Source: Heloderma charlesbogerti (lineage: Eukaryota > Chordata > Lepidosauria > Squamata > Helodermatidae). From it: a DNA stretch of 64,000 nt. The stretch is taken from NCBI GenBank assembly GCA_026122225.1, contig JANEZZ010001409.1, forward strand, positions 186,001 to 250,000, in the 5' to 3' direction. Both the position numbers and the translations under genes were made by a program. Shown piece by piece: positions 1-64,000 of the stretch (positions are counted from its first letter, which is position 1; every line of letters begins with the position of its first letter). The notes under the pieces were generated by a model. That model did not search any database and had not been told where the DNA came from. It saw only the letters and a list, made by a program, of their open reading frames with translations.

Positions 1-535
1 CACCCCTTTCCCATGGGGCATCAGGGTGCTGCTGTTGCCATTGCACCAAGCGGGCTGAGCGTCTTCTCTCAGTGCCTTCCATCTCGTGCTTGAGGGTCTA
101 CTGGTGCCTAGCATCCAGAAACTGCTGTTGCTCCTCCCTCTCCCTGCCAGGGTCACTATCACTCTCAGGAATGTGTCCTGGGAGGGGCTCTCCCCGTGGC
201 TGCGCCTCTGAACAGAGCGTGGGTTCCTCTCCCACAGTTTCTAATTCTTCCTCAGAATCAGAACTGTTTTGGGGCTCTCTGGGCTCCGATCCAACCCTGA
301 CACGTTGTGTGTTTGCCCATCCCTACTCAATGGCATGGTCTATCAAAAATGGATGTAAATGGATCTCTTCAACTTCACCAGACCAACACACCTGGAGAGC
401 ATCCAGATAGGGGAGTGAAAAAGAACGATTCTCAGAAAATTATCTTTTGAGAAAATGAGGTCAAGTTCATATAGGGAGAAACTGTATTGCTGGTTCATAC
501 TGCTGGATGAAGGAATCAACAGCCTAAGGTAGTCT
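1..535. other. Unassigned sequence
   Basis: I recognise no gene, RNA or repeat family with confidence. The longest frame (112 codons, 72-410 +) is serine-rich and matches nothing I know. Part of the minus strand (about 150-300) reads like the acidic, serine-rich spacer often seen in degenerate LTR-retroelement interiors, but this is a weak impression. Confidence 0.3.
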
Positions 536-668
536 TTTCCAACCTAGTGCCTTCCAGATGTGTTCACCTCCAAACCCCATCAACCCTGATGATTGGCCAT
601 GCTGGCTGGGGAGGAGGGCAATTGCAGGCTAAAACATCCAGAGGGCATTCGGTTGGCAAGGCTGAGCT
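536..668. repeat. Short inverted-repeat MITE, CCAGATGT family, copy 1
   Basis: The copy begins TTTTCCAACCTAGTGCCTTCCAGATGT and ends in the near reverse complement ATCCAGAGGGCATTCGGTTGGCAAG, with ATTGGCCATGCTGGCTGG in the middle. Related copies lie at about 37022-37165 and 57066-57216, which share the CCAGATGTTTT ... CTGGAGGGC arms. It is non-coding and probably a hAT-type MITE, but no clean TSD is visible. Confidence 0.55.
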
Positions 669-1009
669 AAGAGAGGAGGCCTGGAAGGAGTCTGCAATAA
701 TATTGAACAATATCAATCAATATTGAAACTGGATTTACAGTTGCACCTGAAATGCACTGGTGAAAGCAGGAGGGGATTTTGCCATGTATTCTCCAGTGGA
801 AGATGTGTATGTATGAACAGGGAACTCCCCAAAAGAACATTCCCCAGAAAGAGTTATCGGAAAATATCTCTTCTGAGCAAAATCAGGCCATTAAATACCT
901 CAAACCCTTGGTTGCTTGCTTGTTTGTTTTTTATAATGAGGAAGGGAGAGTTCCAGGCCTGGAATCAAGGGTAGGAATAGTTGGGCACTGGCCAAAGGCC
1001 CACACCTCA

Positions 1010-1370
1010 GCAGGGTCCCACTGACAAGAGACCCCTGGACTTTCTCCTCTTCTTTACTGTTGTAACCTGCCTGCTCACCTGCCTCTTGCTCCGGCCCAGA
1101 CAATGCTGGTGGTGAGAAGGAGGAGCAGCAGATGCCACGGTCTACCTACTCCCTGGCTCTCTGCCCACCAAGGAAGCAAGTGGTACCCATGATGAGAAAG
1201 AGGATGAGGAGCAAGAGCAGCTGGTGACCATGGTGATGAGAAGGGAGATGCACTGAGGGAGGGGTCCCATTCAGGGTATCTTGCCCAAGGGCCTTCAATA
1301 TCCTGGAGCCAGCACTGGAGAGTTCCCAAATCATATGGAAAACATCCAACCAACTACTTGACTGTAGGCC
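1010..1370 (+). repeat. P-family interspersed repeat, copy 1
   Basis: This stretch matches other segments of the window: about 42300-42650 (inverted) and 48345-49630 (direct, split by two MITEs). Shared landmarks are the block reading TGACAAGAG-CCCTGG, the phrase GGTGGTGAGAAGGAGGAGCA, CTCCCTGGCTCTCTG, and CAAGGGCC near the end. It has no coherent ORF. The class is unknown to me; the three-copy pattern shows it is an interspersed repeat. Confidence 0.55.
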
Positions 1371-1931
1371 CCACAGCCTCAAAAGTTTCCCCAGAGTCTT
1401 TTGAACAAGCTCATTTGCTGGATGTATGCTGACTCAGGAGAACATTGCCTTAATCTTGCAAAGATGATTTGAGCTTTTGCTTTTGGAAGCAGCATTTGGC
1501 ATTCTTTGACTCAAAGGCATTCTAAAAACACATTAACAAATTAGCATGAACCACTGGATTTGTTTTGTCTTCAAGGACAAAGCAGGGACTCAACCCCCAC
1601 CCCCGTCCCTTGCCCCCCCAATTTCCCTTCCATGTGGTTGTGCTCCTAATATATGAAGTTAGCTGTTGAACAATATGTTCTTTCTTTCTTGTGCCAATTT
1701 CTTGTGCTGTCATTTCTGATAAGATGAATTCTTATTAATATTGATTGCAGTTTATAACTTTTCAAGAGCTAACTTAAATCGGTTAGAGCAGGTGGATTTT
1801 ATTTTATCTTTAAAACAAATGTTTCCAAATACAGAGATTGGAGTGAATTCTGAAAGGAAAGGAAATGAAGGCATCAGAGGTCTGAAGAAAATTAACAACA
1901 ACAACATCTCCAAACAAAACCCAAATGATGC
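1371..1931. other. Unassigned AT-rich sequence
   Basis: There is no recognisable coding or repeat signature. The 182-codon + frame starting at 1741 runs into the adjoining transposon (from 1940) and is not a credible gene. Confidence 0.4.
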
Positions 1932-1939
1932 CCAGCAAC

Positions 1940-2475
1940 TAGAGATGTACAAAACGACTTACCTGTTTCCTTTTGTGACATCTGCGGTGGGGGGGAGGCA
2001 CTCCGTCCCTCCCCTGAATTCCTCGCTGGCCGGTTCCACTCTGTGGCAACTCTGTGGAGCCGCCGGCCAGGGCCACCCGCAGCAACATCCGGCCACAGCT
2101 GGGCTGCGCAGGGACGCAAATGGCGGCTGCCATAGCCGCTGCCATTTGCGTCCTTTTTTTTGCTGTGATAGGCTATGTAAATATTTATGTAGCCTATCAC
2201 GGCCTCCGCAGGGATGCAAATGGCACCCCTATGTTAGCCATGAAGGGCTACGTAAGTATTTACGTAGCCTATCATGGGAAAAATCGTGAAGTGAATGGCA
2301 GCCACAGCCGCCATTCGCAAAGCAGTGCCAATGGCACCAGGTAGGTGCTCCGTTTTGCACACCTTTCGCTGGGTGGTGGGGCGGGGGGGCTTCGTTCTGC
2401 CACAGATTTCAGGGGGCCAAATGCACTAGTCTTCAGCCTCACTGAGATCCGTGGTGGAATTCTCCGCCATCCCTA
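1940..2475. mobile_element. Foldback hAT-like element A
   Basis: The 536-bp element is bounded by a perfect 8-bp duplication CCAGCAAC (1932-1939 and 2476-2483). The left end is TAGAGATGTACAAAACGACTTACCTG and the right end reads GAATTCTCCGCCATCCCTA. Inside are a beta palindrome (about 2112-2155, GCAAATGGCGGCTGC / GCAGCCATTTGC type), an alpha palindrome at 2163-2203 and a second alpha-like stem at 2248-2279. It has no transposase, so it is non-autonomous. The 8-bp TSD and YAGGGATG-type terminus are known hallmarks of the hAT superfamily. Confidence 0.88.
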
Positions 2476-2584
2476 CCAGCAACACATCCCTGCGTCGAGC
2501 ATTTTGTAGAAAAAAATATGAAAAGATAACAGGTGTGGTCTCTGCTATGACTGGGTTATCTCTTATTTAGGGTGGCCATGTAAA

Positions 2585-2740
2585 ATTAATTACATTTTTA
2601 ACTTTTGTACAGTTGCATTTATATTTCTATTCATAAGTTTTAACTGTAGAAGTTTTAATGTTGTAAGGCCACCTTGAGTCCCAGTATTGGGAAAAAGGTG
2701 GGATATAAATAAATATAATAAAGAAAGAAAGAAATGTGTC
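2585..2740 (+). repeat. LINE 3'-end-like fragment (CR1/L2 group), plus strand
   Basis: The stretch GTTGTAAGGCCACCTTGAGTCCCAG followed by GGTGGGATATAAATAAATATAATAAA is the typical 3' end of old vertebrate LINE copies in this window. Reverse-complement relatives are at 3405-3818, 22200-22390 and 59205-59510. Only the tail is present. Confidence 0.5.
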
Positions 2741-2765
2741 CTTTTTGACAGAGGACCATCCTCTG

Positions 2766-3018
2766 TTTGAGGAAATGATGTGTGAATCAGCAACACACAA
2801 GCTGGCTGAAGTTCTTTGAATTCCATCTCAAAGTTCGTTCGAATTTGAGTCCATATCAGATTGCGAACTTTCCTTTTTTCTTTTCACATGTAAATCTGTG
2901 CATGTTTTTGTGCACATTTTTCCAAATGTACACATCCATTTCAAGATCTTCAAGATGTGCACATTCTCCTCCCATTGATTAAAGTCTGTTTGTGTGCATT
3001 TTTGAAATGTGGGCATTG
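2766..3018. repeat. R-family MITE fragment
   Basis: It matches the R elements at 8881-9318, 27125-27500 and 33706-34105 over the segments AATCAGCAA, CACATG-AAATC-TGCAT, TTTTTGTGCA, TACACATC and CTCCTCCCATTGATTAAAG. It is cut off at 3019 by another hAT-like start. A stray R-like tail at about 4405-4480 (GTGAACTGG, CCTGATCAAAAACAAA) may be its other end. Confidence 0.55.
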
Positions 3019-3019
3019 T

Positions 3020-3400
3020 TAGGGATGGACAGACTTCTTCTGCCCACCCAGTGAGTCACTGATGCAGCTCGCACTCCCCCTGACCCATGCTTGAATTCCC
3101 CCCCATCACTTCCTAAGCTGCCCACACTGATCGTGGACCCATCCACAAACTCGGTGAGAACCATTTTGTGAAAGAAGTTGGTGACTGCAAATATGCACAC
3201 AGCTGGTCTTATGGAGAATGGTGCTGTGAGGCTGATATATGCAAGATTACAGGCATAAATGGCCCATTGTGTGGGGGGGGGGCTCAAAGGGGGCAGGGGC
3301 TTGGTGGCTGTGGCTTGGGGGCATGGGCTCAGGGGGTGGAGTCTGCCAGAAGGTTGAATGCATTGTTTTGGTCCATGAATCATATTGCAAGTTCAAAAAT
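3020..3400. mobile_element. hAT-like element, one recognisable end
   Basis: The start TAGGGATGGACAGACTTC has the hAT-type terminus seen throughout the window, but I could not find its matching right end or a TSD. The interior (GGGGGCTCAAAGGGGGCAGGGGC) is non-coding. The right limit is arbitrary. Confidence 0.35.
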
Positions 3401-3404
3401 TTAT

Positions 3405-3818
3405 GAGCTTATTTATTTATTATTTATTTATTAAATTTATTAATCGCCCATCTGGCTGGTCACCCAGCCACTCTGGGCGATGTACAACATATAATAAAAC
3501 AGTTTAAGACAATAACATTCTACAATAAAAACATTTTCTAAAATACCCTAACCCACCCCAAATGCCTGCCTGAACAACCATGTTTTTAATGCATGGCAGA
3601 GAAGCTCATTAAAGAGGGGGCATGGTGGAGTTCCCTAAGGATGGAGTTCCACAGAGTGGGGGCCACCACAGAAAAGGCCCTCTCCCTCGTCCCCACTAGT
3701 CTAGCTGTCCTGGCTGATGGGACAGAGAGAAGGCCATCTGAGGCTGATCTTGTTAAGCGGCCTGTCTGGTGTTGCTGGAGGCGCTTCTTAAGATAGGCTG
3801 GGCTGGAACCATATAGGG
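3405..3818 (-). repeat. LINE 3'-end-like fragment (CR1/L2 group), minus strand
   Basis: It begins with an ATTT-rich tail and continues ATCGCCCATCTGGCTGG ... CACTCTGGGCGATGTACA, a reversed LINE 3' UTR. It resumes after the foldback insertion at 4348-4404 (TTTTAAAGATCAAAACCAACACC), so it pre-dates element B. No reverse-transcriptase reading frame remains. Confidence 0.5.
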
Positions 3819-4339
3819 TAGGGATGTACGAAAGTGACTTAGATTAACAAAATTTGATTCAAGGTGGGGGGGGAGGCACTCCGTCCCTCCCCCCTGAAAT
3901 TCTGGTGGGGGGGAGGCGCTCCATCCCTCTCCCCCGAAATTCTGGTGGTGGGGAGGTGCTCCGTCCCTCCCCCCCGAATCCTGGCCGGCCGGGTGTGCAA
4001 ATGGAGGCGGCTGTAGCGACCGCCGTTTGCGTCCCGGCAGTCAGCCGTGATAGGCTACGTAAATCTTTACATAGCCTATCATATTTTTTTTTTACTCGAA
4101 ATGGCAGCGGTGGCAGCCGGTCGGAAGACCAGCCGCCGCAGCTGCCGCAGCCGCCGCTGCTGAACTGCCGCCAAACCGCCACTGCCGCCGCCGCTGCCAG
4201 GAGGATTCACCCAGGGTAAGTCCCATCCTGGGCAGGGTGGGGGGGGGGTGGCAGACCATTTTGCCACCAATTTCGGGGGGCTGAATGCACTGGCATTTGG
4301 CCTCCCCGAGATTCGTGGTGAAATTCTCAGACATCCCTA
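3819..4339. mobile_element. Foldback hAT-like element B
   Basis: The 521-bp element is flanked by the perfect 8-bp TSD ATATAGGG (3811-3818, 4340-4347). The left end is TAGGGATGTACGAAAGTGACTTA and the right end is GAAATTCTCAGACATCCCTA. It carries three tandem CTCCGTCCCTCCCCCC-type blocks (3868-3980), a beta palindrome (about 3998-4040), an alpha palindrome (4047-4082) and a GCN-rich end. The short frames over it are GC-rich artefacts. The site CAGCCGGTCGGAAGACCAGC (4117-4136) is the unoccupied version of the target used by the nested element at 5968-6756. Confidence 0.88.
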
Positions 4340-4579
4340 ATATAGGGTTTTAAAGATCAAAACCAACACCTTGAATTTGGCCCAGAAAACAACTGGTAAC
4401 CAGTTGGACAGGAGTTTGCATCTGAGTCTATGTGGTGTGAACTGGATAAATCCTGATCAAAAACAAACTCAAATGAATTTCTCGTACTTCCCGAATTTGA
4501 AGGTGTCCTCTATTTGAAGGGTTTTCCTATTCAATTCCAGTTTAAAGGTAATGAACCATAAGAGGTGTTGCCCATTCAC

Positions 4580-4991
4580 TAGGGATGCTGAAGTAATTCA
4601 TGATGGACTAAAATGAGTTTGAATTTCTAAGAATCCAACCTGCAGGTTCCCCTGCGGACCGGTGCCCTCCAGCCATGAAGAATCCATGGATTTGGGGCTC
4701 TTTTTTATTTACTTCCCCAAAATGTATGCAAATGCATTTTTAGGAAGAAGTTTCTTCCGAGACATATGCTATCCTGGAAAATATACAAAGGGAAAAGTTG
4801 GATGGAATGGGGGACAATACGCTAAGTGTTACATACAAATGTAAATTATGTACATTGTTGCAAATCCTCTTACCGAAATATTTGTGTGCTTTTTCACATA
4901 TTGAAAAGAAATTCAAATCTGTCTGTGAATGGATGCCAGAAAGAGTGACAGCACACAATCCACAAAACACATGGGATGGATTTCACAAAAT
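4580..4991 (-). mobile_element. M-family MITE, copy in reverse
   Basis: The left end TAGGGATGCTGAAGTAATTC followed by GGACTAAAATGAGTTTGAATTTCTAAGAATCC is the reverse complement of the right end of the M elements at 13385-13788 and 48428-48831. A 7/8 duplication CCATTCAC/CCATCCAC (4572-4579, 4992-4999) supports these limits, though the right terminus is degenerate. It is non-coding. Confidence 0.6.
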
Positions 4992-5433
4992 CCATCCACC
5001 CTTAGACAACCATCCACCCTTAGTATCTGGACAGCAGAATAAACAGTAGGAGGACAGCTCTGTCAAGAAATATTAGGAAGGATGGCTTATGTGTCAGAAG
5101 CTGTTGGGAGGAGACAACAGCTGTCATCCAGAAACAGCCATCCCACTGGGATGTGGCAGAAAATGAGATGGGAAGAGGTGAGAGATAGGGATGTACGAAA
5201 ATGACTTACCTTTCATGGATTATGTTGATGGGGGGGGAGGCGTTCTGTCCCTCCCCCCAGAATCCTGGATGGGGGGGAGGCGATCCATTCCTCCCCCCCA
5301 GAATCCTCCATGGCCGGCTGTGCTCCGCAGCAGCTCCGCGGAGCAGCTGGCCAGGCCCAGCCCAGCCCAGAGCTGTCCGCAGCTGGATTTCTGGCCGCGG
5401 AGGGCTCTGGGGAAAAAAAATCAAACAACAACG

Positions 5434-5780
5434 CGTACACAAATGACGGTGGCTATGGCCGCCGCCATTTGCGTTCCTTATTTTTGGCTGTCTGAATCTA
5501 CGTAAATATTTACGTAGAATATGACGGCGAAAATAAAGGGGAATGCAAATAGCGTAGTGGGCGCTATTTGTGTCCCTTTTTGATTCACCGTTTTAGCCTT
5601 CGTAAATCTTTACGTAGGCTAAAACGGCGTATCAAAAAAAGACGCAAATAGCGCCCCCTATGCTATTTGCGTTCCCCTTTATTTTCGCCATCATAGTCTA
5701 CGTAAATATTTACGTGGACTAAGATGCCAAAAATAGGGAACGCAAATGGCGGCGGCCATAGCCGCCACCATTTGCGTACG
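5434..5780. repeat. 347-bp zero-spacer palindrome built of smaller palindromes
   Basis: The modules run beta-alpha-gamma-alpha-gamma-alpha-beta. The centre is the alpha stem CGTAAATCTTTACG at 5607/5608, and the outer beta stems (CGTACACAAATG on the left, CATTTGCGTACG on the right) end 173-174 bp from it. Each small module can fold alone, and the whole can fold as one hairpin. Differences between arms are mainly CpG to TpG/CpA changes. Confidence 0.85.
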
Positions 5781-5967
5781 TGGTTTGTTTGTTTTTTAAA
5801 CCCACCCAGCCATGATAGGCTACGTAAAGATTTATGTAGCCTATCACATCGTTTTTGTTTTTTTTTAAACCTAGCCATGATAGGCTACGTAAATCTTTAC
5901 ATAGCCTATCATGTCTTTTTTTTTTTTAACAAGACTGGAAATGGCGGCGGCGGCAGCCGGTTGGAAG

Positions 5968-6756
5968 TAGGGATGTCAGAGAATTCCGCCATGGATCTCG
6001 TGGAGGCTGAATGCCAGTGCATTCAGCCCCCGAAATCTGTGGTGGAACGGCCTGCCAACCCCACACCCCCCCCCCGGATCCCCCCCAGGAAGAGATTTAC
6101 CTGGGGTGGATCTTCCGGGTGGCGGCGGCGGCAGCTCCAGCAGCGGCTGTGGCTGCGGCGGCGGCTGGTCTTCTGACTGGCTGCTGCCGCCACCATTTGC
6201 AGTTTTTTTTTTTACTTTTTTAAAAAACTTACGTAGCCTAAAATGACTGGGTAAAAAAAAAGAAAAAAAGGCGTACGCAAATGGTGGTGGCTATGGCCGC
6301 CGCCATTTGCGTTCCTTATTTTGGGCTGTCTTAGTCTACGTAAATAATTACGTAGACTAAGACGGCGAAAATAAGGGGAACGCAAATAGCGTCCGCTACG
6401 CTATTTGCGTTCCCCTTATTTTTGCGATCATAGTCTACGTAAATATCTACATAGATTAAGACGGCTAAAAAGAAGGAATGAAAATGGCGGCGGCCATAGC
6501 CGCCATTTGCGTATGCGGGTTTTTGTTTTTTTTTTACCCAGAGCCCTCCGCATCCGGAAATCCGGCTGCAGGCGGCTCTGACCTGGCTGGGCCTGGCCGG
6601 CTGCTCCACGAAGCTGCCGCGGAGCACAGCCAGCCGCGGAGGATTCCTCCTCCAGAACGCCTCCCCCCCATCCAGGATTCCGGGGGGAGGGACGGAACGC
6701 CTCCCCCCCGCCATCAGCATAATCCACGACAGGTAAGTGATTTTCGTACATCCCTA
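5968..6756. mobile_element. Foldback hAT-like element C2, nested in element C
   Basis: This 789-bp copy runs from end 2 (TAGGGATGTCAGAGAATTCC) to end 1 (GTGATTTTCGTACATCCCTA), opposite to its host. The TSD is GTTGGAAG/GTCGGAAG (5960-5967, 6757-6764; 7 of 8). The unoccupied target is visible in element B at 4117-4136. It holds a GCN-rich segment, a 247-bp palindrome and a GC-rich end with CAGGTAAGTG just inside the terminus. Confidence 0.88.
6271..6517. repeat. 247-bp palindrome, beta-alpha-gamma-alpha-beta
   Basis: The centre lies in the gamma module (GGGGAACGCAAATAGCG / CGCTATTTGCGTTCCCC, midpoint 6395). TAGTCTACGTAAAT-type alpha stems lie on either side and beta stems close the ends (GCGTACGCAAATGG / CCATTTGCGTATGCG). 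The two arms are almost equal in length. Confidence 0.82.
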
Positions 6757-6966
6757 GTCGGAAGACCAGCTGCCGACGCTGCAGCCACCGCCGGAGCCAG
6801 AGCCCCTGCCGCCCGGAAGATCCGCCCCAGGTAAGTCTCGTCCCGGGGGGATCCGTGGGGGGGCAGGGGGCAGGCTGTTCCGCCACGGAGTTCGGGGGGC
6901 CAAATGTACTGGCATTCAGCCTCACCGAGATCCATGGTGGAATTCTCTGCCATCCCTAGTGAGAGA

Positions 6967-7280
6967 CCAGCTCAGGTGAGAGACCAGCAGCTCTTGGCTC
7001 CTCCTCTGTTTGACCTGTTTCCATTCCAGCTGCTTGTTTAAACAACCTTGTAACTAAGAGCTAGTGCCCTCCCCCCAATCCCTTTTTTTCCTTTTGTGTA
7101 ATGTCTTTTCGGCTGTCAGCTTGGGACTGTTTTTATTGATCTTTATGAGCCACTTGATGGAAGGTCATGTTAAAAATATGCTTTAAGTTAAAGACATAAA
7201 TTGGTGTTGGCACTTCCTTTTTACAGAGCTCCTGGGCATCCAGGGGCATCCAGCTGGGGCAACTTTGGAAAGCACTGGAC
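6967..7280. other. Unassigned sequence
   Basis: The segment around 7080-7190 (TGTGTAATGTCTTTTCGGCTG, TTTTTATTGATC) could be a worn LINE 3' end. Otherwise I see nothing recognisable. Confidence 0.3.
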
Positions 7281-7600
7281 TGGGGTGACAAACTTCTTTC
7301 AGCCGAAGGGCCAAATTCCATTTTGGAGAAGCTCTTGGGGGCACATTCCAGAGGTGGGCAGGGCTGAAGGCAAAAAGGGTGGAGCCAAAGTACCAAAAAA
7401 ATCCATAACATTTTAGCTCAAATCTCTTCTGGCCAGCTAGGAGAGGCATTTTGACCTTTTAGAATGGGAAATCGACTGCATGAAAGCTAGGAAACCACCA
7501 AATGATGGTTGGGGAAAAGGGAAGGGTAACTCCAAAGGGTCATGTTGGGATCTCAGTTGGGCGAGGTTTGGCCCACTGGCCTGAGAATCGCCCACCCCTG
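7281..7600. mobile_element. hAT-like MITE of the CAGGGGTGGGC type
   Basis: The ends are TGGGGTGACAAACTTCTTTC and GAGAATCGCCCACCCCTG, with the usual inner phrases GAAGGGCCAAATTCC and GTTTGGCCCACTGGCC. The flanks CACTGGAC and CACTTGAT match at 6 of 8 positions, consistent with an old 8-bp TSD. No coding capacity remains. Confidence 0.5.
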
Positions 7601-8071
7601 CACTTGATGGACCTTTGGTTTGAACTTCCAGGGCTCTATTTATGCTCTATACAGGGCTATGTTTCCTTTTTGGATAATATACTGCAGAGTGATGGCTTCT
7701 CTGCACATTCCTCCTCCCCCCGAGCCTTCTCCATGGAAATTATTCCTGGCAGACTTCCAGTTATGTGATCAGGACCTGCACGATCACACCTGCTCCCATG
7801 GTTGGGTCATTTCCTCAGGCAGGAGCAATGCATGGGGGGTGGGAAAGGGGGGTTCCCACATAGGTGGGGTCACGTTTAAAGCCTATCTCCTGAGACAGCC
7901 CATATGGACAGCCAGCACAGCTAAATAGTGTGAAATGGAGCAGATGCAAGAGGCATGCCTGGGATTGTGCAGGTCTAATATTTTGTACCGAAGAGGAGGC
8001 TAAATGAACTCAAAGGATGCTCCTTTGCTACACTGAGCATATCTCAAGTGAGCCATCTGAGACATCACTAT
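7601..8071. other. Unassigned sequence
   Basis: I see no supported gene or repeat. The short frames of 88-102 codons here overlap one another in different frames and lack family features. Confidence 0.35.
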
Positions 8072-8079
8072 GGCAGGAG

Positions 8080-8483
8080 TAGGGATGTCAGAGAAATCTG
8101 CCACAGAACCAAATCAGTTCGGATTTTGATGAGTCTGATCCATGGATTCTGCAGCAGACTGGCTTTTCCCCTGTCAGGTGGAATCCGCTGACCTGTGGTC
8201 TGGTTTTCTAATTTCCGGTTTGTGCAAATTTTGACGTAGAAAACTACAAAAAATACGGCAAAAAATGCAAATTTCCACCATAGGCTAAAGTGTGAAAATG
8301 TGGATTTGGGGGGAATTCACATTTTTGCACCTGTGAATTTGAGCAAATGCACATTTGCACATTTTGCTCTCATTCGGAAACAAAAAAAATCCAATTCCAT
8401 CAATGGGTGGACAATGGAATGAAGGGTGCCTGATAATCCACAAAACACAGACAGAACAGATTTTACACCATCTATACATCCTA
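8080..8483 (-). mobile_element. M-family MITE, 404 bp, reverse orientation
   Basis: The left end is TAGGGATGTCAGAGAAATC. The right end finishes CAGAACAGATTTTACACC...ATACATCCTA, which matches in reverse the GTGTAAAATCTGCTCCGTCTG start of the M copies at 13385 and 48428. The TSD is GGCAGGAG/GGTAGGAG (8072-8079, 8484-8491; 7 of 8). Its length equals that of the two plus-strand copies exactly. It is non-coding. Confidence 0.78.
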
Positions 8484-8739
8484 GGTAGGAGGTAGAAGAT
8501 GTTGGTTTAGTAGGATCCAGACACAAGGGGGACATAGATTAGTGAATGTTCCCAATTACAGACGCAGGGTTACCTGCCCATCCTCAGGAAGGGAGAATCC
8601 ATGATGTAGCCTCTGTCAAATCCAAGTTCCTGCCCACCTCTTCCTGGCAAGGCAGAAGTTGGGGGCATGCTTTTTCCCATCCATTTTTCCTCTCCTTTTT
8701 TCACCAGCCCCCCCTTCAGATTTCCCTTCCCATTAGCAG

Positions 8740-9425
8740 GGGTGTAGTGGTACATTTTAAACTGCAGATGTTCATCATGACAGTCCCCCTAGCCACACCC
8801 CCAAAGATAGTACAAAAATTCAGGTACCTGTGTTGATTTATATCAACAAACCAATTCTAGCACTTTTCCTCTCCACCAGGTAGAGATGTGCAAATCAGCA
8901 AAACTCTAGCTCACCAAAGTTTTCCAAATTCTGTCTCGGGGCATGTTCAACTTGAGTCTGTATTAGATGAGCTTTGGGTTTTTTTCTTTTCTTTTCACAT
9001 GAAAATCCATGCATATTTTTGTGCATATTTTTCCTAATGTACACATCAATTGTACACATCTTTGAAATGTACGCATCCTTCTCCCATTGATTAAAGCACG
9101 TTTGTGCACATTTTCCAAAAGTTGAAAAGTACACATTTTTTCATGTACATTTTTCAAATGTACACATGGTGTCATACAAAATGTGAATCTCGTTACACAC
9201 TCGGAAATGTACGAACTTTGACTGCAGATTGCATCCAAGTCTGTATTTGATCCAGAAGATGCGAGCTGGGTAAACCCTGATTAAAAATAAATAAATAAAT
9301 AAATCTCACCCATCCCTACTGGCAGGAGCAGATCTTTTGTAATGCCACTAGGTCTTCATTACCCATTCAAGACCAAGCCACCCCCCAAATACTTTGCATT
9401 ACAATATGGAACAATATATATAGGG
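8740..9425. repeat. S-family repeat, split by an R element
   Basis: The segments 8740-8880 and 9319-9425 are colinear with a second copy at 33266-33515. Shared phrases are GTCCCCCTAGCCACACCCCC, ATCAACAAACCA, CACCAGGAGCAGATCTTTTG, GGTCTTCATT and GGAACAATATAT. The R element at 8881-9318 interrupts it; the second copy gives the unoccupied site. The class is unknown. Confidence 0.6.
8881..9318 (+). mobile_element. R-family MITE, 438 bp
   Basis: The ends are TAGAGATGTGCAAATCAGC and TCTCACCCATCCCTA. The interior is full of repeated TGTACACAT / GTGCACATTTTTC motifs with no ORF. The flanks CCACCAGG (8873-8880) and CTGGCAGG (9319-9326) match at only 5 of 8 positions, but the S-family copy near 33400 shows CCACCAGGAGCAGATC uninterrupted, so an 8-bp TSD with later change is likely. 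Confidence 0.68.
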
Positions 9426-9439
9426 AAGTTGTGGGTGTC

Positions 9440-9580
9440 TGGTTGGACAAAAATTCTGTGAGATCTGTTAGGCCGAGAATCAACAAACTGGCTCAAAGTC
9501 ATCCAGTGAGCTTCATGTCTGAGTGAGGACTAGAACCCCAGTCTCTAGTCCAGCACTCTAACCACGACACCATGCTTGCT
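9440..9580 (-). repeat. MIR-like tRNA-derived SINE, minus strand
   Basis: The reverse complement begins near GTGTCGTGGTTAGAGTGCTGGA, which fits a tRNA-type A box, followed by GGTTCTAGTCC (B-box-like) and ACTCAGACATGAAGCTCACTGG. A better-preserved relative starts at 30899. It is a dead SINE copy, not a tRNA gene. Confidence 0.6.
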
Positions 9581-9964
9581 TTCAGAGAAGAGACAATTAA
9601 GAGAAACATGATAGCTGCTGTCAGGATTGATTCTGAGTGCAGGGTAGGGATGTCAGAGAATTCCTCCACTGATCTCGGTGAGGCCGAATGCCAGTGCATT
9701 CGGCCCCCCGAAATCTATGGCAGAATAGCCTGCCCCCCGGCCCCCCTGCGGATCCTCCCCGGGATGAGACTTACCTAGGGCAGATCTTTCAGGCGGCGGT
9801 GGCTCCGGCAGTGGCTTCAGCAGCAGCGGCTGCAGCGGCTGGTCTTCCGACCGGCTGCCGCCACTGCCATTTGCAGTCTTGTCGCTTTTTTTTTTTTGAC
9901 GTGATAGGCTACGTAAAGACTTATGTAGCCTATCACGTCTGGCTTACAAAACACACAAAAAATG

Positions 9965-10218
9965 CGTGTATGCAAATGGCGGCGGCTATGGCCGCTGCCA
10001 TTTGCGTTCCTTATTTTTGGCCGTCTTAGTCTATGTAAATATTTATGTAGACTAAGATGGCGAAAATAAGGGGAACGCAAATAGCGTAGCGGATGCTATT
10101 TGCGTTCCCCCTTATTTTCGCCGTCTTTAGTCAACGTAAATATTTATGTAGACTAAGACGGCCCAAAATAAGGGACGCAAATGGCGGCGGCCATAGCCGC
10201 CGCCATTTGCATACACAC
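9965..10218. repeat. 254-bp palindrome, beta-alpha-gamma-alpha-beta
   Basis: The centre is the gamma stem at 10070-10110 (GGGGAACGCAAATAGCG and its complement). Alpha stems of the TAGTCTA/TAGACTA type flank it, and beta stems with octamer-like ATGCAAAT / ATTTGCAT ends close it (CGTGTATGC left, GCATACACACG right). Confidence 0.82.
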
Positions 10219-10238
10219 GTGTTTTTTTTTAAAGCCAG

Positions 10239-11131
10239 TAGGGATGTCTGAGAATTTGTCCACGAATCTGTGGGAGGCTGAATGCCAACGCATTCGGCCC
10301 CCCGAAATTGGTGGAGAAACGGTCCGCCACCCCCCCACCCCCCGGGATGGGACTTACCTTGTGCAAATGTCACTAGCGGCGGCAGCTCCTGGCGGCGGTT
10401 TGGCGGCAGTTCAGCGGCGGTGGCTGCGGCGGCCAGTCTTCCGACCAGCTGCCGCCGCCGCCATTTCCAAGTAAAAACAACAACAACAACAACAAACGTG
10501 ATAGGCTATGTAAAGATTTACATAGCCTATCATGGCTAGACTTTCAAAAAACACCATGATAGGCTACATAAATGTTTACGTAGCCTATCACGGCTGACTT
10601 TGGAAAAAAAAAAAAAGCACGTACGCAAATGGCGGCGCCCATGGGCGCCACCATTTGTGTTCCTTATCTGGGCATGTGTAGTCTATGTAAACATTTACGT
10701 AGACTATGGAGAAAATAAGGGCAACGCTATTTGCGTTCCCCTTATTTTCGCCGTAGGCTACATAAATGTTTATGTAGACTACACGTGCCCAAATAAGGAC
10801 CACAAATGGCGGCGCCCATGGGCGCCGCCATTTGCATATGTGTTTTTTTTTCCGAAGTCAGCTGTGATAGGCTATGTAAACATTTACATAGCCTATCACG
10901 GCTGACTGCAGGGACGCAAACGGCGGCGGCTATGGCCGCCGCCATTTGCGTCCCGGCAGGACAGCAGGATTTGTGGCTGGAGGGATGGGGCGCCTCCTCC
11001 CCGGACAGATTTTTTTGGGGAGGGATGGGGCGCCTCCCCCCCGCCCAGAATTTCAGGGGGAGGGACGGAGCGCTTCCCCCCCACCACGAAGCAAGCTGCG
11101 GGATCAGGTAAGGGACTTTTGTCCATCCCTA
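10239..11131. mobile_element. Foldback hAT-like element D2, nested in element D
   Basis: This 893-bp element has a perfect TSD AAAGCCAG (10231-10238, 11132-11139). The left end is TAGGGATGTCTGAGAATTTG and the right end GGGACTTTTGTCCATCCCTA. Inside are two outer alpha stems (about 10499-10533 and 10557-10592), a roughly 226-bp palindrome (10617-10842) whose beta arms read GGCGCCCATGGGCGCC, another alpha (10865-10902) and a beta (10912-10957). It has no transposase. Confidence 0.87.
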
Positions 11132-11400
11132 AAAGCCAGACCTGATAGGCTATGTAAGTCTTTACGTAGCCTATCACGGCTGACTACAGGGATGCAAATA
11201 GTGGCGGCTACGGCTGCCGCCATTTACATCCCTGCTAGCCAGTGGCCGGATGTCTGGCTGCTGGCGGAGCTGGCCGATGGCTCCACGGAATCCCCGCAGA
11301 GGAGAGCCGGTCAGCGAGGATTCTGGGGGAAGGGACGGAACGCCTCCCCCCCCCAGCGGAACCTGGCAGAGCCAGGTAAGGGGACTTTCGTACATCCCTA

Positions 11401-11932
11401 GGGGAGATAGTTAGCAGCTCAGATTCAGAAGGGGAGCAGCCAGAACTGGGGGAGGTTATTCACAGGCCAGTTCAGAAATGGATAGGCGTGCTTCTCAGGT
11501 TACCAGCTCCCAGATGGCCAGGCATGAAGCCTCATCCTCAGCCCACTCTGTGAGAAACAGCGAGCAGGAGGAGGAGGAGGCACTTGAGATCTGTCACCTA
11601 AGGGATGCCAGGCAGAGATGCAGAGCTAAGAGGGAAACTTCAGGGGCGGAGCTTAGATGTTCGTACCAGTTAGCAATGTAGGGAAGCAGCAGGTGAGGGG
11701 CAGAGCCTCCCTCTCTAAGTTAGCCTAGTCAGACAGCCACCTTTTCAAACTGTGGGCAACCCTCGTTTATTCCCATTTGAATCCCCTGGAGGCATTCCTT
11801 TGTAGCCAGAGAGTCTTCGAGTATTTGCATCTGTAATGAACCTGAGAATAATGAATTAAAAGTGTGAGACTGAAGCCTCTCTTTTTGTGTGTTGTGAGTG
11901 CTGGAGGAAAGGGGCGGGGGCAAGGGAATCCT
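11401..11932. other. Unassigned sequence with LTR-like 3' end
   Basis: The tail AATAATGAATTAAAAGTGTG followed by GAAGCCTCTCTTTTTGTGTG and ending GGGAATCCTGACA resembles the R-U5 end of an LTR. No matching LTR start, polypurine tract or second copy is seen, so this is tentative. Confidence 0.3.
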
Positions 11933-12262
11933 GACAGCTGCCTTTAAATATCTGGAGGGCCATGATGTAGGAGATGAGGCAGACAGCTGCTTCTGAGAGC
12001 AGGACCAAAGCCAATGTGCTCAAGCAGCCTCAAAGTAAAAGAAAGAAGATTTTGACTATACACAAGGATGAACTTTCTGATGGTATGAACTGTTTGACCA
12101 TGGGGCAGACCACCTCTGAAGGTGGTGGAGGACTCACCTTCAAGAGTCGTTTTCAAGCAGGGATGGTCATCTTTCAGGGATGCTGTACTAGTAGTTTCCC
12201 TGAATTGGCAGCAGGATCGACCATTGGTTTCCAGTCCAACTCGATGGTGTTATGATTCTAAG
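11933..12262 (+). repeat. CR1 LINE 3' fragment
   Basis: The sequence runs from the end of the CR1 ORF2 region (TTTAAATATCTGGAGGG, then TTCAAGCAG-GATGG) to the CR1-type tail AACTCGATGGTGTTATGATTCTA. It is 5'-truncated and frame-broken, as expected of a dead CR1 copy. Confidence 0.65.
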
Positions 12263-13062
12263 TAATGAAATAGCTTCCCACCATCTGGAAGCTATCCTGT
12301 CTGTCTGTCTGCATCATCAACGCAAGCTTTCTCTAGGCCCTGCACCTAGACAGATAAACAGAAAACAATAAATGGCATATTGCACTGAGAAAATCACACC
12401 ACATCAGAATACTTTTGTTGCCTATTTGACAGGATTTATGGTCAGGCAAAATGGAAATCGCCCTTCTTGCATGGAGTCCGGTTAGAAATTAATCTCTCCA
12501 GCTCTCTCACCCCTCCCACACAGTATTATATTCCTGTAAGTATTCAAATCAGAAAGATTTATGGCATAGGCCTAATTCATACTGAGTAGCCTTGGCTCTG
12601 TCTGTCACCAGTTGTAATGGACCATGAACCTGGAATTGGGAACTGTTGCATCCAGATAAAGAGGTATATTTGGCCTGTGTTGTGCAGGGACTGTTGATAA
12701 GCCAAGATGTCCAGCCCTTATGGAAAAGGTTATTTAGCCATTCTTTTCTGTCTAGGTATGGGCTGGTGACTGTTAATTGGGCAAGCCAGAAAATGTCAAG
12801 GGATTTGCAAGTGGAAGAGGTAAAAAAAGAAAGAAAAAGTATCTCTTAATAACAGGAAACTAATTAACCGAGAAGGGGAATAATCTGGTATGAATTATAA
12901 TTTATTCAGTGAGTTTTGCTCCCTTTTATCTGTCCATGGATTGTTTGCAAACAGATGGTGAATTTCTGGGATCCATTCATTATTAACAATTACCTGACCT
13001 CTTAATTTCTGTGAATAATTATCACTTGGCAGCTCCTCGGTGAACCGGTTGCTTGCGGTTTC
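12263..13062. other. Unassigned, partly single-copy-looking sequence
   Basis: No gene is recognised. The AT-rich part at about 12880-13060 (GAATTATAATTTATTCAGTG, ATTCATTATTAACAATTACC) has balanced composition and no repeat relative in the window. It could be conserved noncoding DNA or merely unique sequence. Confidence 0.3.
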
Positions 13063-14112
13063 AGCTCTTAAAAGGACGCTGTATCTCAGACCCATCACAA
13101 GACATTATGCTTGCTGCTCTGAGGCATGTTGCCATTTGGTTCCATTCTCAGAAACTCTTCCTGGATGGTTTGAGTTTCATGGAAATGCCATCAGTCCCTA
13201 CATGGGTTTTTATGGGGCCCTGGCTGTGGGTTGTCACTAGGGATGTTTTGAGAGTCTGTGGCAGAGGTGGTGGTGAAGTCCAGTGGGCTACCCTTGCCTG
13301 CCCTCCTGGACCCCTCTTGCTGAGCCACAGAACACTTGCAGACCTGCTCTGTGAGCTTCTTGCAGCTCAGCAAGCACCTGGCAGTAGGGATGCACGGACT
13401 GTGTAAAATCTGCTCCGTCTGTGTTTCACGGATTGTCAGGCACCTTTTGTTCCACCATCCACCCACAGACAGATGCAATTTTTTTTCCTCACGTGGAAAA
13501 ATATGCAAATAGCTACGTAAATATTTATGTAAGTATTTACATAATTTACCCTAGTACATCACATTTTGTGTATTGTCCCCATTCCATTCAACATTTCCTC
13601 AGCAGAAACTTACATATTTTCCTATGAATTTATATGTGTAAATTTTGGGAAAGTAAAAAAAAAAAATCATCCAAAACTCCATGGACTCCACGAGGCCCAA
13701 GGGGGTCACTCCACAGCAGATTCCGCAGGCCAGATTCTTAGAAATCCAAGCTCATTTTAGTCCATCTTGAATTTCTCCAGCATCCCTACCTGGCAGCTCT
13801 TAAAAGGATGCTGTATCTCAGACCCATCACAAGACATCATGTTTGCTGCTCTGAGGCATGTTGCCATTTGGTTCCATTCTCAGAAACTCTTCTTGGATGG
13901 CTTGGGTTTCATGGAAACACCATCAGTCCCTACATGGGTTTTCATGGGGCCCTGGCTGTGGGTCGTCACTGGGGATGTTGCAAGAGTCTGTGTTGGTGAT
14001 GGTCCAATGAGCTCCCCCTTGCCTGCCCTCCTGGACCCTGCTCACGGAACCCCGGGACACTTGCGGACCTGCTCTGCGAGCATCTGGCAGCTCGGCGAGC
14101 ACCTGGCAGCTG
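13063..14112 (+). repeat. Tandem duplication of a 320-bp unit, split at its junction by a MITE
   Basis: Unit 1 (13063-13384) and unit 2 (13795-14112) align from AGCTCTTAAAAGGACGCTG / AGCTCTTAAAAGGATGCTG through to GAGCACCTGGCAG. The offset is 732 bp, of which 412 bp are the M element at 13385-13788 and one TSD copy. The unit includes part of a hAT-like end (TAGGGATGTTTTGAGAGTC in unit 1, TGGGGATGTTGCAAGAGTC in unit 2); a matching right end (GGGCATCCCTA) follows at 14157-14167. Confidence 0.82.
13385..13788 (+). mobile_element. M-family MITE, 404 bp
   Basis: It has a perfect 8-bp TSD CCTGGCAG (13377-13384, 13789-13796). The ends are TAGGGATGCACGGACTGTG and GAATTTCTCCAGCATCCCTA. At 13512-13551 it holds the alpha-like run TACGTAAATATTTATGTAAG, which continues into TATTTACATAA. 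It is non-coding. Confidence 0.88.
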
Positions 14113-14167
14113 CCCCTCCTCCCCACTGAGCCACCATCATATGCAACAAAATCCTCGGGCATCCCTA

Positions 14168-14527
14168 TCTATGAGCTGCCCCTTCCTTCTAATTCCTTAC
14201 TAGTTCATCCAAAGAGGGAGCGGGGAAGCAAAATACTACCACCTTGTCAAGTGAAAATGATGATTCCCAGAAAGGCAGAGGGATTGTAGCTAGGGAAAGT
14301 GCCAGCATAGATGATAGGCCATATCCTCGATTTATGCCTCCTCCAGCAAGGCTGAATCTCTGAAATATCGGTGTGCTTTCCAAAATGTGTTTGTTAATAT
14401 AAACTCTCATTTTTTTTCCTATTTTGTGCGTTAGACCAAGCAGTGAGTGAGACTGAAGCTTTGTGGCAATGGTGCCTTTGTATCCTTTGCTGTTACAAAT
14501 GTTTTTAGAGGGGCTTCCCCCCTGCTC

Positions 14528-14529
<2 letters not shown>
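14168..14529. other. Unassigned sequence
   Basis: Nothing recognisable is present between the hAT-like end at 14167 and the microsatellite at 14530. Confidence 0.35.

Positions 14530-14588
<59 letters not shown>
14530..14588. repeat. Compound microsatellite (TA)n(CA)n
   Basis: A run of TA dinucleotides passes directly into a run of CA dinucleotides. It gives spurious repetitive frames. Confidence 0.95.
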
Positions 14589-14591
<3 letters not shown>

Positions 14592-14869
14592 TATTCTTTG
14601 TGGGCTTTATGAAAGGAGGCTACCTTTTGAAATATTGGTAACAAAGTGTGTGTGTTGAAGTGAACAAAACTCTCAAGTAATGATCGCTGATGGAGATGAA
14701 CAGCATAAACTGAAGACCTCCTTCAGAAAGCAGCAACTGAGAGGAAGCCTTCCTTATTGAATGCATATCCTGCATATGATACTGTGTGGAGGATAGATCA
14801 GGATCTACTGGTAGATCTCTGGGTGATTTGCAGTGGACCTCCAAGGGTTTCTGACTCACCATAATGTAT

Positions 14870-15060
14870 GGGGCCATGGCTCAGTGGTAGAGTTCCAGCT
14901 TTGCATGGAGAAGGTCCCAAGTTCAATCCTGGCATCTCCAGATAGGGCTAGGACCATTCCTGCCTGAAACCCTGGAAAGCCATTGCCAGTCAGTGTGGAT
15001 AACAATGGGCTAGATGGACCAAGGATCTGACTCAGTCTAAGACAGCTTCCTATGCTCCTA
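14870..15060 (+). repeat. tRNA-derived SINE, full-length-looking
   Basis: The A-box region TGGCTCAGTGGTAGAG and B-box region GGTCCCAAGTTCAATCC at tRNA spacing mark an internal Pol III promoter. The body continues AAACCCTGGAAAGCCATTGCC, GGCTAGATGGACCAAGG and GACAGCTTCCTATG. There is no CCA end, and the sequence extends about 120 bp past the tRNA part, so it is a SINE rather than a tRNA gene. Relatives occur at 36918-37245 (+), 37270-37680 (-) and 59575-59635. Confidence 0.82.
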
Positions 15061-15244
15061 ATGAGAGCAAGTAAAATGGGAAAATAATAATACATCTCTG
15101 CCATGGCTGCCCTTGTGCTTCTCTCAGCCTCACTCTTCCTCAACTGTAAAATAGGGGTGCCAACTGATTATTTCTGACCAGGTCTTTGTTCAGCTCTGAT
15201 GGCCAGTTTTAGTGCAAAATGTTAGAATCCCTAAAAGCTGCATG

Positions 15245-15340
15245 TCTAATAGTGTAACCCTATCTGTATCTGCCCAGAAATCCCATTGAGTTTAGTGGGG
15301 TTCACTCCTGGGTAAATGGGCACAGGATTGCAGTCCCAAA
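15245..15340. repeat. Short interspersed repeat, AATCCCATTGAGTT type
   Basis: GTGTAACCCTATCTGTATC, CCCATTGAGTTTAGTGGGG and CACAGGATTGCAGTCC form the arms of a small inverted-repeat element. Related stretches occur at about 25290-25420 and 52290-52380. Confidence 0.45.
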
Positions 15341-15367
15341 GGATGTCCCCCTTCTGAGTCATTCTCT

Positions 15368-15520
15368 GAGCCATCAGAACATCAGAAGAGCCCTGCTGGA
15401 TCAGACCAAGGGTCCATCTAGTCCAGCATTCTGTTCACACAGTGGTCAACCTGCTGTCAACCAGGAACCCACAAGAACCCACAAGCCAGGGGAGGGATCA
15501 AGGCTGGAGAACATAAGAAC
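15368..15520 (-). repeat. CR1-type LINE 3' tail, minus strand
   Basis: GAGCCCTGCTGGATCAGACC, GGTCCATCTAGTCCAGCATTC and the following CACACAGTGG are the reverse complement of the CR1 tail that ends the copy at 47620-48340. It is a 5'-truncated fragment. Confidence 0.65.
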
Positions 15521-15855
15521 TGGACGCAGATGGGTTCATGGCCATGTACAGGAGGAGAGTCAGTAAACATCACTGCAATGCAAAAGAGCCTAGAGGCCTT
15601 TGGTAAGACCATTTCACATGTATATGGCAATAATTATTTGTGTCAGCTACTCTTTCCTTCCACAATATCCTAAAACAATGCTACATCTGCAAAATGGCAG
15701 CAGGGACATGGGGGCAAAGAGGGAAAATTCATTAGATGTATTGCCCATTCCAACATTAACAATATGGCTTCCTCTTTCAGGGGCCTGAATTTGAAGTCCC
15801 CCCGCTTCCAAATTTGAGCCAAAAGTTCTCTGCTGAAAACATGTGGCTATCTAGC

Positions 15856-15890
<35 letters not shown>

Positions 15891-16672
15891 TGGACAGACA
15901 GACGGACAGACAGACTGACAGAGAGAGAATGGTGTAAAAAAAAGTATATTGTTATTTACTTTTCCTTACTCTCTGCCCCTCCAATCTTACGGCCTGCTCC
16001 TTTTGTTACTGTTCTTCAGGATTAATGCATGGCCCTTCAGCTACCCCAAACTGAGTTGCATCAAGGAGACAAGTCTTCATTTTTGGGTACTTTCAAGACA
16101 GTGCTTATGACAATAAGAATGAATATGTTCCTGCTTCTGTAGGCAGCTCATGGAAACCGAAAAACATTATGTGACAGTGTTTTCACTAGCACAGGCCCGA
16201 GGGACCATCAGACAAAGCATTGCATCTCCAGCAATATAGAAAGCCAGGAGTTCCATTCAATTATTCATATTTCCATTGTGTCTCATTTTTTCAAGTGGCA
16301 CTTCTTCAGCATCGATCGTTTGACAGGAGCTTGTTTGATTTTCTTCCCTTCTGAGGTGCATTAAAACAAAACAAAACAAAATGGCATGCTTCTTATTATA
16401 AAACCATCAAATGTGCCATTTAAAAGAGTCACTAGAGAAAGGATCTCTCTCTCCCCTCCCACAACAGATATGTGAGGTATCTGTTGGCACTGACTGACAA
16501 CAGAAATGGGAGTATGTAACCTGCTTTGACCCTTTTGGGAATGCCACATCTCATACTCATCACTGAAATAAAAATTGACCCAATAAATAGCTTAAAGGTA
16601 TGGTGGGAACAAACTGTTCCTCTCCTCTCTCTTTTCTTTCTGCTCTAGCTTCTCTAATCTGTAGGGAGTAGC
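15521..16672. other. Unassigned sequence with (GA)n and (GACA)n microsatellite
   Basis: Positions 15857-15926 are a GA run passing into GACA/GACG repeats. The rest holds no supported gene. The part at 16200-16340 looks single-copy. Confidence 0.4.
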
Positions 16673-16817
16673 CAGGGACGGCCCTACCATAAGGCAGAGT
16701 GAGTGAACTGCTTCAGGTGGTGGATTCTGGGTGGCAGCTAGATCCTGGCTTTTTCTCCTGAACCCCCCATCCATTCCCCTCTCTTGGTGGACGGGGTTGT
16801 ATGCACCATATGTATTT

Positions 16818-19800
16818 TGTTGTTGTTCAGTTGTTCAGTCGTGTCCGACTCTTCGTGACCCCATGGACCATAGCACGCCAGGCCTTCTTGTCCTGCACTC
16901 TCTCCCGGAGCGTGCTCAAGTTCATATTCATTGCATCCGTGATGCTATCTAGCCATCTCATCCTCTGCCGTCCCCTTCTCCTTTTGCCTTCAGTCTTTCC
17001 CAGCATCAGGGTCTTTTCCAGAGAGTTTTCTCTTCGCATTAGGTGGCCAAAATATTGGAGCTTCAGCTTCAGTATCTGTCCTTCCAATGAGCAGTCAGGG
17101 TTGATTTCCTTTAGGATGGACTGATTTGACCTCCTTGCAGTCCAGGGGACTCGTAAGAGTCTTCTCCAGCACCACAGTTCGAAAGCATCAATTCTTCGGC
17201 GCTCAGCCTTCCTTATAGTCCAGCTCTCACAGCCATACATTACTACTGGGAAAACCATAGCTTTGATTAGACGGACCTTTGTCGGCAAGGTGATGTCTCT
17301 GCTTCTTACTATGCTGTCTAGGTTTGCCATAGCTTTCCTCCCAAGGAGCAAGCGTCTTTTAATTTCATGGCTACAGTCACCGTCTGCGGTGATCTTGGAG
17401 CCCAGGAAAGTAAAATCTGTCACTGCTTCCATTTCTTCCCCTTCTATATGCCAGGAAGTGATAGGGCCAGATGCCATGATCTTAGTTTTTTTAATGTTGA
17501 GTTTCAAACCAGCTTTTGCACTCTCCTCTTTCACCCTCAACAAGAGGCTCTTGAGATCCTCTTCGCTTTCTGCCATTAGGGTGGTATCGTCTGCATATCG
17601 GAGGTTGTTGATAATTCTCCCGGCAATCTTAATTCCGACCTCTGATTCATCCACCCCGGCATTTCTCATGATGTACTCTGCATATAAGTTAAATAAGCAG
17701 GGTGACAATATGCAGCCTTGTCGTACTCCTTTCCCAATTTTGAACCACTCGGTTGTTCCATGTCTGGTTCTTACTGTTGCTTCTTGACCCTCGTACAGGT
17801 TTCTCAGGAGACAGGTAAGGTGGTCTGGTACTCCCATCACTTTCAGAATTTGCCACAGTTTGTTGTGATCCACACAATCAAAGGCTTTAGCGTAGTCAAT
17901 GAAGCAGAAATAGACGTTTTTCTGGAATTCTCTTGCTTTCTCCATGATGCAGTGAATGTTGGCGATTTGATCTCTCGTTCCTCTGCCTCTTCTAAACCCA
18001 GCTTGTACTTCCGGTAGTTCTCGGTTCGCATACTGCTGAAGCCTAGCTTGTAGGATTTTGAGCATCACCTTGCTGGCATGTGAAATGAGCGCAATTGTGC
18101 GGTAGTTTGAACACTCTTTGGCGTTGCCCTTCTTTGGAATTGGAATGTAAACTGACCTTTTCCAGTCTTGTGCCCACTGTTGAGTGTTCCAGATTTGTTG
18201 GCATATTGAATGCAGCACTTTAACAGCATCATCTTTTAGGATTTTAAATAGCTCGGCTGGAATACTGTCATCTCCGCTAGCTTTGTTGTTACTAATGCTT
18301 CCTAAGGCCCACTTGACTTCACTCTCGAGGATGTCCGGCTCAAGTTCAGTGACCGCACTATCATGGCTATCAGGGACATTCAGATCTTTCCTGTATAGTT
18401 CTTCTGTGTATTCTTTCCACCTCTTCTTAATCTCATCTGCTTCTGTTAGGTCCCTGCCTTCTTTGTCCTTTATCATGCCCGTCTTTGCACAAAACGTTCC
18501 CTTGAGATCTCCAATTTTCTTGAAGAGATCTCTAGTCTTTCCCATTCTGTTGTTTTCCTCGATTTCTTTGCATTGTTCATTTAAGAAGGCCTTCTTATCT
18601 CTCCTTGCTATTCTCTGGAACTCTGCATTCAGTTGGGTATATCTTCCCCTTTTTCCCTTGCTTTTCGCTTCCCTTCTTTCGTGAGCTACTTGTAAAGCCT
18701 CCTCAGACAGCCACTTGGCTTTCTTGCATTTCTTTTTCTTTGGGACGGATTTCGTTGCTGCCTCCTGAACAATGTTACGGACCTCCGTCCATAGTTCCTC
18801 AGGCACTCTGTCTATCAGGTCTAATCCCTGAAATCTATTCCTCACCTCCACTGTATATTCATCAGGGATATGATTTAGGTCATACCTGAACGGTTTAGTG
18901 GTTTTCCCGACGTTCTTCAATTTCAGCCGAAATTTTGCAAGAAGCAGCTCATGATCTGAGCCACAGTCAGCTCCAGGTCTTGTTTTGACTGACTGTATGG
19001 AGCTTCTCCATCTTTGGCTGCAAAGGACATAATCAATCTGATTTCGATATTGACCATCTGGTGACGTCCATGTGTAGAGTCGCCTCTTGTGCTGTTGGAA
19101 AAGAGTGTTTGCTATGATCAGCATGTTCTCTTGGCAAAACTCTATTAGCTTTTGTCCTGCTTCATTTTGTACACCAAGGCCATGCTTGCCTGTTATCCCG
19201 GTGATTTCTTGACTTCCTACTTTAGCATTCCAATCCCCTATGATGAAGAGGACATCTTTTTTTGGTGTTAGTTCTAGAAGGTGTTGTAGGTCTTCATAGA
19301 ACCGATCAACCTCAGCTTCTTCGGCCTCAGTGGTTGGGGCATAGACTTGAATTACTGTGATGTTGAATGGTTTGCCTTGGATTCGTACTGAGATCATTCT
19401 ATCATTTTTAAGATTGTACCCCAGTACTGCTTTTCCCACCCTTTTGTTGACTATGAGTGCTACTCCATTTCTTCTAAGGGATTCTTGCCCACAATAGTAG
19501 ATATGATGGTCATCTGAATTAAATTCGCCCATGCCTGTCCATTTTAGTTCGCTGATTCCCAAGATGTCGATGTTCAATCTTGCCATCTCATGTTTGACCA
19601 CCTCCAACTTACCTTGATTCATTGATCTGACATTCCAGGTTCCTAAACAATATTGTTCTTTACAGCATCGGATTTTCTTTTCACCGCCAGACACATCCAC
19701 AGCTGTGTGTCCTTTCGGGTTTGGCCCAGCCGCTTCACTCTTTCTGGCGCTACTTGGAAATACCCTCTGCTCTTCCCCAGTAGCATATTGGACACCTTCC

Positions 19801-20035
19801 GACCTGAGGGGCTCATCTTCCGGCGTCATATCTTTTAGCCTTGTGATACGTTCCATGGGGTTTTCTTGGCAAGAATACTGGAGTGGGTTGCCATTTCCTT
19901 CTCCAGTGGACCACATTTTGTCAGAACTCTCTGCCATGACCTGTCCGTCTTGGGTGGCCCTGCACGGCATAGCTTATGGCTTCACTGAGTTACGCAAGCC
20001 CCTTCGCCACAACAAGGCAGTGATCCATGAAGGGG
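16818..20035 (-). mobile_element. Full-length BovB (RTE clade) LINE with 13-bp TSD
   Basis: The element is flanked by a perfect direct repeat ACCATATGTATTT (16805-16817 and 20036-20048). Its 5' end reads CCCCTTCATGGATCACTGCC and its 3' end finishes GAACAACTGAACAACAACA, the short ACA-type tail of RTE elements. It is about 3.2 kb long. The whole ORF is open. The same 5' end is seen in the copy starting at 61473, which supports this being the true full-length start. It looks young, with a perfect TSD and an intact frame. Confidence 0.93.
16827..19970 (-). CDS. BovB ORF: AP-endonuclease and reverse transcriptase (1047 aa)
   Basis: This is the single polyprotein that nicks target DNA and primes reverse transcription of the element RNA in the nucleus. 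The N-terminal AP-type endonuclease spans about residues 108-345: LGTWNVRS at 109-116, ISELKW around 139-144, VYAPT at 209-213, GDWNAKVG at 245-252, NQIDYV at 310-315 and GSDH at 337-340. The reverse transcriptase lies at about 550-870: IPIPKKGN at 609-616, IDYAKAFD at 691-698, GVRQGCILSP at 748-757 and the catalytic YADD at 792-795. A basic C-terminal region follows, with CxxW-like residues (LWCWRRLLR) before KSRTRLNN. The length and motif order match the RTE/BovB family. The start was chosen as the first in-frame ATG, which is shared with the copy at 61538. No stop or frameshift is seen, so activity is possible but unproven. Confidence 0.93.
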   Translation of the reverse strand: MPCRATQDGQVMAESSDKMWSTGEGNGNPLQYSCQENPMERITRLKDMTPEDEPLRSEGVQYATGEEQRVFPSSARKSEAAGPNPKGHTAVDVSGGEKKIRCCKEQYCLGTWNVRSMNQGKLEVVKHEMARLNIDILGISELKWTGMGEFNSDDHHIYYCGQESLRRNGVALIVNKRVGKAVLGYNLKNDRMISVRIQGKPFNITVIQVYAPTTEAEEAEVDRFYEDLQHLLELTPKKDVLFIIGDWNAKVGSQEITGITGKHGLGVQNEAGQKLIEFCQENMLIIANTLFQQHKRRLYTWTSPDGQYRNQIDYVLCSQRWRSSIQSVKTRPGADCGSDHELLLAKFRLKLKNVGKTTKPFRYDLNHIPDEYTVEVRNRFQGLDLIDRVPEELWTEVRNIVQEAATKSVPKKKKCKKAKWLSEEALQVAHERREAKSKGKRGRYTQLNAEFQRIARRDKKAFLNEQCKEIEENNRMGKTRDLFKKIGDLKGTFCAKTGMIKDKEGRDLTEADEIKKRWKEYTEELYRKDLNVPDSHDSAVTELEPDILESEVKWALGSISNNKASGDDSIPAELFKILKDDAVKVLHSICQQIWNTQQWAQDWKRSVYIPIPKKGNAKECSNYRTIALISHASKVMLKILQARLQQYANRELPEVQAGFRRGRGTRDQIANIHCIMEKAREFQKNVYFCFIDYAKAFDCVDHNKLWQILKVMGVPDHLTCLLRNLYEGQEATVRTRHGTTEWFKIGKGVRQGCILSPCLFNLYAEYIMRNAGVDESEVGIKIAGRIINNLRYADDTTLMAESEEDLKSLLLRVKEESAKAGLKLNIKKTKIMASGPITSWHIEGEEMEAVTDFTFLGSKITADGDCSHEIKRRLLLGRKAMANLDSIVRSRDITLPTKVRLIKAMVFPVVMYGCESWTIRKAERRRIDAFELWCWRRLLRVPWTARRSNQSILKEINPDCSLEGQILKLKLQYFGHLMRRENSLEKTLMLGKTEGKRRRGRQRMRWLDSITDAMNMNLSTLRERVQDKKAWRAMVHGVTKSRTRLNN

Positions 20036-20225
20036 ACCATATGTATTTACTGCACCCCTAAAATAGCCTGATGCTCCTGGATGTGGTGGAGGATGCTCTC
20101 CTGTTATCAGTATTGGAGCAAGATTCAACTGCCAAAATATTTGGCTTCATATGCAGAACAGAGAGGGTGCCATCTCGTCCTTTGCTTCAGGTAGCAAAAT
20201 GCCTTGGGCCAGCCCTGGAAGTAGC

Positions 20226-20667
20226 AGTGGGATGGTTCCTGAAAATGGGATGAGGGCCTGGATAGTGGATTTCAGCACTTGGATTCATTTAGGCCTGGGC
20301 TAAGCTGAAATGAATAGCAGCATCTTTGGCTTCAAGGAACTGTGGGAATATTTCACATGGTTCCCAGGAGCCCTGGATGCTCACAGGCATTCTCATAGCA
20401 GCCCAGCAGGCACTGTACTCTGTCCTGCTCCATTTTGTTTGGAAGACAACAATATCAGTTCTGCTGTAAACTTTGCAGAATTGGAGATAGCATTGTATTT
20501 CCAGTTGTGGGCCAGCTTTGGTGTCTATGAACACACATTCTCTTATCTAGGCACAACAGCATCAGTCAGGTGGGATGTTTTTTCTCATTCTGCATTCAGA
20601 GAAGAAATGATGTGGAGTGGCTGTCTTCAGGCAGAACCTGGCTTTATAGAAGACATAGGGCTGCCAC
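20226..20667. other. Unassigned sequence
   Basis: The overlapping frames of 81 and 158 codons on the two strands show no family features. I see no repeat relative in the window. Confidence 0.35.
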
Positions 20668-21130
20668 TAGAGATGGAAGAACCCCCTGAAGTCTGGTCTG
20701 GGGGGGGGGGTGGCCTGCCACAAGGAATTCCAGGCCTGTCAGATTCATGGTGCACCCTTCTGGTTTTAAAAAGGCAAGATCCATGAATGGCTGCTGCAAT
20801 TGGCAGACCTTGGGAAAACTACAGCCATATACAGTATCACATATTTTATGCCATTTTTGGCTTCAAAGCATTTACATCCAGATGCTTTTATGGCTGCAAT
20901 TTACATCGATGTAAGTGCTTTATGGCCACAAATGGCATAAAAGATGCCATTCATGGCCGTAATTTTCCCAAAGTCCACAAATTGCAGCTGCCATTTGCAA
21001 CCTTGTCTTTTTAACCCGGAAGCCATCCTGTGTGGCAGTAAGGGGAGCGGGCCCACTGTGGACCCCACAGGTTGGATTCTTGGGAATATAGCCTCATTTG
21101 AGTGTGCAGCAGATTTCTCCAGCATCTCTA
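20668..21130. mobile_element. hAT-like MITE with inverted-repeat core (Z)
   Basis: The ends are TAGAGATGGAAGAACCCCC and GCAGATTTCTCCAGCATCTCTA. The middle (about 20845-20985) is an imperfect palindrome with TTTATGCCATTTTTGGC on one side and TGGCATAAAAGATGCCATTC on the other. The flanks GCTGCCAC and GCAGCCCG match at only 5 of 8 positions, so it is an older insertion. It is non-coding. Confidence 0.62.
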
Positions 21131-21311
21131 GCAGCCCGCCGGCCACCGCCAAACATCATGTGTCTTCACATAGAGAGCTTTAGTAGCAAACCCATGTCTT
21201 CTGTAACAAGTTCCACCCTTAGATACCTATTTTCTTTGATGAGGCTCTGCTTCCAATTCCTACTTTTTAGTTGTGGCACCAACCTTGTGGAATGTCCATT
21301 CCTTGTGGAAT

Positions 21312-21597
21312 GTCCTTCTTTACACAGTGCATAGTTAAACTATGGGATTCAACTTGGGTGATTAGACAAATCCATGGAGGCCATCAATGGCTACCACTCT
21401 GGATAGCTAGATGACACCTCCAGTATCAGAGGCATTATGCCTAACATACACCAGTTGTTGGGTAACATGGGTGGGAGGGTGCTCTTGCACCCATGTCCCA
21501 CTTGTGGGCTTCCCATGGGTTGGCCAATGTAGGCACAGCATGTTAGACTAGGTAGGTTTTTTTGCTCCAAACCCGCATGGCTCTTCTTATATTCTTT
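21312..21597 (+). repeat. CR1 LINE 3' fragment
   Basis: TTTACACAGTGCATAGTTAA, CCTCCAGTATCAGAGGCA, CCAGTTGTTGGGTAACATGG and the end GGCTCTTCTTATATTC are the same CR1 3' segment as in 47960-48340. It is 5'-truncated and degenerate. Confidence 0.68.
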
Positions 21598-22650
21598 TTT
21601 TTTAAAAAAAATAATTATTTATTTAGTTTTGACAATATACATGAAACACCATAAATGATAATTAACAAAATCCATCATATACAGTAAGACTAATAAACAG
21701 AAAAAAAGAGGGAAGAGAAAAGAAGAAGAAAAGGGGGGGGGAGAAAAAGAAAATAAACATTTCCACAGTGATTCAAACAACATATGGAATCTTATTACAA
21801 TACATACTTATGAAAAATAAGTAGGAGTCTTAGAGGGGTATTGCAAATATTGAAGTAAATATGAACATTATATTTAAAGGAGGTTTATGCCTTATGTAAA
21901 CCTAATATTACTGAAGGCTTTTGTGACTGAATGTGTACTGTAGGCAGTAAAAGTCCACGACTCGGCAGCAAAAGTATCTACTTTTCTTTCGTCCTTTTGC
22001 TATGCATAATGTTTGAGTCAATTTTTCTATTTTTCTACTTCTCATACCTTGTTATACCACTTAGCTACTGAAATTCCTTGTAGATCTTGCCAATATCTGG
22101 CAATAAGCACTCGTGCTGCTATTAAAAGATATCCCACCAGTTTCTTATGTGATAGAAATCTATACGGTCCATGGAATAGGTTTAAAAGTGCTAATCCCAG
22201 AGACTTATTTATTTTATTTATTCATTTCATTTCATTTCTATACCACTCAATAGCTGAAGCTCTCTAGGCAGTTCACAAAAATTAAAACCAAAAAGCACAC
22301 AGTAAAACAATATAAAATATAAAAAACATGAAAATATAAAAACATTAAAACCACAATATAACAATACAACCAGAATAAAACCTAGCAGCAATGCTATGAT
22401 ATAGTTGTTCCTATTATGTTTGAGAATTCTGAGAAAATTTGGTCCCTAAAATCTGAGACCCTCTTGCAGTCCCACCACATACATTGGAAAGACCCCACCA
22501 CATCACATCCCTGCCAACACTTAGAAAAACTATTCCTGGACATAGGAACCAGCATGGTTTTCTTATCTTCTTAACATTAGGGAATGCTTCAATTAGCATT
22601 GGATTAGAGGCAGGATGAGTTATTTTTCTAAAGCTGTGGAGCACTCAATT
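21598..22650 (-). pseudogene. L1-like LINE ORF2 C-terminal fragment, with a LINE tail inserted
   Basis: On the minus strand, frames broken by stops read CGGxxxVGSFxCMWWDC (about 22520-22440) and, further on, LLIAARVLIARYWQD followed by SVAKWYNKV (about 22130-22060). This pattern is typical of the C-terminal end of L1-type ORF2. The poly(A)-like end is the T/A-rich run at 21598-21620. A reversed CR1/L2-type LINE tail (22200-22390) lies inside it. No reverse-transcriptase core remains. Confidence 0.6.
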
Positions 22651-23489
22651 CTCTAGGATGAAGTCTACAAACATCCCCCCTCCATTCTGTCAATGCAAAC
22701 AGCTTTGTGGGGAATGTTAGGAATGGAAATATCCTTCTGCATAACTGTCTCTGTCTGTACATGCAGTGCATCTGCTATCAATCTTTCTTTCCTTTTTTAA
22801 AAAAAGCAAAAGCAAGCAAAGCAAAAACAAAGGTGGGGGAGAAATGAGCATAATTGGCCATGTTTTATAAAAGTCTGATGCATGATGTTGTTTCTTAAGC
22901 ATACCATTCCTTGGAATCATGATGAAGTGACAACATGCCGTGTGTGGATGTAAAACAAACATTTTTGGGGTGGGGGGAGTTGCAGCTGGCAGCTGACAAG
23001 AGAAACAGGAGATGGAATCTAGCTTTTTGGAACATTATAGCTTGATCTAAATTAGCTGCGCCATGCTGTCGCGAAGTAAGTCTCCGCTGGAATATTATAC
23101 AGTAGCTGAATGCATATCTCTGCTATAATGGAGCTACGCAACGCTTCTCTGTAGGAATCGTTGCTGTTTGACAATAATCGGGTGTTACGTTTTACGCCGC
23201 TGTTGGCAGAGTAATGCTTCTTTGTGATGAGATTGGAAATGCACAGCCATTATGTCTGAGCAGGAGGAAACAGGCGGACACTGTTTCAATATTATGACAG
23301 GTGTGATCCTGCTGTGCTGATGTAGTTAAGTGCAGACCGGTAGTTGTACGCACTTGACAGGCAAATGCCAGGCCCTTTGGAGACCAGCCCTGGCTTCAGA
23401 GTTTGGTGATGCTGTGCATGTGCTGAGCGCCCAAGAGACTTGTGATTGGCCCTCTGCCATAACCACTCCATTGTTCCATGGAATGCTAT
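22651..23489. other. Unassigned; 23040-23310 looks single-copy
   Basis: No gene is supported. The stretch 23040-23310 (including GGTGTTACGTTTTACGCCGC) has balanced composition, isolated CpGs and no relative in this repeat-rich window. It is a candidate for conserved noncoding sequence. Confidence 0.35.
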
Positions 23490-23715
23490 TACGTAAGAAC
23501 ATAAGAAGAGACTTTCCAGATCGGAACAAAGGCCCATTTAGTCCAACATCTGGCTTCCCACAGTGACTAGGCAGATGCCTTGGAGAACCTAAAACCAGGG
23601 TAGGACATCAGAGCACCCTCCCACTTGTGTTTCCCAGCAAGTAGTAATTTAGAGGCATACTGCCTCTGAACCTGGAGGTAGCATATAGCTGCCATGACCA
23701 GGGCTGGTGTCAAGG
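23490..23715 (-). repeat. CR1 LINE 3' fragment, minus strand
   Basis: AGAACATAAGAAGAGAC, GGCCCATTTAGTCCAACATC, GAGGCATACTGCCTCTGAAC and GGAGGTAGCATATAG are the reverse complement of the CR1 3' segment found at 47960-48340. Confidence 0.65.
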
Positions 23716-25439
23716 GTAGGCATGGGTAGCAACTGAGCCTTGCAGAGCCTTGGCTAAATGATCCATAGACTGGATACAGATCTACGCAGGTTACAATGGA
23801 TGACAAACATATAAGGTATATGTCTACAAACAAGTGTACAATTCTGCACAATGAAAATCTGTCATTAGACCAGCTGTCTAAGCGCTTTTTGTCAACAGTA
23901 TAAATAAAATAACTGCACCCAAGAAAATACATCCAGACCTCAGCAACCACTTTAATTGGTCCCACCACACCCAGGAACACATCTGATCCCCATCAGCTAG
24001 CACGTTTTCCATGTAATAGTTGTCACAGGCAAACTTTCCAGACAATGTCTTTGGCAGAATGGTTCTAAAAACTTTTTACTAATGGGATACATGCAGTGCA
24101 GAAATTTGTCTCTGTCATTCTGTGGTTCCCTAGTTAAATAGAATGGGGATACTAGTTGAGTAAACAGTAAGAAGAATATAAGAATTACAGAATTAAAGAG
24201 TTGAAAGGACCTTGGAGGTCATCTGGAGGACCATAAGTGGCTCACCCTTGGTTCAGACTTTCTCCGAGGCCTGTGGGACCCCTCAGGGATAAGCACCTCT
24301 AAAGCAGTGGGGAGATTTCAAGGGCATGTCTGTAGCTTGTCTTTCTGTCAGAAGCCCATTCTGTCTCAGTTGTAGCAAGAAGAAATAAATGTTAAAAAGT
24401 GGGTCATTGTTTTACTCTTTGGTGACACTACAAACAGCTTAGATTTCATAAGGCCACTGACAGTTTTGTCATAACATGAGAGCTATGCACATTTGCAACT
24501 GGGGCTATGTGGCAAGAGCAAGCCATGTGCACATCCAAAGGACTGCTGGGGCATTGCTGTCAGCCTGTGATCTGGGAATGACCTTTCCTGGCCACTCTAA
24601 GTGTCTTTAGTTGTCGTCACTTTGGACATGCTACTTTGGAGTTTGCCTCACCCTCCCCAGTAGGCTCACGGAGAAACACATCATTGTATGTGTTCTGGGT
24701 CTTCCTGTCTCTTTTATATACTCTTCAGAGTTTTGCCCTTGATTTCTTCCCCCCCCCCCCCGGTCCATGTGATGAAGCTACTTTAATGTGCCTTGGGCAT
24801 CTGGAACTGAAGTATCCATGCAGGTAGCTTTAGCTGATGTGTGTATACCCACTAAACATTGATACCCCTTTTGATGCTGTATGCCCTCCAGGTGCATGAG
24901 TGCTTGGTGCTTCCCATTACTTTGCACCTAGAGCAACTTCGGGCACGTTGACATTATTTTAAAGACAAGGAAGATAATTCCCATCCCCATGGAGTTCTCT
25001 CATCTGATGACTCACAAGCTATAAGAATATGACTAATGCCACAGAGGCAATGATATGTATTATTATTGCTGCCAGTCAACAGCATGCAAAGGAGGTTCAG
25101 CTAAGGTCTCAGCACTGGAGCATCGCAATAAAATTCACCTTGGATATGACTCTTTGGATGTTTTCAATAGGATAAGCTTATATTAGAGAAGGCTTCGTCT
25201 TCCTTTAAAAAAAAAAAGTTTCTGGGTCTGGAGGCTGCAGTGGCTACACTTCCATTTCTATTGGAGTGATTTCAATGGGTTTGAATTTCCCCCCCCTGAA
25301 AAAAAATTCAGTTGGGTCTAAATTTAGTCATACTTGGAATAGACTCATTGAAATCAGAGGGGCTTACGTTAGTCATGACTAAGGGAAGTCCCATTGTTTT
25401 CAGTGGGTCAGATGCTGATGCTAGGGAAAGTGGAAGGCA
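23716..25439. other. Unassigned, with one small CR1-like tail
   Basis: Positions 24180-24235 (AGAATTACAGAATTAAAGAG, GGACCTTGGAGGTCATCTGG) look like a reversed CR1 end, and 25290-25420 carries the TCCCATTG...CAGTGGG short repeat. No coding sequence can be supported in the rest. Confidence 0.4.
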
Positions 25440-25605
25440 AATGGAAGAGGGGCTGACCAAGGGCAAGATGGATGGATGATATTTTGGAGGTGACGGACTC
25501 GACCTTGGGGGAGCTGGGGGTGGCGATGGCTGACAGGAAGCTCTGGCGTGGGCTGGTCCATGAAGTCACGAAGAGTCAGAAGCAACTGACCGAATAAACA
25601 ACAAC
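25440..25605 (+). repeat. Old RTE/BovB-like LINE 3' end
   Basis: GATGATATTTTGGAGGTGACGG, CTGACAGGAAGCTCTGGCG, TGGGCTGGTCCATGAAGTCACGAAGAGTC, then CAACTGACCGAATAAACAACAACA. The order GTCCATG-AGTCACGAAGAGTC-GACTGA-AACAACAACA is the same as at the BovB 3' ends at 30225-30268 and 58078-58131, but the body differs. It is probably a distinct, older RTE subfamily. Confidence 0.65.
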
Positions 25606-25609
25606 AGTC

Positions 25610-25985
25610 TAGGTATGAGTGATGGAGAGAGAAATCCTATGGGGAGAGAGGGCCGCCTCCGAACTTGTCCAATGCGCTCTTCCACGGTCCAGCATTCATG
25701 GCTAGATAGCCGATTTTGGCTGTCTAGCTGTGGGACCTCGGAGCATGGGGTGGGGAGGCCGAATGACATGTAGGAAGTGTCATACTGGCACTTCTGAACT
25801 CCCTGCCCTGCCCCACCCCAGGAATGTCCCATTTCCCCCACTGCATGCTGCTTTTCTGAGTGAGGAATGCAGGGCTGATCCACACTGCCCATAAGGCAGG
25901 GGAGGGGATGGAGGAAGGTTCTCCAGAAACCGATCAATCCTAAGGCCATCTAGCAGCTGTCTTGTGCCCTTAATCTGTATTCAGC
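25610..25985. repeat. ATCCTAT-family inverted-repeat element, copy 1
   Basis: It shares with 26423-26830 and 52380-52800 the phrases TTCATGGCTAGATAGCCGATTTTGGCTGTCTAGCTG (here AGATAGCCGATTTTGGCTG) and a long C-rich stretch, and has ends reading AATCCTAT / CAATCCTAAGGCC. It is a non-coding MITE-like repeat of unknown class. Confidence 0.5.
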
Positions 25986-26422
25986 CCTTTGATTATGTGA
26001 ATATTATATATTTATGTATTTAACTTATTTATTTATTTTTTAAAAACACAACAACCCAATTTGGTGTCATTGTTTCACCTGGTAGCAGCTGCTTTGGCAT
26101 AATTGCCTCCCCTAACTGGTGCTTTTTTCCCCTCCTTCCTGGAGTTGTCACATCAGTGATCTCAGCCATTCAAGGATCTCACAGTGAACAAGAGGATGCC
26201 ATCAAGATACTATGCAGCCAATCAAATTTGGCTACATGTTGAAGCCACAAAGGGCAAATGCAGATAACTGAGAGTGATGTCCATGCTAAGCATCATCACA
26301 CGATCCTAGCCAACCAAAGGTCATACTGTAGGAGGCAGTGAAGCGAATTTGGCAACAAAATGATGTCATTGAGGGGAAGTGAAGTCAACTAAGGGTGGGA
26401 ACAAGAGAGATCAGTGTCAGTG

Positions 26423-26830
26423 AGGGTGCAATCCTATCCAGATAGGTGGCTGCCTCTGAATTCGGAGGCAACATCCTATCCAAAGCAGGGCAGGAGAAGT
26501 ACAGAGGGGATCAGTTCCCTCCGTGCTTCTCCTGCACTGCATTTTCAGCTAGACAGCCGATTGCAGCTGTCCAGCCTTGGGAGGGTGGAGCTGCTGTATG
26601 TCACATAGGATGTATCGTACATGCATTTCCACCCTCCCCTCCCAGGAACACCCCCAGACACACCCCTTTTCGGCTGCTCTGCACTCCTCCTGCGAGTGTG
26701 GAGAACGGGGATGTTCCATGCTGCCTCAGAGGCAACACGGAAGTGGGAGTAGATCAGTTCTCTGGGAACTGACAACACAATATCCTATGACCATCTAGCC
26801 ATCTAGCGGCCATAGGATTGCTCCTTCCGT
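26423..26830. repeat. ATCCTAT-family inverted-repeat element, copy 2
   Basis: The ends GGGTGCAATCCTATCC and GGCCATAGGATTGCTCC form an inverted repeat around GCTAGACAGCCGATTGCAGC and a CACCCTCCCCTCCCAGGAAC block. It is related to 25610-25985. No protein is encoded. Confidence 0.55.
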
Positions 26831-26899
26831 TACAGATGGATGGATGGATATGTCAATCTCAGTCTCATTGAGATTGTTTTTATGGTCAGGCTCATTTAT

Positions 26900-27505
26900 C
26901 TTGTTTTTGCGCATACATCTGATTTTTTTAAAAACAAAAACAAATAAAATCCAGATGGAAATATTTATGCTGTTTTCATAGTGTACACATTAATGTACAC
27001 AATTTTTGTGCGCATTTTTAAGTGTATGCCCCAATTGACTAAAATGTGTTTGTGTGCATTTTAGAAATGTGCACATTTGTTTTACTCTTTTTTCATATTT
27101 GTGGATGTTGTTGAATACATAATGTGCAAATCAGCAAAACACGAGCTCATCAAGGTTCCCCAAATTCCATTTTGAAGTTCGTTCTGAATCGAGTCTGTAT
27201 CAATTTACAAGCTTTTTTTTTTTTCACATGACAATCCATGAGCATTTTTGTGCATATATTTTTGGGAATGTATGCATCTATTGTGTACATCTTTGAAATG
27301 TATAGATTCTTCTCCCATTGATTAAAGTGTATTTTTGCACATTTTTCAAATGCGTGCATAGTGTCAAACACATTGGGGGCAGGGGGGAAATCACATTGGA
27401 AACTTGGAAATGTACAGATTTGGACTGTCAAATGTGTCTATTTCTGTGTTTGGTCCAGTTGATATGAACTGGGTAGTTCCTCATCAAAAACAAACAAATT
27501 GGGTG
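26900..27505. repeat. Two R-family MITE fragments in a row
   Basis: Positions 26920-27100 and 27125-27505 both carry the R-family phrases (GTGCGCATTTTT, CCATTGATTAAAGTG, GTGCAAATCAGCAAAACACG, TGCATATATTTTTGGG). The second ends GATATGAACTGGGTAG, TCATCAAAAACAAACAAATTGGG. No clean TSD is seen. Confidence 0.55.
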
Positions 27506-27507
27506 AA

Positions 27508-27539
27508 TCCTAAATATATACATATACATGTACATGTAC

Positions 27540-27571
<32 letters not shown>

Positions 27572-27586
27572 GTATATATTTAGGAT
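27508..27586. repeat. Palindromic microsatellite (ATACAT/TATATG)n
   Basis: It begins CCTAAATATATACATATAC and ends GGTATATATTTAGG, so the alternating purine-pyrimidine array is closed by inverted arms. It abuts the 5' truncation point of the BovB copy at 27587. Confidence 0.85.
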
Positions 27587-27739
27587 TAGCAAGGAGAAAC
27601 AAGAAGGCCTTCTTAAATGAACAATGCAAAGAAATTGAGGAAAACAACAGAATGGGAAAGACTAGAGATCTCTTCAAGAAAATTGGAGATCTCAAGGGAA
27701 CGTTTTGTGCAAAGACAGGCATGATAAAGGACAAAGAAG

Positions 27740-28620
27740 CAGGGATGGCGGAGAATTTCTCCCCGAAACTTCGGGGGGCCGAGCGCCAACGTGTTCGGCC
27801 CCCCGAACAAGTTTCGGGGAGAAATTCTCCGCACCCCCCGCACCCCCCCCCCGGGACGGGACTTACCTTTCCCGAATGTCCCTCCTGGCAGCGGATCCGG
27901 CCGGCGGTTCGTCGGGTCTTCGTCCGGGGCGGGAGCGGCAGCCGGTCCTTTGACCGGCTGCCGCTGCCGCCATTCCAATAAAAGAAAAAAAAACACGCTC
28001 CCGTGATAGGCTACGTGACGATTAACGTAGCCTATCACCGCTAGATTTGAAAAGTCAGCCGTGATAGGCTACGTAAATCGTCACGTAGCCTATCACGGGT
28101 GACTTTAAAAAAAAAAAAAGCACGTACGGATAATGGTGGCCCCCATAGGGAGCCGCCATTCACGTTCCTTATTTGGTCGCAGTAGTCTACATAAAGATTA
28201 CGTAGACTACGGCGAAAATAAGGGCAACGCTATTTGCGTTGCCCTATGGGTGCCGCCATTTGCGTACACGCTTTTTTTTTTTTTAAGTCACCTGAGATAG
28301 GCTACGTGACGATTTACGTAGCCTATCACGGCTGACTTTGCAGATCTAGCCATGATAGGCTACGTTAATCGTCACGTAGCCTATCACTGGGGCGTTTTTT
28401 TTTTAACTTTTAATTTCACGGCCGGGCGAGGTGAGGTGCCTCCTCCCCGGCCTGAATTTCGGCCGGGCGAGGCGGGAAGCCTCCCCTCCGGCTTGAATTT
28501 CGGCCGGGTGAGGCGGGAAGCCTCCCCCCCTGGCCTGAACTTCGCGGGGAGAGCAGCGAAGCGCCTCCCCCCCACCGTGAAAAGCTGCGAGACCAGGTAA
28601 GTGACTTTCGTGCACCCCTA
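27740..28620. mobile_element. Foldback hAT-like element inside BovB (empty site known)
   Basis: The 881-bp insertion lies in a BovB whose uninterrupted sequence is visible at 18455-18485 (minus strand) and 63030-63060. The 8-bp TSD CAAAGAAG (27732-27739, 28621-28628) is perfect. The ends are CAGGGATGGCGGAGAATTTC and GTGACTTTCGTGCACCCCTA. The left end contains a subterminal hairpin (GGAGAATTTCTCCCCGAAAC ... GTTTCGGGGAGAAATTCTCC). The array is alpha-alpha-beta-alpha-beta-alpha-alpha, followed by four GGCCGGGCGAGG-type blocks and CAGGTAAGTG. It has no ORF of its own. Confidence 0.93.
28003..28389. repeat. Palindrome array of the foldback element in BovB
   Basis: Alpha stems lie at 28003-28038, 28061-28096, 28182-28210 (centre), about 28293-28330 and 28351-28389. 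Beta stems lie at 28121-28166 and about 28223-28271. The order is symmetric about the central alpha. The outer pairs use a TACGTGACGATTAACGTA-type loop instead of TACGTAAATATTTACGTA, and these variants pair with each other across the centre, as in the copy at 35993-36387. Confidence 0.8.
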
Positions 28621-30268
28621 CAAAGAAGGCAGGGACCTAACAGAAGCAGATGAGATTAAGAAGAGGTGGAAAGAATACACAGAAGAACTATACAGGAAAG
28701 ATCTTAATGTCCCTGATAGCCATGATAGTGCAGTCACTGAACTTGAGCCGGACATCCTCGAGAGTGAAGTCAAGTGGGCCTTAGGACGCATTAGTAACAA
28801 CAAAGCTAGCGGAGATGACAGTATTCCAGCTGAGCTATTTAAAATCCTAAAAGATGATGCTGTTAAAGTGCTGCATTCAATATGCCAAAAAATCTGGAAC
28901 ACTCAACAGTGGCCACAATACTGGAAAAGGTCAGTTTATATTCCAATTCCAAAGAAGGGCAACGCCAAAGAGTGTTCAAACTACCACACAATTGTGCTCA
29001 TTTCACATGCCAGCAAGGTGATGCTCAAAACCCTACAAGCTAGGCTTCAGCAGTATGCGAACCGAGAACTACCGGAAGTACAAGCTGGGTTTCGAAGAGG
29101 CAGAGGAACTAGAGATCAAATTGCCAACATTCGCTGGATCATGGAGAAAGCAAGAGAATTCCAGAAAAACGTCTATTTCTGCTTCAGTGACTGCGCTAAA
29201 GCCTTTGATTGTGTGGATCACAACAAACTGTGGCAAATCCTTAAAGTGATGGGACTGGAGTACCAGACCACCTTACCTGTCTCCTGAGAAACCTGTACGA
29301 GGGTCAAGTAGCAACAGTAAGAACCAGACATGGAACAACCGAGTGGTTCAAAATTGGGAAAGGAGTACAACAAGGCTGCATATTGTCACCTTGCTTATTT
29401 AACTTATATGCAGAGTACATCATGAGAAACGCCGGGTTGGATGAATCACAGGTCGGAATTAAGATTGCCGGGAGAATTATCAACAACCTCCGATATGCAG
29501 ATGATACCACACTAATGGCAGAAAGTGAAGAGGATCTAAAGAGCCTCTAGTTGAGGGTGAAAGAGGAGAGTGCAAAAGCTGGTTTGAAACTCAACATTCA
29601 AAAAAAGAAGATCATGGCATCTGGCCCCATCACTTCCTGGCATATAGAAGGGGATGAAATGGAAGCAGTGACAGATTTTACTTTCTTGGGCTCCAAGATC
29701 ACCGCAGATGGTGACTGTAGCCATGAAATTAAAAGACGCTTGCTCCTTGGGAGGAAAGCTATGGCAAACCTAGACAGCATAGTAAGAAGCAGAGACATCA
29801 CCTTGCTGACAAAGGTCCATCTAATCAAAGCTATGGTTTTCCCAGTAGTAATGTATGGCTGTGAGAGCTGGACTACAAGGAAGGCTGAGTGCCGGAGAAT
29901 TGATGCTTTTGAACTGTGGTGCTGGAGAAGACTCTTACGAGTCCCCTGGACTGCAAGGAGGTCAAATCAGTCCATCCTAAAGGAAATCAACCCTGAGTGC
30001 TCATTGGAAGGACAGATGCTGAAGCTGAAGCTGAAATATTTTGGCCACCTAATGCGAAGAGAAAACTCTCTGGAAAAGACCCTGATGCTGGGAAAGGCAG
30101 AAGGCAAAAGGAGAAGGGGACGGCAGAGGATGAGATGGCTAGATAGCATCACCGATGCAATGAATATGAACTTGAGCACACTCTGGGAGAGAGTGCAGGA
30201 CAGGAAGGCCTGGCGTGCTATGGTCCATGGGGTCACGAAGAGTCGGACACGACTGAACGACTGAACAA

Positions 30269-30320
30269 CACATACATATACATATACATATACATATGTG
30301 TGTGTGTGTGTGTGTGTGTA
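30269..30320. repeat. Microsatellite (CATATA)n(TG)n
   Basis: It follows directly on the BovB 3' end. The CATATA run is the reverse complement of the TATATG array that precedes the BovB copy at 27508-27586. Confidence 0.9.
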
Positions 30321-30898
30321 TGGACTGAATTCCTCACATATCCCTATAATAAACAGATGGACATTTTTGGAAGACATGCTGGAAAAACTCCTAATGGAAG
30401 GGCTATTTTTATTATTTTTTACTCTGTTGAATGAGTAGCATCGGTGCAGCCCCTGCTGAAATGTCCTCTTTCTTGACACAGAATGCAGAGGCATCAGTGA
30501 AGTCTTCTGAAAGGAGTTTGTGCATGCCAATGGATAGATAATTAATGAGTAATGAAGCTAGGCCGCTGTAGTGGAACCAAGGAGTTATCTCAAAATATTA
30601 TACACAGCTAGACAATGGTTTTGCTTTGTTTCTGAACCATGATGGCATCATTAAAGAAAAACAACAACACAGATTAATTCAGCCTTTTCAGTTCAAAAGA
30701 ATTAGTCACACCTGTTTTTGTATTCTAATTCACTGTTTATGTATTCCCATCTGCCGATGTATATATATTTTTAATCTGTGCATCATGCTCAAGAATCACC
30801 TGCTTACAAGCCTTATCATTCAATAGTCTGCGCAGTACAAAAAGCTCCTGCTGAACAATACCCAAAGCCTTCTTGTCGTTCAGTGACAGGCATCACTA
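30321..30898. other. Unassigned AT-rich sequence
   Basis: I recognise no gene, RNA or repeat here. Confidence 0.4.
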
Positions 30899-31345
30899 GT
30901 GAGGCTGTGTGGTGTAGTGGTTAGAGTATCAGTCTGCAATGGAGGAGGGCACAGGTTGAAATCCCCACTCAGGTATGAATCCAGGGCCAGCCCTACCATT
31001 AGGCAGAGTGGGGCAGTTGCCTTAGGTGACAGATGCTGAGAGGTGGCAGCGAGATGCTACAGGAGAAAGCTGTGTGCCACACAGCCTGCCCTGTGCTGCT
31101 TCAGGTAGTCTGTTGCCTTCAGGTGTTGTAGACGATATTGTCCCATCACCAGTGCCGAAGCTTTAATTGTCAGTCTACTCAGATTTTGTACATAGAATGG
31201 GAGAAGGCACCATCTTGTTCTTCTCCCCAGGCAGCAAAATATCTTGGGCTGGCCTTGTATAACTCTCACTTGAGCTAGTCACCATCTCTCAGCCTAACCT
31301 ACTTTACAGGGCTGTTGTGAGGATACAACACAGCTGTTAAAGATG
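30899..31345 (+). repeat. MIR-like SINE split by a MITE
   Basis: The tRNA-like head GTGTGGTGTAGTGGTTAGAG, with a B-box-like GGTTGAAATCCCCAC, continues after the insertion with CACTTGAGCTAGTCACC, CTCTCAGCCTAACCTAC and CAGGGCTGTTGTGAGGATA, the typical MIR/CORE-type order. Positions 30982-31257 are the inserted MITE. Confidence 0.68.
30982..31257. mobile_element. hAT-like MITE with CAGGGCCAGCCC ends
   Basis: The 276-bp element has inverted ends CAGGGCCAGCCCTACCATTAG and ATCTTGGGCTGGCCTTG. The flanks TATGAATC and TATAACTC match at 6 of 8 positions. It is the same family as the MITE that hosts the BovB at 16673-20217 and gives that element's uninterrupted layout. Confidence 0.7.
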
Positions 31346-31615
31346 AACAGTGTGTCCAGAATGAAAGAGAGAGGGGCAACCCAGTTCTCTATCACAAGCA
31401 CGAAGACACAGGGATTCAATTCTGTATCACAAACATGAAGACAAAGGGTTTTGAAGCCAGACTGTGAAGCACTCAATGGCCCCTGCCTAGATGGATGGAT
31501 GGATCAATAATATGTCAGTTTTACTTTCTTCCACTTTACTAAGAAATTTGCAAAGTTTGGGAAGTTCTTATCAACAAAATGAACTGATTAATGTTTTCAC
31601 CCATCCTTACTGGAG

Positions 31616-32119
31616 TAGGGGTGGAGGAGAATTCTGCCACAGACTCCAATGAGGCCAGATTCTTTAGAATCCTGCCCCCCGGAGTCCGTGGCAGAACGGA
31701 CCATTCCCCCCCGCCACCCTGCAAACGTCATCCCGGACAGACCCTACCTGGTGCTGGCCAGGTCCAGGTCTGTCTGCTGAGTCTTTGCATCCACTGCCAG
31801 TGTGCGGATGCAAATGGTGTCTGGCATAGTGGATGCCATTTGTGTCCCTGGTCTTTTTGTGATAGGCTACGTAAATATTTATGTAGCCTATCACAAAAGG
31901 ACCAGGGATGCAAATGGTGTCTGCTATACCGGATGCCAGTTGCGTCCGCACACCGGTAGGGCAGCGGATGAAAGTCCGGCTGCAGATGGGCCCGGCTGGC
32001 AGCTCCGTGGACTCACCGCAGAGCGGAGCTGACTGGGGAGATTCCGGGGGGAGGAACAGATCACCTCCCCCCCTGTGGACCCCCCAGTTGGATCGGTGAG
32101 TGGGGTTCGTACACCCCTA
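31616..32119. mobile_element. Foldback hAT-like element E
   Basis: The 504-bp element has TSD TACTGGAG/TACTGGAA (31608-31615, 32120-32127; 7 of 8). The ends are TAGGGGTGGAGGAGAATTC and GGGGTTCGTACACCCCTA. The inner array is one beta-alpha-beta palindrome (31802-31951). The left end has a subterminal inverted repeat around GGATTCTAAAG / CTTTAGAATCC. Its close relative is element Y (54322-55708). Confidence 0.85.
31802..31951. repeat. 150-bp palindrome, beta-alpha-beta
   Basis: The arms run from GTGCGGATGCAAATGG to the mirror end at GTTGCGTCCGCAC. The centre lies at 31876/31877 in the alpha stem, and both arms are exactly 75 bases long. Confidence 0.85.
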
Positions 32120-32202
32120 TACTGGAACCAGTCAAACCAGAAGTCCCCAGTCTAGGTATAAGGCAGCTTTTGGGGGGCTTTTATCTATAACACCATGCTC
32201 AC

Positions 32203-32211
32203 TCTTCTTCT

Positions 32212-32249
<38 letters not shown>

Positions 32250-32280
32250 CTCTTCCTCTTCTTCTTCTTCTTCTTTACTC
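32203..32280. repeat. (CTT)n microsatellite
   Basis: A pyrimidine-pure CTT/CCT run of nearly 80 bases on the plus strand; the frames across it are artefacts. Confidence 0.95.
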
Positions 32281-32865
32281 TACTTTTCCATAATCATGGC
32301 TGCCTGAGGCCATTCCCAGTGGAAATTTCTTGATCAGCAACAAGAGAGGGGAGTTATTTGTTCGTTGTCTCTGTTTCATCTTCTCATCCTCTTTTCCTTA
32401 CTCACTTGCATTGTGCTTTTCAAAGACTGTAATTACTCTCAATGCTCCTTGGAGCATTCAAATGACTGTTTATACAGGAATCCCAAACTGCTTTCAGTAC
32501 ATTTGCAAAGCTTGCTCTATTATTTGCCATATTCTTGACTTGGGCTGTATTGTTTGGGGTGACATTTTAAATTGTTGTGTGGGACCCTGAATGGTGTGTG
32601 GATGTCTACAAGGAGACACTGACAGTTTGTTTAAGGCAGAGGGAAGGAGCAACATATACACGATATACTTTGTTTTGGCACCATTTCCCAAACTTCTGAT
32701 AGTCAAGGGGCTAATTTCTGAGTGGTGAATGAGAGGTGAATGAAAATGTTCCTCACCCCAATTTGCTGCACTTTTTGCAGGTGGTGAACATGGGGGTGCA
32801 ATTTCAGTTATTCGTGTGTGGTGGGGGGTATGAAAAGCTGCAAAAAAGCTGCAAAAGGTGTGTGT
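32281..32865. other. Unassigned sequence
   Basis: No supported gene or repeat is present between the CTT tract and the MITE at 32866. Confidence 0.35.
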
Positions 32866-33067
32866 CATTGGAGGGTGGTGGCTCTGATTTTGGTAGGGCT
32901 GTGAATCCATTCTGGGTTTCAGCCAGAACCAACCAGAACTCTGAAGGAGTTATCCAATGAGTGGAGCCCTATGCCAGAAACAGGTTCAGAACCTTGGATA
33001 GTTCCTTTAGAATTTTGGCGGGTCCGGATTGAAACCCACCGAGATTAGAGCAACCAGCCTCCACTAG
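32866..33067. mobile_element. hAT-like MITE with GGAGGGTGGTGGCTC ends, copy 1
   Basis: The ends are CATTGGAGGGTGGTGGCTC and GCAACCAGCCTCCACTAG. The body is a palindrome with TTTCAGCCAGAACCAACCAG on one side and TTGGATAGTTCCTTTAGAATTTTGGCGGG on the other side (shown partly). The flanks are GTGTGTGT (32858-32865) and TGTGTGTG (33068-33075). A better copy is at 37305-37525. Confidence 0.62.
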
Positions 33068-33265
33068 TGTGTGTGAGACAGAGAGAGAGAGAGTGAGGGG
33101 GAGGGGTACAACTGACTTCTTTGTTTCACCAAACAAAGTGTGTGTGTTTTTCAATCTTTCCCACTTGGTGACCAAGATCCCCCCCTAAACAAATGACCAC
33201 CACTACTACCAATGTGAAGTTCCCACACCCACAAACCTTTCATAGATTTTCACCTCTTGAAATCA

Positions 33266-33515
33266 CTTCCCTCCAATGGTATAGTGGTAAACGTTACATT
33301 TTAGGTATTCATCGTAACGGTCCCCTTAGCCATGCCCCCAGGAGACTCCAAAAATATAGGCAACGGTGTTGACCCCATATCAACAAACCAGCACTAGCAG
33401 TTTTATCACCACCAGGAGCAGATCTTTGGTAAAGCTAATGGGTCTTCATTGCTCATTCTAGACCAAGCCAGACCAAGGCACTTTGCATTAAAATAAGGAA
33501 CAATATATTGCTGCT
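33266..33515. repeat. S-family repeat, uninterrupted copy
   Basis: It is colinear with the split copy at 8740-9425 and shows the R-element target CCACCAGGAGCAGATC intact near 33402-33420. The class is unknown. Confidence 0.6.
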
Positions 33516-33598
33516 GGGGGGGGGGGGATATCTCTGCAGCTACTATGAGAATTTCAGGAGAAGGATTCTGAGTGGGTTGGTAGCTGACATCAGCATTA

Positions 33599-33633
33599 AC
33601 AACAACAACAACAATAATAATAATAATAATAAA
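33599..33633. repeat. (AAC)n(AAT)n microsatellite
   Basis: A short trinucleotide run of AAC passes into AAT. Confidence 0.9.
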
Positions 33634-33705
33634 AATGCTAGTGTTGCATCACTGCCAGCCATGGCCCCACTGCACCATGGCTTCCCCCTAGTTTGGGGAG
33701 AGGGA

Positions 33706-34105
33706 TAGAGATGTGTAAATCCACAAAATGTGAGCTCACTGAAGTTCTCTGAACTCCATCTCGAAGCGCCTTCCAAGTTTGTATGAGATTGCAAGCTTGG
33801 CCTTTTCCTTTTTCGCATGACAATCTGTGCATACTTTCCAAATGTATGCACCAATTGTGCACATCTTAGAAAGGTAGGCATGCTTCTCCCATTGACAGAA
33901 GCATATTTGCACACATTTTTCAAAAGTACTCATTTTTCTCACACACATTTTTCAGACGTATGCATGCTATTGAACACAATTGCTTTTGGTCAGTGAATCG
34001 CACTGTGAGCTCAGAAATGTGTGGCCTTCGACTGCAGATTGCGTCCCAGTGGGTGTTTGATCCAGAAGGTGCAGAGTGGGTCAATCATGATCAAAAAGAA
34101 ACTGT
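33706..34105 (+). mobile_element. R-family MITE, diverged
   Basis: It starts TAGAGATGTGTAAATCCAC and follows the R order (GTGAGCTCACTGAAGTTC, TTTTTCGCATGACAATC, CTCCCATTGACAGAAG, GACTGCAGATTGCGTCC, GATCATGATC-like TCAATCATGATC). The right end merges into the next repeat, so no TSD can be read. Confidence 0.6.
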
Positions 34106-34357
34106 AGTGTTGCATAAATGGGCCTCTTTACAGCCACCATTTATGTAAAATCAGCCTTTTTGGAAAAGGCCAAGCCGCCATTTTGCGCAGAATGGTGGCT
34201 CGGAAGAGCAGCGGGGCCTGCCACTCATCAGGCACCACTCGCCGGGTGCTTGTGGACCATCGGGCCACTCACAGCACACAGCAAGCAGGGTCAAGAAGCC
34301 AGCAAAGGTCCGGCAAACAGCACATGGCACGGATGAGGGTGAGTTTGCCTATCCCTA
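34106..34357 (-). mobile_element. J-family hAT-like element, left part missing
   Basis: The right end GGTGAGTTTGCCTATCCCTA is the reverse complement of the J start at 45159 (TAGGGATGGGCAAACTCACC). The core has CCACCATTTATGTAAAATC and AGCCGCCATTTTGCGCAG. Its left end cannot be located next to the R element. Confidence 0.55.
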
Positions 34358-34829
34358 GTTCCATCCCATTTCCACCTCCATCTTTTCATTAAAAGAAACA
34401 CACATGTTCACAACTGAATTTGCCTTTAAATACATGTTTTATAACAAAAAGTACACATATGTTATGTGCATATTATACTAAAATGCAATTTTTTAGAAGC
34501 ATATTAGTATGTTTGTTGAACTGATACCTATATTGCAAAGTTTGGAGAAGTGCAAAATCCGAAGGATAAGTGTTCTGATCCACATATTAGTCAAAGAAAT
34601 GTGAATTAGGTCAGTTTACTAAAGATGTAGACTGAGCAACATCCTCAAGCATCCCTTTCCTCTCCTCTGTGAATACTTGTGAACAACACTGATAAGAGAC
34701 TCTGTTCTTTATACATATGTGATTATTGCTGTAGCAGGACTTGTCTTACAATTATGCTAGTGTAAGGGAATCTTTGACCTTTGCTGGCAAGACAGGATGG
34801 CTGACAATGCTACTGTTTTTACTTTTGGC
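34358..34829. other. Unassigned sequence
   Basis: AT-rich sequence without recognised features. Confidence 0.35.
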
Positions 34830-35267
34830 TAGGAATGGGGCAAAATTCATTCAGGTTACAAACTTCCCTAGTTTTTCACTTTTGAATCACTATGCAAACT
34901 GAAATTCAATTCTCCTTCGAAATTCACACTTTTCTGAATTTTGCAATGGAGTTATCCAATCAAACAAATGCATACAAAATGTCTGTGTTAGGGTAAAATC
35001 ACATTCAAAAATGCATTATGTTAGGAAAATGGCTTACAAAAAGTCTGTATATTAGGAAAATACACCTACAAAAATATTTTGTTTAGAGAAATGTGAACAC
35101 AAGTGCTTAATGAATTGTCATACAAACTTAAAAATCAAATGATCCAACTTCAGGGTGGGCTAAACTCAAGATAGGAGAAATTCTCAATGTTTGAGGTAAA
35201 GCAAACCTTAAGATTTAGAAAATGAGAACCTGAGAGAAATCAATATTGTCAGATTCATCCATCCCTA
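34830..35267. mobile_element. AT-rich hAT-like MITE, 438 bp
   Basis: It has a perfect 8-bp TSD CTTTTGGC (34822-34829, 35268-35275). The ends are TAGGAATGGGGCAAAATTC and CAGATTCATCCATCCCTA. The interior repeats TTAGG-AAAATG-CTTACAAAAA-type phrases. It is non-coding and of a different family from the foldback elements, but has the same terminal signature. Confidence 0.82.
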
Positions 35268-35275
35268 CTTTTGGC

Positions 35276-35731
35276 TGTCCATGTTTTCCCCAACTCTCGT
35301 TTTCTTTATCCTGCTGTTGACATTTGAATTTTGAATTTCCATTGCATTCCTCTCCCAATGGTAAGCGAAGAACATCCAAAAGCAAAGCAAAGAGCTTGGT
35401 CAATATCCCAACTCTTAAAAAGTCATAACAAAGCTGGCAAGAGCTGGACTTGAGAGACAATCTGGATTCCAAGCTGCCGCCTGATGTTCTTTGGACATTT
35501 CCCCACCCCCACCCCGCCAAAGTAGCATTTGGTGTTGGGATGTAATATTTTTGCAATGAGTCATTTTTGGCTAATGAACCCTAGATTTATTTAGCTAACA
35601 AAATCTCCAGTGCAATGGATCTGCCAGTTTCCTCCCTTAGTCAATGCCAAGGCTGTGCCCTTAAACTTGTATGGAGCTAATTGGGTCGGCAGGAGAATCG
35701 GCACCTCGCCATATTCCCTTTTGCAGATTAA
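35276..35731. other. Unassigned sequence
   Basis: I see no supported gene or repeat. It shows no relative elsewhere in the window. Confidence 0.35.
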
Positions 35732-35739
35732 AAAGAAAG

Positions 35740-36540
35740 TAGGGATGGTGGAGAATTTCTCCCCGAAACTTCGGGGGGCTGAGCGCCAACATGTTCGGCC
35801 CCCCGAACATGTTTCAGGGAGAAATTCTCCGCACTCCCCCACCCCCCGCACCCCCCCCGGGACAGGACTTACCTTTGCCGAATGTCCCTCCCAGCGGCGG
35901 GTCCGGCCGGTGGTTCGGCGGGTGTTCGTGCGGGGTGGGAGGGGCAGATCCACTGCTGCCGCCGCCATTCCAATAAAAGAAAAAAAAAAACACCCCCGTG
36001 ATAGGCTACGTGATGATTAACGTAGCCTATCATGGCTAGATTCGCAAAGTCAGCTGTGATAGGCTACGTAAATCGTCATGTAGCCTATCATGGGTGACTT
36101 TAAAAAAAAAAAGTGCGTACGGATAATTGCGGCCCCCATAGGGAGCCGCCATTCCCGTTCCTTATTTGGTTGCTGTAGTCTACGTAAATCTTTACGTAGA
36201 CTACAGCGACCAAATAAGGAACGGGAATGGCGGCTCCCTATGGGGGCTGCCATTTGCGTACGCGCTTTTTTTTTTTTTAAAGTCATCCGTGATAGGCTAC
36301 GTGATGATTAACGTAGCCTATCATGGCTGACTTTGCAGATCTAGCCATGATAGGCTACGTTAATCATCACGTAGCCTATCACGGGGGCGTTTTTTGTTTT
36401 TTTTTTAAACTTTGGAGTTCATGGCCGGGCGAGGCGGGAAGCCTCCCCCCCCGGCCTGAACTTCGTGGGGGGAACAGCGAAGTGCCTCCCCCCCCACGAA
36501 CAAGCTCCGATGACAGGTAAGTGACTTTCGTCCACCCCTA
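35740..36540. mobile_element. Foldback hAT-like element F
   Basis: The 801-bp element has a perfect TSD AAAGAAAG (35732-35739, 36541-36548). The ends are TAGGGATGGTGGAGAATTTC and GTGACTTTCGTCCACCCCTA. The left end has the same subterminal hairpin as the copy in BovB (27740). The central 395 bp are a near-perfect palindrome. The right end carries GGCCGGGCGAGGCGGGAAGC and CAGGTAAGTG. It is the same subfamily as 27740-28620. Confidence 0.92.
35993..36387. repeat. 395-bp near-perfect palindrome without spacer
   Basis: The centre is at 36189/36190 inside GTCTACGTAAATCTTTACGTAGAC. The arms extend 197-198 bp each side, from CCCCCGTGATAGGC to GCCTATCACGGGGG, through alpha-alpha-beta on one side and beta-alpha-alpha on the other. 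By eye the arms differ at only about a dozen positions, including GATAATTGCGG against GCAAATGGCAG. Confidence 0.9.
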
Positions 36541-36548
36541 AAAGAAAG

Positions 36549-36917
36549 AGATGCGTTCCCAGTTGGGCGCCTTTTTCTGGATGAGCCTGAGTTGTTACTA
36601 TATTACCCCCCTCTCTATACTAATTACAGATGGAAAAAAAGAGATACCTTGACAGGCCTATAAATAAGAGAAAGATAAGAAAAGGACAACCTTGTTAATG
36701 ACCTCTATTCAGTGGAGAAACTCTACAAAATCAATGCTTAGCTCACTTCCGGAGGAGAATGCAGCTGCATCGATTCTGGTTTATAATTAAATTGTAGACA
36801 TTTAGCCTAATTTGAGTGCACGTGACTCTTTCTCTGTTCACTGGGCAGCTGGGAAAAAAAGCTGGATCACCCCCACCTCAAAGCTATTGAAACATGCTTT
36901 ATTCCTTCTTCTGAGGA
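36549..36917. other. Single-copy-looking sequence
   Basis: No gene is recognised. Positions 36640-36830 (GACCTCTATTCAGTGGAG, GCAGCTGCATCGATTCTGG, TAATTAAATTGTAGACATT) have homeobox-like TAAT motifs and no repeat relative, so this is a possible regulatory or conserved noncoding stretch. That is an inference from composition only. Confidence 0.3.
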
Positions 36918-37245
36918 GTGGCCATAGCTCAGTGATGGAGCCCATGCCAAAGGTCTCAGGCAGAATCTCTAAAAAGGTCTCGGTTAGCAGAGGTAAGGAA
37001 GAAGCCTACAAGAGAACATAGACCATCCTTGCCCAATCTGATCCCCTCTAGATGTTTTAGATTTCAACCCCCATCAGCCCCAGACATCATGGCTAATGGT
37101 CAGGAAATCTGGGAGTTGTAGTTCAAAACGTCTGGAGGGCATCTGGTTGGAGAAGACTGACCTAGACACTGATTATCAGTAAGAGAAGACAAGACTGGGC
37201 TAGACAGACCAACAGTTTGAGTTGGCATAAGGGAGTTTCATATGA
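36918..37245 (+). repeat. tRNA-derived SINE split by a MITE
   Basis: The head GTGGCCATAGCTCAGTGATGG matches the A-box region of 14870-15060. The tail GGGCTAGACAGACCAACAG and GGCATAAGGGAGTTTCATATG follows after the CCAGATGT-type MITE at about 37022-37165. The B box is degenerate. Confidence 0.6.
37022..37165. repeat. Short inverted-repeat MITE, CCAGATGT family, copy 2
   Basis: CCCTCTAGATGTTTTAGATTTCAAC and GTTGTAGTTCAAAACGTCTGGAGGG are its arms, with CATCATGGCTAATGGTCAGG in the middle. It sits inside a SINE, so it is mobile, though a clear TSD is not readable. Confidence 0.6.
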
Positions 37246-37269
37246 TCTGCTTTACAAATTGTATTCCTC

Positions 37270-37680
37270 TCCAAACATAGAAACACAGGAAGCCACGTTA
37301 TACTCAGTGGAGGGTGGTGGCTCTGACTTCGGTAGGGCTGTGAGTGAAATTCCGGGTTTCAGTCAGAACCAGCCAGAAGTCTAAGGGAGCTATCCATGGT
37401 TCTGAACCCTATCCCCAAAATAGGTTCAGCACCTTGGATAGCTCCTTTAGGCTTCTGGCTGGTTCTGACTGAAACCTCAAATGGCTTTACAGCCTCACCA
37501 CAATGGGAGCCACCAGCCTCTGCTGATTATACTGAGTCAGAACATTGATTCGTCTAGCCTGGTAATGTCAACACTGACTGGCAGCACCTCTCCAAGGTTT
37601 CAGGGAAGATTTCATTTCTTCCTACCCCTATCTGGGCAAGCCCTGTCATTCTGGAGAACCTTGGAAGACAGAAAAAAAAA
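37270..37680 (-). repeat. tRNA-derived SINE, minus strand, split by a MITE
   Basis: ACACAGGAAGCCACGTTATACT, then after the insertion ACTGAGTCAGAACATTGATTC, GTCTAGCCTGG and ACTGACTGGCAGCACCTCTCC. This is the reverse complement of the 3' half of the SINE at 14870-15060. Confidence 0.62.
37305..37525. mobile_element. hAT-like MITE with GGAGGGTGGTGGCTC ends, copy 2
   Basis: The 221-bp element has TSD GTTATACT/ATTATACT (37297-37304, 37526-37533; 7 of 8). The ends CAGTGGAGGGTGGTGGCTC and GGGAGCCACCAGCCTCTGCTG are inverted repeats. The body is an inverted repeat around CCCTATCCCCAAAATAGG. A third start-like fragment occurs near 50385. Confidence 0.75.
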
Positions 37681-37689
37681 ATCAAAGTG

Positions 37690-39000
37690 ATGGTGATAGA
37701 CTGGAGCGCTGGGCAGAAAACAACAGAATGACATTGAATAGGGATCAATGCCAAGTTCTGCACCTAGGAAAAAGAAACCAAATGCACAGTTACAAGATGG
37801 GGGATACGTGGCTCAACCACACTACAAGCGGGAAGGATCTTGGAATTGTTGTAGATCACAATCTGAATATGAGCCAACAATGTGATGTGGCTGCAAAAAA
37901 GGCAAATGCTCTTTTGGGCTGCATTAATAGAAGTATAGCTTCCAAATCCTGGGAAGTACTAGTCCCCCTCTACTCAGCACTGGTTAGGCCTCATCTGGAG
38001 TGCTGTGTCCAGTTCTGGGTAGGGATATCCACTGCGGATTCAAATGAAGCCGGGTTCTTTGGAATCCAGCCTTCAGAATCCACGGCGGATCAGCCCCACT
38101 TACCTCCGCTCCAGGAGGATTCCACGCAGAATGGCACTCAGCTGCTTGCTCAACCGGAGCTGTTCCCCTCCACGCCGACTGCCATTTTTTTTAAGGCGAT
38201 TGGCAGGATGTGCCCATAGACTTATACACAAAATAGAGCTGTGAATCTTGTGTATATGTCTATGGACACATAGACTTATACACAAGATTCATGGATCCAT
38301 TTTGCGATTTTTTTTAAAAAATGGCAATTGGCATGGAGACGAACGGGACGGGTCCAGGAGGCAAGCGGCCCTCAAGCTGGGCGGCTCTGCAGAATCCTCA
38401 TGGAGCAGAGCCACTTTGGATGATTCTGCGGGGGGAGGAATGGATCATCTCCCTCCCCGGGGCAGATTCCCCACCAGAACGGATGGTGGGGAATCCATAC
38501 ACCCCTAGTTCTAGGCACTGCACTTTAAGAAGGATGCAGACAAGCTGGAGAAGGTTCAGAGGAAGGCAACGAAGATGATCAGAGGACTGGAAACAAAGCC
38601 CTATGAGGAGAGACTGAAGGAACTGGCCATGTTTAGCCTTGAGAAGAGAAGACTGAGGGGAGAGATGATAGCGCTCTTCAAGTACTTGAAAGGTTGCCAC
38701 AGAAAGGAGGGCCAGGATCTCTTCTTGATCATCCCAGGAAGCCACAGAATCATGGGCTCAAGTTCCAGGAAGCCAGAAACCGGCTGAACATCAGGAAAAA
38801 CTTCCTGACTGTTAGATCAATATGACAATGGAACCAATGACCTAGGGAGGTGGTGGGCTCTCCCACACTGGAGGCATTCAAGATGAAGCTAGATAGCCAT
38901 CTGTCAGGGACGCTTTGACTTGGACTCCTGCACTGAGCAAAGGATTGGACTCAATGGTCTTATAGGCCCCTCTCAACCCTAGTATTCTATGATTCTAAGC
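37690..39000 (+). pseudogene. CR1 LINE 3' part (RT C-terminus and tail), split by a foldback element
   Basis: Before the insertion the frame reads DQCQVLHLGKRN, DLGIVVDHNLNMSQQCD, AAKKANALLGCINRSI and LVPLYSALVRPHLECC, the CR1 reverse-transcriptase C-terminal part. After 38508 it continues with KVQRKATKMIRGLE-like and YEERLKELAMFSLEKRRLRGE sequence (frame-broken) and ends in the CR1 tail GGACTCAATGGTCTTATAGG ... AGTATTCTATGATTCTA. There is no 5' end and no intact ORF. Confidence 0.85.
38020..38507. mobile_element. Foldback hAT-like element V, inside CR1
   Basis: The 488-bp element has TSD GTTCTGGG/GTTCTAGG (38012-38019, 38508-38515; 7 of 8). The host CR1 is colinear across the gap, giving the empty site. 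The ends are TAGGGATATCCACTGCGG and GGAATCCATACACCCCTA. The core at about 38170-38335 is a palindrome around ATGTCTATGGACACATAGAC with arms containing ATACACAAGATTC. It lacks the alpha and beta sequences but has the same architecture, with CCCACTTACCTCC near the left end. Confidence 0.85.
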
Positions 39001-39315
39001 CTGTGACTGAACCTCGGACCTTCTACATGAAAAACAACAGTATCACCAACATTCTTCTCATTACCTATCCATAGGGATGGCCGTTGCAGGGAAATACAGC
39101 CCATTTGGGGCCCAACAGTTCCCCATGACAGACCCAGCTCACCTTGCATTAGCGAGCCAAGCTGCACGGCAGTTCCTGAAACCTGGGAACTTTGCTGGGG
39201 ATTTTCTGTGCAAAATTGTAGGGTGATTTGCACAAAATCACAGCTGTAAATAGCACAATTTGCACAAAGTCACAGCCATAAATGATTTTTAGTTTATAAC
39301 TCTCTTCAGTGCATA
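39001..39315. other. Unassigned sequence
   Basis: About 39190-39290 has two imperfect copies of CACAAAATCACAGCTGTAAAT / CACAAAGTCACAGCCATAAAT. Otherwise nothing is recognised. Confidence 0.35.
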
Positions 39316-39888
39316 TATGGATAGGTGGTTCACTTACCCTGTTCAAGCTGGTGGGGAGTCCACAGATGGTGGGAGGTAATCTGTCCCTCCCCCCAGAATC
39401 CATCCAGGCCAGATCTGCTCCGCGTTGGTCCTGCGGAGCCGGCCGCCAGCTCCGCATTGCTGGCGAATGTCGATACAGCTGGCAGCCATTGCTGTGCTGT
39501 ATCTCTGTGCTAACTCTCCGGACATAAATGGTGTAGTGGGCGCCATTTGCAGATGTAAAGCTGGTGGAGTAGCCTAAATGAAGCCATACATGGCTGCATT
39601 TAGGCTAATCTACCAGCTTTACGGCCGCAAATGGCAGCCAGCCACTACGGCATTTGTGTCCAGAGAGTTAGCACAGCGATATGGCATGGCAATGGCTGCC
39701 GCCCTTATTGTCAGGGATGCGGGGCAGGCGGCCAGCTCCACAGGATCGATGCAGAGATGGATCTGACCCGAACAGATTCCGGGGGGAGGCGGAGGTGAGT
39801 GCTCCATTCTGCCACGGGCCGCAAATGGGGCCGGATGCTTAGAATCCGGCCTCATTGGGGTCCATGGCAGAATTCTCCCCCATCCCTA
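39316..39888. mobile_element. Foldback hAT-like element W
   Basis: The 573-bp element has TSD AGTGCATA/AGTACATA (39308-39315, 39889-39896; 7 of 8). The left end is worn (TATGGATAGGTGGTTCACTTACC) and the right end is GCAGAATTCTCCCCCATCCCTA. A 220-bp palindrome forms the core. The order of GC-rich block, palindrome, GC-rich block and subterminal GGCCGGATGCTTAGAATCCGGCC hairpin is that of the family. Confidence 0.8.
39481..39700. repeat. 220-bp palindrome of element W
   Basis: The arms run from GGCAGCCATTGC to GCAATGGCTGCC around the centre GCCATACATGGC (39582-39593). Beta-like stems (CGCCATTTGCAG, CGCAAATGGCAG) are present. In place of alpha it has GTAAAGCTGGTGGAGTAGCC, paired with GGCTAATCTACCAGCTTTAC. 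Confidence 0.8.
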
Positions 39889-39892
39889 AGTA

Positions 39893-40042
<150 letters not shown>

Positions 40043-41102
40043 ACAGTTTTTCTGTTAATCATACACTCTTGATGCAACCATCTCATCAAAATTGCTTCCC
40101 CCTCCATCCATTTGCTTTCGTCAATTTGCTCATGTGGGGGCCGGGAGGGAGCCAACTGAATGGACTTGAAAGCTGTAGCAAACTGTGCATGCTCAGTGCA
40201 CTGTGGGGGAAAAAAAGTGATAAAAATGGGACACTGGTTAATTCCTGATAGATCAGCCTCACTATGGTAACAAGACCTGATAATTTGGAACTCTGAAATC
40301 CAGTGAAAACTTTAGATGTAAAGAAGACTGGAAACCTCCCTAGACCCACCCAAGCCATGTACAGATCCAACAGGGTTGGGTCGTCATGGGTCGTCATCTC
40401 TGGGCACTTGCCAAACCCATCTCCTGGTGGGAGTGTGTGTGGCAAAGTGCTTGCTGACCCTACTCCTCCTCCCTGTTGCCACATGTTTGTTCAGCCCCTC
40501 CCTGTCCTAGCGGAGAGCATAAATGAGTAGAAAATGCGAGCAGCATGGATGAGGAGAAGCTGCCACCAATTGCTTCCTCATCACCTTGATCCCTGGCAAG
40601 CCAGCAACTGGCAGTAAGGAGGTTGAGGCCTACTGAGGGAGAGGCCCCACTCCGAGGGCATCTTTCTCAAGGGCCCCCAAAATCCTGAATGAAAAAGATG
40701 CACTTTTTTTCAGGTTGGGCCCAAATGAGGTGCTTCGGTTGCCCCATTTACATTATCAGAAGAGAGACATGTGCTCTGGGGAGGTGTCACACTCTGGCCT
40801 CACCCATCAGCTGGAGGAGCAAAAGTTAGTGGGAAGCTGCACCCCCTGCCACCCAGGATGACCATCATGGCATTGGCAAAGGAGCGACCAATCTGGCCCA
40901 TCTATCAGCAAGAGCAGAAGCAGACGCAGGGAGATTGCTTTGCACTCACCTGCCAGAAAGAACACCTATACAAACTGTGTACCTACTGCCTGGGTTTGCT
41001 TTATTCCTCCTCCCTCCCCATCGCTTTTGCTTTTGTGTTGTGTCATTTTGATTGTAAGCCCAAGTGTGCGGGCTGCCATATTCCTGACCTTTGGAAACTG
41101 CT
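40043..41102. other. Unassigned, with P-repeat-like and LINE-tail-like pieces
   Basis: About 40550-40690 resembles the end of the P family (CTACTGAGGGAGAGGCCCCAC, TTTCTCAAGGGCCC), and 40990-41080 resembles a LINE 3' end (GATTGTAAGCCCAAGTGTG). The 145-codon + frame at 40771-41208 runs through these and into a MITE, so I do not regard it as a gene. Confidence 0.35.
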
Positions 41103-41110
41103 CTGGGAAC

Positions 41111-41238
41111 TAGAGATGCCACGAGAGTCTGGGAAGGGGGTGGAATCTGGCGCATCCCCCCCCCCCGCTCAGTTTCCCTGGACCCACTTGCAACAAGTGC
41201 CTAGCTAAACAGGACAGTAGTGAGTCTGTCAATCCCTA
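41111..41238. mobile_element. 128-bp hAT-like MITE
   Basis: It has a perfect 8-bp TSD CTGGGAAC (41103-41110, 41239-41246). The ends are TAGAGATGCCACGAGAGTC and GAGTCTGTCAATCCCTA. Its start resembles the hAT-like end inside the tandem duplication near 13238. It is the shortest complete hAT-like copy in the window. Confidence 0.83.
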
Positions 41239-41246
41239 CTGGGAAC

Positions 41247-42299
41247 ATTTTTCAGCTGAACAGGGAGATTTTTTTTTTAGTGCTTTTAATACACAAATAA
41301 GTGCTGTTTCCTACCTGCTGCATAGCGGCACCTTCTTTTTTAAACCCTCCAGATGCACTCTTAGGCTTTTAAAAGTTAGTCTGGCTTTCAACTCATCTAC
41401 ATTGTACAGACGGAGGCATGAAAGTCCTTAGCTTCCTTTGTTACCAGAAGGTTTTTTTGTCTTGTTTTCTAAAGCATGTCGGTCCTGTTCTGAAGGACGG
41501 GAGGTACTCAGGATAGACTCCTGAATGGAAAGAATGAGCAGTTAAGAGATGGTGTGACTGGCGTGCCCACACAGGATTTGAAATTAATGGCCTCCAAAGC
41601 ACCATGCTTATGTTACAGCATGGTGAAATGAAGCGTTCCACCAACTGTTCAAAATGGCTTCCAGAGGGATGGTTTGGGAGGCCTTGGAGGTCAATCTTTC
41701 TCACACAGCAGCAATACTAAACCACAGGCATTAACTACAGACAACTTAACATACACACACATGCGCCAGGAGACGATTCATTAAACCGACAATGCCGGTT
41801 CACTGGTTCTGCTATAAAAGGGCAATTTTTCATGTGTGTGTAGTGGGGGATTTTTTGAGGTAGGGGGAGGTTTAAGTCCGGGGGTCTCCTCAAAATGGGG
41901 GACATTCATTTTTGCAACTATAATGGGCTCTATTGTGTTTAAAATTATCATTGCAAGAAGTGACATTTTAATGCCAACGGCCAGATTCTCTGGCTCAAAG
42001 GAATCCAGAGGCAAGGAAAGAAATCTTTCTCCAGGCTTGAAGGGCACACCTTTAATTTTGCTCCCGGATAGCCACACCTAGTGATTATCTTAAGGGGCCA
42101 TGTCTGTCAAAACCCTGCCACTTTTCACTGCACTCATTTAGCCTTTATTGAAGTGCACAGCCTAGAAGCTTTCAATTCATTTATGCCAACACATGGCCCT
42201 GCACATTACATGAATGCCTAAAAAGCTGGTTAATATATAATTCCAGTTCTGCTTCCTTTCAGTGTTAAATTGCTATGCATGGCTTAAGGAGAGCATCTT
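41247..42299. other. Mostly single-copy-looking sequence
   Basis: No gene is supported. About 41880-42260 is AT-rich with even composition and no relative in the window (CAACTATAATGGGCTCTATTG, CACACCTAGTGATTATC, TTTATTGAAGTGCACAGCC). It could be conserved noncoding DNA. Confidence 0.35.
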
Positions 42300-42650
42300 A
42301 TTTAGCCCATGTTTTTGAGGACCATTGGGCAAGACTCCCTCAATGGGACCCCTTCCTCAGTGAGCCTCCCTTCTCATTGTCATTGTCACTAACTGCTCTT
42401 GCTTCTCCTCCTTTTTCTCATCATTGCTCCCACTTGCTTGCTCGACAGGCAGAGAGACAGTGAGCAAGCAGGCCGTGGCATCTTCTGCTCCTCCTTCTCA
42501 CCACCACCATCATCTGGGCCAGAGCAAGAGGCAAGCGAACGAGCAGGTTGCCATGGTGAAGAGGAGGAGCAAGTCCAGGTGTTTTTTGGCAGCATGCCCC
42601 TGCTGGGGTGTGGACCCTCGGCAGGTGCCAAACCTTGCCTACTCTTGACG
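42300..42650 (-). repeat. P-family interspersed repeat, reversed copy
   Basis: The inverse of 1010-1370: GACCATTGGGCAAGACTCCC, CCTTCTCATTGTCATTG, TCATCATTGCTCCCACTTGC, and CTCCTTCTCACCACCACC. The coding-looking frames on both strands are by-products of its purine/pyrimidine bias. Confidence 0.55.
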
Positions 42651-43250
42651 ACGGCTCTGGGGGATAGCCTAGGAACAGCTCAGGGGCAGCCCAAGACACT
42701 TTTTCTGCCTGAGTTGAAGGACAAGATGGCACCACCCACACACACACACCACAACATACAGAAGTCAACTGGACTTGTGAAAATGCTTTCCCTTGGAAAA
42801 GGCTACCAGGAACATGTATCTTTGTTCCTGTACACTGGGGATGGGATACCTCTGACTTAAGGCCCAGACGCAGCTGCCAACTTAATTTTTGTGAACTGCC
42901 CTGAGAGTTTCGACTGTGGGACAGTATAATGAATGAATTAATGAATGACTTTCATTTGGCCCCTGGGCTTCTCCAGGGAGCTTCTCTACCCTCAGGGGAG
43001 GGCTACTGAATAGGGCAGCTGGTTGGGTACCACTGCTAGAATGGGTCCCAAGCACCTACCAGTAACAATGCACAAAACCCTGGGCCCTGCTAATGTTTTC
43101 CAAGGGAAGGGCCAATGGGGAACAGTGGCGGGGGGGAGGTCCTGCTGCTCGGTTCCCCTGCCTGCATGTTCTGCTCTGCCAGAACTATTTCCTGATAGAA
43201 GGAGCAGGTATGCCTCCCTCTTCATTCACCTGCCTTCCTCTGCAGGGAGC
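42651..43250. other. Unassigned, with a LINE-tail-like piece
   Basis: About 42870-42950 (TTTTGTGAACTGCCCTGAGAG, then AATGAATGAATTAATGAATG) resembles a LINE 3' end. The rest is unrecognised. Confidence 0.35.
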
Positions 43251-43258
43251 ATCCTTCC

Positions 43259-43966
43259 TAGGGATGTTAGGCTAGTATTTACTCCAGTCTGTGTGAGGTC
43301 CACAGATGGCATTACATTTTCTGGTCCGTTGTTCACAAACCTGCACACTCAGATTGTTTTTTCTTCCTCTGTTTGTTTTGTTTTTCCTGCCCAGAAAAAT
43401 AAGCAAGTAAATTTGAAGAATTTTTTTTAAATATAAATTTAGTTGTGGGGGACAATTTTGTGCTTATTGATAAAATGGTGAGTGTGTGTGTGTGTAAACG
43501 GGGGTAGAATAAAGTCTCCCATGTTGGTGTTCTCCCTGGAATATCCATAAAAGGACTTGAGGGCCTTTCATGGGCATTCCCATTAGTTTGCTGGCTGGGA
43601 GGTTGCCTGAGCATCTTTCAAAGACAGAAGGAAGGGGATCTTTCCTTGAAAGACACTGTCTCCAAGTCAGCAAAGATGGGAGAATGCCCATAAAAGGACC
43701 CCAAGTTCTTTTATGGATATGGGAAGTGCACCAACACAGGAGACTTCATTCTAAAAACAAACACACACACAACACTCACTACTAGTAAGCGCAATACTGA
43801 CCCCCGCTCCCACAACTAAATTTTGGAAATGGGAAATGAGGGGCGGAGTCACAGGTCTGCGGAATCCACTTGACCCAGAGTTGCTGGTCCAGCATGGAAT
43901 GTGCAGATTGGATCGCAAGAAATTCAGACTCATTTGAGTCCATTCCAGATTTCTCTGGCATCCCTA
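43259..43966. mobile_element. hAT-like MITE with internal inverted repeat (U)
   Basis: The 708-bp element has TSD ATCCTTCC/ATTCTTCC (43251-43258, 43967-43974; 7 of 8). The ends are TAGGGATGTTAGGCTAG and CAGATTTCTCTGGCATCCCTA. A long imperfect inverted repeat at about 43510-43755 has CATGTTGGTGTTCTCCC on one side and CACCAACACAGGAGAC on the other, centred near 43630. It is non-coding. Confidence 0.75.
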
Positions 43967-43974
43967 ATTCTTCC

Positions 43975-45150
43975 TGTTAGTCAGTGGTTCCCAACCTGGG
44001 TATCCAGAGTTTCAGGAGTTGGCCACACTCCAGTGTTATCTTCCTAGGCATTACAATATTTTTGTGATTTATTTACAGGATTTATAATACAGTTACAAGT
44101 ATATACATTATAATACAACTAATTCATTGAAATTAATATGTGTATAACAGATAATATAACACAATTAAGGTGCAATTGTGAGACTTTTTTCTGTCTAAAC
44201 CTTCCTAGGATTGCACTCTGAAAAGCTTTAAAAACTTTAAACAATTTGAAAATTTTAAAAGCAATTTCAAAACTTTAAAAGCAAATTTAAAAATATAAAA
44301 CATCACTAACAGCAGAGTTAAGAGTAGGAGAAAATCTTAAAAAAAAACCACAGAGAACTTTTCAACGCAAGGCTGTTAATCCACCCTATCTAATTTTGGT
44401 TTGAGATCAGAGCATTACACAAAAAGCATTTCCTTTCCTTTTTTTCCTGCTACATAACCTCTTGGTGGCACTGTGGAATAGCGGAATTGTACAATGACAC
44501 CTGTAGAAAAAGTGTGTTCTTTCACTTTCACAAATAACACCACATTATTTTTATGGGAAACGCTGGGAGTTGTAGGATTTTTTCTGTCTAAACACGCCTA
44601 GGATTGCACCTTGAATGAATGAATGAATGAATGAATATGTGAGAGATTACTTGGGGGTGGTGACCTAGCTGGGTTTACTTCTTCTGTTGCTCCACCTGAA
44701 GATGATTACGTCTTTTCGGCTTCTCAGAAGGAGGTGGGGGTAGGATGTCAGGGACAAGCCACAGAGGGTACTACATAGCCAGGGGTCCCCAAACTTTTTA
44801 GGTCAGTGGGCACATCTGGAATTTTTAGGCTGTCTCAGAAAATGGCTGCCATTGGGCATTTGCCCATTCATAACATGGCTGCCATGATGAGCATGGCCAG
44901 TCACAAAACATACATTTTCCAGAAGGCAAACTGGTGAGACAGAAAGAAAGAAAGAAAGACCCTAATAGCTTGTCCAAGAACCTTAAATACAACACAGGCA
45001 GGGGGCTGAGCTCGAAAACACAAAACCACCCTTCTGAGCTCAACTAAAGATGGTGTTGGAGTGCAGCACATTGCTTTACAGCCTCCCAGCTAATTGTTTT
45101 TAATTACCCAAGTCTTATGAAATAAAATATGCTATCAGGAAGGATGGGGA
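43975..45150. other. Unassigned, with two worn MITE-like pieces
   Basis: About 43983-44600 begins CAGTGGTTCCCAACCTGGG, and about 44765-44890 begins CAGGGGTCCCCAAACTTTTTAGG; both are the usual starts of old hAT MITEs. Short GAAT (44614-44637) and GAAA (44941-44960) microsatellites are present. No gene is recognised. Confidence 0.4.
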
Positions 45151-45158
45151 GCCAACAG

Positions 45159-45672
45159 TAGGGATGGGCAAACTCACCCTAGTCCAGGTTGCACACCGCA
45201 CACCAGACCCCCAGCAGTCACCCACCCCTGCTTGCTCTGTGCAGTGAGACGCCAGGCAGTCCGCGGGTGCTCAGCAAGTGGCATGTGGCTGCCCAATCCC
45301 TCCCTGAGCTGCCATTTTGTGTAAAAATCACAGATCAGCCTTTTTCACAAATGCCCATGTGTGCAAATGGCGGCCTTAACGCAGCCATTTACATAAAATG
45401 TCAGGTGTAAATGGTCCATTTACACCTGTAATTTTGCATAAATGACCACTTTATGGCCACCATTTGCACACATGGGCATTTACGAAAAAGGCCAACCTAG
45501 CATTTTTAATCAAAATGGTGGCTTGGCGAGGGAGTGGGGATCCCCGTGCTTGCCCGACTTGTTGTGTGCCGAGTTGGGGAAGAGCAGGGGTCTGCGGACA
45601 GGAGTCTGGAGTGCTGAGTTGGGGGATGTCCACTGGACTCCACCCCCTTCCTGGACTCTGGCGACATCCCTA
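45159..45672 (+). mobile_element. J-family hAT-like foldback MITE
   Basis: The 514-bp element has TSD GCCAACAG/GCCAAGAG (45151-45158, 45673-45680; 7 of 8). The ends are TAGGGATGGGCAAACTCACC and CTCTGGCGACATCCCTA. A palindrome at about 45332-45501 is centred on GGTGTAAATGGTCCATTTACACC, and its arms contain CCATGTGTGCAAATGG and CCATTTGCACACATGG. It shares the beta-like GCAAATGG motif but not alpha. Confidence 0.8.
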
Positions 45673-45680
45673 GCCAAGAG

Positions 45681-45967
45681 GGTGCCAACAGAGGTGTCTG
45701 TCTGTTGTCACCACATTGGACAGCCCAGATATAAATGGCATGAGAGAGATAGACAGTAGAGAGCCAGGGAAGGCTGGGAGAGTGAGGGCTGGAAGTCCAA
45801 GTGATGGAGGCTGATAAGGACCAAGCCAAGCGTTTCTTCTTCTTCTGTGGGTTGGTGGAGGTTACAGTGCTAGGAGTTAAATGTATTGAGCTGGGGGGGA
45901 GGTATAGTACAAGCTTTGCCCGCCGTGATGAGTTAGCCCTCCCTAGGCCAAACTAGAGGCTAGGCAC
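45681..45967. other. Unassigned sequence
   Basis: A short (CTT)n run lies at about 45835. No gene or repeat is recognised. Confidence 0.35.
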
Positions 45968-45975
45968 TATTTAGC

Positions 45976-46917
45976 TAGGGATGTCAGAGAATTCCGCCAC
46001 AGATTTCAGTGAGGCCAAATGCCAGTGCATTCGGCCCCCTGAAATTCATGGTGGAACGAAGCCCCCGCCCCCTCAACCCACGAAAGACGTGCGAAATGGA
46101 GCACTTACCTGCTGCTGTCCACACTGACTTGCGAATGGCGGCCGCCCTGCGGCTGCCATTCACTTCTTCATCTTAGCCGTGATAGGCTATGTAAGCAGTT
46201 ACGTAGCCTATCACGGCAAGCCAAAAACAAAACAAAAAAAACAGCGTATGCAAATGGCGGCGGCTATGGCAGCCACCATTTGGGTTCCCTTTTTTTTGCT
46301 GTTTTAGCCTATGTAAATATTTACGCAAATATTTTTACGCAAATATTTACGTAAGCTATTATGGTTAAAAAAAAGGGGAACACAAATAGCATAGTGGGTG
46401 ACATTTGTGTTCCTTTCCCCCCCTGCCGTTTTAGCCTACGTAAATATTTATGTAAGCTATTATGGCAAAAAAAAAAAAAGGAATGCAAATAGCGTCCACT
46501 ATGCTATTTGCATTCCCCTTTTTTTTCACCATAATAGCTTATATAAATATTTGCGTAGGCTAAAACGGCAGCGGGGGGGGGGAAGGAATGCAAATGGTGC
46601 CCACTACGCTATTTGCGTTCCCCTTTTTTTTCACCATAATAGCTTATGTAAATATTTGCGTAGACTAAAACAGCGAAAAAAAGAGAACGCAAATGGCAGC
46701 CGCTGTAGCCGCCGCCATTTGCGTATGCTGTTTTTTTTTTTTTTTGGTTTGCTTTGATAGGCTATGTAAATACTTATGTAGCCTATCACGGCAGCTTCGC
46801 AGGACGCAAATGGTGGCCCGTCCGCGGCCAGGGAGGATTCCGGGGGGAGCGACTAAGCGCCTCCCCCCCACCGCAAATCCAAGCTGCGAAAAGGTAAGTG
46901 ACTTTTGTACATCCCTA
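45976..46917. mobile_element. Foldback hAT-like element G
   Basis: The 942-bp element has a perfect TSD TATTTAGC (45968-45975, 46918-46925). The ends are TAGGGATGTCAGAGAATTCC (end 2) and GTGACTTTTGTACATCCCTA (end 1). It has the longest module series, with six alpha-like, three gamma and four beta-like stems. Its ACTTACCTGC (left) and AAGGTAAGTG (right) motifs face outward. Confidence 0.92.
46175..46795. repeat. About 620-bp palindrome whose long arms match better than its modules
   Basis: The centre lies in the gamma stem at 46480-46516. Flanking alpha-like modules are internally imperfect: CCGTTTTAGCCTACGTAAAT is followed by ATTTATGTAAGCTATTATGG. The left arm sequence nevertheless reappears as its exact reverse, TTGCGTAGGCTAAAACGGC, on the other side of the centre. 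A 24-base insertion of CAAATATTTTTACG type near 46325 makes the left arm longer. Confidence 0.82.
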
Positions 46918-46925
46918 TATTTAGC

Positions 46926-47500
46926 CCTATTTAAAATGGCATTTTGTTTTTTCGCTTGGAGTTTCTGCAGATGTTGAGGAACATCTTTTCTTCTTCTGCC
47001 TCCCCCCCCACCCCCCATGCCTTTCTTCTGTTGCAGGCTGCAGCCACAGAAAACTCATTTAAAACTCTGAAACTTCTTTGGCGTAGATTCTTTATATTGA
47101 TGAAATAGAGCTGATGTGCTCTGGAGAGCCAGAATGTTATTAAAGCACTTAACCTAGCACGGCTGTGGCTATCAATTATACCCTTCATTTACACTATACA
47201 AGCCTGACGGCTTACTTGAAGTTCAGGAGGGGCTCTCTTTTTTTTTTAATGAGATGTTAATTGAGTACACCTGCAGTTGGCTAAAATTTTCGTGGACAAT
47301 TAAGTGCAATCATTTCACTCCCCCAAATCTTGTCGGGTTCTTTGCCAGATCCCTGCAGTACTTCTATAGGAGGGGGGGAGGGCAGGAAAAGTGAACAATG
47401 AAGAACTATGCAGCTGTTTCCTGCTCTCCACACGTATCAAACCAGGGAGAATGGTTCAAGCTTGGCCTTTTCCCTAGCATACTAGTTTCTGATTTGTGTC
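46926..47500. other. Single-copy-looking sequence
   Basis: About 47040-47340 (TTTATATTGATGAAATAGAGC, TATTAAAGCACTTAACC, CTATCAATTATACCCTTC, GAGATGTTAATTGAGTACACC) has no repeat relative and a composition like vertebrate conserved noncoding elements. No exon-like frame was found. Confidence 0.35.
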
Positions 47501-47506
47501 CAGCAC

Positions 47507-48340
47507 CATAAGAACATTAAAGAAGCCATGATGGATCAAACAGAGCTCAATTCCCCAGCATAGCCCTCTTCTTTACTAGGCCTGGCAACCTGAGGGGTCC
47601 TGTGGCAGTGATTTATCATTTGAATCATTCGAGTAGCAAAGGAATTGAGAATAAAACTGTTCATACTGCCCTTATACAAATCTATGGTGCAACCACACTT
47701 GGAATACTGTGCACAGTTCTGGTCACCACACCAAAAACAAGATGTTGTAGAGCTGGAAAAAGTGCAGAAAAGGGCAACTAAAATGATCAAGGGGCTGGAG
47801 CATCTCCCCTATGAGAGAAGGTTACAACAGCTGGGATTGTTTAGCTTGGGGGAAAAAGGAGGGTCAGGGGAGACATGACAGAGGTCTACAAAATTATGCA
47901 AGGTGTAGAGGATGTGGATAGGGAGACATTTTTCTCCCTCTCTCAAAATACTAGAACCCAATGGGATCATCCCATGAAGCTGATTGGTGGGAGGTTCAGC
48001 ACAGATAAAGGGAAGGACTTCTTCACACAGCACAGAGTTAAACTATGGAATTCCTGCAAGACATAGTGATGGCCACCAATTTGGATGGATTTAAAAGGAG
48101 ATTGTACAAATTCATGGAGGAGAAAGCTATCACTGGCTACTTGTCCTGATGGCTATATGCTACATCCAGTATCAGAGGCCTATGTACACCAGTTGCTGGG
48201 GAACATGGGTGGGAGGGTGCTGTTGCACTCATGTCCTGCTTGTGGTTTCCTGGTTGACAGCTGGTTGGCAACTGTGTGAACAGAATACTGAACTAGATGG
48301 ACCCTGGGTCTGATCCAGGGTGGCTCTTCTTATGTTCTTA
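47507..48340 (+). pseudogene. CR1 LINE 3' part: RT C-terminus and tail
   Basis: The main copy (from about 47620, plus strand) reads [54 protein letters not shown], then after a frameshift near 47865 [11 protein letters not shown], and FSTDKGKDFFTQHRVKLWNS, a stop, and the 3' tail ending GGCTCTTCTTATGTTCTTA. A short reversed CR1 tail (about 47507-47570) sits in front. It is dead and 5'-truncated. Confidence 0.85.
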
Positions 48341-48427
48341 AGCAGGGCCAACAAGGACAGGTATGGCTAGGCAGCTGCCAAGGGACTGCAACCCAGCTGG
48401 GCTCACACTGACAAGAGCCCCCTGGGC

Positions 48428-48831
48428 TAGGGATGGGCAGACTGTGTAAAATCTGCTCCGTCTGTGTTTGGTGGACTGTCAGGTGCCTTTTGTTCCATTG
48501 TCCACTCAGAGACAGATGCAATTTTCTTTTCCGGAACTGGAAAAATACATAAATCATTATGTAAGTATTTACATAAATATTTACATAATTGGCCTTAGGA
48601 CGTAACATTTAGCGTATTGCCCACCACTCCATTCAACGTTTCCTCAGCAGAAACTTACATATTTTCCTATGAAATTATATGTGTACATTTGGGGAAAGTA
48701 TAAAAATCATCCGAAAGTCCATGGGGTCCGTGCGGCCTGAGGGGAGAGCTCTGCAGAAGATTCTGTGGGTTGGATCCTTGGAAATCTGAGCTCATTGTAG
48801 TCCATCTCAAATTTCTCCAGCAGCATCCCTA
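48428..48831 (+). mobile_element. M-family MITE, 404 bp
   Basis: TSD CCCTGGGC/CCTTGGGC (48420-48427, 48832-48839; 7 of 8). The ends are TAGGGATGGGCAGACTGTG and CAAATTTCTCCAGCAGCATCCCTA. It carries the alpha-like run TATGTAAGTATTTACATAAA at 48557-48580. Its length is identical to the copies at 13385 and 8080. Confidence 0.83.
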
Positions 48832-48956
48832 CCTTGGGCTTGCTCCTCTTCTTTGCAACCAGCTTCTTCACCTGCCTCTCTCTCTGGCCCACACAATGGT
48901 GGTGGTGAGAAGGAGGAGCAATAGATGCCACGGCCTTCTTGCTCCCTGGCTCTCTG

Positions 48957-49475
48957 TAGGGATGTTGGAGGAATCCATCCAGGAGGTCAAGCCTGCCGAG
49001 CTTTGGGAGACTCAGCCTTCCAGACCTTGGATCGCTTGAGCCGGGCCAGCTCGCGGGCATCTGCCACCGCCATTGCCAGCTGTTCTGCTCAACTCTCTCA
49101 CTCTAGAGAGTTGTGCAGACTGGCTGGCAAGTGATCATGGCAGCGGCAACGGCAGGTGGCGGGCAAGTCCAGTGCTGATCACTGTGTGCAAAACTCTCCC
49201 TTCTCCCTGATAGGCCCCAGCAGAGAAAAGAGAAGCTTTTGGGCACAATGACCAGCAGCAGGAATTCCGGCACCATCCACTGTGTGCAAAAGCCTCCTTT
49301 CTCCCTCCCAGTGCCCCAGCAGAGAGAAGGGACACTTGCGTGCAATGACTGGAGAGTTCGTGAGTTCCGGCAGGGAGCCTGCAGCTTGGCTTGTGAACGC
49401 AAGCCAAGCCGGAGGCTCCGGGGGGAATCCATCAAGCCCCAAGAGGGCCAGACTTCCCCACACCAGACATCCCTA
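48957..49475. mobile_element. hAT-like MITE, 519 bp (Q)
   Basis: It has a perfect TSD GCTCTCTG (48949-48956, 49476-49483). The ends are TAGGGATGTTGGAGGAATCC and CCACACCAGACATCCCTA. Two imperfect direct repeats of CTGTGTGCAAAACTCTCCCTTCTCCCT / CTGTGTGCAAAAGCCTCC type lie inside (about 49183 and 49281). The frames over it are artefacts. Confidence 0.83.
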
Positions 49476-49630
49476 GCTCTCTGACTATTGAGCCAAAAAA
49501 ATGGTTGCAATAATGAGAAAGTGAATGAGGAGCAATAGCAGCTGGTGAGGATGGCGATGAGAAGGTAAATTCACTGAGCGTGTCTTGCTCAAGGGCCCTC
49601 CAAAACCTGGAGCCAGGTTTGCTCCCACTG

Positions 49631-50019
49631 AACCTCTTTCAGCCCTATCCTGAGCCCAGCTGGAATTCTAGACTCTCCTCTCACCAGCCATGGCTCACCA
49701 GACCACTGGTGAGACCAGGCAGGATGCTCAGAGTCATGGTTGGGCAAATGCCAGGAGACCCTTTCACCCAAGATATACTCACGATCAAGGGTCTACTCAA
49801 GAATGAAGGTCTGCTCATGCGGTGGAAGACCCAGCTATTATTACTAACAAGACAGTCTCAGCTGCGACTACTGAAGCTGGGTTAACTAGCATATAAGCTC
49901 TCGGTCTTTCCCAGACCTTTGCTGGGTTAACAGTTCTGACAGAACTATTATGCCCCGTTATGGGCTCAGACAGTAGGAAGCTCAAGTAGGACATGAATGC
50001 AATTGCACATTAGTGCTCA
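49631..50019. other. Unassigned sequence
   Basis: The 101-codon + frame at 49580-49885 has no recognisable domain and starts within the P repeat. I do not call it a gene. Confidence 0.35.
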
Positions 50020-50345
50020 CGTTCTCCAGCAACTGGCGTACAGAGGCATATTGCCTCTGATACTGGAGGTAGCGTAGAGTCATCAGGACTAGTAGCCATT
50101 GTTTGCCTTCTGTTCCAGGAACTTGGCTAACCTCCTTTTAAAGTCATCCAAACTGGTGGCCCAAATCTTGTGGTAGCAAATTCCACAGTTTGACTATGTG
50201 CCATGTGAAGAAGTCCTTCCTTTTATTGGTCCTGCATCTCCCATCAATCAGCTTCATGGGATGACCCCATTGGGTTCTAGTATTATGAGAGAGGGTGGAA
50301 AAGGTCTCTCTATTCACTTTGTCCACACTGTGCATGATCTAGGCA
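50020..50345 (-). repeat. CR1 LINE 3' fragment, minus strand
   Basis: GAGGCATATTGCCTCTGATAC, then CCTCCTTTTAAAGTCATCC, GAAGAAGTCCTTCC and CATGGGATGACCCCATTGGG are the reverse complement of the CR1 segment at 47930-48200; the frame reads NTRTQWGHPMKLIDGRC. Confidence 0.75.
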
Positions 50346-51309
50346 TGTCCATGCATGGTAATTCTGTTGCTGTTACTTAAGAACCAGTGGAGGGTGGTGG
50401 CCAATCTAACTGGTGGCACAGAGCCAAGGGCGTCTCCAGAGCAAGTCTTTGGGGTTGTTGTTTTTTCGTCCACAATGTGGCTCACTGAGCGGGACACGTC
50501 TTTGAACAGTAAACAGGAGGAATTTACCCAGAAATACGCCCTAGGGCATTACTTTGCTCAACTGAAAGGAACGAAAGGATTCTTAAAGCCACATATTCAC
50601 AATGTATGTAGTCTGAGATGCATTAATTTAGGGAAACAAGATGGAGGACAGACAGAGGCCCAAATTTACATGCAGTTCAAACCACGAATCCCCCCCCCCC
50701 GGCCCCAATTCCTCCTGAGTTGAGAAACCAGTTTGTGGCAAAGCCCACTTCTTCCAGATTTAAAGCAAGGGGCGGGGAGGAACAAACTTTTTCACATACA
50801 GCTACCCTGAGGCAGCAGGCAAGGGAAAGAGAGTTTAGGTTAGATCATCACAGCATGCTAACATCACAGAACCAAAGAGAACAAACATTTTTTTTTAAGT
50901 GTGGCCCAGCAAGCATTAAACAAGAGGAGTTTAGACAGAAATTCACAGACATTAATTTGCCCAGCCCAGAGGGGAAAAGTGCTTGAAACACACATGAATT
51001 CACACAAAGCAAGTATTTCTTAAGAAACACAAGATGAAGGAGGAGGAGGAGGACAAAGCGCCCAAAACACATTGTTTATCCACACAAACTCCGTGCAGAA
51101 ATGACTCACCCAGAAGGGTGGGGGAAAGAGCCTGAGAAACAGACACGAACAAGAAAAGCTTTTGTTATGGAAGACTCCAGACACAGGCTAAAATGCATTG
51201 TTTTCCCACACAAATCCTTTGCTTTCTCCAGTCTCAAGTTATCCAGAGGGGGCTGGAGGGTGTTTTAAACAAGATGGGAGTGAGAATTCCATGCCTTTTC
51301 CACTGCTCC
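50346..51309. other. Unassigned; possible diverged tandem units
   Basis: About 50475-50540 (CAATGTGGCTCACTGAG, AGTAAACAGGAGGAATTTACCCAGAAATAC) and 50897-50955 (AGTGTGGCCCAGCAAGC, AACAAGAGGAGTTTAGACAGAAATTC) look like two diverged copies about 420 bp apart. No gene is supported. Confidence 0.35.
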
Positions 51310-51317
51310 CCAATGAA

Positions 51318-52175
51318 TAGGGATGTCAGAGAATTCCGCCATGGATCTCGGTGAGGCTGAATGCCAGTGCATTCGGCCCCCCGACATCCATGGTGGAGCG
51401 AAGCCCCCCAGCCCCCACCCCACAAAAGGCATGCGAAACGGGACACCTACCTGCTGCCGTTCGCGCGGCTTTGCGAATGGTGGCCGCGTCCACCATTTGC
51501 TTTTTCATTATAGCCGTGATAGGCTACATAAATACTTACGTAACCTATCACGGCTAATGCAGGAACGCCATTTGCATCCCTGCAGAAGCCGTGACAGGCT
51601 GCGTAAGTATTTACGTAGCCTATCACGGCCAAAAAAAGAGAACGCAAATGGTGGCGGCTACAGCGGCTGCCATTTGTGTCCCCTTTTTTTTGGCCGTGAT
51701 AGACTACGTAAATATTTACGTAGCCTATTACGGCAAAAGAGAGGGGCACAAATGGCGTAGTGGCCACCATTTGCGCCCATCTCTTTTGCTGTAATAGGCT
51801 ATGTAAAAATTCATGTAGCCTATCATGGCCAAAAAAAAAAGGGAATGCAAATGGCGGCCGCCGTAACCGCCGTCATTTGTGTTTGCTGTTTTTTTTTCTC
51901 TTTTTGCCGTGATAGACTATGTAAATATTTACGTAGCCTATCATGGCAAAATACAGGGATGCAAATGACGGCAGCTACGGCAGCCGCCATTTGCGTCCTT
52001 GTGCAGGCTGCCTAGCGGCCGGATGTCTGGCTGCGGGCAGCCCCAGCCGGTGGCTCTGCAGAATCGCCGCGGAGTGGAGCCGGCCAGAGAGAATTTTGGG
52101 AGGAGGGGCGGAGCGCCTCCCCCCCCACCGTGAATGTCACCCTTCGAAAAGGTAAGTGACTTTCTTACATCCCTA
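51318..52175. mobile_element. Foldback hAT-like element H
   Basis: The 858-bp element has a perfect TSD CCAATGAA (51310-51317, 52176-52183). The ends are TAGGGATGTCAGAGAATTCC (end 2) and GTGACTTTCTTACATCCCTA (end 1). Five alpha stems (about 51512, 51588, 51691, 51787 and 51905) alternate with beta stems between 51471 and 52000, symmetric about 51743-51781. It has no transposase. Confidence 0.92.
51471..52000. repeat. Palindrome array of element H
   Basis: The alpha stems are mostly of the CCGTGATAGGCTACGTAA type. The central stem is GGCACAAATGGCGTAGTGG-CCACCATTTGCGCCC. The next beta on each side (51639-51681 and 51842-51880) pairs with the other across the centre. Confidence 0.78.
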
Positions 52176-52289
52176 CCAATGAACTTCTCCAGCATCCCAA
52201 CATGGAGCAAGGAAAGGTTCAGGACAAATTAATTAGTCGAAACCAGCCAGTCAGCCAAAGAGTCCATAGCAGGACAGGGGTTTTTTTAA

Positions 52290-52800
52290 TAGAGCAATCT
52301 TACGCATGTTTACACTGACGTAAGCCCCTCTGTGCTCAATGGGGCCCAAGAAAGTGTGTGTAGGATTGCAGACTAAGGTTCCCATGCTATCAGGATGGAC
52401 ATAAGCCTCCAAACCCAGAGGCTGGCAAGCATCCTATGCAGAGCAGGAGGAGTACAGAGGCGATCTCTGCATTTCAGCTAGATGGGCATTTTTTGCCTAT
52501 CTAGCTGGGGCACAGCAGAGTGGGAGGGAAGGAGGCTGGGGAGGCCTGTGGATAGATTGTAAGTTGGTCTCCCCAGTCCCCTCCCCCCGGTACACCCCCT
52601 TTCCCTCCTTTCCAAGGTCACCTTTGTGACCTCGGGAGGGCAGCTGGCATGTTTTGCTCCACACTGGCTCTGAGGGGGAGTGGGTGGGGACAGGGAGCTC
52701 GTATTCCTGGCTCTGAGGTCGGAGTGCTAACTCTGACCTTGGAGCCAGGAATCCAAACTAACCTATGCCCCCCTCCAGACTCTGTGTGGGGGCCGTTGGA
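52290..52800. repeat. Short AATCCCATTG-type repeat followed by ATCCTAT-family copy 3
   Basis: About 52290-52375 (GAGCAATCTTACGCATGTTTAC, TGTAGGATTGCAGACTAAG) is the small inverted-repeat element. About 52380-52800 follows 25610-25985 (CATTTCAGCTAGATGGGC-TTTTTGCCTATCTAGC, CCCCTCCCCCCGGTACACCCC). Confidence 0.45.
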
Positions 52801-52947
52801 TTGCTATCTAAATGAATTAATTGGGGACCACAGAAGTGAAATTGGATTCAAAAAGGAAACAAAAAAGGAAAAACAAGTTGTGCTCTCCGATCTCTTTCCA
52901 AGCCCCCATTTTCTGTAAAAATGTAGGGATGCCATGTTGGTGGCATG

Positions 52948-53652
52948 TAGGGATGTACGAATCCCTTACCTGGCTCTGCGCAGGGGCATCCGCGGTGGGG
53001 GGGAGGCGCTCCATCCCTCCCCCTGGAATCCTGCCCGGCCAGCTTCGCTCTGCAGCCAAGCCGTGGAGCCGCCGGCTGGCTCCGGCCACCCACAGACGGA
53101 CATCCAGCTGCTGGGCAGCGCTGCAGGGATGCAAATGGCAGCTATCATAGCCGCCACCATTTGCATCCCTGTATTGAGCCGTGATAGGCTACATAAATAT
53201 TTACGTAGCCTATCACGGCAGGGGAAAAAACCCCCAGCGTATGCAAATGGCGGTAGCCGCCGCCATTTGTGTACACTGGGTTCCCCCCCCCGCCGTGATA
53301 GGCTATGTAAATACTTACGTAGCCTATAATGGCCTCTGCAGGGACGCAAATGGCATCCCTGCATTATCCGTGATAGGCTATGTAAGTATTTATGTAGCCT
53401 ATCATGGTTATTGAGAAGATGAAACGAATGGCGGCCACAGGACAGCCGCCATTCGCATAGCAGCGTGGACAGGAGAAGGTAAGTGCTCTGTTTTGCGTGC
53501 CTTTCGTGGGGTGGGGGCGGCGGGGACTTCATCCCGCATGCCTTTCATGTGTTGGGGGGGTGGGGGCTTCCTTCCACGACAGATTTTGGGGGGCCGAATG
53601 CACTGGCATTTGGCCTCATCGAGCTCCGTCGCGGAATTCTTTGATATCCCTA
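52948..53652. mobile_element. Foldback hAT-like element I
   Basis: The 705-bp element has a perfect TSD GTGGCATG (52940-52947, 53653-53660). End 1 (TAGGGATGTACGAATCCCTTACCTGG) is on the left, and the right end finishes GGAATTCTTTGATATCCCTA. Between 53105 and 53455 lie beta, alpha, beta, alpha, half-beta, alpha and beta-like stems. It is inserted in a J-like element that continues at 53661. Confidence 0.9.
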
Positions 53653-53660
53653 GTGGCATG

Positions 53661-53990
53661 GCCTTTTTCACAAAGGCCAAGTTTATGAAACTGGAGGCCA
53701 CAAAGCAGCCATTTATGCAAGATTATAGATGTAAATGGCCGTTCATGCCTGTGATCTTGTGTAAATGGTCTCTTTATGGCTGCCATTTGCATAAGAATGA
53801 CCTTCACGAAAAGGCCAAGCTGCCATTTTGAGGCTTGGCAAAGGATCAGGGATCCCCTTGCTTGCCTAACCCGGTGCCTGCTGAGCTAGGCAAGCACAGG
53901 GATCTGCAGCCAGAGGGCCGAGCTGGCAAGTTCTTGCTGGTCCTCAAGCCCCAGCCAGATGCACATGACATCCTTAGTTCTGGTTTGGTA
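53661..53990. mobile_element. J-like hAT element, carrying element I
   Basis: GGCCTTTTTCACAAAGGCC and ACCTTCACGAAAAGGCC bracket an imperfect palindrome (about 53661-53825) with GATGTAAATGGCCGTTCATGCC near its centre. It ends ATGCACATGACATCCTTAG. The left end is probably TAGGGATGCCATGTTGGTGG at 52924. No matching TSD was found. Confidence 0.55.
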
Positions 53991-54324
53991 AATTATGAAC
54001 TCCTCCCCACCCCAACCTCCAATAGAGATGGATTTTAAGACTAGGAACATAAATATGAAAACTATCAGTCCATCTTAGTCTGCAGTCTCCTCCACACAGC
54101 CACGGCACATGAATATGGCTGGGAATCGAGCAGCCTCAGAGTCTGGGCTGGGCTACTAGAGTGAGGCTGTGCTGTACACACAGCAGGGTGTTGTTGGCAC
54201 ACCCACAAGTGGCTGTGATTGGCCACTGACTAGACAGCCAGCCAAGCCTGCCTCAAGGTCTATGACTCAGCTTGGCTCAGCTATCCAATGAACCAGCTAA
54301 CCAAATCAGCTGAGGATGACCTAG

Positions 54325-55212
54325 TAGGGATGTACGAAAATTCCAACACGGATCTCGGGGAGGCCGAATGCCAGTGCATTTGGCCCCCCGAAATCGGTGG
54401 TGGAATGGCCCCCCCACCGCCCCCCTCAGGATGAGACTTACCTTGGGCGGATCTTCCTGGCGGCGGCAGCTCCGGCGGCGGCTGCGGTGGCAGTTCGGCG
54501 GCAGTTCGGCGGCTGTTCGGCGGCGGCGGCAGCTGCGGCAGCTGCGGCGGCTGTGGCGGCCGGTCTTCTGACCGGCTGCCGCTGCTGCCATTTCCAGTTA
54601 AAAAACAAACAAACAAATGTGATAGGCTACGTAAAGATTTACGTAGCCTATCACAGCTAGGTTTTTTAAAAAAACCCGTGATAGGCTACATAAATCTTTA
54701 CATAGCCTATCACGGCTGACTTAAAAACAAAAACAAAAAAACCCACGCGTACACAAATGCTACGCTATATAAATAATCTATATAAATGTAGACACTACGC
54801 TATTTGCGTTCCCCTTATTTTCGCCGTCTTAGTCTACGTAAATGTTTACGTAGACTAAGACGTGCCAAAATAAGGAACGTGCATTGTTGTTTTTTTTAAA
54901 GTCAGCCGTGATAGGCTACGTAAATGTTTACGTAGCCAATCGTGGCTGACTGCAGGGATGCAAATGGCGGCGGCTACAGCCACCGCCATTTGCGTCCCTG
55001 CTAGCCAGTGGCCGGATGTCCGGCTGCTGGTGGAGCCGGCTGGTGGCTCCGCAGAATCGCTGCGGAGCACAGCTGGCTGGCCAGGATTCCGGGGGGGGGG
55101 GAGGAACGGAGCGCCTCCCCCCTTGGAGAGGATTCCGGGGGGAGGGATGGAATGCCTCCCCCCCAACCATAAACATAATCCACGAAAGGTAAGTACCTTT
55201 CGTACATCCCTA
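54325..55212. mobile_element. Foldback hAT-like element X
   Basis: The 888-bp element has a perfect TSD TGACCTAG (54317-54324, 55213-55220), made of the last five bases of Y's flanking repeat and the first three bases of Y. The ends are TAGGGATGTACGAAAATTCC and ACCTTTCGTACATCCCTA. Alpha stems lie at about 54620-54655, 54677-54715, 54828-54865 and 54905-54947, with a beta at 54955-54999. A 27-base block near 54760-54790 (GCTATATAAATAATCTATATAAATGTAG) replaces part of the usual beta/gamma. Confidence 0.92.
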
Positions 55213-55393
55213 TGACCTAGGGATGGTGGAGAATTCTGCCACGGACTCCAATGAGGACTCCAATGATGCTTCTAAAGAATCCGGCCACTCGGAGTCTGTG
55301 GCAGCATGGACCACCCACCTCCACTACCCAGCGAAGTTTCCCCAGAATGGGTCCTACCTGCCACCAGCCGGGTCCAGTGCTGGTCCATTGCTG

Positions 55394-55551
55394 GTCTGCG
55401 GAAGCAAATGGCGTCCGGCGTAGCGGACGCCATTTATGTCCCTTCTTTTTGCCATGATAGGCTACGTAAATCTTTATGTAGCCTATCACAGCAAAGAGCA
55501 GGGATGCAAATGGTGTGTTCGCTATGCCAGACCCCATTCGCGTCCGCAGAC
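55394..55551. repeat. 158-bp palindrome, beta-alpha-beta, of element Y
   Basis: The arms run from GTCTGCGGAAGCAAATGGCG to GCGTCCGCAGAC around an alpha stem (TGATAGGCTACGTAAATC, TTTATGTAGCCTATCA). The layout equals that of 31802-31951. Confidence 0.83.
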
Positions 55552-55716
55552 TGGCAGTGAACGGAAGTCCGGCTGTGGATGGACCCGGCCGGTGGCTCCA
55601 TGGACTCGCCATGGAGCGGAGCTGGCCAGGGAGGATTCCGGGGGGAGGGACCGATCACCCCCCCATGAACCCCCCTAGCAGACTGCAAGTGGGTTTTGTA
55701 CACCCCTAGGATGACC

Positions 55717-56129
55717 CCTAAGCCCTGGGCAACCTCCTCATCACCAATTTTGACCCATTTGGAAGGAAGGGGTCTACTTTGATTGGTCAGCTCAGGCTAA
55801 GAGCTGAGTCCTCTTCTCCCCCCCGCCCCATGTTTACCTTGCATGAGGTGAGCATGCCTCTCTGGCAAGACATTCAAAGGGGGGGGGATGCTCTGCGCCA
55901 TGCATAGGCACCAGCATGTGCATGCACAGCTTTGAAAATGATGCTGCCGTGCCAGACCAGGAGTTCTTGGTCCACATTTGTAGAAGGGCAGTAGCACAGA
56001 AATGTCAGCCAGATGCCATAGTGGAAGAGGCCAGTGTCAGTACTGAAAAGAGTTTTCATTCCATATTTTTCTTGGAGGTGGTGGTGGGGCAGTGAACAAC
56101 CAGTCCTCTGATCAGCACTGCCCCTGTTT
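55717..56129. other. Unassigned sequence
   Basis: No gene or repeat family is recognised. Confidence 0.35.
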
Positions 56130-56320
56130 AGAACATGAGAGCCCTGTTGGATCATGTCAGAGGACTATCTAATCCAGCATCCTGTTTCTTACAAGGCCAA
56201 AAAGCATGGTATGATAGGAATAGGCTTCCCATTCTGTGCCCCCCCCCGAAATTGAGGAGTATATCAACCTTTGATATGTTTGTGAGGATTTTATAAATCT
56301 TTCAAACCAACTTTCTCCCT
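56130..56320 (-). repeat. CR1-type LINE 3' tail, minus strand
   Basis: AACATGAGAGCCCTGTTGGATCATG, CTATCTAATCCAGCATCCTG and the following degenerate sequence are a reversed CR1 tail. Confidence 0.55.
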
Positions 56321-57065
56321 GAAAAGAAGAATCAGCTGTCTATCAGTTTGCATCGATGGATTAACATTATGAGCCATTTGTCCCCATTTTGCTGGGGGGT
56401 GGGGAGCTTACCTGTGTTTAGCAAACAGTAGCTTTCATCTAGAACAAGTTTCGATGTGGTTGGGGGAGGGAGGAAATACTTTGCTTTAAAAGGTTTTATT
56501 GGTAGACCTCTCATTCTGCTGTTCTGCAATTCCTCAGACTTGATGATCTTGGCTGTAAAGTAAAAAACAAAACCAATGGACAAGAAATAAAATAAAATGA
56601 CCACTTGAGTCTATATAAAAAAAGCCAATGATGCACAGAAAGAGGCATTTACAAGCCAACCAAAGTAAACACGGTGTCTTGAAGCAGTTGAAAGATGGAT
56701 GTAAAGAAATGTAAAGAGACTCTCATGGACCTTGCAAAGACCCCTTGGTAGGGAAAAACACAACTGTCTAACACTCCATCTGTTTCTTTTTCATTCCCAG
56801 CTCAGATAGCTGAAGCATAAAAAAACATGAATGACACCAATTTTTTTTTTTTTTTAAGACCCAAACAAATATAAGTCACAGTTCTGCATATTTATAGCAT
56901 TGATCCTATATTGCACAATGCCCGGCAAAGGTCAGTTCTATATTTGGCAGATTCACCTACACGCTCTGGAAGGATCATGGGGTGCAACCTGGAGAAGGAG
57001 AAGAAATATTGCATGACCATACTTACTTTGTTGCTCTATGGCTGTAACTAAGGACACTGACTATG
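56321..57065. other. Unassigned AT-rich sequence
   Basis: I see no gene, RNA or repeat. A T run stands at about 56842-56858. Confidence 0.4.
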
Positions 57066-57216
57066 ACAGGGCTGGGTGAGCTGTGGTTGTCCAGATATTT
57101 TGGCCTATAAGTTATAACTCCCATCTACCCTTGCCAGCATCACCACAACTGATGGAGACTGCTGATGGGGTTATAGGCCAAAACACCTGTAGGGCCACAA
57201 GTTGCCCATGCCTGCA
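57066..57216. repeat. Short inverted-repeat MITE, CCAGATGT family, copy 3
   Basis: GGCTGGGTGAGCTGTGGTTG with TCCAGATATTTTGGCC, and GGCCAAAACACCTGTAGGGCC with GTTGCCCATGCCTG, form the arms. This copy is more diverged than those at 536 and 37022. Confidence 0.5.
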
Positions 57217-57299
57217 CTATAGAGAGACAACATGATGCAGTGGAGTAGGATCAGGGTGATCTGGGTTCAGATCCTGACCAGGATGTTTTTAACATTCAA

Positions 57300-57425
57300 G
57301 CTCTACGTGACTTGGGGACTATCGAATTCAGTTCTGCAAGACATAATGAGAGCAAACAATCTGGATGGCTTTAAAAGGGGGTTAGACAAATTCCTGGAGG
57401 AGAAGGCCATCAATGGCTACTGATG
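57300..57425 (+). repeat. CR1 LINE 3' fragment
   Basis: CAGTTCTGCAAGACATAATG, GATGGCTTTAAAAGGGGG and CCTGGAGGAGAAGGCCATC are CR1 3' sequence. A second copy of the same part starts at 58740. Confidence 0.65.
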
Positions 57426-57627
57426 ATTATTAACATTCAAGCCCTACACAAATGATTATTAACATTACATGATTAAGTGTTAAATGTTAACATTGAATGT
57501 TAAACGATTATTAACATTATTAACATTATCACCATTATTAAATGTTAACATTAAATGATGAAATGTTAAATGATTATTAACATTATTAAATGTTAACATT
57601 AAATGATAAAATTTTAAATGATGATTA
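57426..57627. repeat. AT-rich tandem repeat (ATTATTAACATTAAATG)n
   Basis: Irregular units of ATGATTATTAACATT, TTAAATGTTAACATT and AAATGATGAAATG repeat up to the BovB fragment. The array continues after it at 58132-58199. Confidence 0.8.
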
Positions 57628-58131
57628 GACAGCATAGTAAGAAGCAGAGACATCACCTTGCCGACAAAGGTCCGTCTAATCAAAGCTATGGTTTTCCCAG
57701 TAGTAATGTATGGCTGTGAGAGCTGGACTATAAGGAAGGCTGAGCGCCGAAGAATTGATGCTTTCGAACTGTGGTGCTGGAGAAGACTCTTACGAGTCCC
57801 CTGGACTGCAAGGAGGTCAAATCAGTCCATCCTAAAGGAAATCAACCCTGACTGCTCATTGGAAGGACAGATAATGAAGCTGAAGCTCCAATATTTTGGC
57901 CACCTAATGCGAAGAGAAAACTCCCTGGAAAAGACCCTGATGCTGGGAAAGACTGAAGGCGAAAGGAGAAGGGGACGGCAGAGGATGAGATGGCTAGATA
58001 GCATCACGGATGCAATGAATATGAACTTGAGCACGCTCCGGGAGAGAGCGCAGGACAGGAAGGCCTGGCGTGCTATGGTCCATGGGGTCACGAAGTGTCG
58101 GACACGACTGAACGACTGAACAACAACAACA
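57628..58131 (+). pseudogene. BovB LINE 3' fragment
   Basis: This 5'-truncated copy of the last 0.5 kb starts within LDSIVRSRD-equivalent sequence. The frame is still open from ATTAGACAGCATAGTAAG to the stop (PTKVRLIKAMVFPVVMYGCES, WCWRRLLRVPWTARRS, HGVTKCRTRLND). It ends GACTGAACAACAACAACAACA. It sits inside an AT-rich tandem array and lacks the endonuclease and RT domains. Confidence 0.9.
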
Positions 58132-58194
58132 ACATTGTTAACATTAAATGTTAATACTAAATGTTAAATGATTATTAACATTAATAACATTCAA
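58132..58194. repeat. AT-rich tandem repeat, right part
   Basis: TTGTTAACATTAAATGTTAAT and GATTATTAACATTAATAAC continue the array that precedes the BovB fragment. Confidence 0.75.
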
Positions 58195-58199
58195 GCCCT

Positions 58200-58704
58200 T
58201 GTATTGCCCCTGCAGCGGGCATTGAACTCTTAGGTTAGAAGTGCCAAGATATTGATAAATCAGATTCAATGGTTTACTTACAAGGAGATACTTTATTGAG
58301 TAACTTACAGCACACAGGCATACCCAAAGGTCGGATCAGACAGGTTCTCTGAACCCACAGCCATCGGGTCCAATGGGCTTTATACAATACATGCAGCAGT
58401 ATAACAGCAGCAAGCACTCCTTAGCATTCATTCCCAGCATAAACTAACAGCACTTGGTTCTCAGCACAGCCACCTGTAGCTTTAAGGTAAACAACCTCTG
58501 CTTCTCAGGCACATGAGTGATAAAACACTCTCTTCATTAGTATGGAATGTGCTGGGGCTGTTATCGGTCTTTTGACTCATCTGCACATGCTCAGAGGCTT
58601 ACTAGCAAGGGAATTGCAACAATAATGAACTTAAGCAAGCATTATGGATCTCTAGGCCCCTCTAACACTACAAATGACTCGGCTACGCTCCTGGGGCTAA
58701 TACA
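58200..58704 (-). mobile_element. Solo LTR (endogenous retrovirus or Gypsy-like), minus strand
   Basis: The 505-bp element has a 5-bp TSD GCCCT (58195-58199, 58705-58709). Read on the minus strand it starts TGTATTAGCCCC and ends GGGGCAATACA, giving TG...CA ends with a short inverted repeat. It contains the polyadenylation signal AATAAA (TTTATT at 58292-58297 on the plus strand) in the expected 3' third, and a TATA-like ATTGTATAAAG upstream. No internal retroviral genes are present, so it is a solo LTR left after recombination. Confidence 0.8.
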
Positions 58705-58739
58705 GCCCTACACAAATGATTATTAATATTCAAGTCCTA

Positions 58740-58818
58740 CATGGCTTGTGAACTATAGAATTCACTTCTGCAAGACGTAGTGATGGCCACAAATCCAGAT
58801 GGCTTTAAAAGGGGGTTA
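58740..58818 (+). repeat. CR1 LINE 3' fragment, left of a SINE
   Basis: GAATTCACTTCTGCAAGACG, GATGGCCACAAATCCAGATGG and CTTTAAAAGGGGGTTA continue after the SINE at 59158 with ATTCCTGGAGGAGAAGGC. Further CR1 sequence (CTCCAGTATCAGAGG, TTGCTGGGGAACATGGG) follows at 59511-59570 after a LINE-tail insertion. Confidence 0.7.
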
Positions 58819-59157
58819 AAAAGGTAAAGGTGTCCCCAACCAGTCGTGTCCGACTCTAGGGTGCGGTGCTCATCCCCGTTTCTAAGCCGAAGAGCCAGCG
58901 CTGTCCGAAGACACTTCCGTGGTCATGTGGCCGGCATGACTGAACACCGAGGTGCACGGAACGCTGTTACCTTTCCTGCTGAGGCGGTACCTATTTATCT
59001 ACTTGCAATTTCTTGCTTTCGAAATGCTAGGTTGGCAGAAGCTGGGACTGAAGACAGAAGCTCACTCCGTCATGCAACACTTGGGTCTCGAACTGCTGAC
59101 CTGCCGACCTTCCAGTCTGCAGTTCAACGTCTTAACCACTAAGCCACTGCGGGCCGG
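58819..59157 (-). repeat. tRNA-derived SINE with BovB-like tail (Sauria type), minus strand
   Basis: On the minus strand it begins GCAGTGGCTTAGTGGTTAAG (A-box region) with GCAGTTCGAGACC (B-box region), followed by a conserved body (GGAACGCTGTTACC, CATGTGGCCGGCATGAC, GTCCGAAGACACTTCC on the plus strand). Its 3' tail reads AGAGTCGGACACGACTG, identical over 17 bases to the BovB 3' end. This is the expected layout of a SINE mobilised by BovB. It is full-length-looking and inserted in a CR1 copy. Confidence 0.83.
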
Positions 59158-59204
59158 CCTCCATTCCTGGAGGAGAAGGCTATCAATGGCTACTGATTGT
59201 TATT

Positions 59205-59510
59205 ACTGCATTTCTATAATGCCTCATAGCTGAAGATATCTGGACAGTTTACAATGTTAAAAACATTAAAAATACAAATATGCAAAATTTGAAAATATAA
59301 AACACACACAAATAGACAGTATACACAGAGACAACATATGTCTTACACCCCCCCCACACACACCTTTGAGCAATCATAAAACAAATCCAGGATCAATTAA
59401 AACTCATCACATGCTGCCAAATGCTTTGGAAAAGAGAAAAGTCTTGACCTGGCATTGAAAAGTTAACAATGTTGGTGCCAGGTGAGCCTAGTCCTGGTGG
59501 CGATAGGCAA
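59205..59510 (-). repeat. LINE 3'-end-like fragment (CR1/L2 group), minus strand
   Basis: GCATTTCTATAATGCCTCATAGCTG, CTGGACAGTTTACAATG and GCCAAATGCTTTGGAAAAG, AAAGTCTTGACCTGGC are a reversed LINE 3' UTR, related to 22200-22390. It interrupts the CR1 copy. Confidence 0.55.
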
Positions 59511-59640
59511 CCTCCAGTATCAGAGGAAGGATGCCTAAGTACATCAATTGCTGGGGAACATGGGTGGGAGTTCTTACTGTGCTAAGATGGTCCAATGGTC
59601 TAATTCAGTGTAAGGCAGCTTCTTTTGTGATGGTGATATT

Positions 59641-61472
59641 TCTTTATAACAGACAAACAAAAACTTTCCTTGATGATCCAGGTGACTTGTTGGGGAGGGC
59701 TGGAATGAGGATCTCCAGGTGCCACATGGAGAGGGACAGATTCACCATGCTGAAGAGCTTATCACAGCCCAAACTTTGCTTTGAAAGAGAATTAGGGAGA
59801 CACTGAACTCTCTCATTACCTTTTAGCACTTTGTATTGTACTGTATCTGATTCTTTCAAGAAAGCCTGCAGGCATCACTCTTAGTTATAATGACAAGATG
59901 GAGGTCTCAGAAGTTCAGAACTGCTTTGTCAAAACAGAACAAAGGGATCATCTGTTGCCATGCAACTAAATAAAAATGGTACATTTTTAATAGCTGAGGC
60001 CATGGAATTTGGCTGACAGGCAGGTTCCAGAGGTTTCCGAAGGAGCAAAGGAAGGGCAATACTTTTGGTAGAGGTGATCCACTTCTCAGTGGCAGAACAA
60101 ATATCATCACTTTCTAACAAGCAGATCTAAAACAGCCTTTCTTGGGAATAGGGTTGGAGTGTGTGTGTTTGTTTTTGTTTTTTTTAGCAAGTACTCTTAG
60201 TGGGTAGAAATAAATGTTCCCCTGGACTATTACACAAAGTGATGGCATTTCTCACACCTTTACCTTGCTATATTTTGCTTTGCCCCACTCCTTTCCATAT
60301 CATCAAAAACATGAAATTTAAGTCTGGGCGGTGAATGGTATAAAAGAGCAGTCCAAGGAACATTCTGGTTTTCCTGTCTTTTAGAGTAGAGCAAACACTT
60401 CTCCAAAGCGTTGCTTCAGAGAAAATGTTTGAGATTGTTCTTTTTTTCACCCCCTCCCCTCCCCTCCATGAAGAAAAGTCCACTTCACAGAATTATCTAT
60501 GAATATCCTCCATATTTTTTTTTAATATATTTTTGTGGTGGTGGCCATTATAGTGGTGGCCATTATAGTCCATCTTGAATTTCTCCAGCATCCCTACCAA
60601 CAGCACCCATTCCAGCAGGCTGTATAGAGGGAGATAAGGGGGAAAGTGGGGCTATTCCACTAGCAGAAAGACAACTTGTTTCCTCTTCCCTCCTCAATTG
60701 TTTTCCTTGGGTGTCATGTCTTGCAATATGTGTCATGATTGTAAACTTTTAAGCAGGGACTGTCTTTTTTTTTTCCTGACTGCATGTAAGCCGCACTATG
60801 AGAGTTTCTGGTTGAAAAGCGGAATAAAAATACAAACAATCAAACAGTGGGGATGACAACTCCCCACCCAGAAATGCAACTGAACTCTGAATTCCTTTGC
60901 TAACTTCTTTATTCCAGAACTTTCTCATCGCTATTCTTGGTCTGTGACAGTTAGGCAAGAAGTTCCATCTGGAAAGAGCTGATCAAGTCCCCCCACCACA
61001 CACACACACCCCTCACCACCACCATCTATATTTTCCTGTCAGAATTCTCCAGCAGCAGTCAGACTGGTGTTTATCTGCCCAGAACTGTGGAAGTTAAGTG
61101 GTTGTTCAGGCGCAAATGCTGCAAATATTTAACTGGATTTAATTTGAACACCTGTCCTTTTGGAGGATTTTCAAAGCCTTCCATCAATTTATTGGTGTAT
61201 AATACTTCCCTGTGCCAGAGAAACTTTTTTTTTTTTCTGGCTCTAAGATGTTTCTGGCCGCACTGGCACTGCTAAGATGCAATGCAGACATGAGATGGAG
61301 TGAGTTTATGCACTGCGGTTTGAGACATTGGAGAATGTACCTGACCCAAGTTGATTTCAGTGGAATGTTTGGCTTTGCAAAGTTGGCTCTTTTGCACAGG
61401 AGACAGAATGCAAAAAGGGGCAACTGTGGGCTTGAAACCAGCCTGTGTTGTAGGGATGTAGCCAGGGTACAT
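59641..61472. other. Unassigned sequence with small repeat scraps
   Basis: Positions 60565-60596 (GTCCATCTTGAATTTCTCC, AGCATCCCTA) are a lone M-family right end, and 60720-60840 looks like a LINE 3' end (GCATGTAAGCCGCACTATGAG, GCGGAATAAAAATAC). No gene is supported in the rest. Confidence 0.4.
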
Positions 61473-64000
61473 CCCCTTTATGGATCACTGCCTTGTTGTG
61501 GCGAAGGGGCTTGCGTAACTCAGTGAAGCCATAAGCTATGCCGTGCAGGGCCACCCAAGATGGACAGGTCATGGAGGAGAGTTCTGACAAAATGTGGTCC
61601 ACTGGAGAAGGAAATGGCAACCTACTCCAGTATTCTTGCCAAGAAAACCCCATGGAACGTACCACAAGGCTAAAAGAGATGATGCCGGAAGATGAGACCC
61701 TCAGATCGGAAGGTGTCCAATATACTACTGGGGAAGAGCAGAGGGTATTTCCAAGTAGCGCCAGAAAGAATGAAGCGGCTGGGCCAAAGCCAAAAGGACA
61801 CTCAGCTGTGGATGTGTCTGGTGGTGAAAAGAAAATCCGATGCTGTAAAGAACAATATCGTTTAGGAACCTGGAATGTCAGATCAATGAATCCAGGTAAG
61901 CTGGAGGTGGTCAAACATGAGATGGCAAGATTGAACATCAACATCTTGGGAATCAGTGAACTAAAATGGACAGGCATGGGCGAATTTAATTCAGGTGGCC
62001 ATCATATCTACTATTGTGGGCAAGAATCCCTTAGAAGAAATGGAGTAGCACTCATAGTCAACAAAAGGGTGGGAAAAGCAGTACTGGGGTACAATCTCAA
62101 AAATGATAGAATGATCTCAGTACGAATCCAAGGCAAACCATTCAACATCACAGTAATTCAAGTCTATGGCGCAACCACTGAGGCCGAAGAAGCTGAGGTT
62201 GATCGGTTCTATGAAGACCTACAACACCTTCTAGAACTAACACCAAAAAAAGATGTCCTCTTCATCATAGGGGATTGGAATGCTAAAGTAGAAAGTCAAG
62301 AAATCACCGGGATAACAGGCAAGCATGGCCTTGGTGTACAAAATGAAGCAGGACAAAAGCTAATAGAGTTTTGCCAAGAGAACAGGCTCATCATAGCAAA
62401 CACTCTTTTCCAACAGCACAAGAGACGACTCTACACATGGACATCACCAGATGGTCAATATCGAAATCAGATTGATTATGTACTTTGCAGCCAAAGATGG
62501 AGAAGCTCCATACAGTCAGTCAAAAGAAGACCTGGAGCTGACTGTGGCTCAGATCATGAGCTGCTTCTTGCAAAATTTCGGCTTAAAATGAAGAACGTAG
62601 GGAAAACCACTAAACCATTCAGGTATGACCTAAATCATATCCCTGATGAATATACAGTGGAGGTGAGGAATAGATTTCAGGGATTAGACCTGATAGACAG
62701 AGTGCCTGAGGAACTATGGACGGAGGTCCATAACATTGTTCAGGAGGCAGCAACTCAATCCATCCCAAAGAAAAAGAAATGCAAGAAAGCCAAGTGGCTG
62801 TCTGATGAGGCTTTACAAGTAGCTCACGAAAGAAGGGAAGCGAAAAGCAAAGGAGAAAGGGGAAGATATATCCAACTGAATGCAGAGTTCCAGAGAATAG
62901 CAAGGAGAGACAAGAAGGCCTTCTTAAATGAACAATGCAAAGAAATCGAGGAAAACAACAGAATGGGAAAGACTAGAGATCTCTTCAAGAAAATCGGAAA
63001 TCTCAAGGGAACGTTTTGTGCAAAGGTGGGCATGATAAAGGACAAAGAAGGCAGGGACCTAACAGAAGCAGATGAGATTAAGAAGAGGTGGAAAGAATAC
63101 ACAGAAGAACTATACAGGAAAGATCTTAATGTCCCTGATAGCCATGATAGTGCAGTCACTGAACTTGAGCCGGTCATCCTCAAGAGTGAAGTCAAGTGGG
63201 CCTTAGGAAGCATGACTAACAACAAAGCTAGCGGAGATGACAGTCTTCCAGCTGAGCTATTTAAAATCCTAAAAGATGATACTGTTAAAGTGCTGCATTC
63301 AATATGCCAACAAATTTGGAACACTCAACAATGGCCGCAAGACTGGAAAAGGACAGTTTACATTCCAATTCCAAAGAAGGGCAACGCCAAAGCGTGTTCA
63401 AACTACGGCACAATTGCGCTCATTTCACATGCCAGCAAGGTGATGCTCAAAATCCTACAAGCTAGGCTTCAGCAGTATGCGAACCGAGAACTACCGGAAG
63501 TACAAGCTGGGTTTCGAAGAGGCAGAGGAACTAGAGATCAAATCGCCAACATGCGCTGGATCATGGAGAAAGCAAGAGAATTCCAGAAAAACATCTATTT
63601 CTGCTTCATTGACTATGCTAAAGCCTTTGATTGTGTGGATCACAACAAACTGTGGCAAATTCTGAAAGAGATGGGAGTACCAGACCACCTTACCTGTCTC
63701 CTGAGAAACCTGTACGAGGGTCAAGAAGCAACAGTAAGAACCAGACACGGAACAACCGAGTGGTTCAAAATTGGGAAAGGAGTACGACAAGGCTGCATAT
63801 TGTCACCCTGCTTATTTAACTTATATGCAGAGTACATCATGAGAAATGCCGGGTTGGATGAATCACAGGTCGGAATTAAGATTGCTGGGAGAATTATCAA
63901 CAACCTCCGATATGCAGATGATACCACCCTAATGGCAGAAAGCGAAGAGGATCTCAAGAGCCTCTTGTTGAGGGTGAAAGAGGAGAGTGCAAAAGCTGGT
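61473..64000 (+). mobile_element. BovB LINE with complete 5' end, cut by the window edge
   Basis: It starts CCCCTTTATGGATCACTGCC, the same 5' end as the full-length copy at 16818-20035. The sequence is colinear with that copy with no insertion or deletion for 2.5 kb. Its 3' end and TSD lie outside the window. Confidence 0.92.
61538..64000 (+). CDS. BovB endonuclease-reverse transcriptase ORF, partial (821 codons, open at edge)
   Basis: From the ATG at 61538 the frame is open to the last base of the window, exactly 821 codons. Codon 821 is the glycine that is residue 821 in the intact 1047-residue copy, so there is no net indel. The endonuclease motifs TWNVRS, ISELKW, NQIDYV and GSDH and the RT motifs IDYAKAFD, GVRQGCILSP and YADD are present. 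Conserved positions differ: VYAPT reads VYGAT (residues 211-212) and the glycine after GDWNAKV is glutamate (residue 252), which may impair the nuclease. The C-terminal quarter is not in the window. Confidence 0.9.
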   Translation, partial: MPCRATQDGQVMEESSDKMWSTGEGNGNLLQYSCQENPMERTTRLKEMMPEDETLRSEGVQYTTGEEQRVFPSSARKNEAAGPKPKGHSAVDVSGGEKKIRCCKEQYRLGTWNVRSMNPGKLEVVKHEMARLNINILGISELKWTGMGEFNSGGHHIYYCGQESLRRNGVALIVNKRVGKAVLGYNLKNDRMISVRIQGKPFNITVIQVYGATTEAEEAEVDRFYEDLQHLLELTPKKDVLFIIGDWNAKVESQEITGITGKHGLGVQNEAGQKLIEFCQENRLIIANTLFQQHKRRLYTWTSPDGQYRNQIDYVLCSQRWRSSIQSVKRRPGADCGSDHELLLAKFRLKMKNVGKTTKPFRYDLNHIPDEYTVEVRNRFQGLDLIDRVPEELWTEVHNIVQEAATQSIPKKKKCKKAKWLSDEALQVAHERREAKSKGERGRYIQLNAEFQRIARRDKKAFLNEQCKEIEENNRMGKTRDLFKKIGNLKGTFCAKVGMIKDKEGRDLTEADEIKKRWKEYTEELYRKDLNVPDSHDSAVTELEPVILKSEVKWALGSMTNNKASGDDSLPAELFKILKDDTVKVLHSICQQIWNTQQWPQDWKRTVYIPIPKKGNAKACSNYGTIALISHASKVMLKILQARLQQYANRELPEVQAGFRRGRGTRDQIANMRWIMEKAREFQKNIYFCFIDYAKAFDCVDHNKLWQILKEMGVPDHLTCLLRNLYEGQEATVRTRHGTTEWFKIGKGVRQGCILSPCLFNLYAEYIMRNAGLDESQVGIKIAGRIINNLRYADDTTLMAESEEDLKSLLLRVKEESAKAG

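What the first reader, a model, noticed from the sequence alone, without database searches (positions are those of the whole stretch)
5434..5780. Palindrome of palindromes: nested symmetry at two scales
Seven small palindromic modules (beta-alpha-gamma-alpha-gamma-alpha-beta) are laid out so that the series is itself palindromic about 5607/5608. This two-level design recurs in at least six other copies (6271-6517, 9965-10218, 10617-10842, 28003-28389, 35993-36387, 46175-46795). I know of foldback and hAT MITEs with long inverted repeats, but not of a described family with this modular hierarchy. This is the best candidate here for an undescribed element type.
Basis: partly seen in the sequence, partly recalled or inferred. 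Interest (0 to 1): 0.88.

Follow-up and report, generated by a model that had tools for sequence, protein, structure and literature searches.

The report
Jumping gene with nested palindrome core
The 'palindrome of palindromes' is real: it is the middle of a young, abundant, non-coding 'jumping' DNA element of the hAT type, and the two halves of its giant hairpin look as if they have been copied from one another more than once, an unusual twist on a familiar kind of mobile DNA.

Summary
5434-5780 has seven palindromic modules and is a large palindrome about 5607/5608. It is the core of a non-coding hAT-type element, 5186-6958, with ends TAGGGATG...CATCCCTA and 8-bp target duplications (GTGAGAGA). 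A sibling element (5968-6756) interrupts it. Of 39 copies of this subfamily, 27 have target duplications matching at 7 or 8 of 8 bases. Four siblings in fetched loci have empty sites. The symmetry is not just repetition of palindromes: inverted self-matches beat direct ones in 12 of 14 window elements, and loops are inverted in 39 of 39 copies. In three subfamilies the arms of one copy are more alike than arms of different copies, which suggests arm-to-arm copying. Best reading: a hAT MITE superfamily whose interior grew by fold-back inverted duplication and was re-symmetrised by hairpin-templated copying. The hAT assignment is strong; the copying mechanism is inferred. The mobilising transposase was not linked, no genome-wide census was possible, and Repbase/Dfam could not be checked. 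Verdict: new variant of a known kind.

The parts
5186..6958 (+). Focal non-autonomous hAT-type element (976 bp without the nested sibling and one of its target duplications)
   Evidence: Ends TAGGGATG / CATCCCTA, target duplication GTGAGAGA on both sides, 8/8; agrees with the ends of the other copies
5178..5185 (.). Left target-site duplication GTGAGAGA
6959..6966 (.). Right target-site duplication GTGAGAGA
5434..5780 (.). Large palindrome core, beta-alpha-gamma-alpha'-gamma-alpha-beta, axis 5607/5608
5437..5474 (.). beta module 1
5482..5533 (.). alpha module 1 with spacers (approximate bounds)
5541..5575 (.). gamma module 1 (approximate bounds; orientation-labelled loop, consensus TAGCGGGC)
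5587..5628 (.). central alpha' module, on the axis (approximate bounds)
5640..5675 (.). gamma module 2 (approximate bounds; consensus loop GCCCGCTA, inverted relative to gamma 1)
5682..5733 (.). alpha module 3 with spacers, inverted relative to alpha 1 (approximate bounds)
5740..5777 (.). beta module 2
5804..5927 (.). two further alpha modules in direct tandem (65-bp period), outside the large palindrome
5968..6756 (-). nested sibling element (five-module core 6271-6517) inserted in the focal one, target duplication GTTGGAAG/GTCGGAAG
   Evidence: 7/8 match; the consensus of focal-family copies is uninterrupted there
9645..11400 (-). sibling element (core 9965-10218), interrupted by 10239-11131; no target duplication (GTGCAGGG / GGGGAGAT)
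   Evidence: ends; palindrome score 135 (that script used 9646-11401, one base off)
10239..11131 (-). sibling element, target duplication AAAGCCAG 8/8 (core 10617-10842)
   Evidence: score 119
27740..28620 (-). sibling element, target duplication CAAAGAAG 8/8 (core 28003-28389)
   Evidence: score 147
35740..36540 (-). sibling element, target duplication AAAGAAAG 8/8; alpha-alpha pairs mirrored about axis 351 (element coordinates)
   Evidence: score 173
45976..46917 (-). sibling element, target duplication TATTTAGC 8/8
   Evidence: score 118
51318..52175 (-). sibling element, target duplication CCAATGAA 8/8
   Evidence: score 97
52948..53652 (+). sibling element, target duplication GTGGCATG 8/8
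   Evidence: score 53
31616..32119 (-). sibling element (beta-alpha-beta core), target duplication 7/8
   Evidence: score 56
54325..55212 (-). sibling element, target duplication TGACCTAG 8/8; only weak large symmetry, direct self-match better than inverted
   Evidence: score 32
55218..55677 (-). short sibling, no target duplication found; moderate symmetry
   Evidence: score 45 (that script used 55213-55677)
1940..2475 (+). short sibling element, target duplication CCAGCAAC 8/8; weak large symmetry
   Evidence: score 36
3819..4339 (+). short sibling with one beta and one alpha, no large palindrome; target duplication ATATAGGG 8/8
   Evidence: score 20

Best explanation
It is a non-coding, non-autonomous hAT-type transposon (a MITE of about 0.95 kb) of a large modular superfamily. 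SHOWN: Ac/Ds-like TAGGGATG ends; 8-bp target duplications; empty sites for siblings; many dispersed young copies; a core made of about 50-bp-spaced palindromes laid out as one large, truly inverted palindrome; and arms of one copy more alike than arms of different copies. INFERRED: transposase supplied in trans by an autonomous hAT element cuts and pastes the element. The interior arose because a broken or stalled end inside a small palindrome folds back on itself, primes synthesis and yields an inverted duplication centred on that palindrome. The same hairpin geometry later lets one arm be copied onto the other, so the symmetry is renewed in new subfamily founders instead of simply decaying. 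Likely sources of such breaks and hairpins are aborted gap repair after excision, or the hairpins that hAT excision leaves in flanking DNA when siblings sit inside siblings.
For: hAT-type mobility: target duplications at 7/8 or better in 27 of 39 focal-subfamily copies, 22 exact; window elements with exact duplications; four sibling inserts whose joined flanks align to an uninterrupted copy of another repeat, with exact 8-bp duplications. The Ac/Ds ends are given as C/TAGGGATGAAA and TTTCATCCCTA with 8-bp duplications (PMC3260210, passage): the outer 8 bases of our ends are the same, the next three differ. Young: non-CpG divergence 1.5%, CpG 16.7% in 39 copies. True inversion: consensus core 96% identical to its reverse complement; gamma loops inverted in 39 of 39; best inverted self-match per arm beats the best direct self-match in 12 of 14 window elements; mirrored module pairs inverted>direct 22 of 22, non-mirrored 22 of 56, in nine elements. 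Arms evolve together: within- versus between-copy arm mismatch at non-CpG pairs 0.0395 v 0.0418 (0 of 2000 permutations as low; n=39), 0.095 v 0.121 (82 of 2000; n=5), 0.096 v 0.151 (23 of 2000; n=6); at all pairs 1, 27 and 12 of 2000. Five complementary non-CpG double changes against 0.6 expected; 6 double changes against 0-1 at ten slid positions. Arm trees unite both arms of the L017/L019 clade (0.998), L072 (0.986) and L025 (0.901). Fold-back priming near inverted repeats makes inverted duplications in yeast mutants (PMC10622511, abstract); a 246-bp interrupted palindrome does so in E. coli mutants (PMC3315005, abstract); Ac/Ds excision passes through hairpins that leave palindromic footprints (PMC5873905, passages).
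Against: No autonomous partner was tied to these ends. The intact hAT-like frames found sit in a longer repeat whose ends were not reached, and no TAGGGATG left end lies in the 1.76 kb held upstream of that frame in the one copy read. Most copies do not show sister arms in the trees: 2 of 5 and 1 of 6 copies do. The effect in the 39 young copies is small, two of its five complementary changes are the same change in two copies, and the other two families have only 5 and 6 copies. Arm copying could partly be an assembly or polishing artefact. Several short siblings lack the large palindrome yet carry target duplications, so it is not needed for movement. Two of 14 window elements match themselves better directly than inverted. 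The 22-of-22 count is favoured by choosing each axis as the best inverted one.
Confidence: 0.7

Rival explanations
1. Trivial symmetry: two palindromic units repeated head to tail (alpha, beta, alpha, beta...) by slippage or unequal crossing over read the same on both strands, so no higher-order event is needed.
For: Modules alternate at about 50-bp pitch in many siblings; some arms do contain direct tandem copies; 2 of 14 elements (3819, 54325) have direct self-matches better than inverted ones.
Against: Inverted self-match per arm exceeds the best direct one in 12 of 14 elements (139 v 71 in the focal one). Gamma loops are inverted in 39 of 39 copies. Mirrored pairs favour the inverted orientation 22 of 22 (partly by choice of axis). 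Consensus arms are 96% identical although the middle alpha differs from the outer two.
Confidence: 0.07
2. Selection for pairing: the large hairpin or cruciform has a function for the element (bringing the two ends together, an RNA hairpin, or a binding platform for dimeric host proteins), so compensatory changes in the arms reflect selection, not copying.
For: Very stable fold, z -30.75; complementary non-CpG double changes; regular module pitch.
Against: Siblings without the large palindrome have moved: of those scoring below 50 (4 of 14 in the window, 5 of 13 in fetched loci) all but one (55218) carry target duplications. Selection on single inserted copies should be weak (inference). No Rfam match in the window at gathering scores.
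Confidence: 0.15
3. One ancient inverted duplication made the palindrome and everything since is simple decay and spread of subfamilies.
For: Core structure is shared by many siblings; most copies show no sister arms in the trees.
Against: Within-copy arms are closer than between-copy arms in three subfamilies; joint arm clades L017/L019, L072 and L025; different subfamilies have different axes and module numbers.
Confidence: 0.15
4. It is a foldback-type element (Galileo/FB-like) rather than a hAT MITE.
For: Long inverted repeats built of smaller repeats; Galileo has restructured long TIRs (PMC4168063, passages).
Against: The inverted repeat is internal; the terminal match is short, and the target duplication is 8 bp with Ac/Ds-like ends, whereas Galileo duplicates 7 bp and has long terminal repeats.
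Confidence: 0.03

Closest known systems
Ac/Ds-type hAT elements and their non-autonomous derivatives (maize Ds1/Ds2; PMC3260210, passages read)
   Same: Ends that begin C/TAGGGATG and end CATCCCTA, 8-bp target duplications, short non-coding derivatives with unrelated filler inside
   Different: The three inner bases of the 11-bp TIR differ; the word palindrom- does not occur in that paper's main text; AAACGG subterminal repeats were not tested here
Mar, hAT MITE of Drosophila (PMC3517528, abstract and outline read)
   Same: Non-coding hAT MITE, conserved target duplications, recent mobilisation
   Different: Described as an internal-deletion derivative (Buster group); no hierarchical palindrome is mentioned in the abstract
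Galileo, P superfamily (PMC4168063, passages read)
   Same: Long inverted repeats that vary in length and take in other sequence and tandem repeats
   Different: Inverted repeats are terminal; other superfamily; 7-bp target duplication
Palindrome- and fold-back-driven inverted duplications (yeast PMC10622511, E. coli PMC3315005; abstracts and outlines read)
   Same: Small inverted repeats seed larger inverted duplications centred on themselves
   Different: Chromosome rearrangements in mutants, not a transposon interior

Membership tests
hAT superfamily, non-autonomous (MITE) | 8-bp target-site duplication | tested here: met
   27 of 39 copies match at 7/8 or 8/8, 22 exact; window elements
hAT superfamily, non-autonomous (MITE) | Short terminal inverted repeats of hAT type | tested here: met
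   TAGGGATG...CATCCCTA; the outer 8 of 11 bases equal the Ac/Ds ends as printed
hAT superfamily, non-autonomous (MITE) | Precise insertion, shown by empty sites | tested here: met
   Four sibling inserts in three loci: L057 and L058 clean at the junction, the two in L056 with a mismatch or small indels at or near it; none tested for the focal insertion itself
hAT superfamily, non-autonomous (MITE) | Autonomous hAT partner with the same ends | tested here: inconclusive
   150 of 150 scored PF05699 places (871 candidates) pass the cut-off, some in open frames of about 880 aa, but the ends of that repeat were not reached
hAT superfamily, non-autonomous (MITE) | Subterminal transposase-binding repeats | not tested
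   CTTACC lies 17-21 bp from the left end in 11 of 14 window elements and GGTAAG or GGTAGG 118-175 bp from the right end in 13 of 14, but binding is unknown
Foldback / Galileo-like elements | Long terminal inverted repeats | tested here: not met
   The long inverted repeat lies about 250 bp from the left end and 360 bp from the right; the terminal match is short
Described Repbase/Dfam family | Sequence match to an entry | not testable with these tools
   No repeat library available

The most novel reading that the evidence does not exclude
A transposon superfamily with a self-renewing palindrome: hairpins inside the element (made by fold-back synthesis, or by the hAT cut itself when siblings nest in siblings) keep re-copying one arm onto the other and add new palindromic shells. 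Nested symmetry is then a standing outcome of the element's own life cycle, and it generates new subfamilies.
Probability: 0.33. Interest if true: 0.72.

Novelty: new variant of a known kind. Interest (0 to 1): 0.5.

Why it matters
Where the internal sequence of MITEs comes from is a long-standing puzzle. This superfamily preserves a graded series (one alpha; beta-alpha-beta; five and seven modules; mirrored alpha pairs) of palindrome growth in dispersed, datable copies. It could be used to test, in a vertebrate-sized genome, whether hairpin-templated synthesis builds and homogenises palindromes. It also supplies a dense set of natural palindromes for studies of fragile sites and assembly errors.

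Tried and rejected
Trivial-symmetry model: tested and rejected as the whole explanation. Axis-on-module-centre as evidence for fold-back: dropped, because any alternating array of two palindromes forces it. Foldback membership: not met. Autonomous partner: the PF05699 search gave a multi-copy hAT-like gene of about 880 aa; joined pieces of one contig did not reach the ends of its repeat, so no link is claimed. That repeat does supply empty sites. Genome census by pattern: the request did not complete, so copy number is known only as 3647 first-look candidates, 40 of them scored, and 8 target-duplication-validated elements in 102.5 kb of flanks (L022 and L023 are duplicate loci, so one is counted twice there). 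Rows dropped: L023 before the arm and target-duplication counts; L023, L073 and L001-L008 as duplicates. One search used nine of the 14 window elements; 1940, 3819, 45976, 54325 and 55218 were left out for want of a clear single axis or of modules, and each axis was the best inverted one, which favours the result; one search is the fairer control and uses all 14. One search found 41 elements, 40 with modules; 23 were labelled seven-module and not scored, 17 were scored, and I dropped L011, L021, L037 and L039 because they are focal search hits that the label missed (compare), leaving 8 of 13 at 50 or more. One search used too strict a filter and missed looped axes; crashed; one search replaces both. 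Rfam (gathering scores) and tRNA scans of the window were empty. Ten literature searches: in the listings I saw no such family, but searches listed only 15 of 77, 27 and 102 papers, 30 and 49 asked about mechanism, and the library lacks most subscription papers and all repeat databases.

Full report
Observation. It holds seven small palindromes at about 50-bp spacing and is itself a palindrome about 5607/5608. It aligns to its own reverse complement at 87.4%. Its self-complement score is 258, against at most 31 in 200 dinucleotide shuffles, and it folds as one hairpin with z -30.75.

What it belongs to. A whole-genome search (2.3 Gb, 3246 contigs) gave 3647 first-look candidates, of which 40 were scored, the window's own among them; all 40 matched over nearly the full core, the best other one at 93%. 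I fetched 20 of these with about 3 kb of flank and the other 19 with 1 kb. In the 20 longer loci and the window, shared sequence falls away at both sides of a unit of about 1 kb. Its consensus is 956 bp, beginning TAGGGATGTACGAAAGT and ending CTGACATCCCTA. Of 39 copies (40 rows less the duplicate L023) 27 have 8-bp target duplications matching at 7 or 8 positions, 22 exactly; 12 do not, or their ends were not recognised. In the window the focal element is 5186-6958 with GTGAGAGA on both sides. A sibling, 5968-6756, is inserted in it with its own 7-of-8 duplication. Four sibling inserts in three fetched loci have exact 8-bp duplications and an uninterrupted counterpart elsewhere; two are clean at the junction and two have a mismatch or small indels at or near it.

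Age. Among 39 copies non-CpG positions differ from consensus by 1.5% and CpG positions by 16.7%, so the subfamily is young. These are the best matches to the query, so the figure is biased low.

Is the large symmetry more than repetition? An alternating array of two palindromes would look symmetric for free. Three tests speak against that as the whole story. First, the best inverted self-match per arm beats the best direct self-match in 12 of 14 window elements, for example 139 v 71 in the focal one and 173 v 74 at 35740; the exceptions are 3819 and 54325. Second, the gamma loops, which are not palindromic, are inverted relative to each other in 39 of 39 copies. Third, in nine window elements module pairs mirrored about the main axis match better inverted in 22 of 22 cases (median difference +30.7), non-mirrored pairs in 22 of 56 (median -0.9); this count is helped by having chosen each axis as the best inverted one, and five elements without a clear axis or enough modules were left out. 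The consensus arms are 96% identical.

How general. A large palindrome of score 50 or more (six shuffles of the focal element: 7-10) is present in 10 of 14 module-bearing elements in the window, the focal one included, and in 8 of 13 others in fetched loci (after the exclusions told under rejected steps). Eight of the nine that fall short are 633 bp or less; the ninth is 54325-55212. The number of shells varies: one beta and one alpha (3819-4339), beta-alpha-beta (31616-32119), five modules, seven modules, and mirrored alpha-alpha pairs (27740-28620, 35740-36540).

Do the arms evolve together? If one old inversion were followed by independent decay, an arm should be no closer to its partner in the same copy than to the opposite arm of any other copy. 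Pairing arms at random between copies keeps copy-specific rates and tests this. Over all mirrored pairs, within-copy mismatch is 0.0922 v 0.0978 for the seven-module set (n=39; 1 of 2000 permutations as low), 0.125 v 0.155 for the 35740 family (n=5; 27 of 2000), and 0.155 v 0.204 for the five-module family (n=6; 12 of 2000). Without CpG sites the counts are 0, 82 and 23 of 2000; without the two copies L046 and L019, which carry three of the double changes, the seven-module count is 1 of 2000. Double changes at mirrored non-CpG positions number 6 (1.2 expected), against 0-1 at each of ten slid positions. Five of the 6 are complementary against 0.6 expected; two of these five are the same change in two copies. 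In arm trees (FastTree local supports), both arms of the L017/L019 clade (0.998), of L072 (0.986) and of L025 (0.901) group together; the other copies do not show this. I read this as repeated copying of one arm onto the other, at least in subfamily founders. Selection for pairing and assembly polishing are not excluded.

Mechanism. Fold-back synthesis from a broken end near inverted repeats yields inverted duplications in yeast mutants (PMC10622511, abstract). A palindrome seeds inverted duplications around itself in E. coli mutants (PMC3315005, abstract). Ac/Ds excision passes through hairpins and leaves palindromic footprints, with arms up to 20 nt in budding yeast (PMC5873905, passages). 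Siblings of this superfamily sit inside siblings twice in this window, so both routes are open. I favour fold-back or template switching during aborted gap repair. The footprint route is a speculation worth testing, since many single module arms are of similar length (about 14-30 nt).

Relation to known families. The ends begin C/TAGGGATG and finish CATCCCTA, as in Ac/Ds, whose printed ends are C/TAGGGATGAAA and TTTCATCCCTA (PMC3260210, passage). By ends, target duplication and insertion it is a non-autonomous hAT element. The genome carries many hAT-like genes, some with open frames of about 880 aa, and the part of that frame in L075 matches PF05699, but I could not tie that gene to these ends. 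I saw no account of a nested-palindrome hAT MITE in the listings of ten searches of an open-access library. Repeat databases were not available, so prior naming of the family is quite possible.

Verdict. Observation confirmed; not a new element type, but an unusual variant of a hAT MITE with evidence for arm-to-arm copying.

Noticed in passing
window 5204-5211 and 6829-6836; recurring in sibling elements: Outward-facing motifs that read as strong 5' splice donors (AG/GTAAGT) lie near both ends: ACTTACC on the left in 33 of 39 copies and GGTAAGT on the right in 31 of 39. They may be subterminal transposase sites or exon donors.
   Followed up: partly
L078 and L075 (one contig) and relatives among L048-L077: A large multi-copy element or gene family with a hAT-like open frame of about 880 aa in some copies, an upstream exon-like stretch and long conserved flanks; its ends were not reached.
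   Followed up: partly
window 13385-13788, 34830-35267, 48957-49475: Other short elements with TAGGGATG-type ends (34830 with one mismatch) and exact 8-bp target duplications but different terminal sequence further in: several MITE families may share these ends.
   Followed up: no
window 54325-55212 and 55218-55677: One sibling is inserted exactly at the edge of another: its target duplication TGACCTAG includes the first three bases of the neighbour.
   Followed up: no
L049 168-800, L050 983-1496: Short siblings with intact target duplications that match, in the same orientation, only about one half of the 35740 element, with the match ending near its axis, as hairpin-provoked deletions might leave.
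   Followed up: no
window 3867-3978, 5231-5307, 10979-11082, 28419-28573: A 40-41-bp G-rich tandem repeat in the outer part of several siblings.
   Followed up: no
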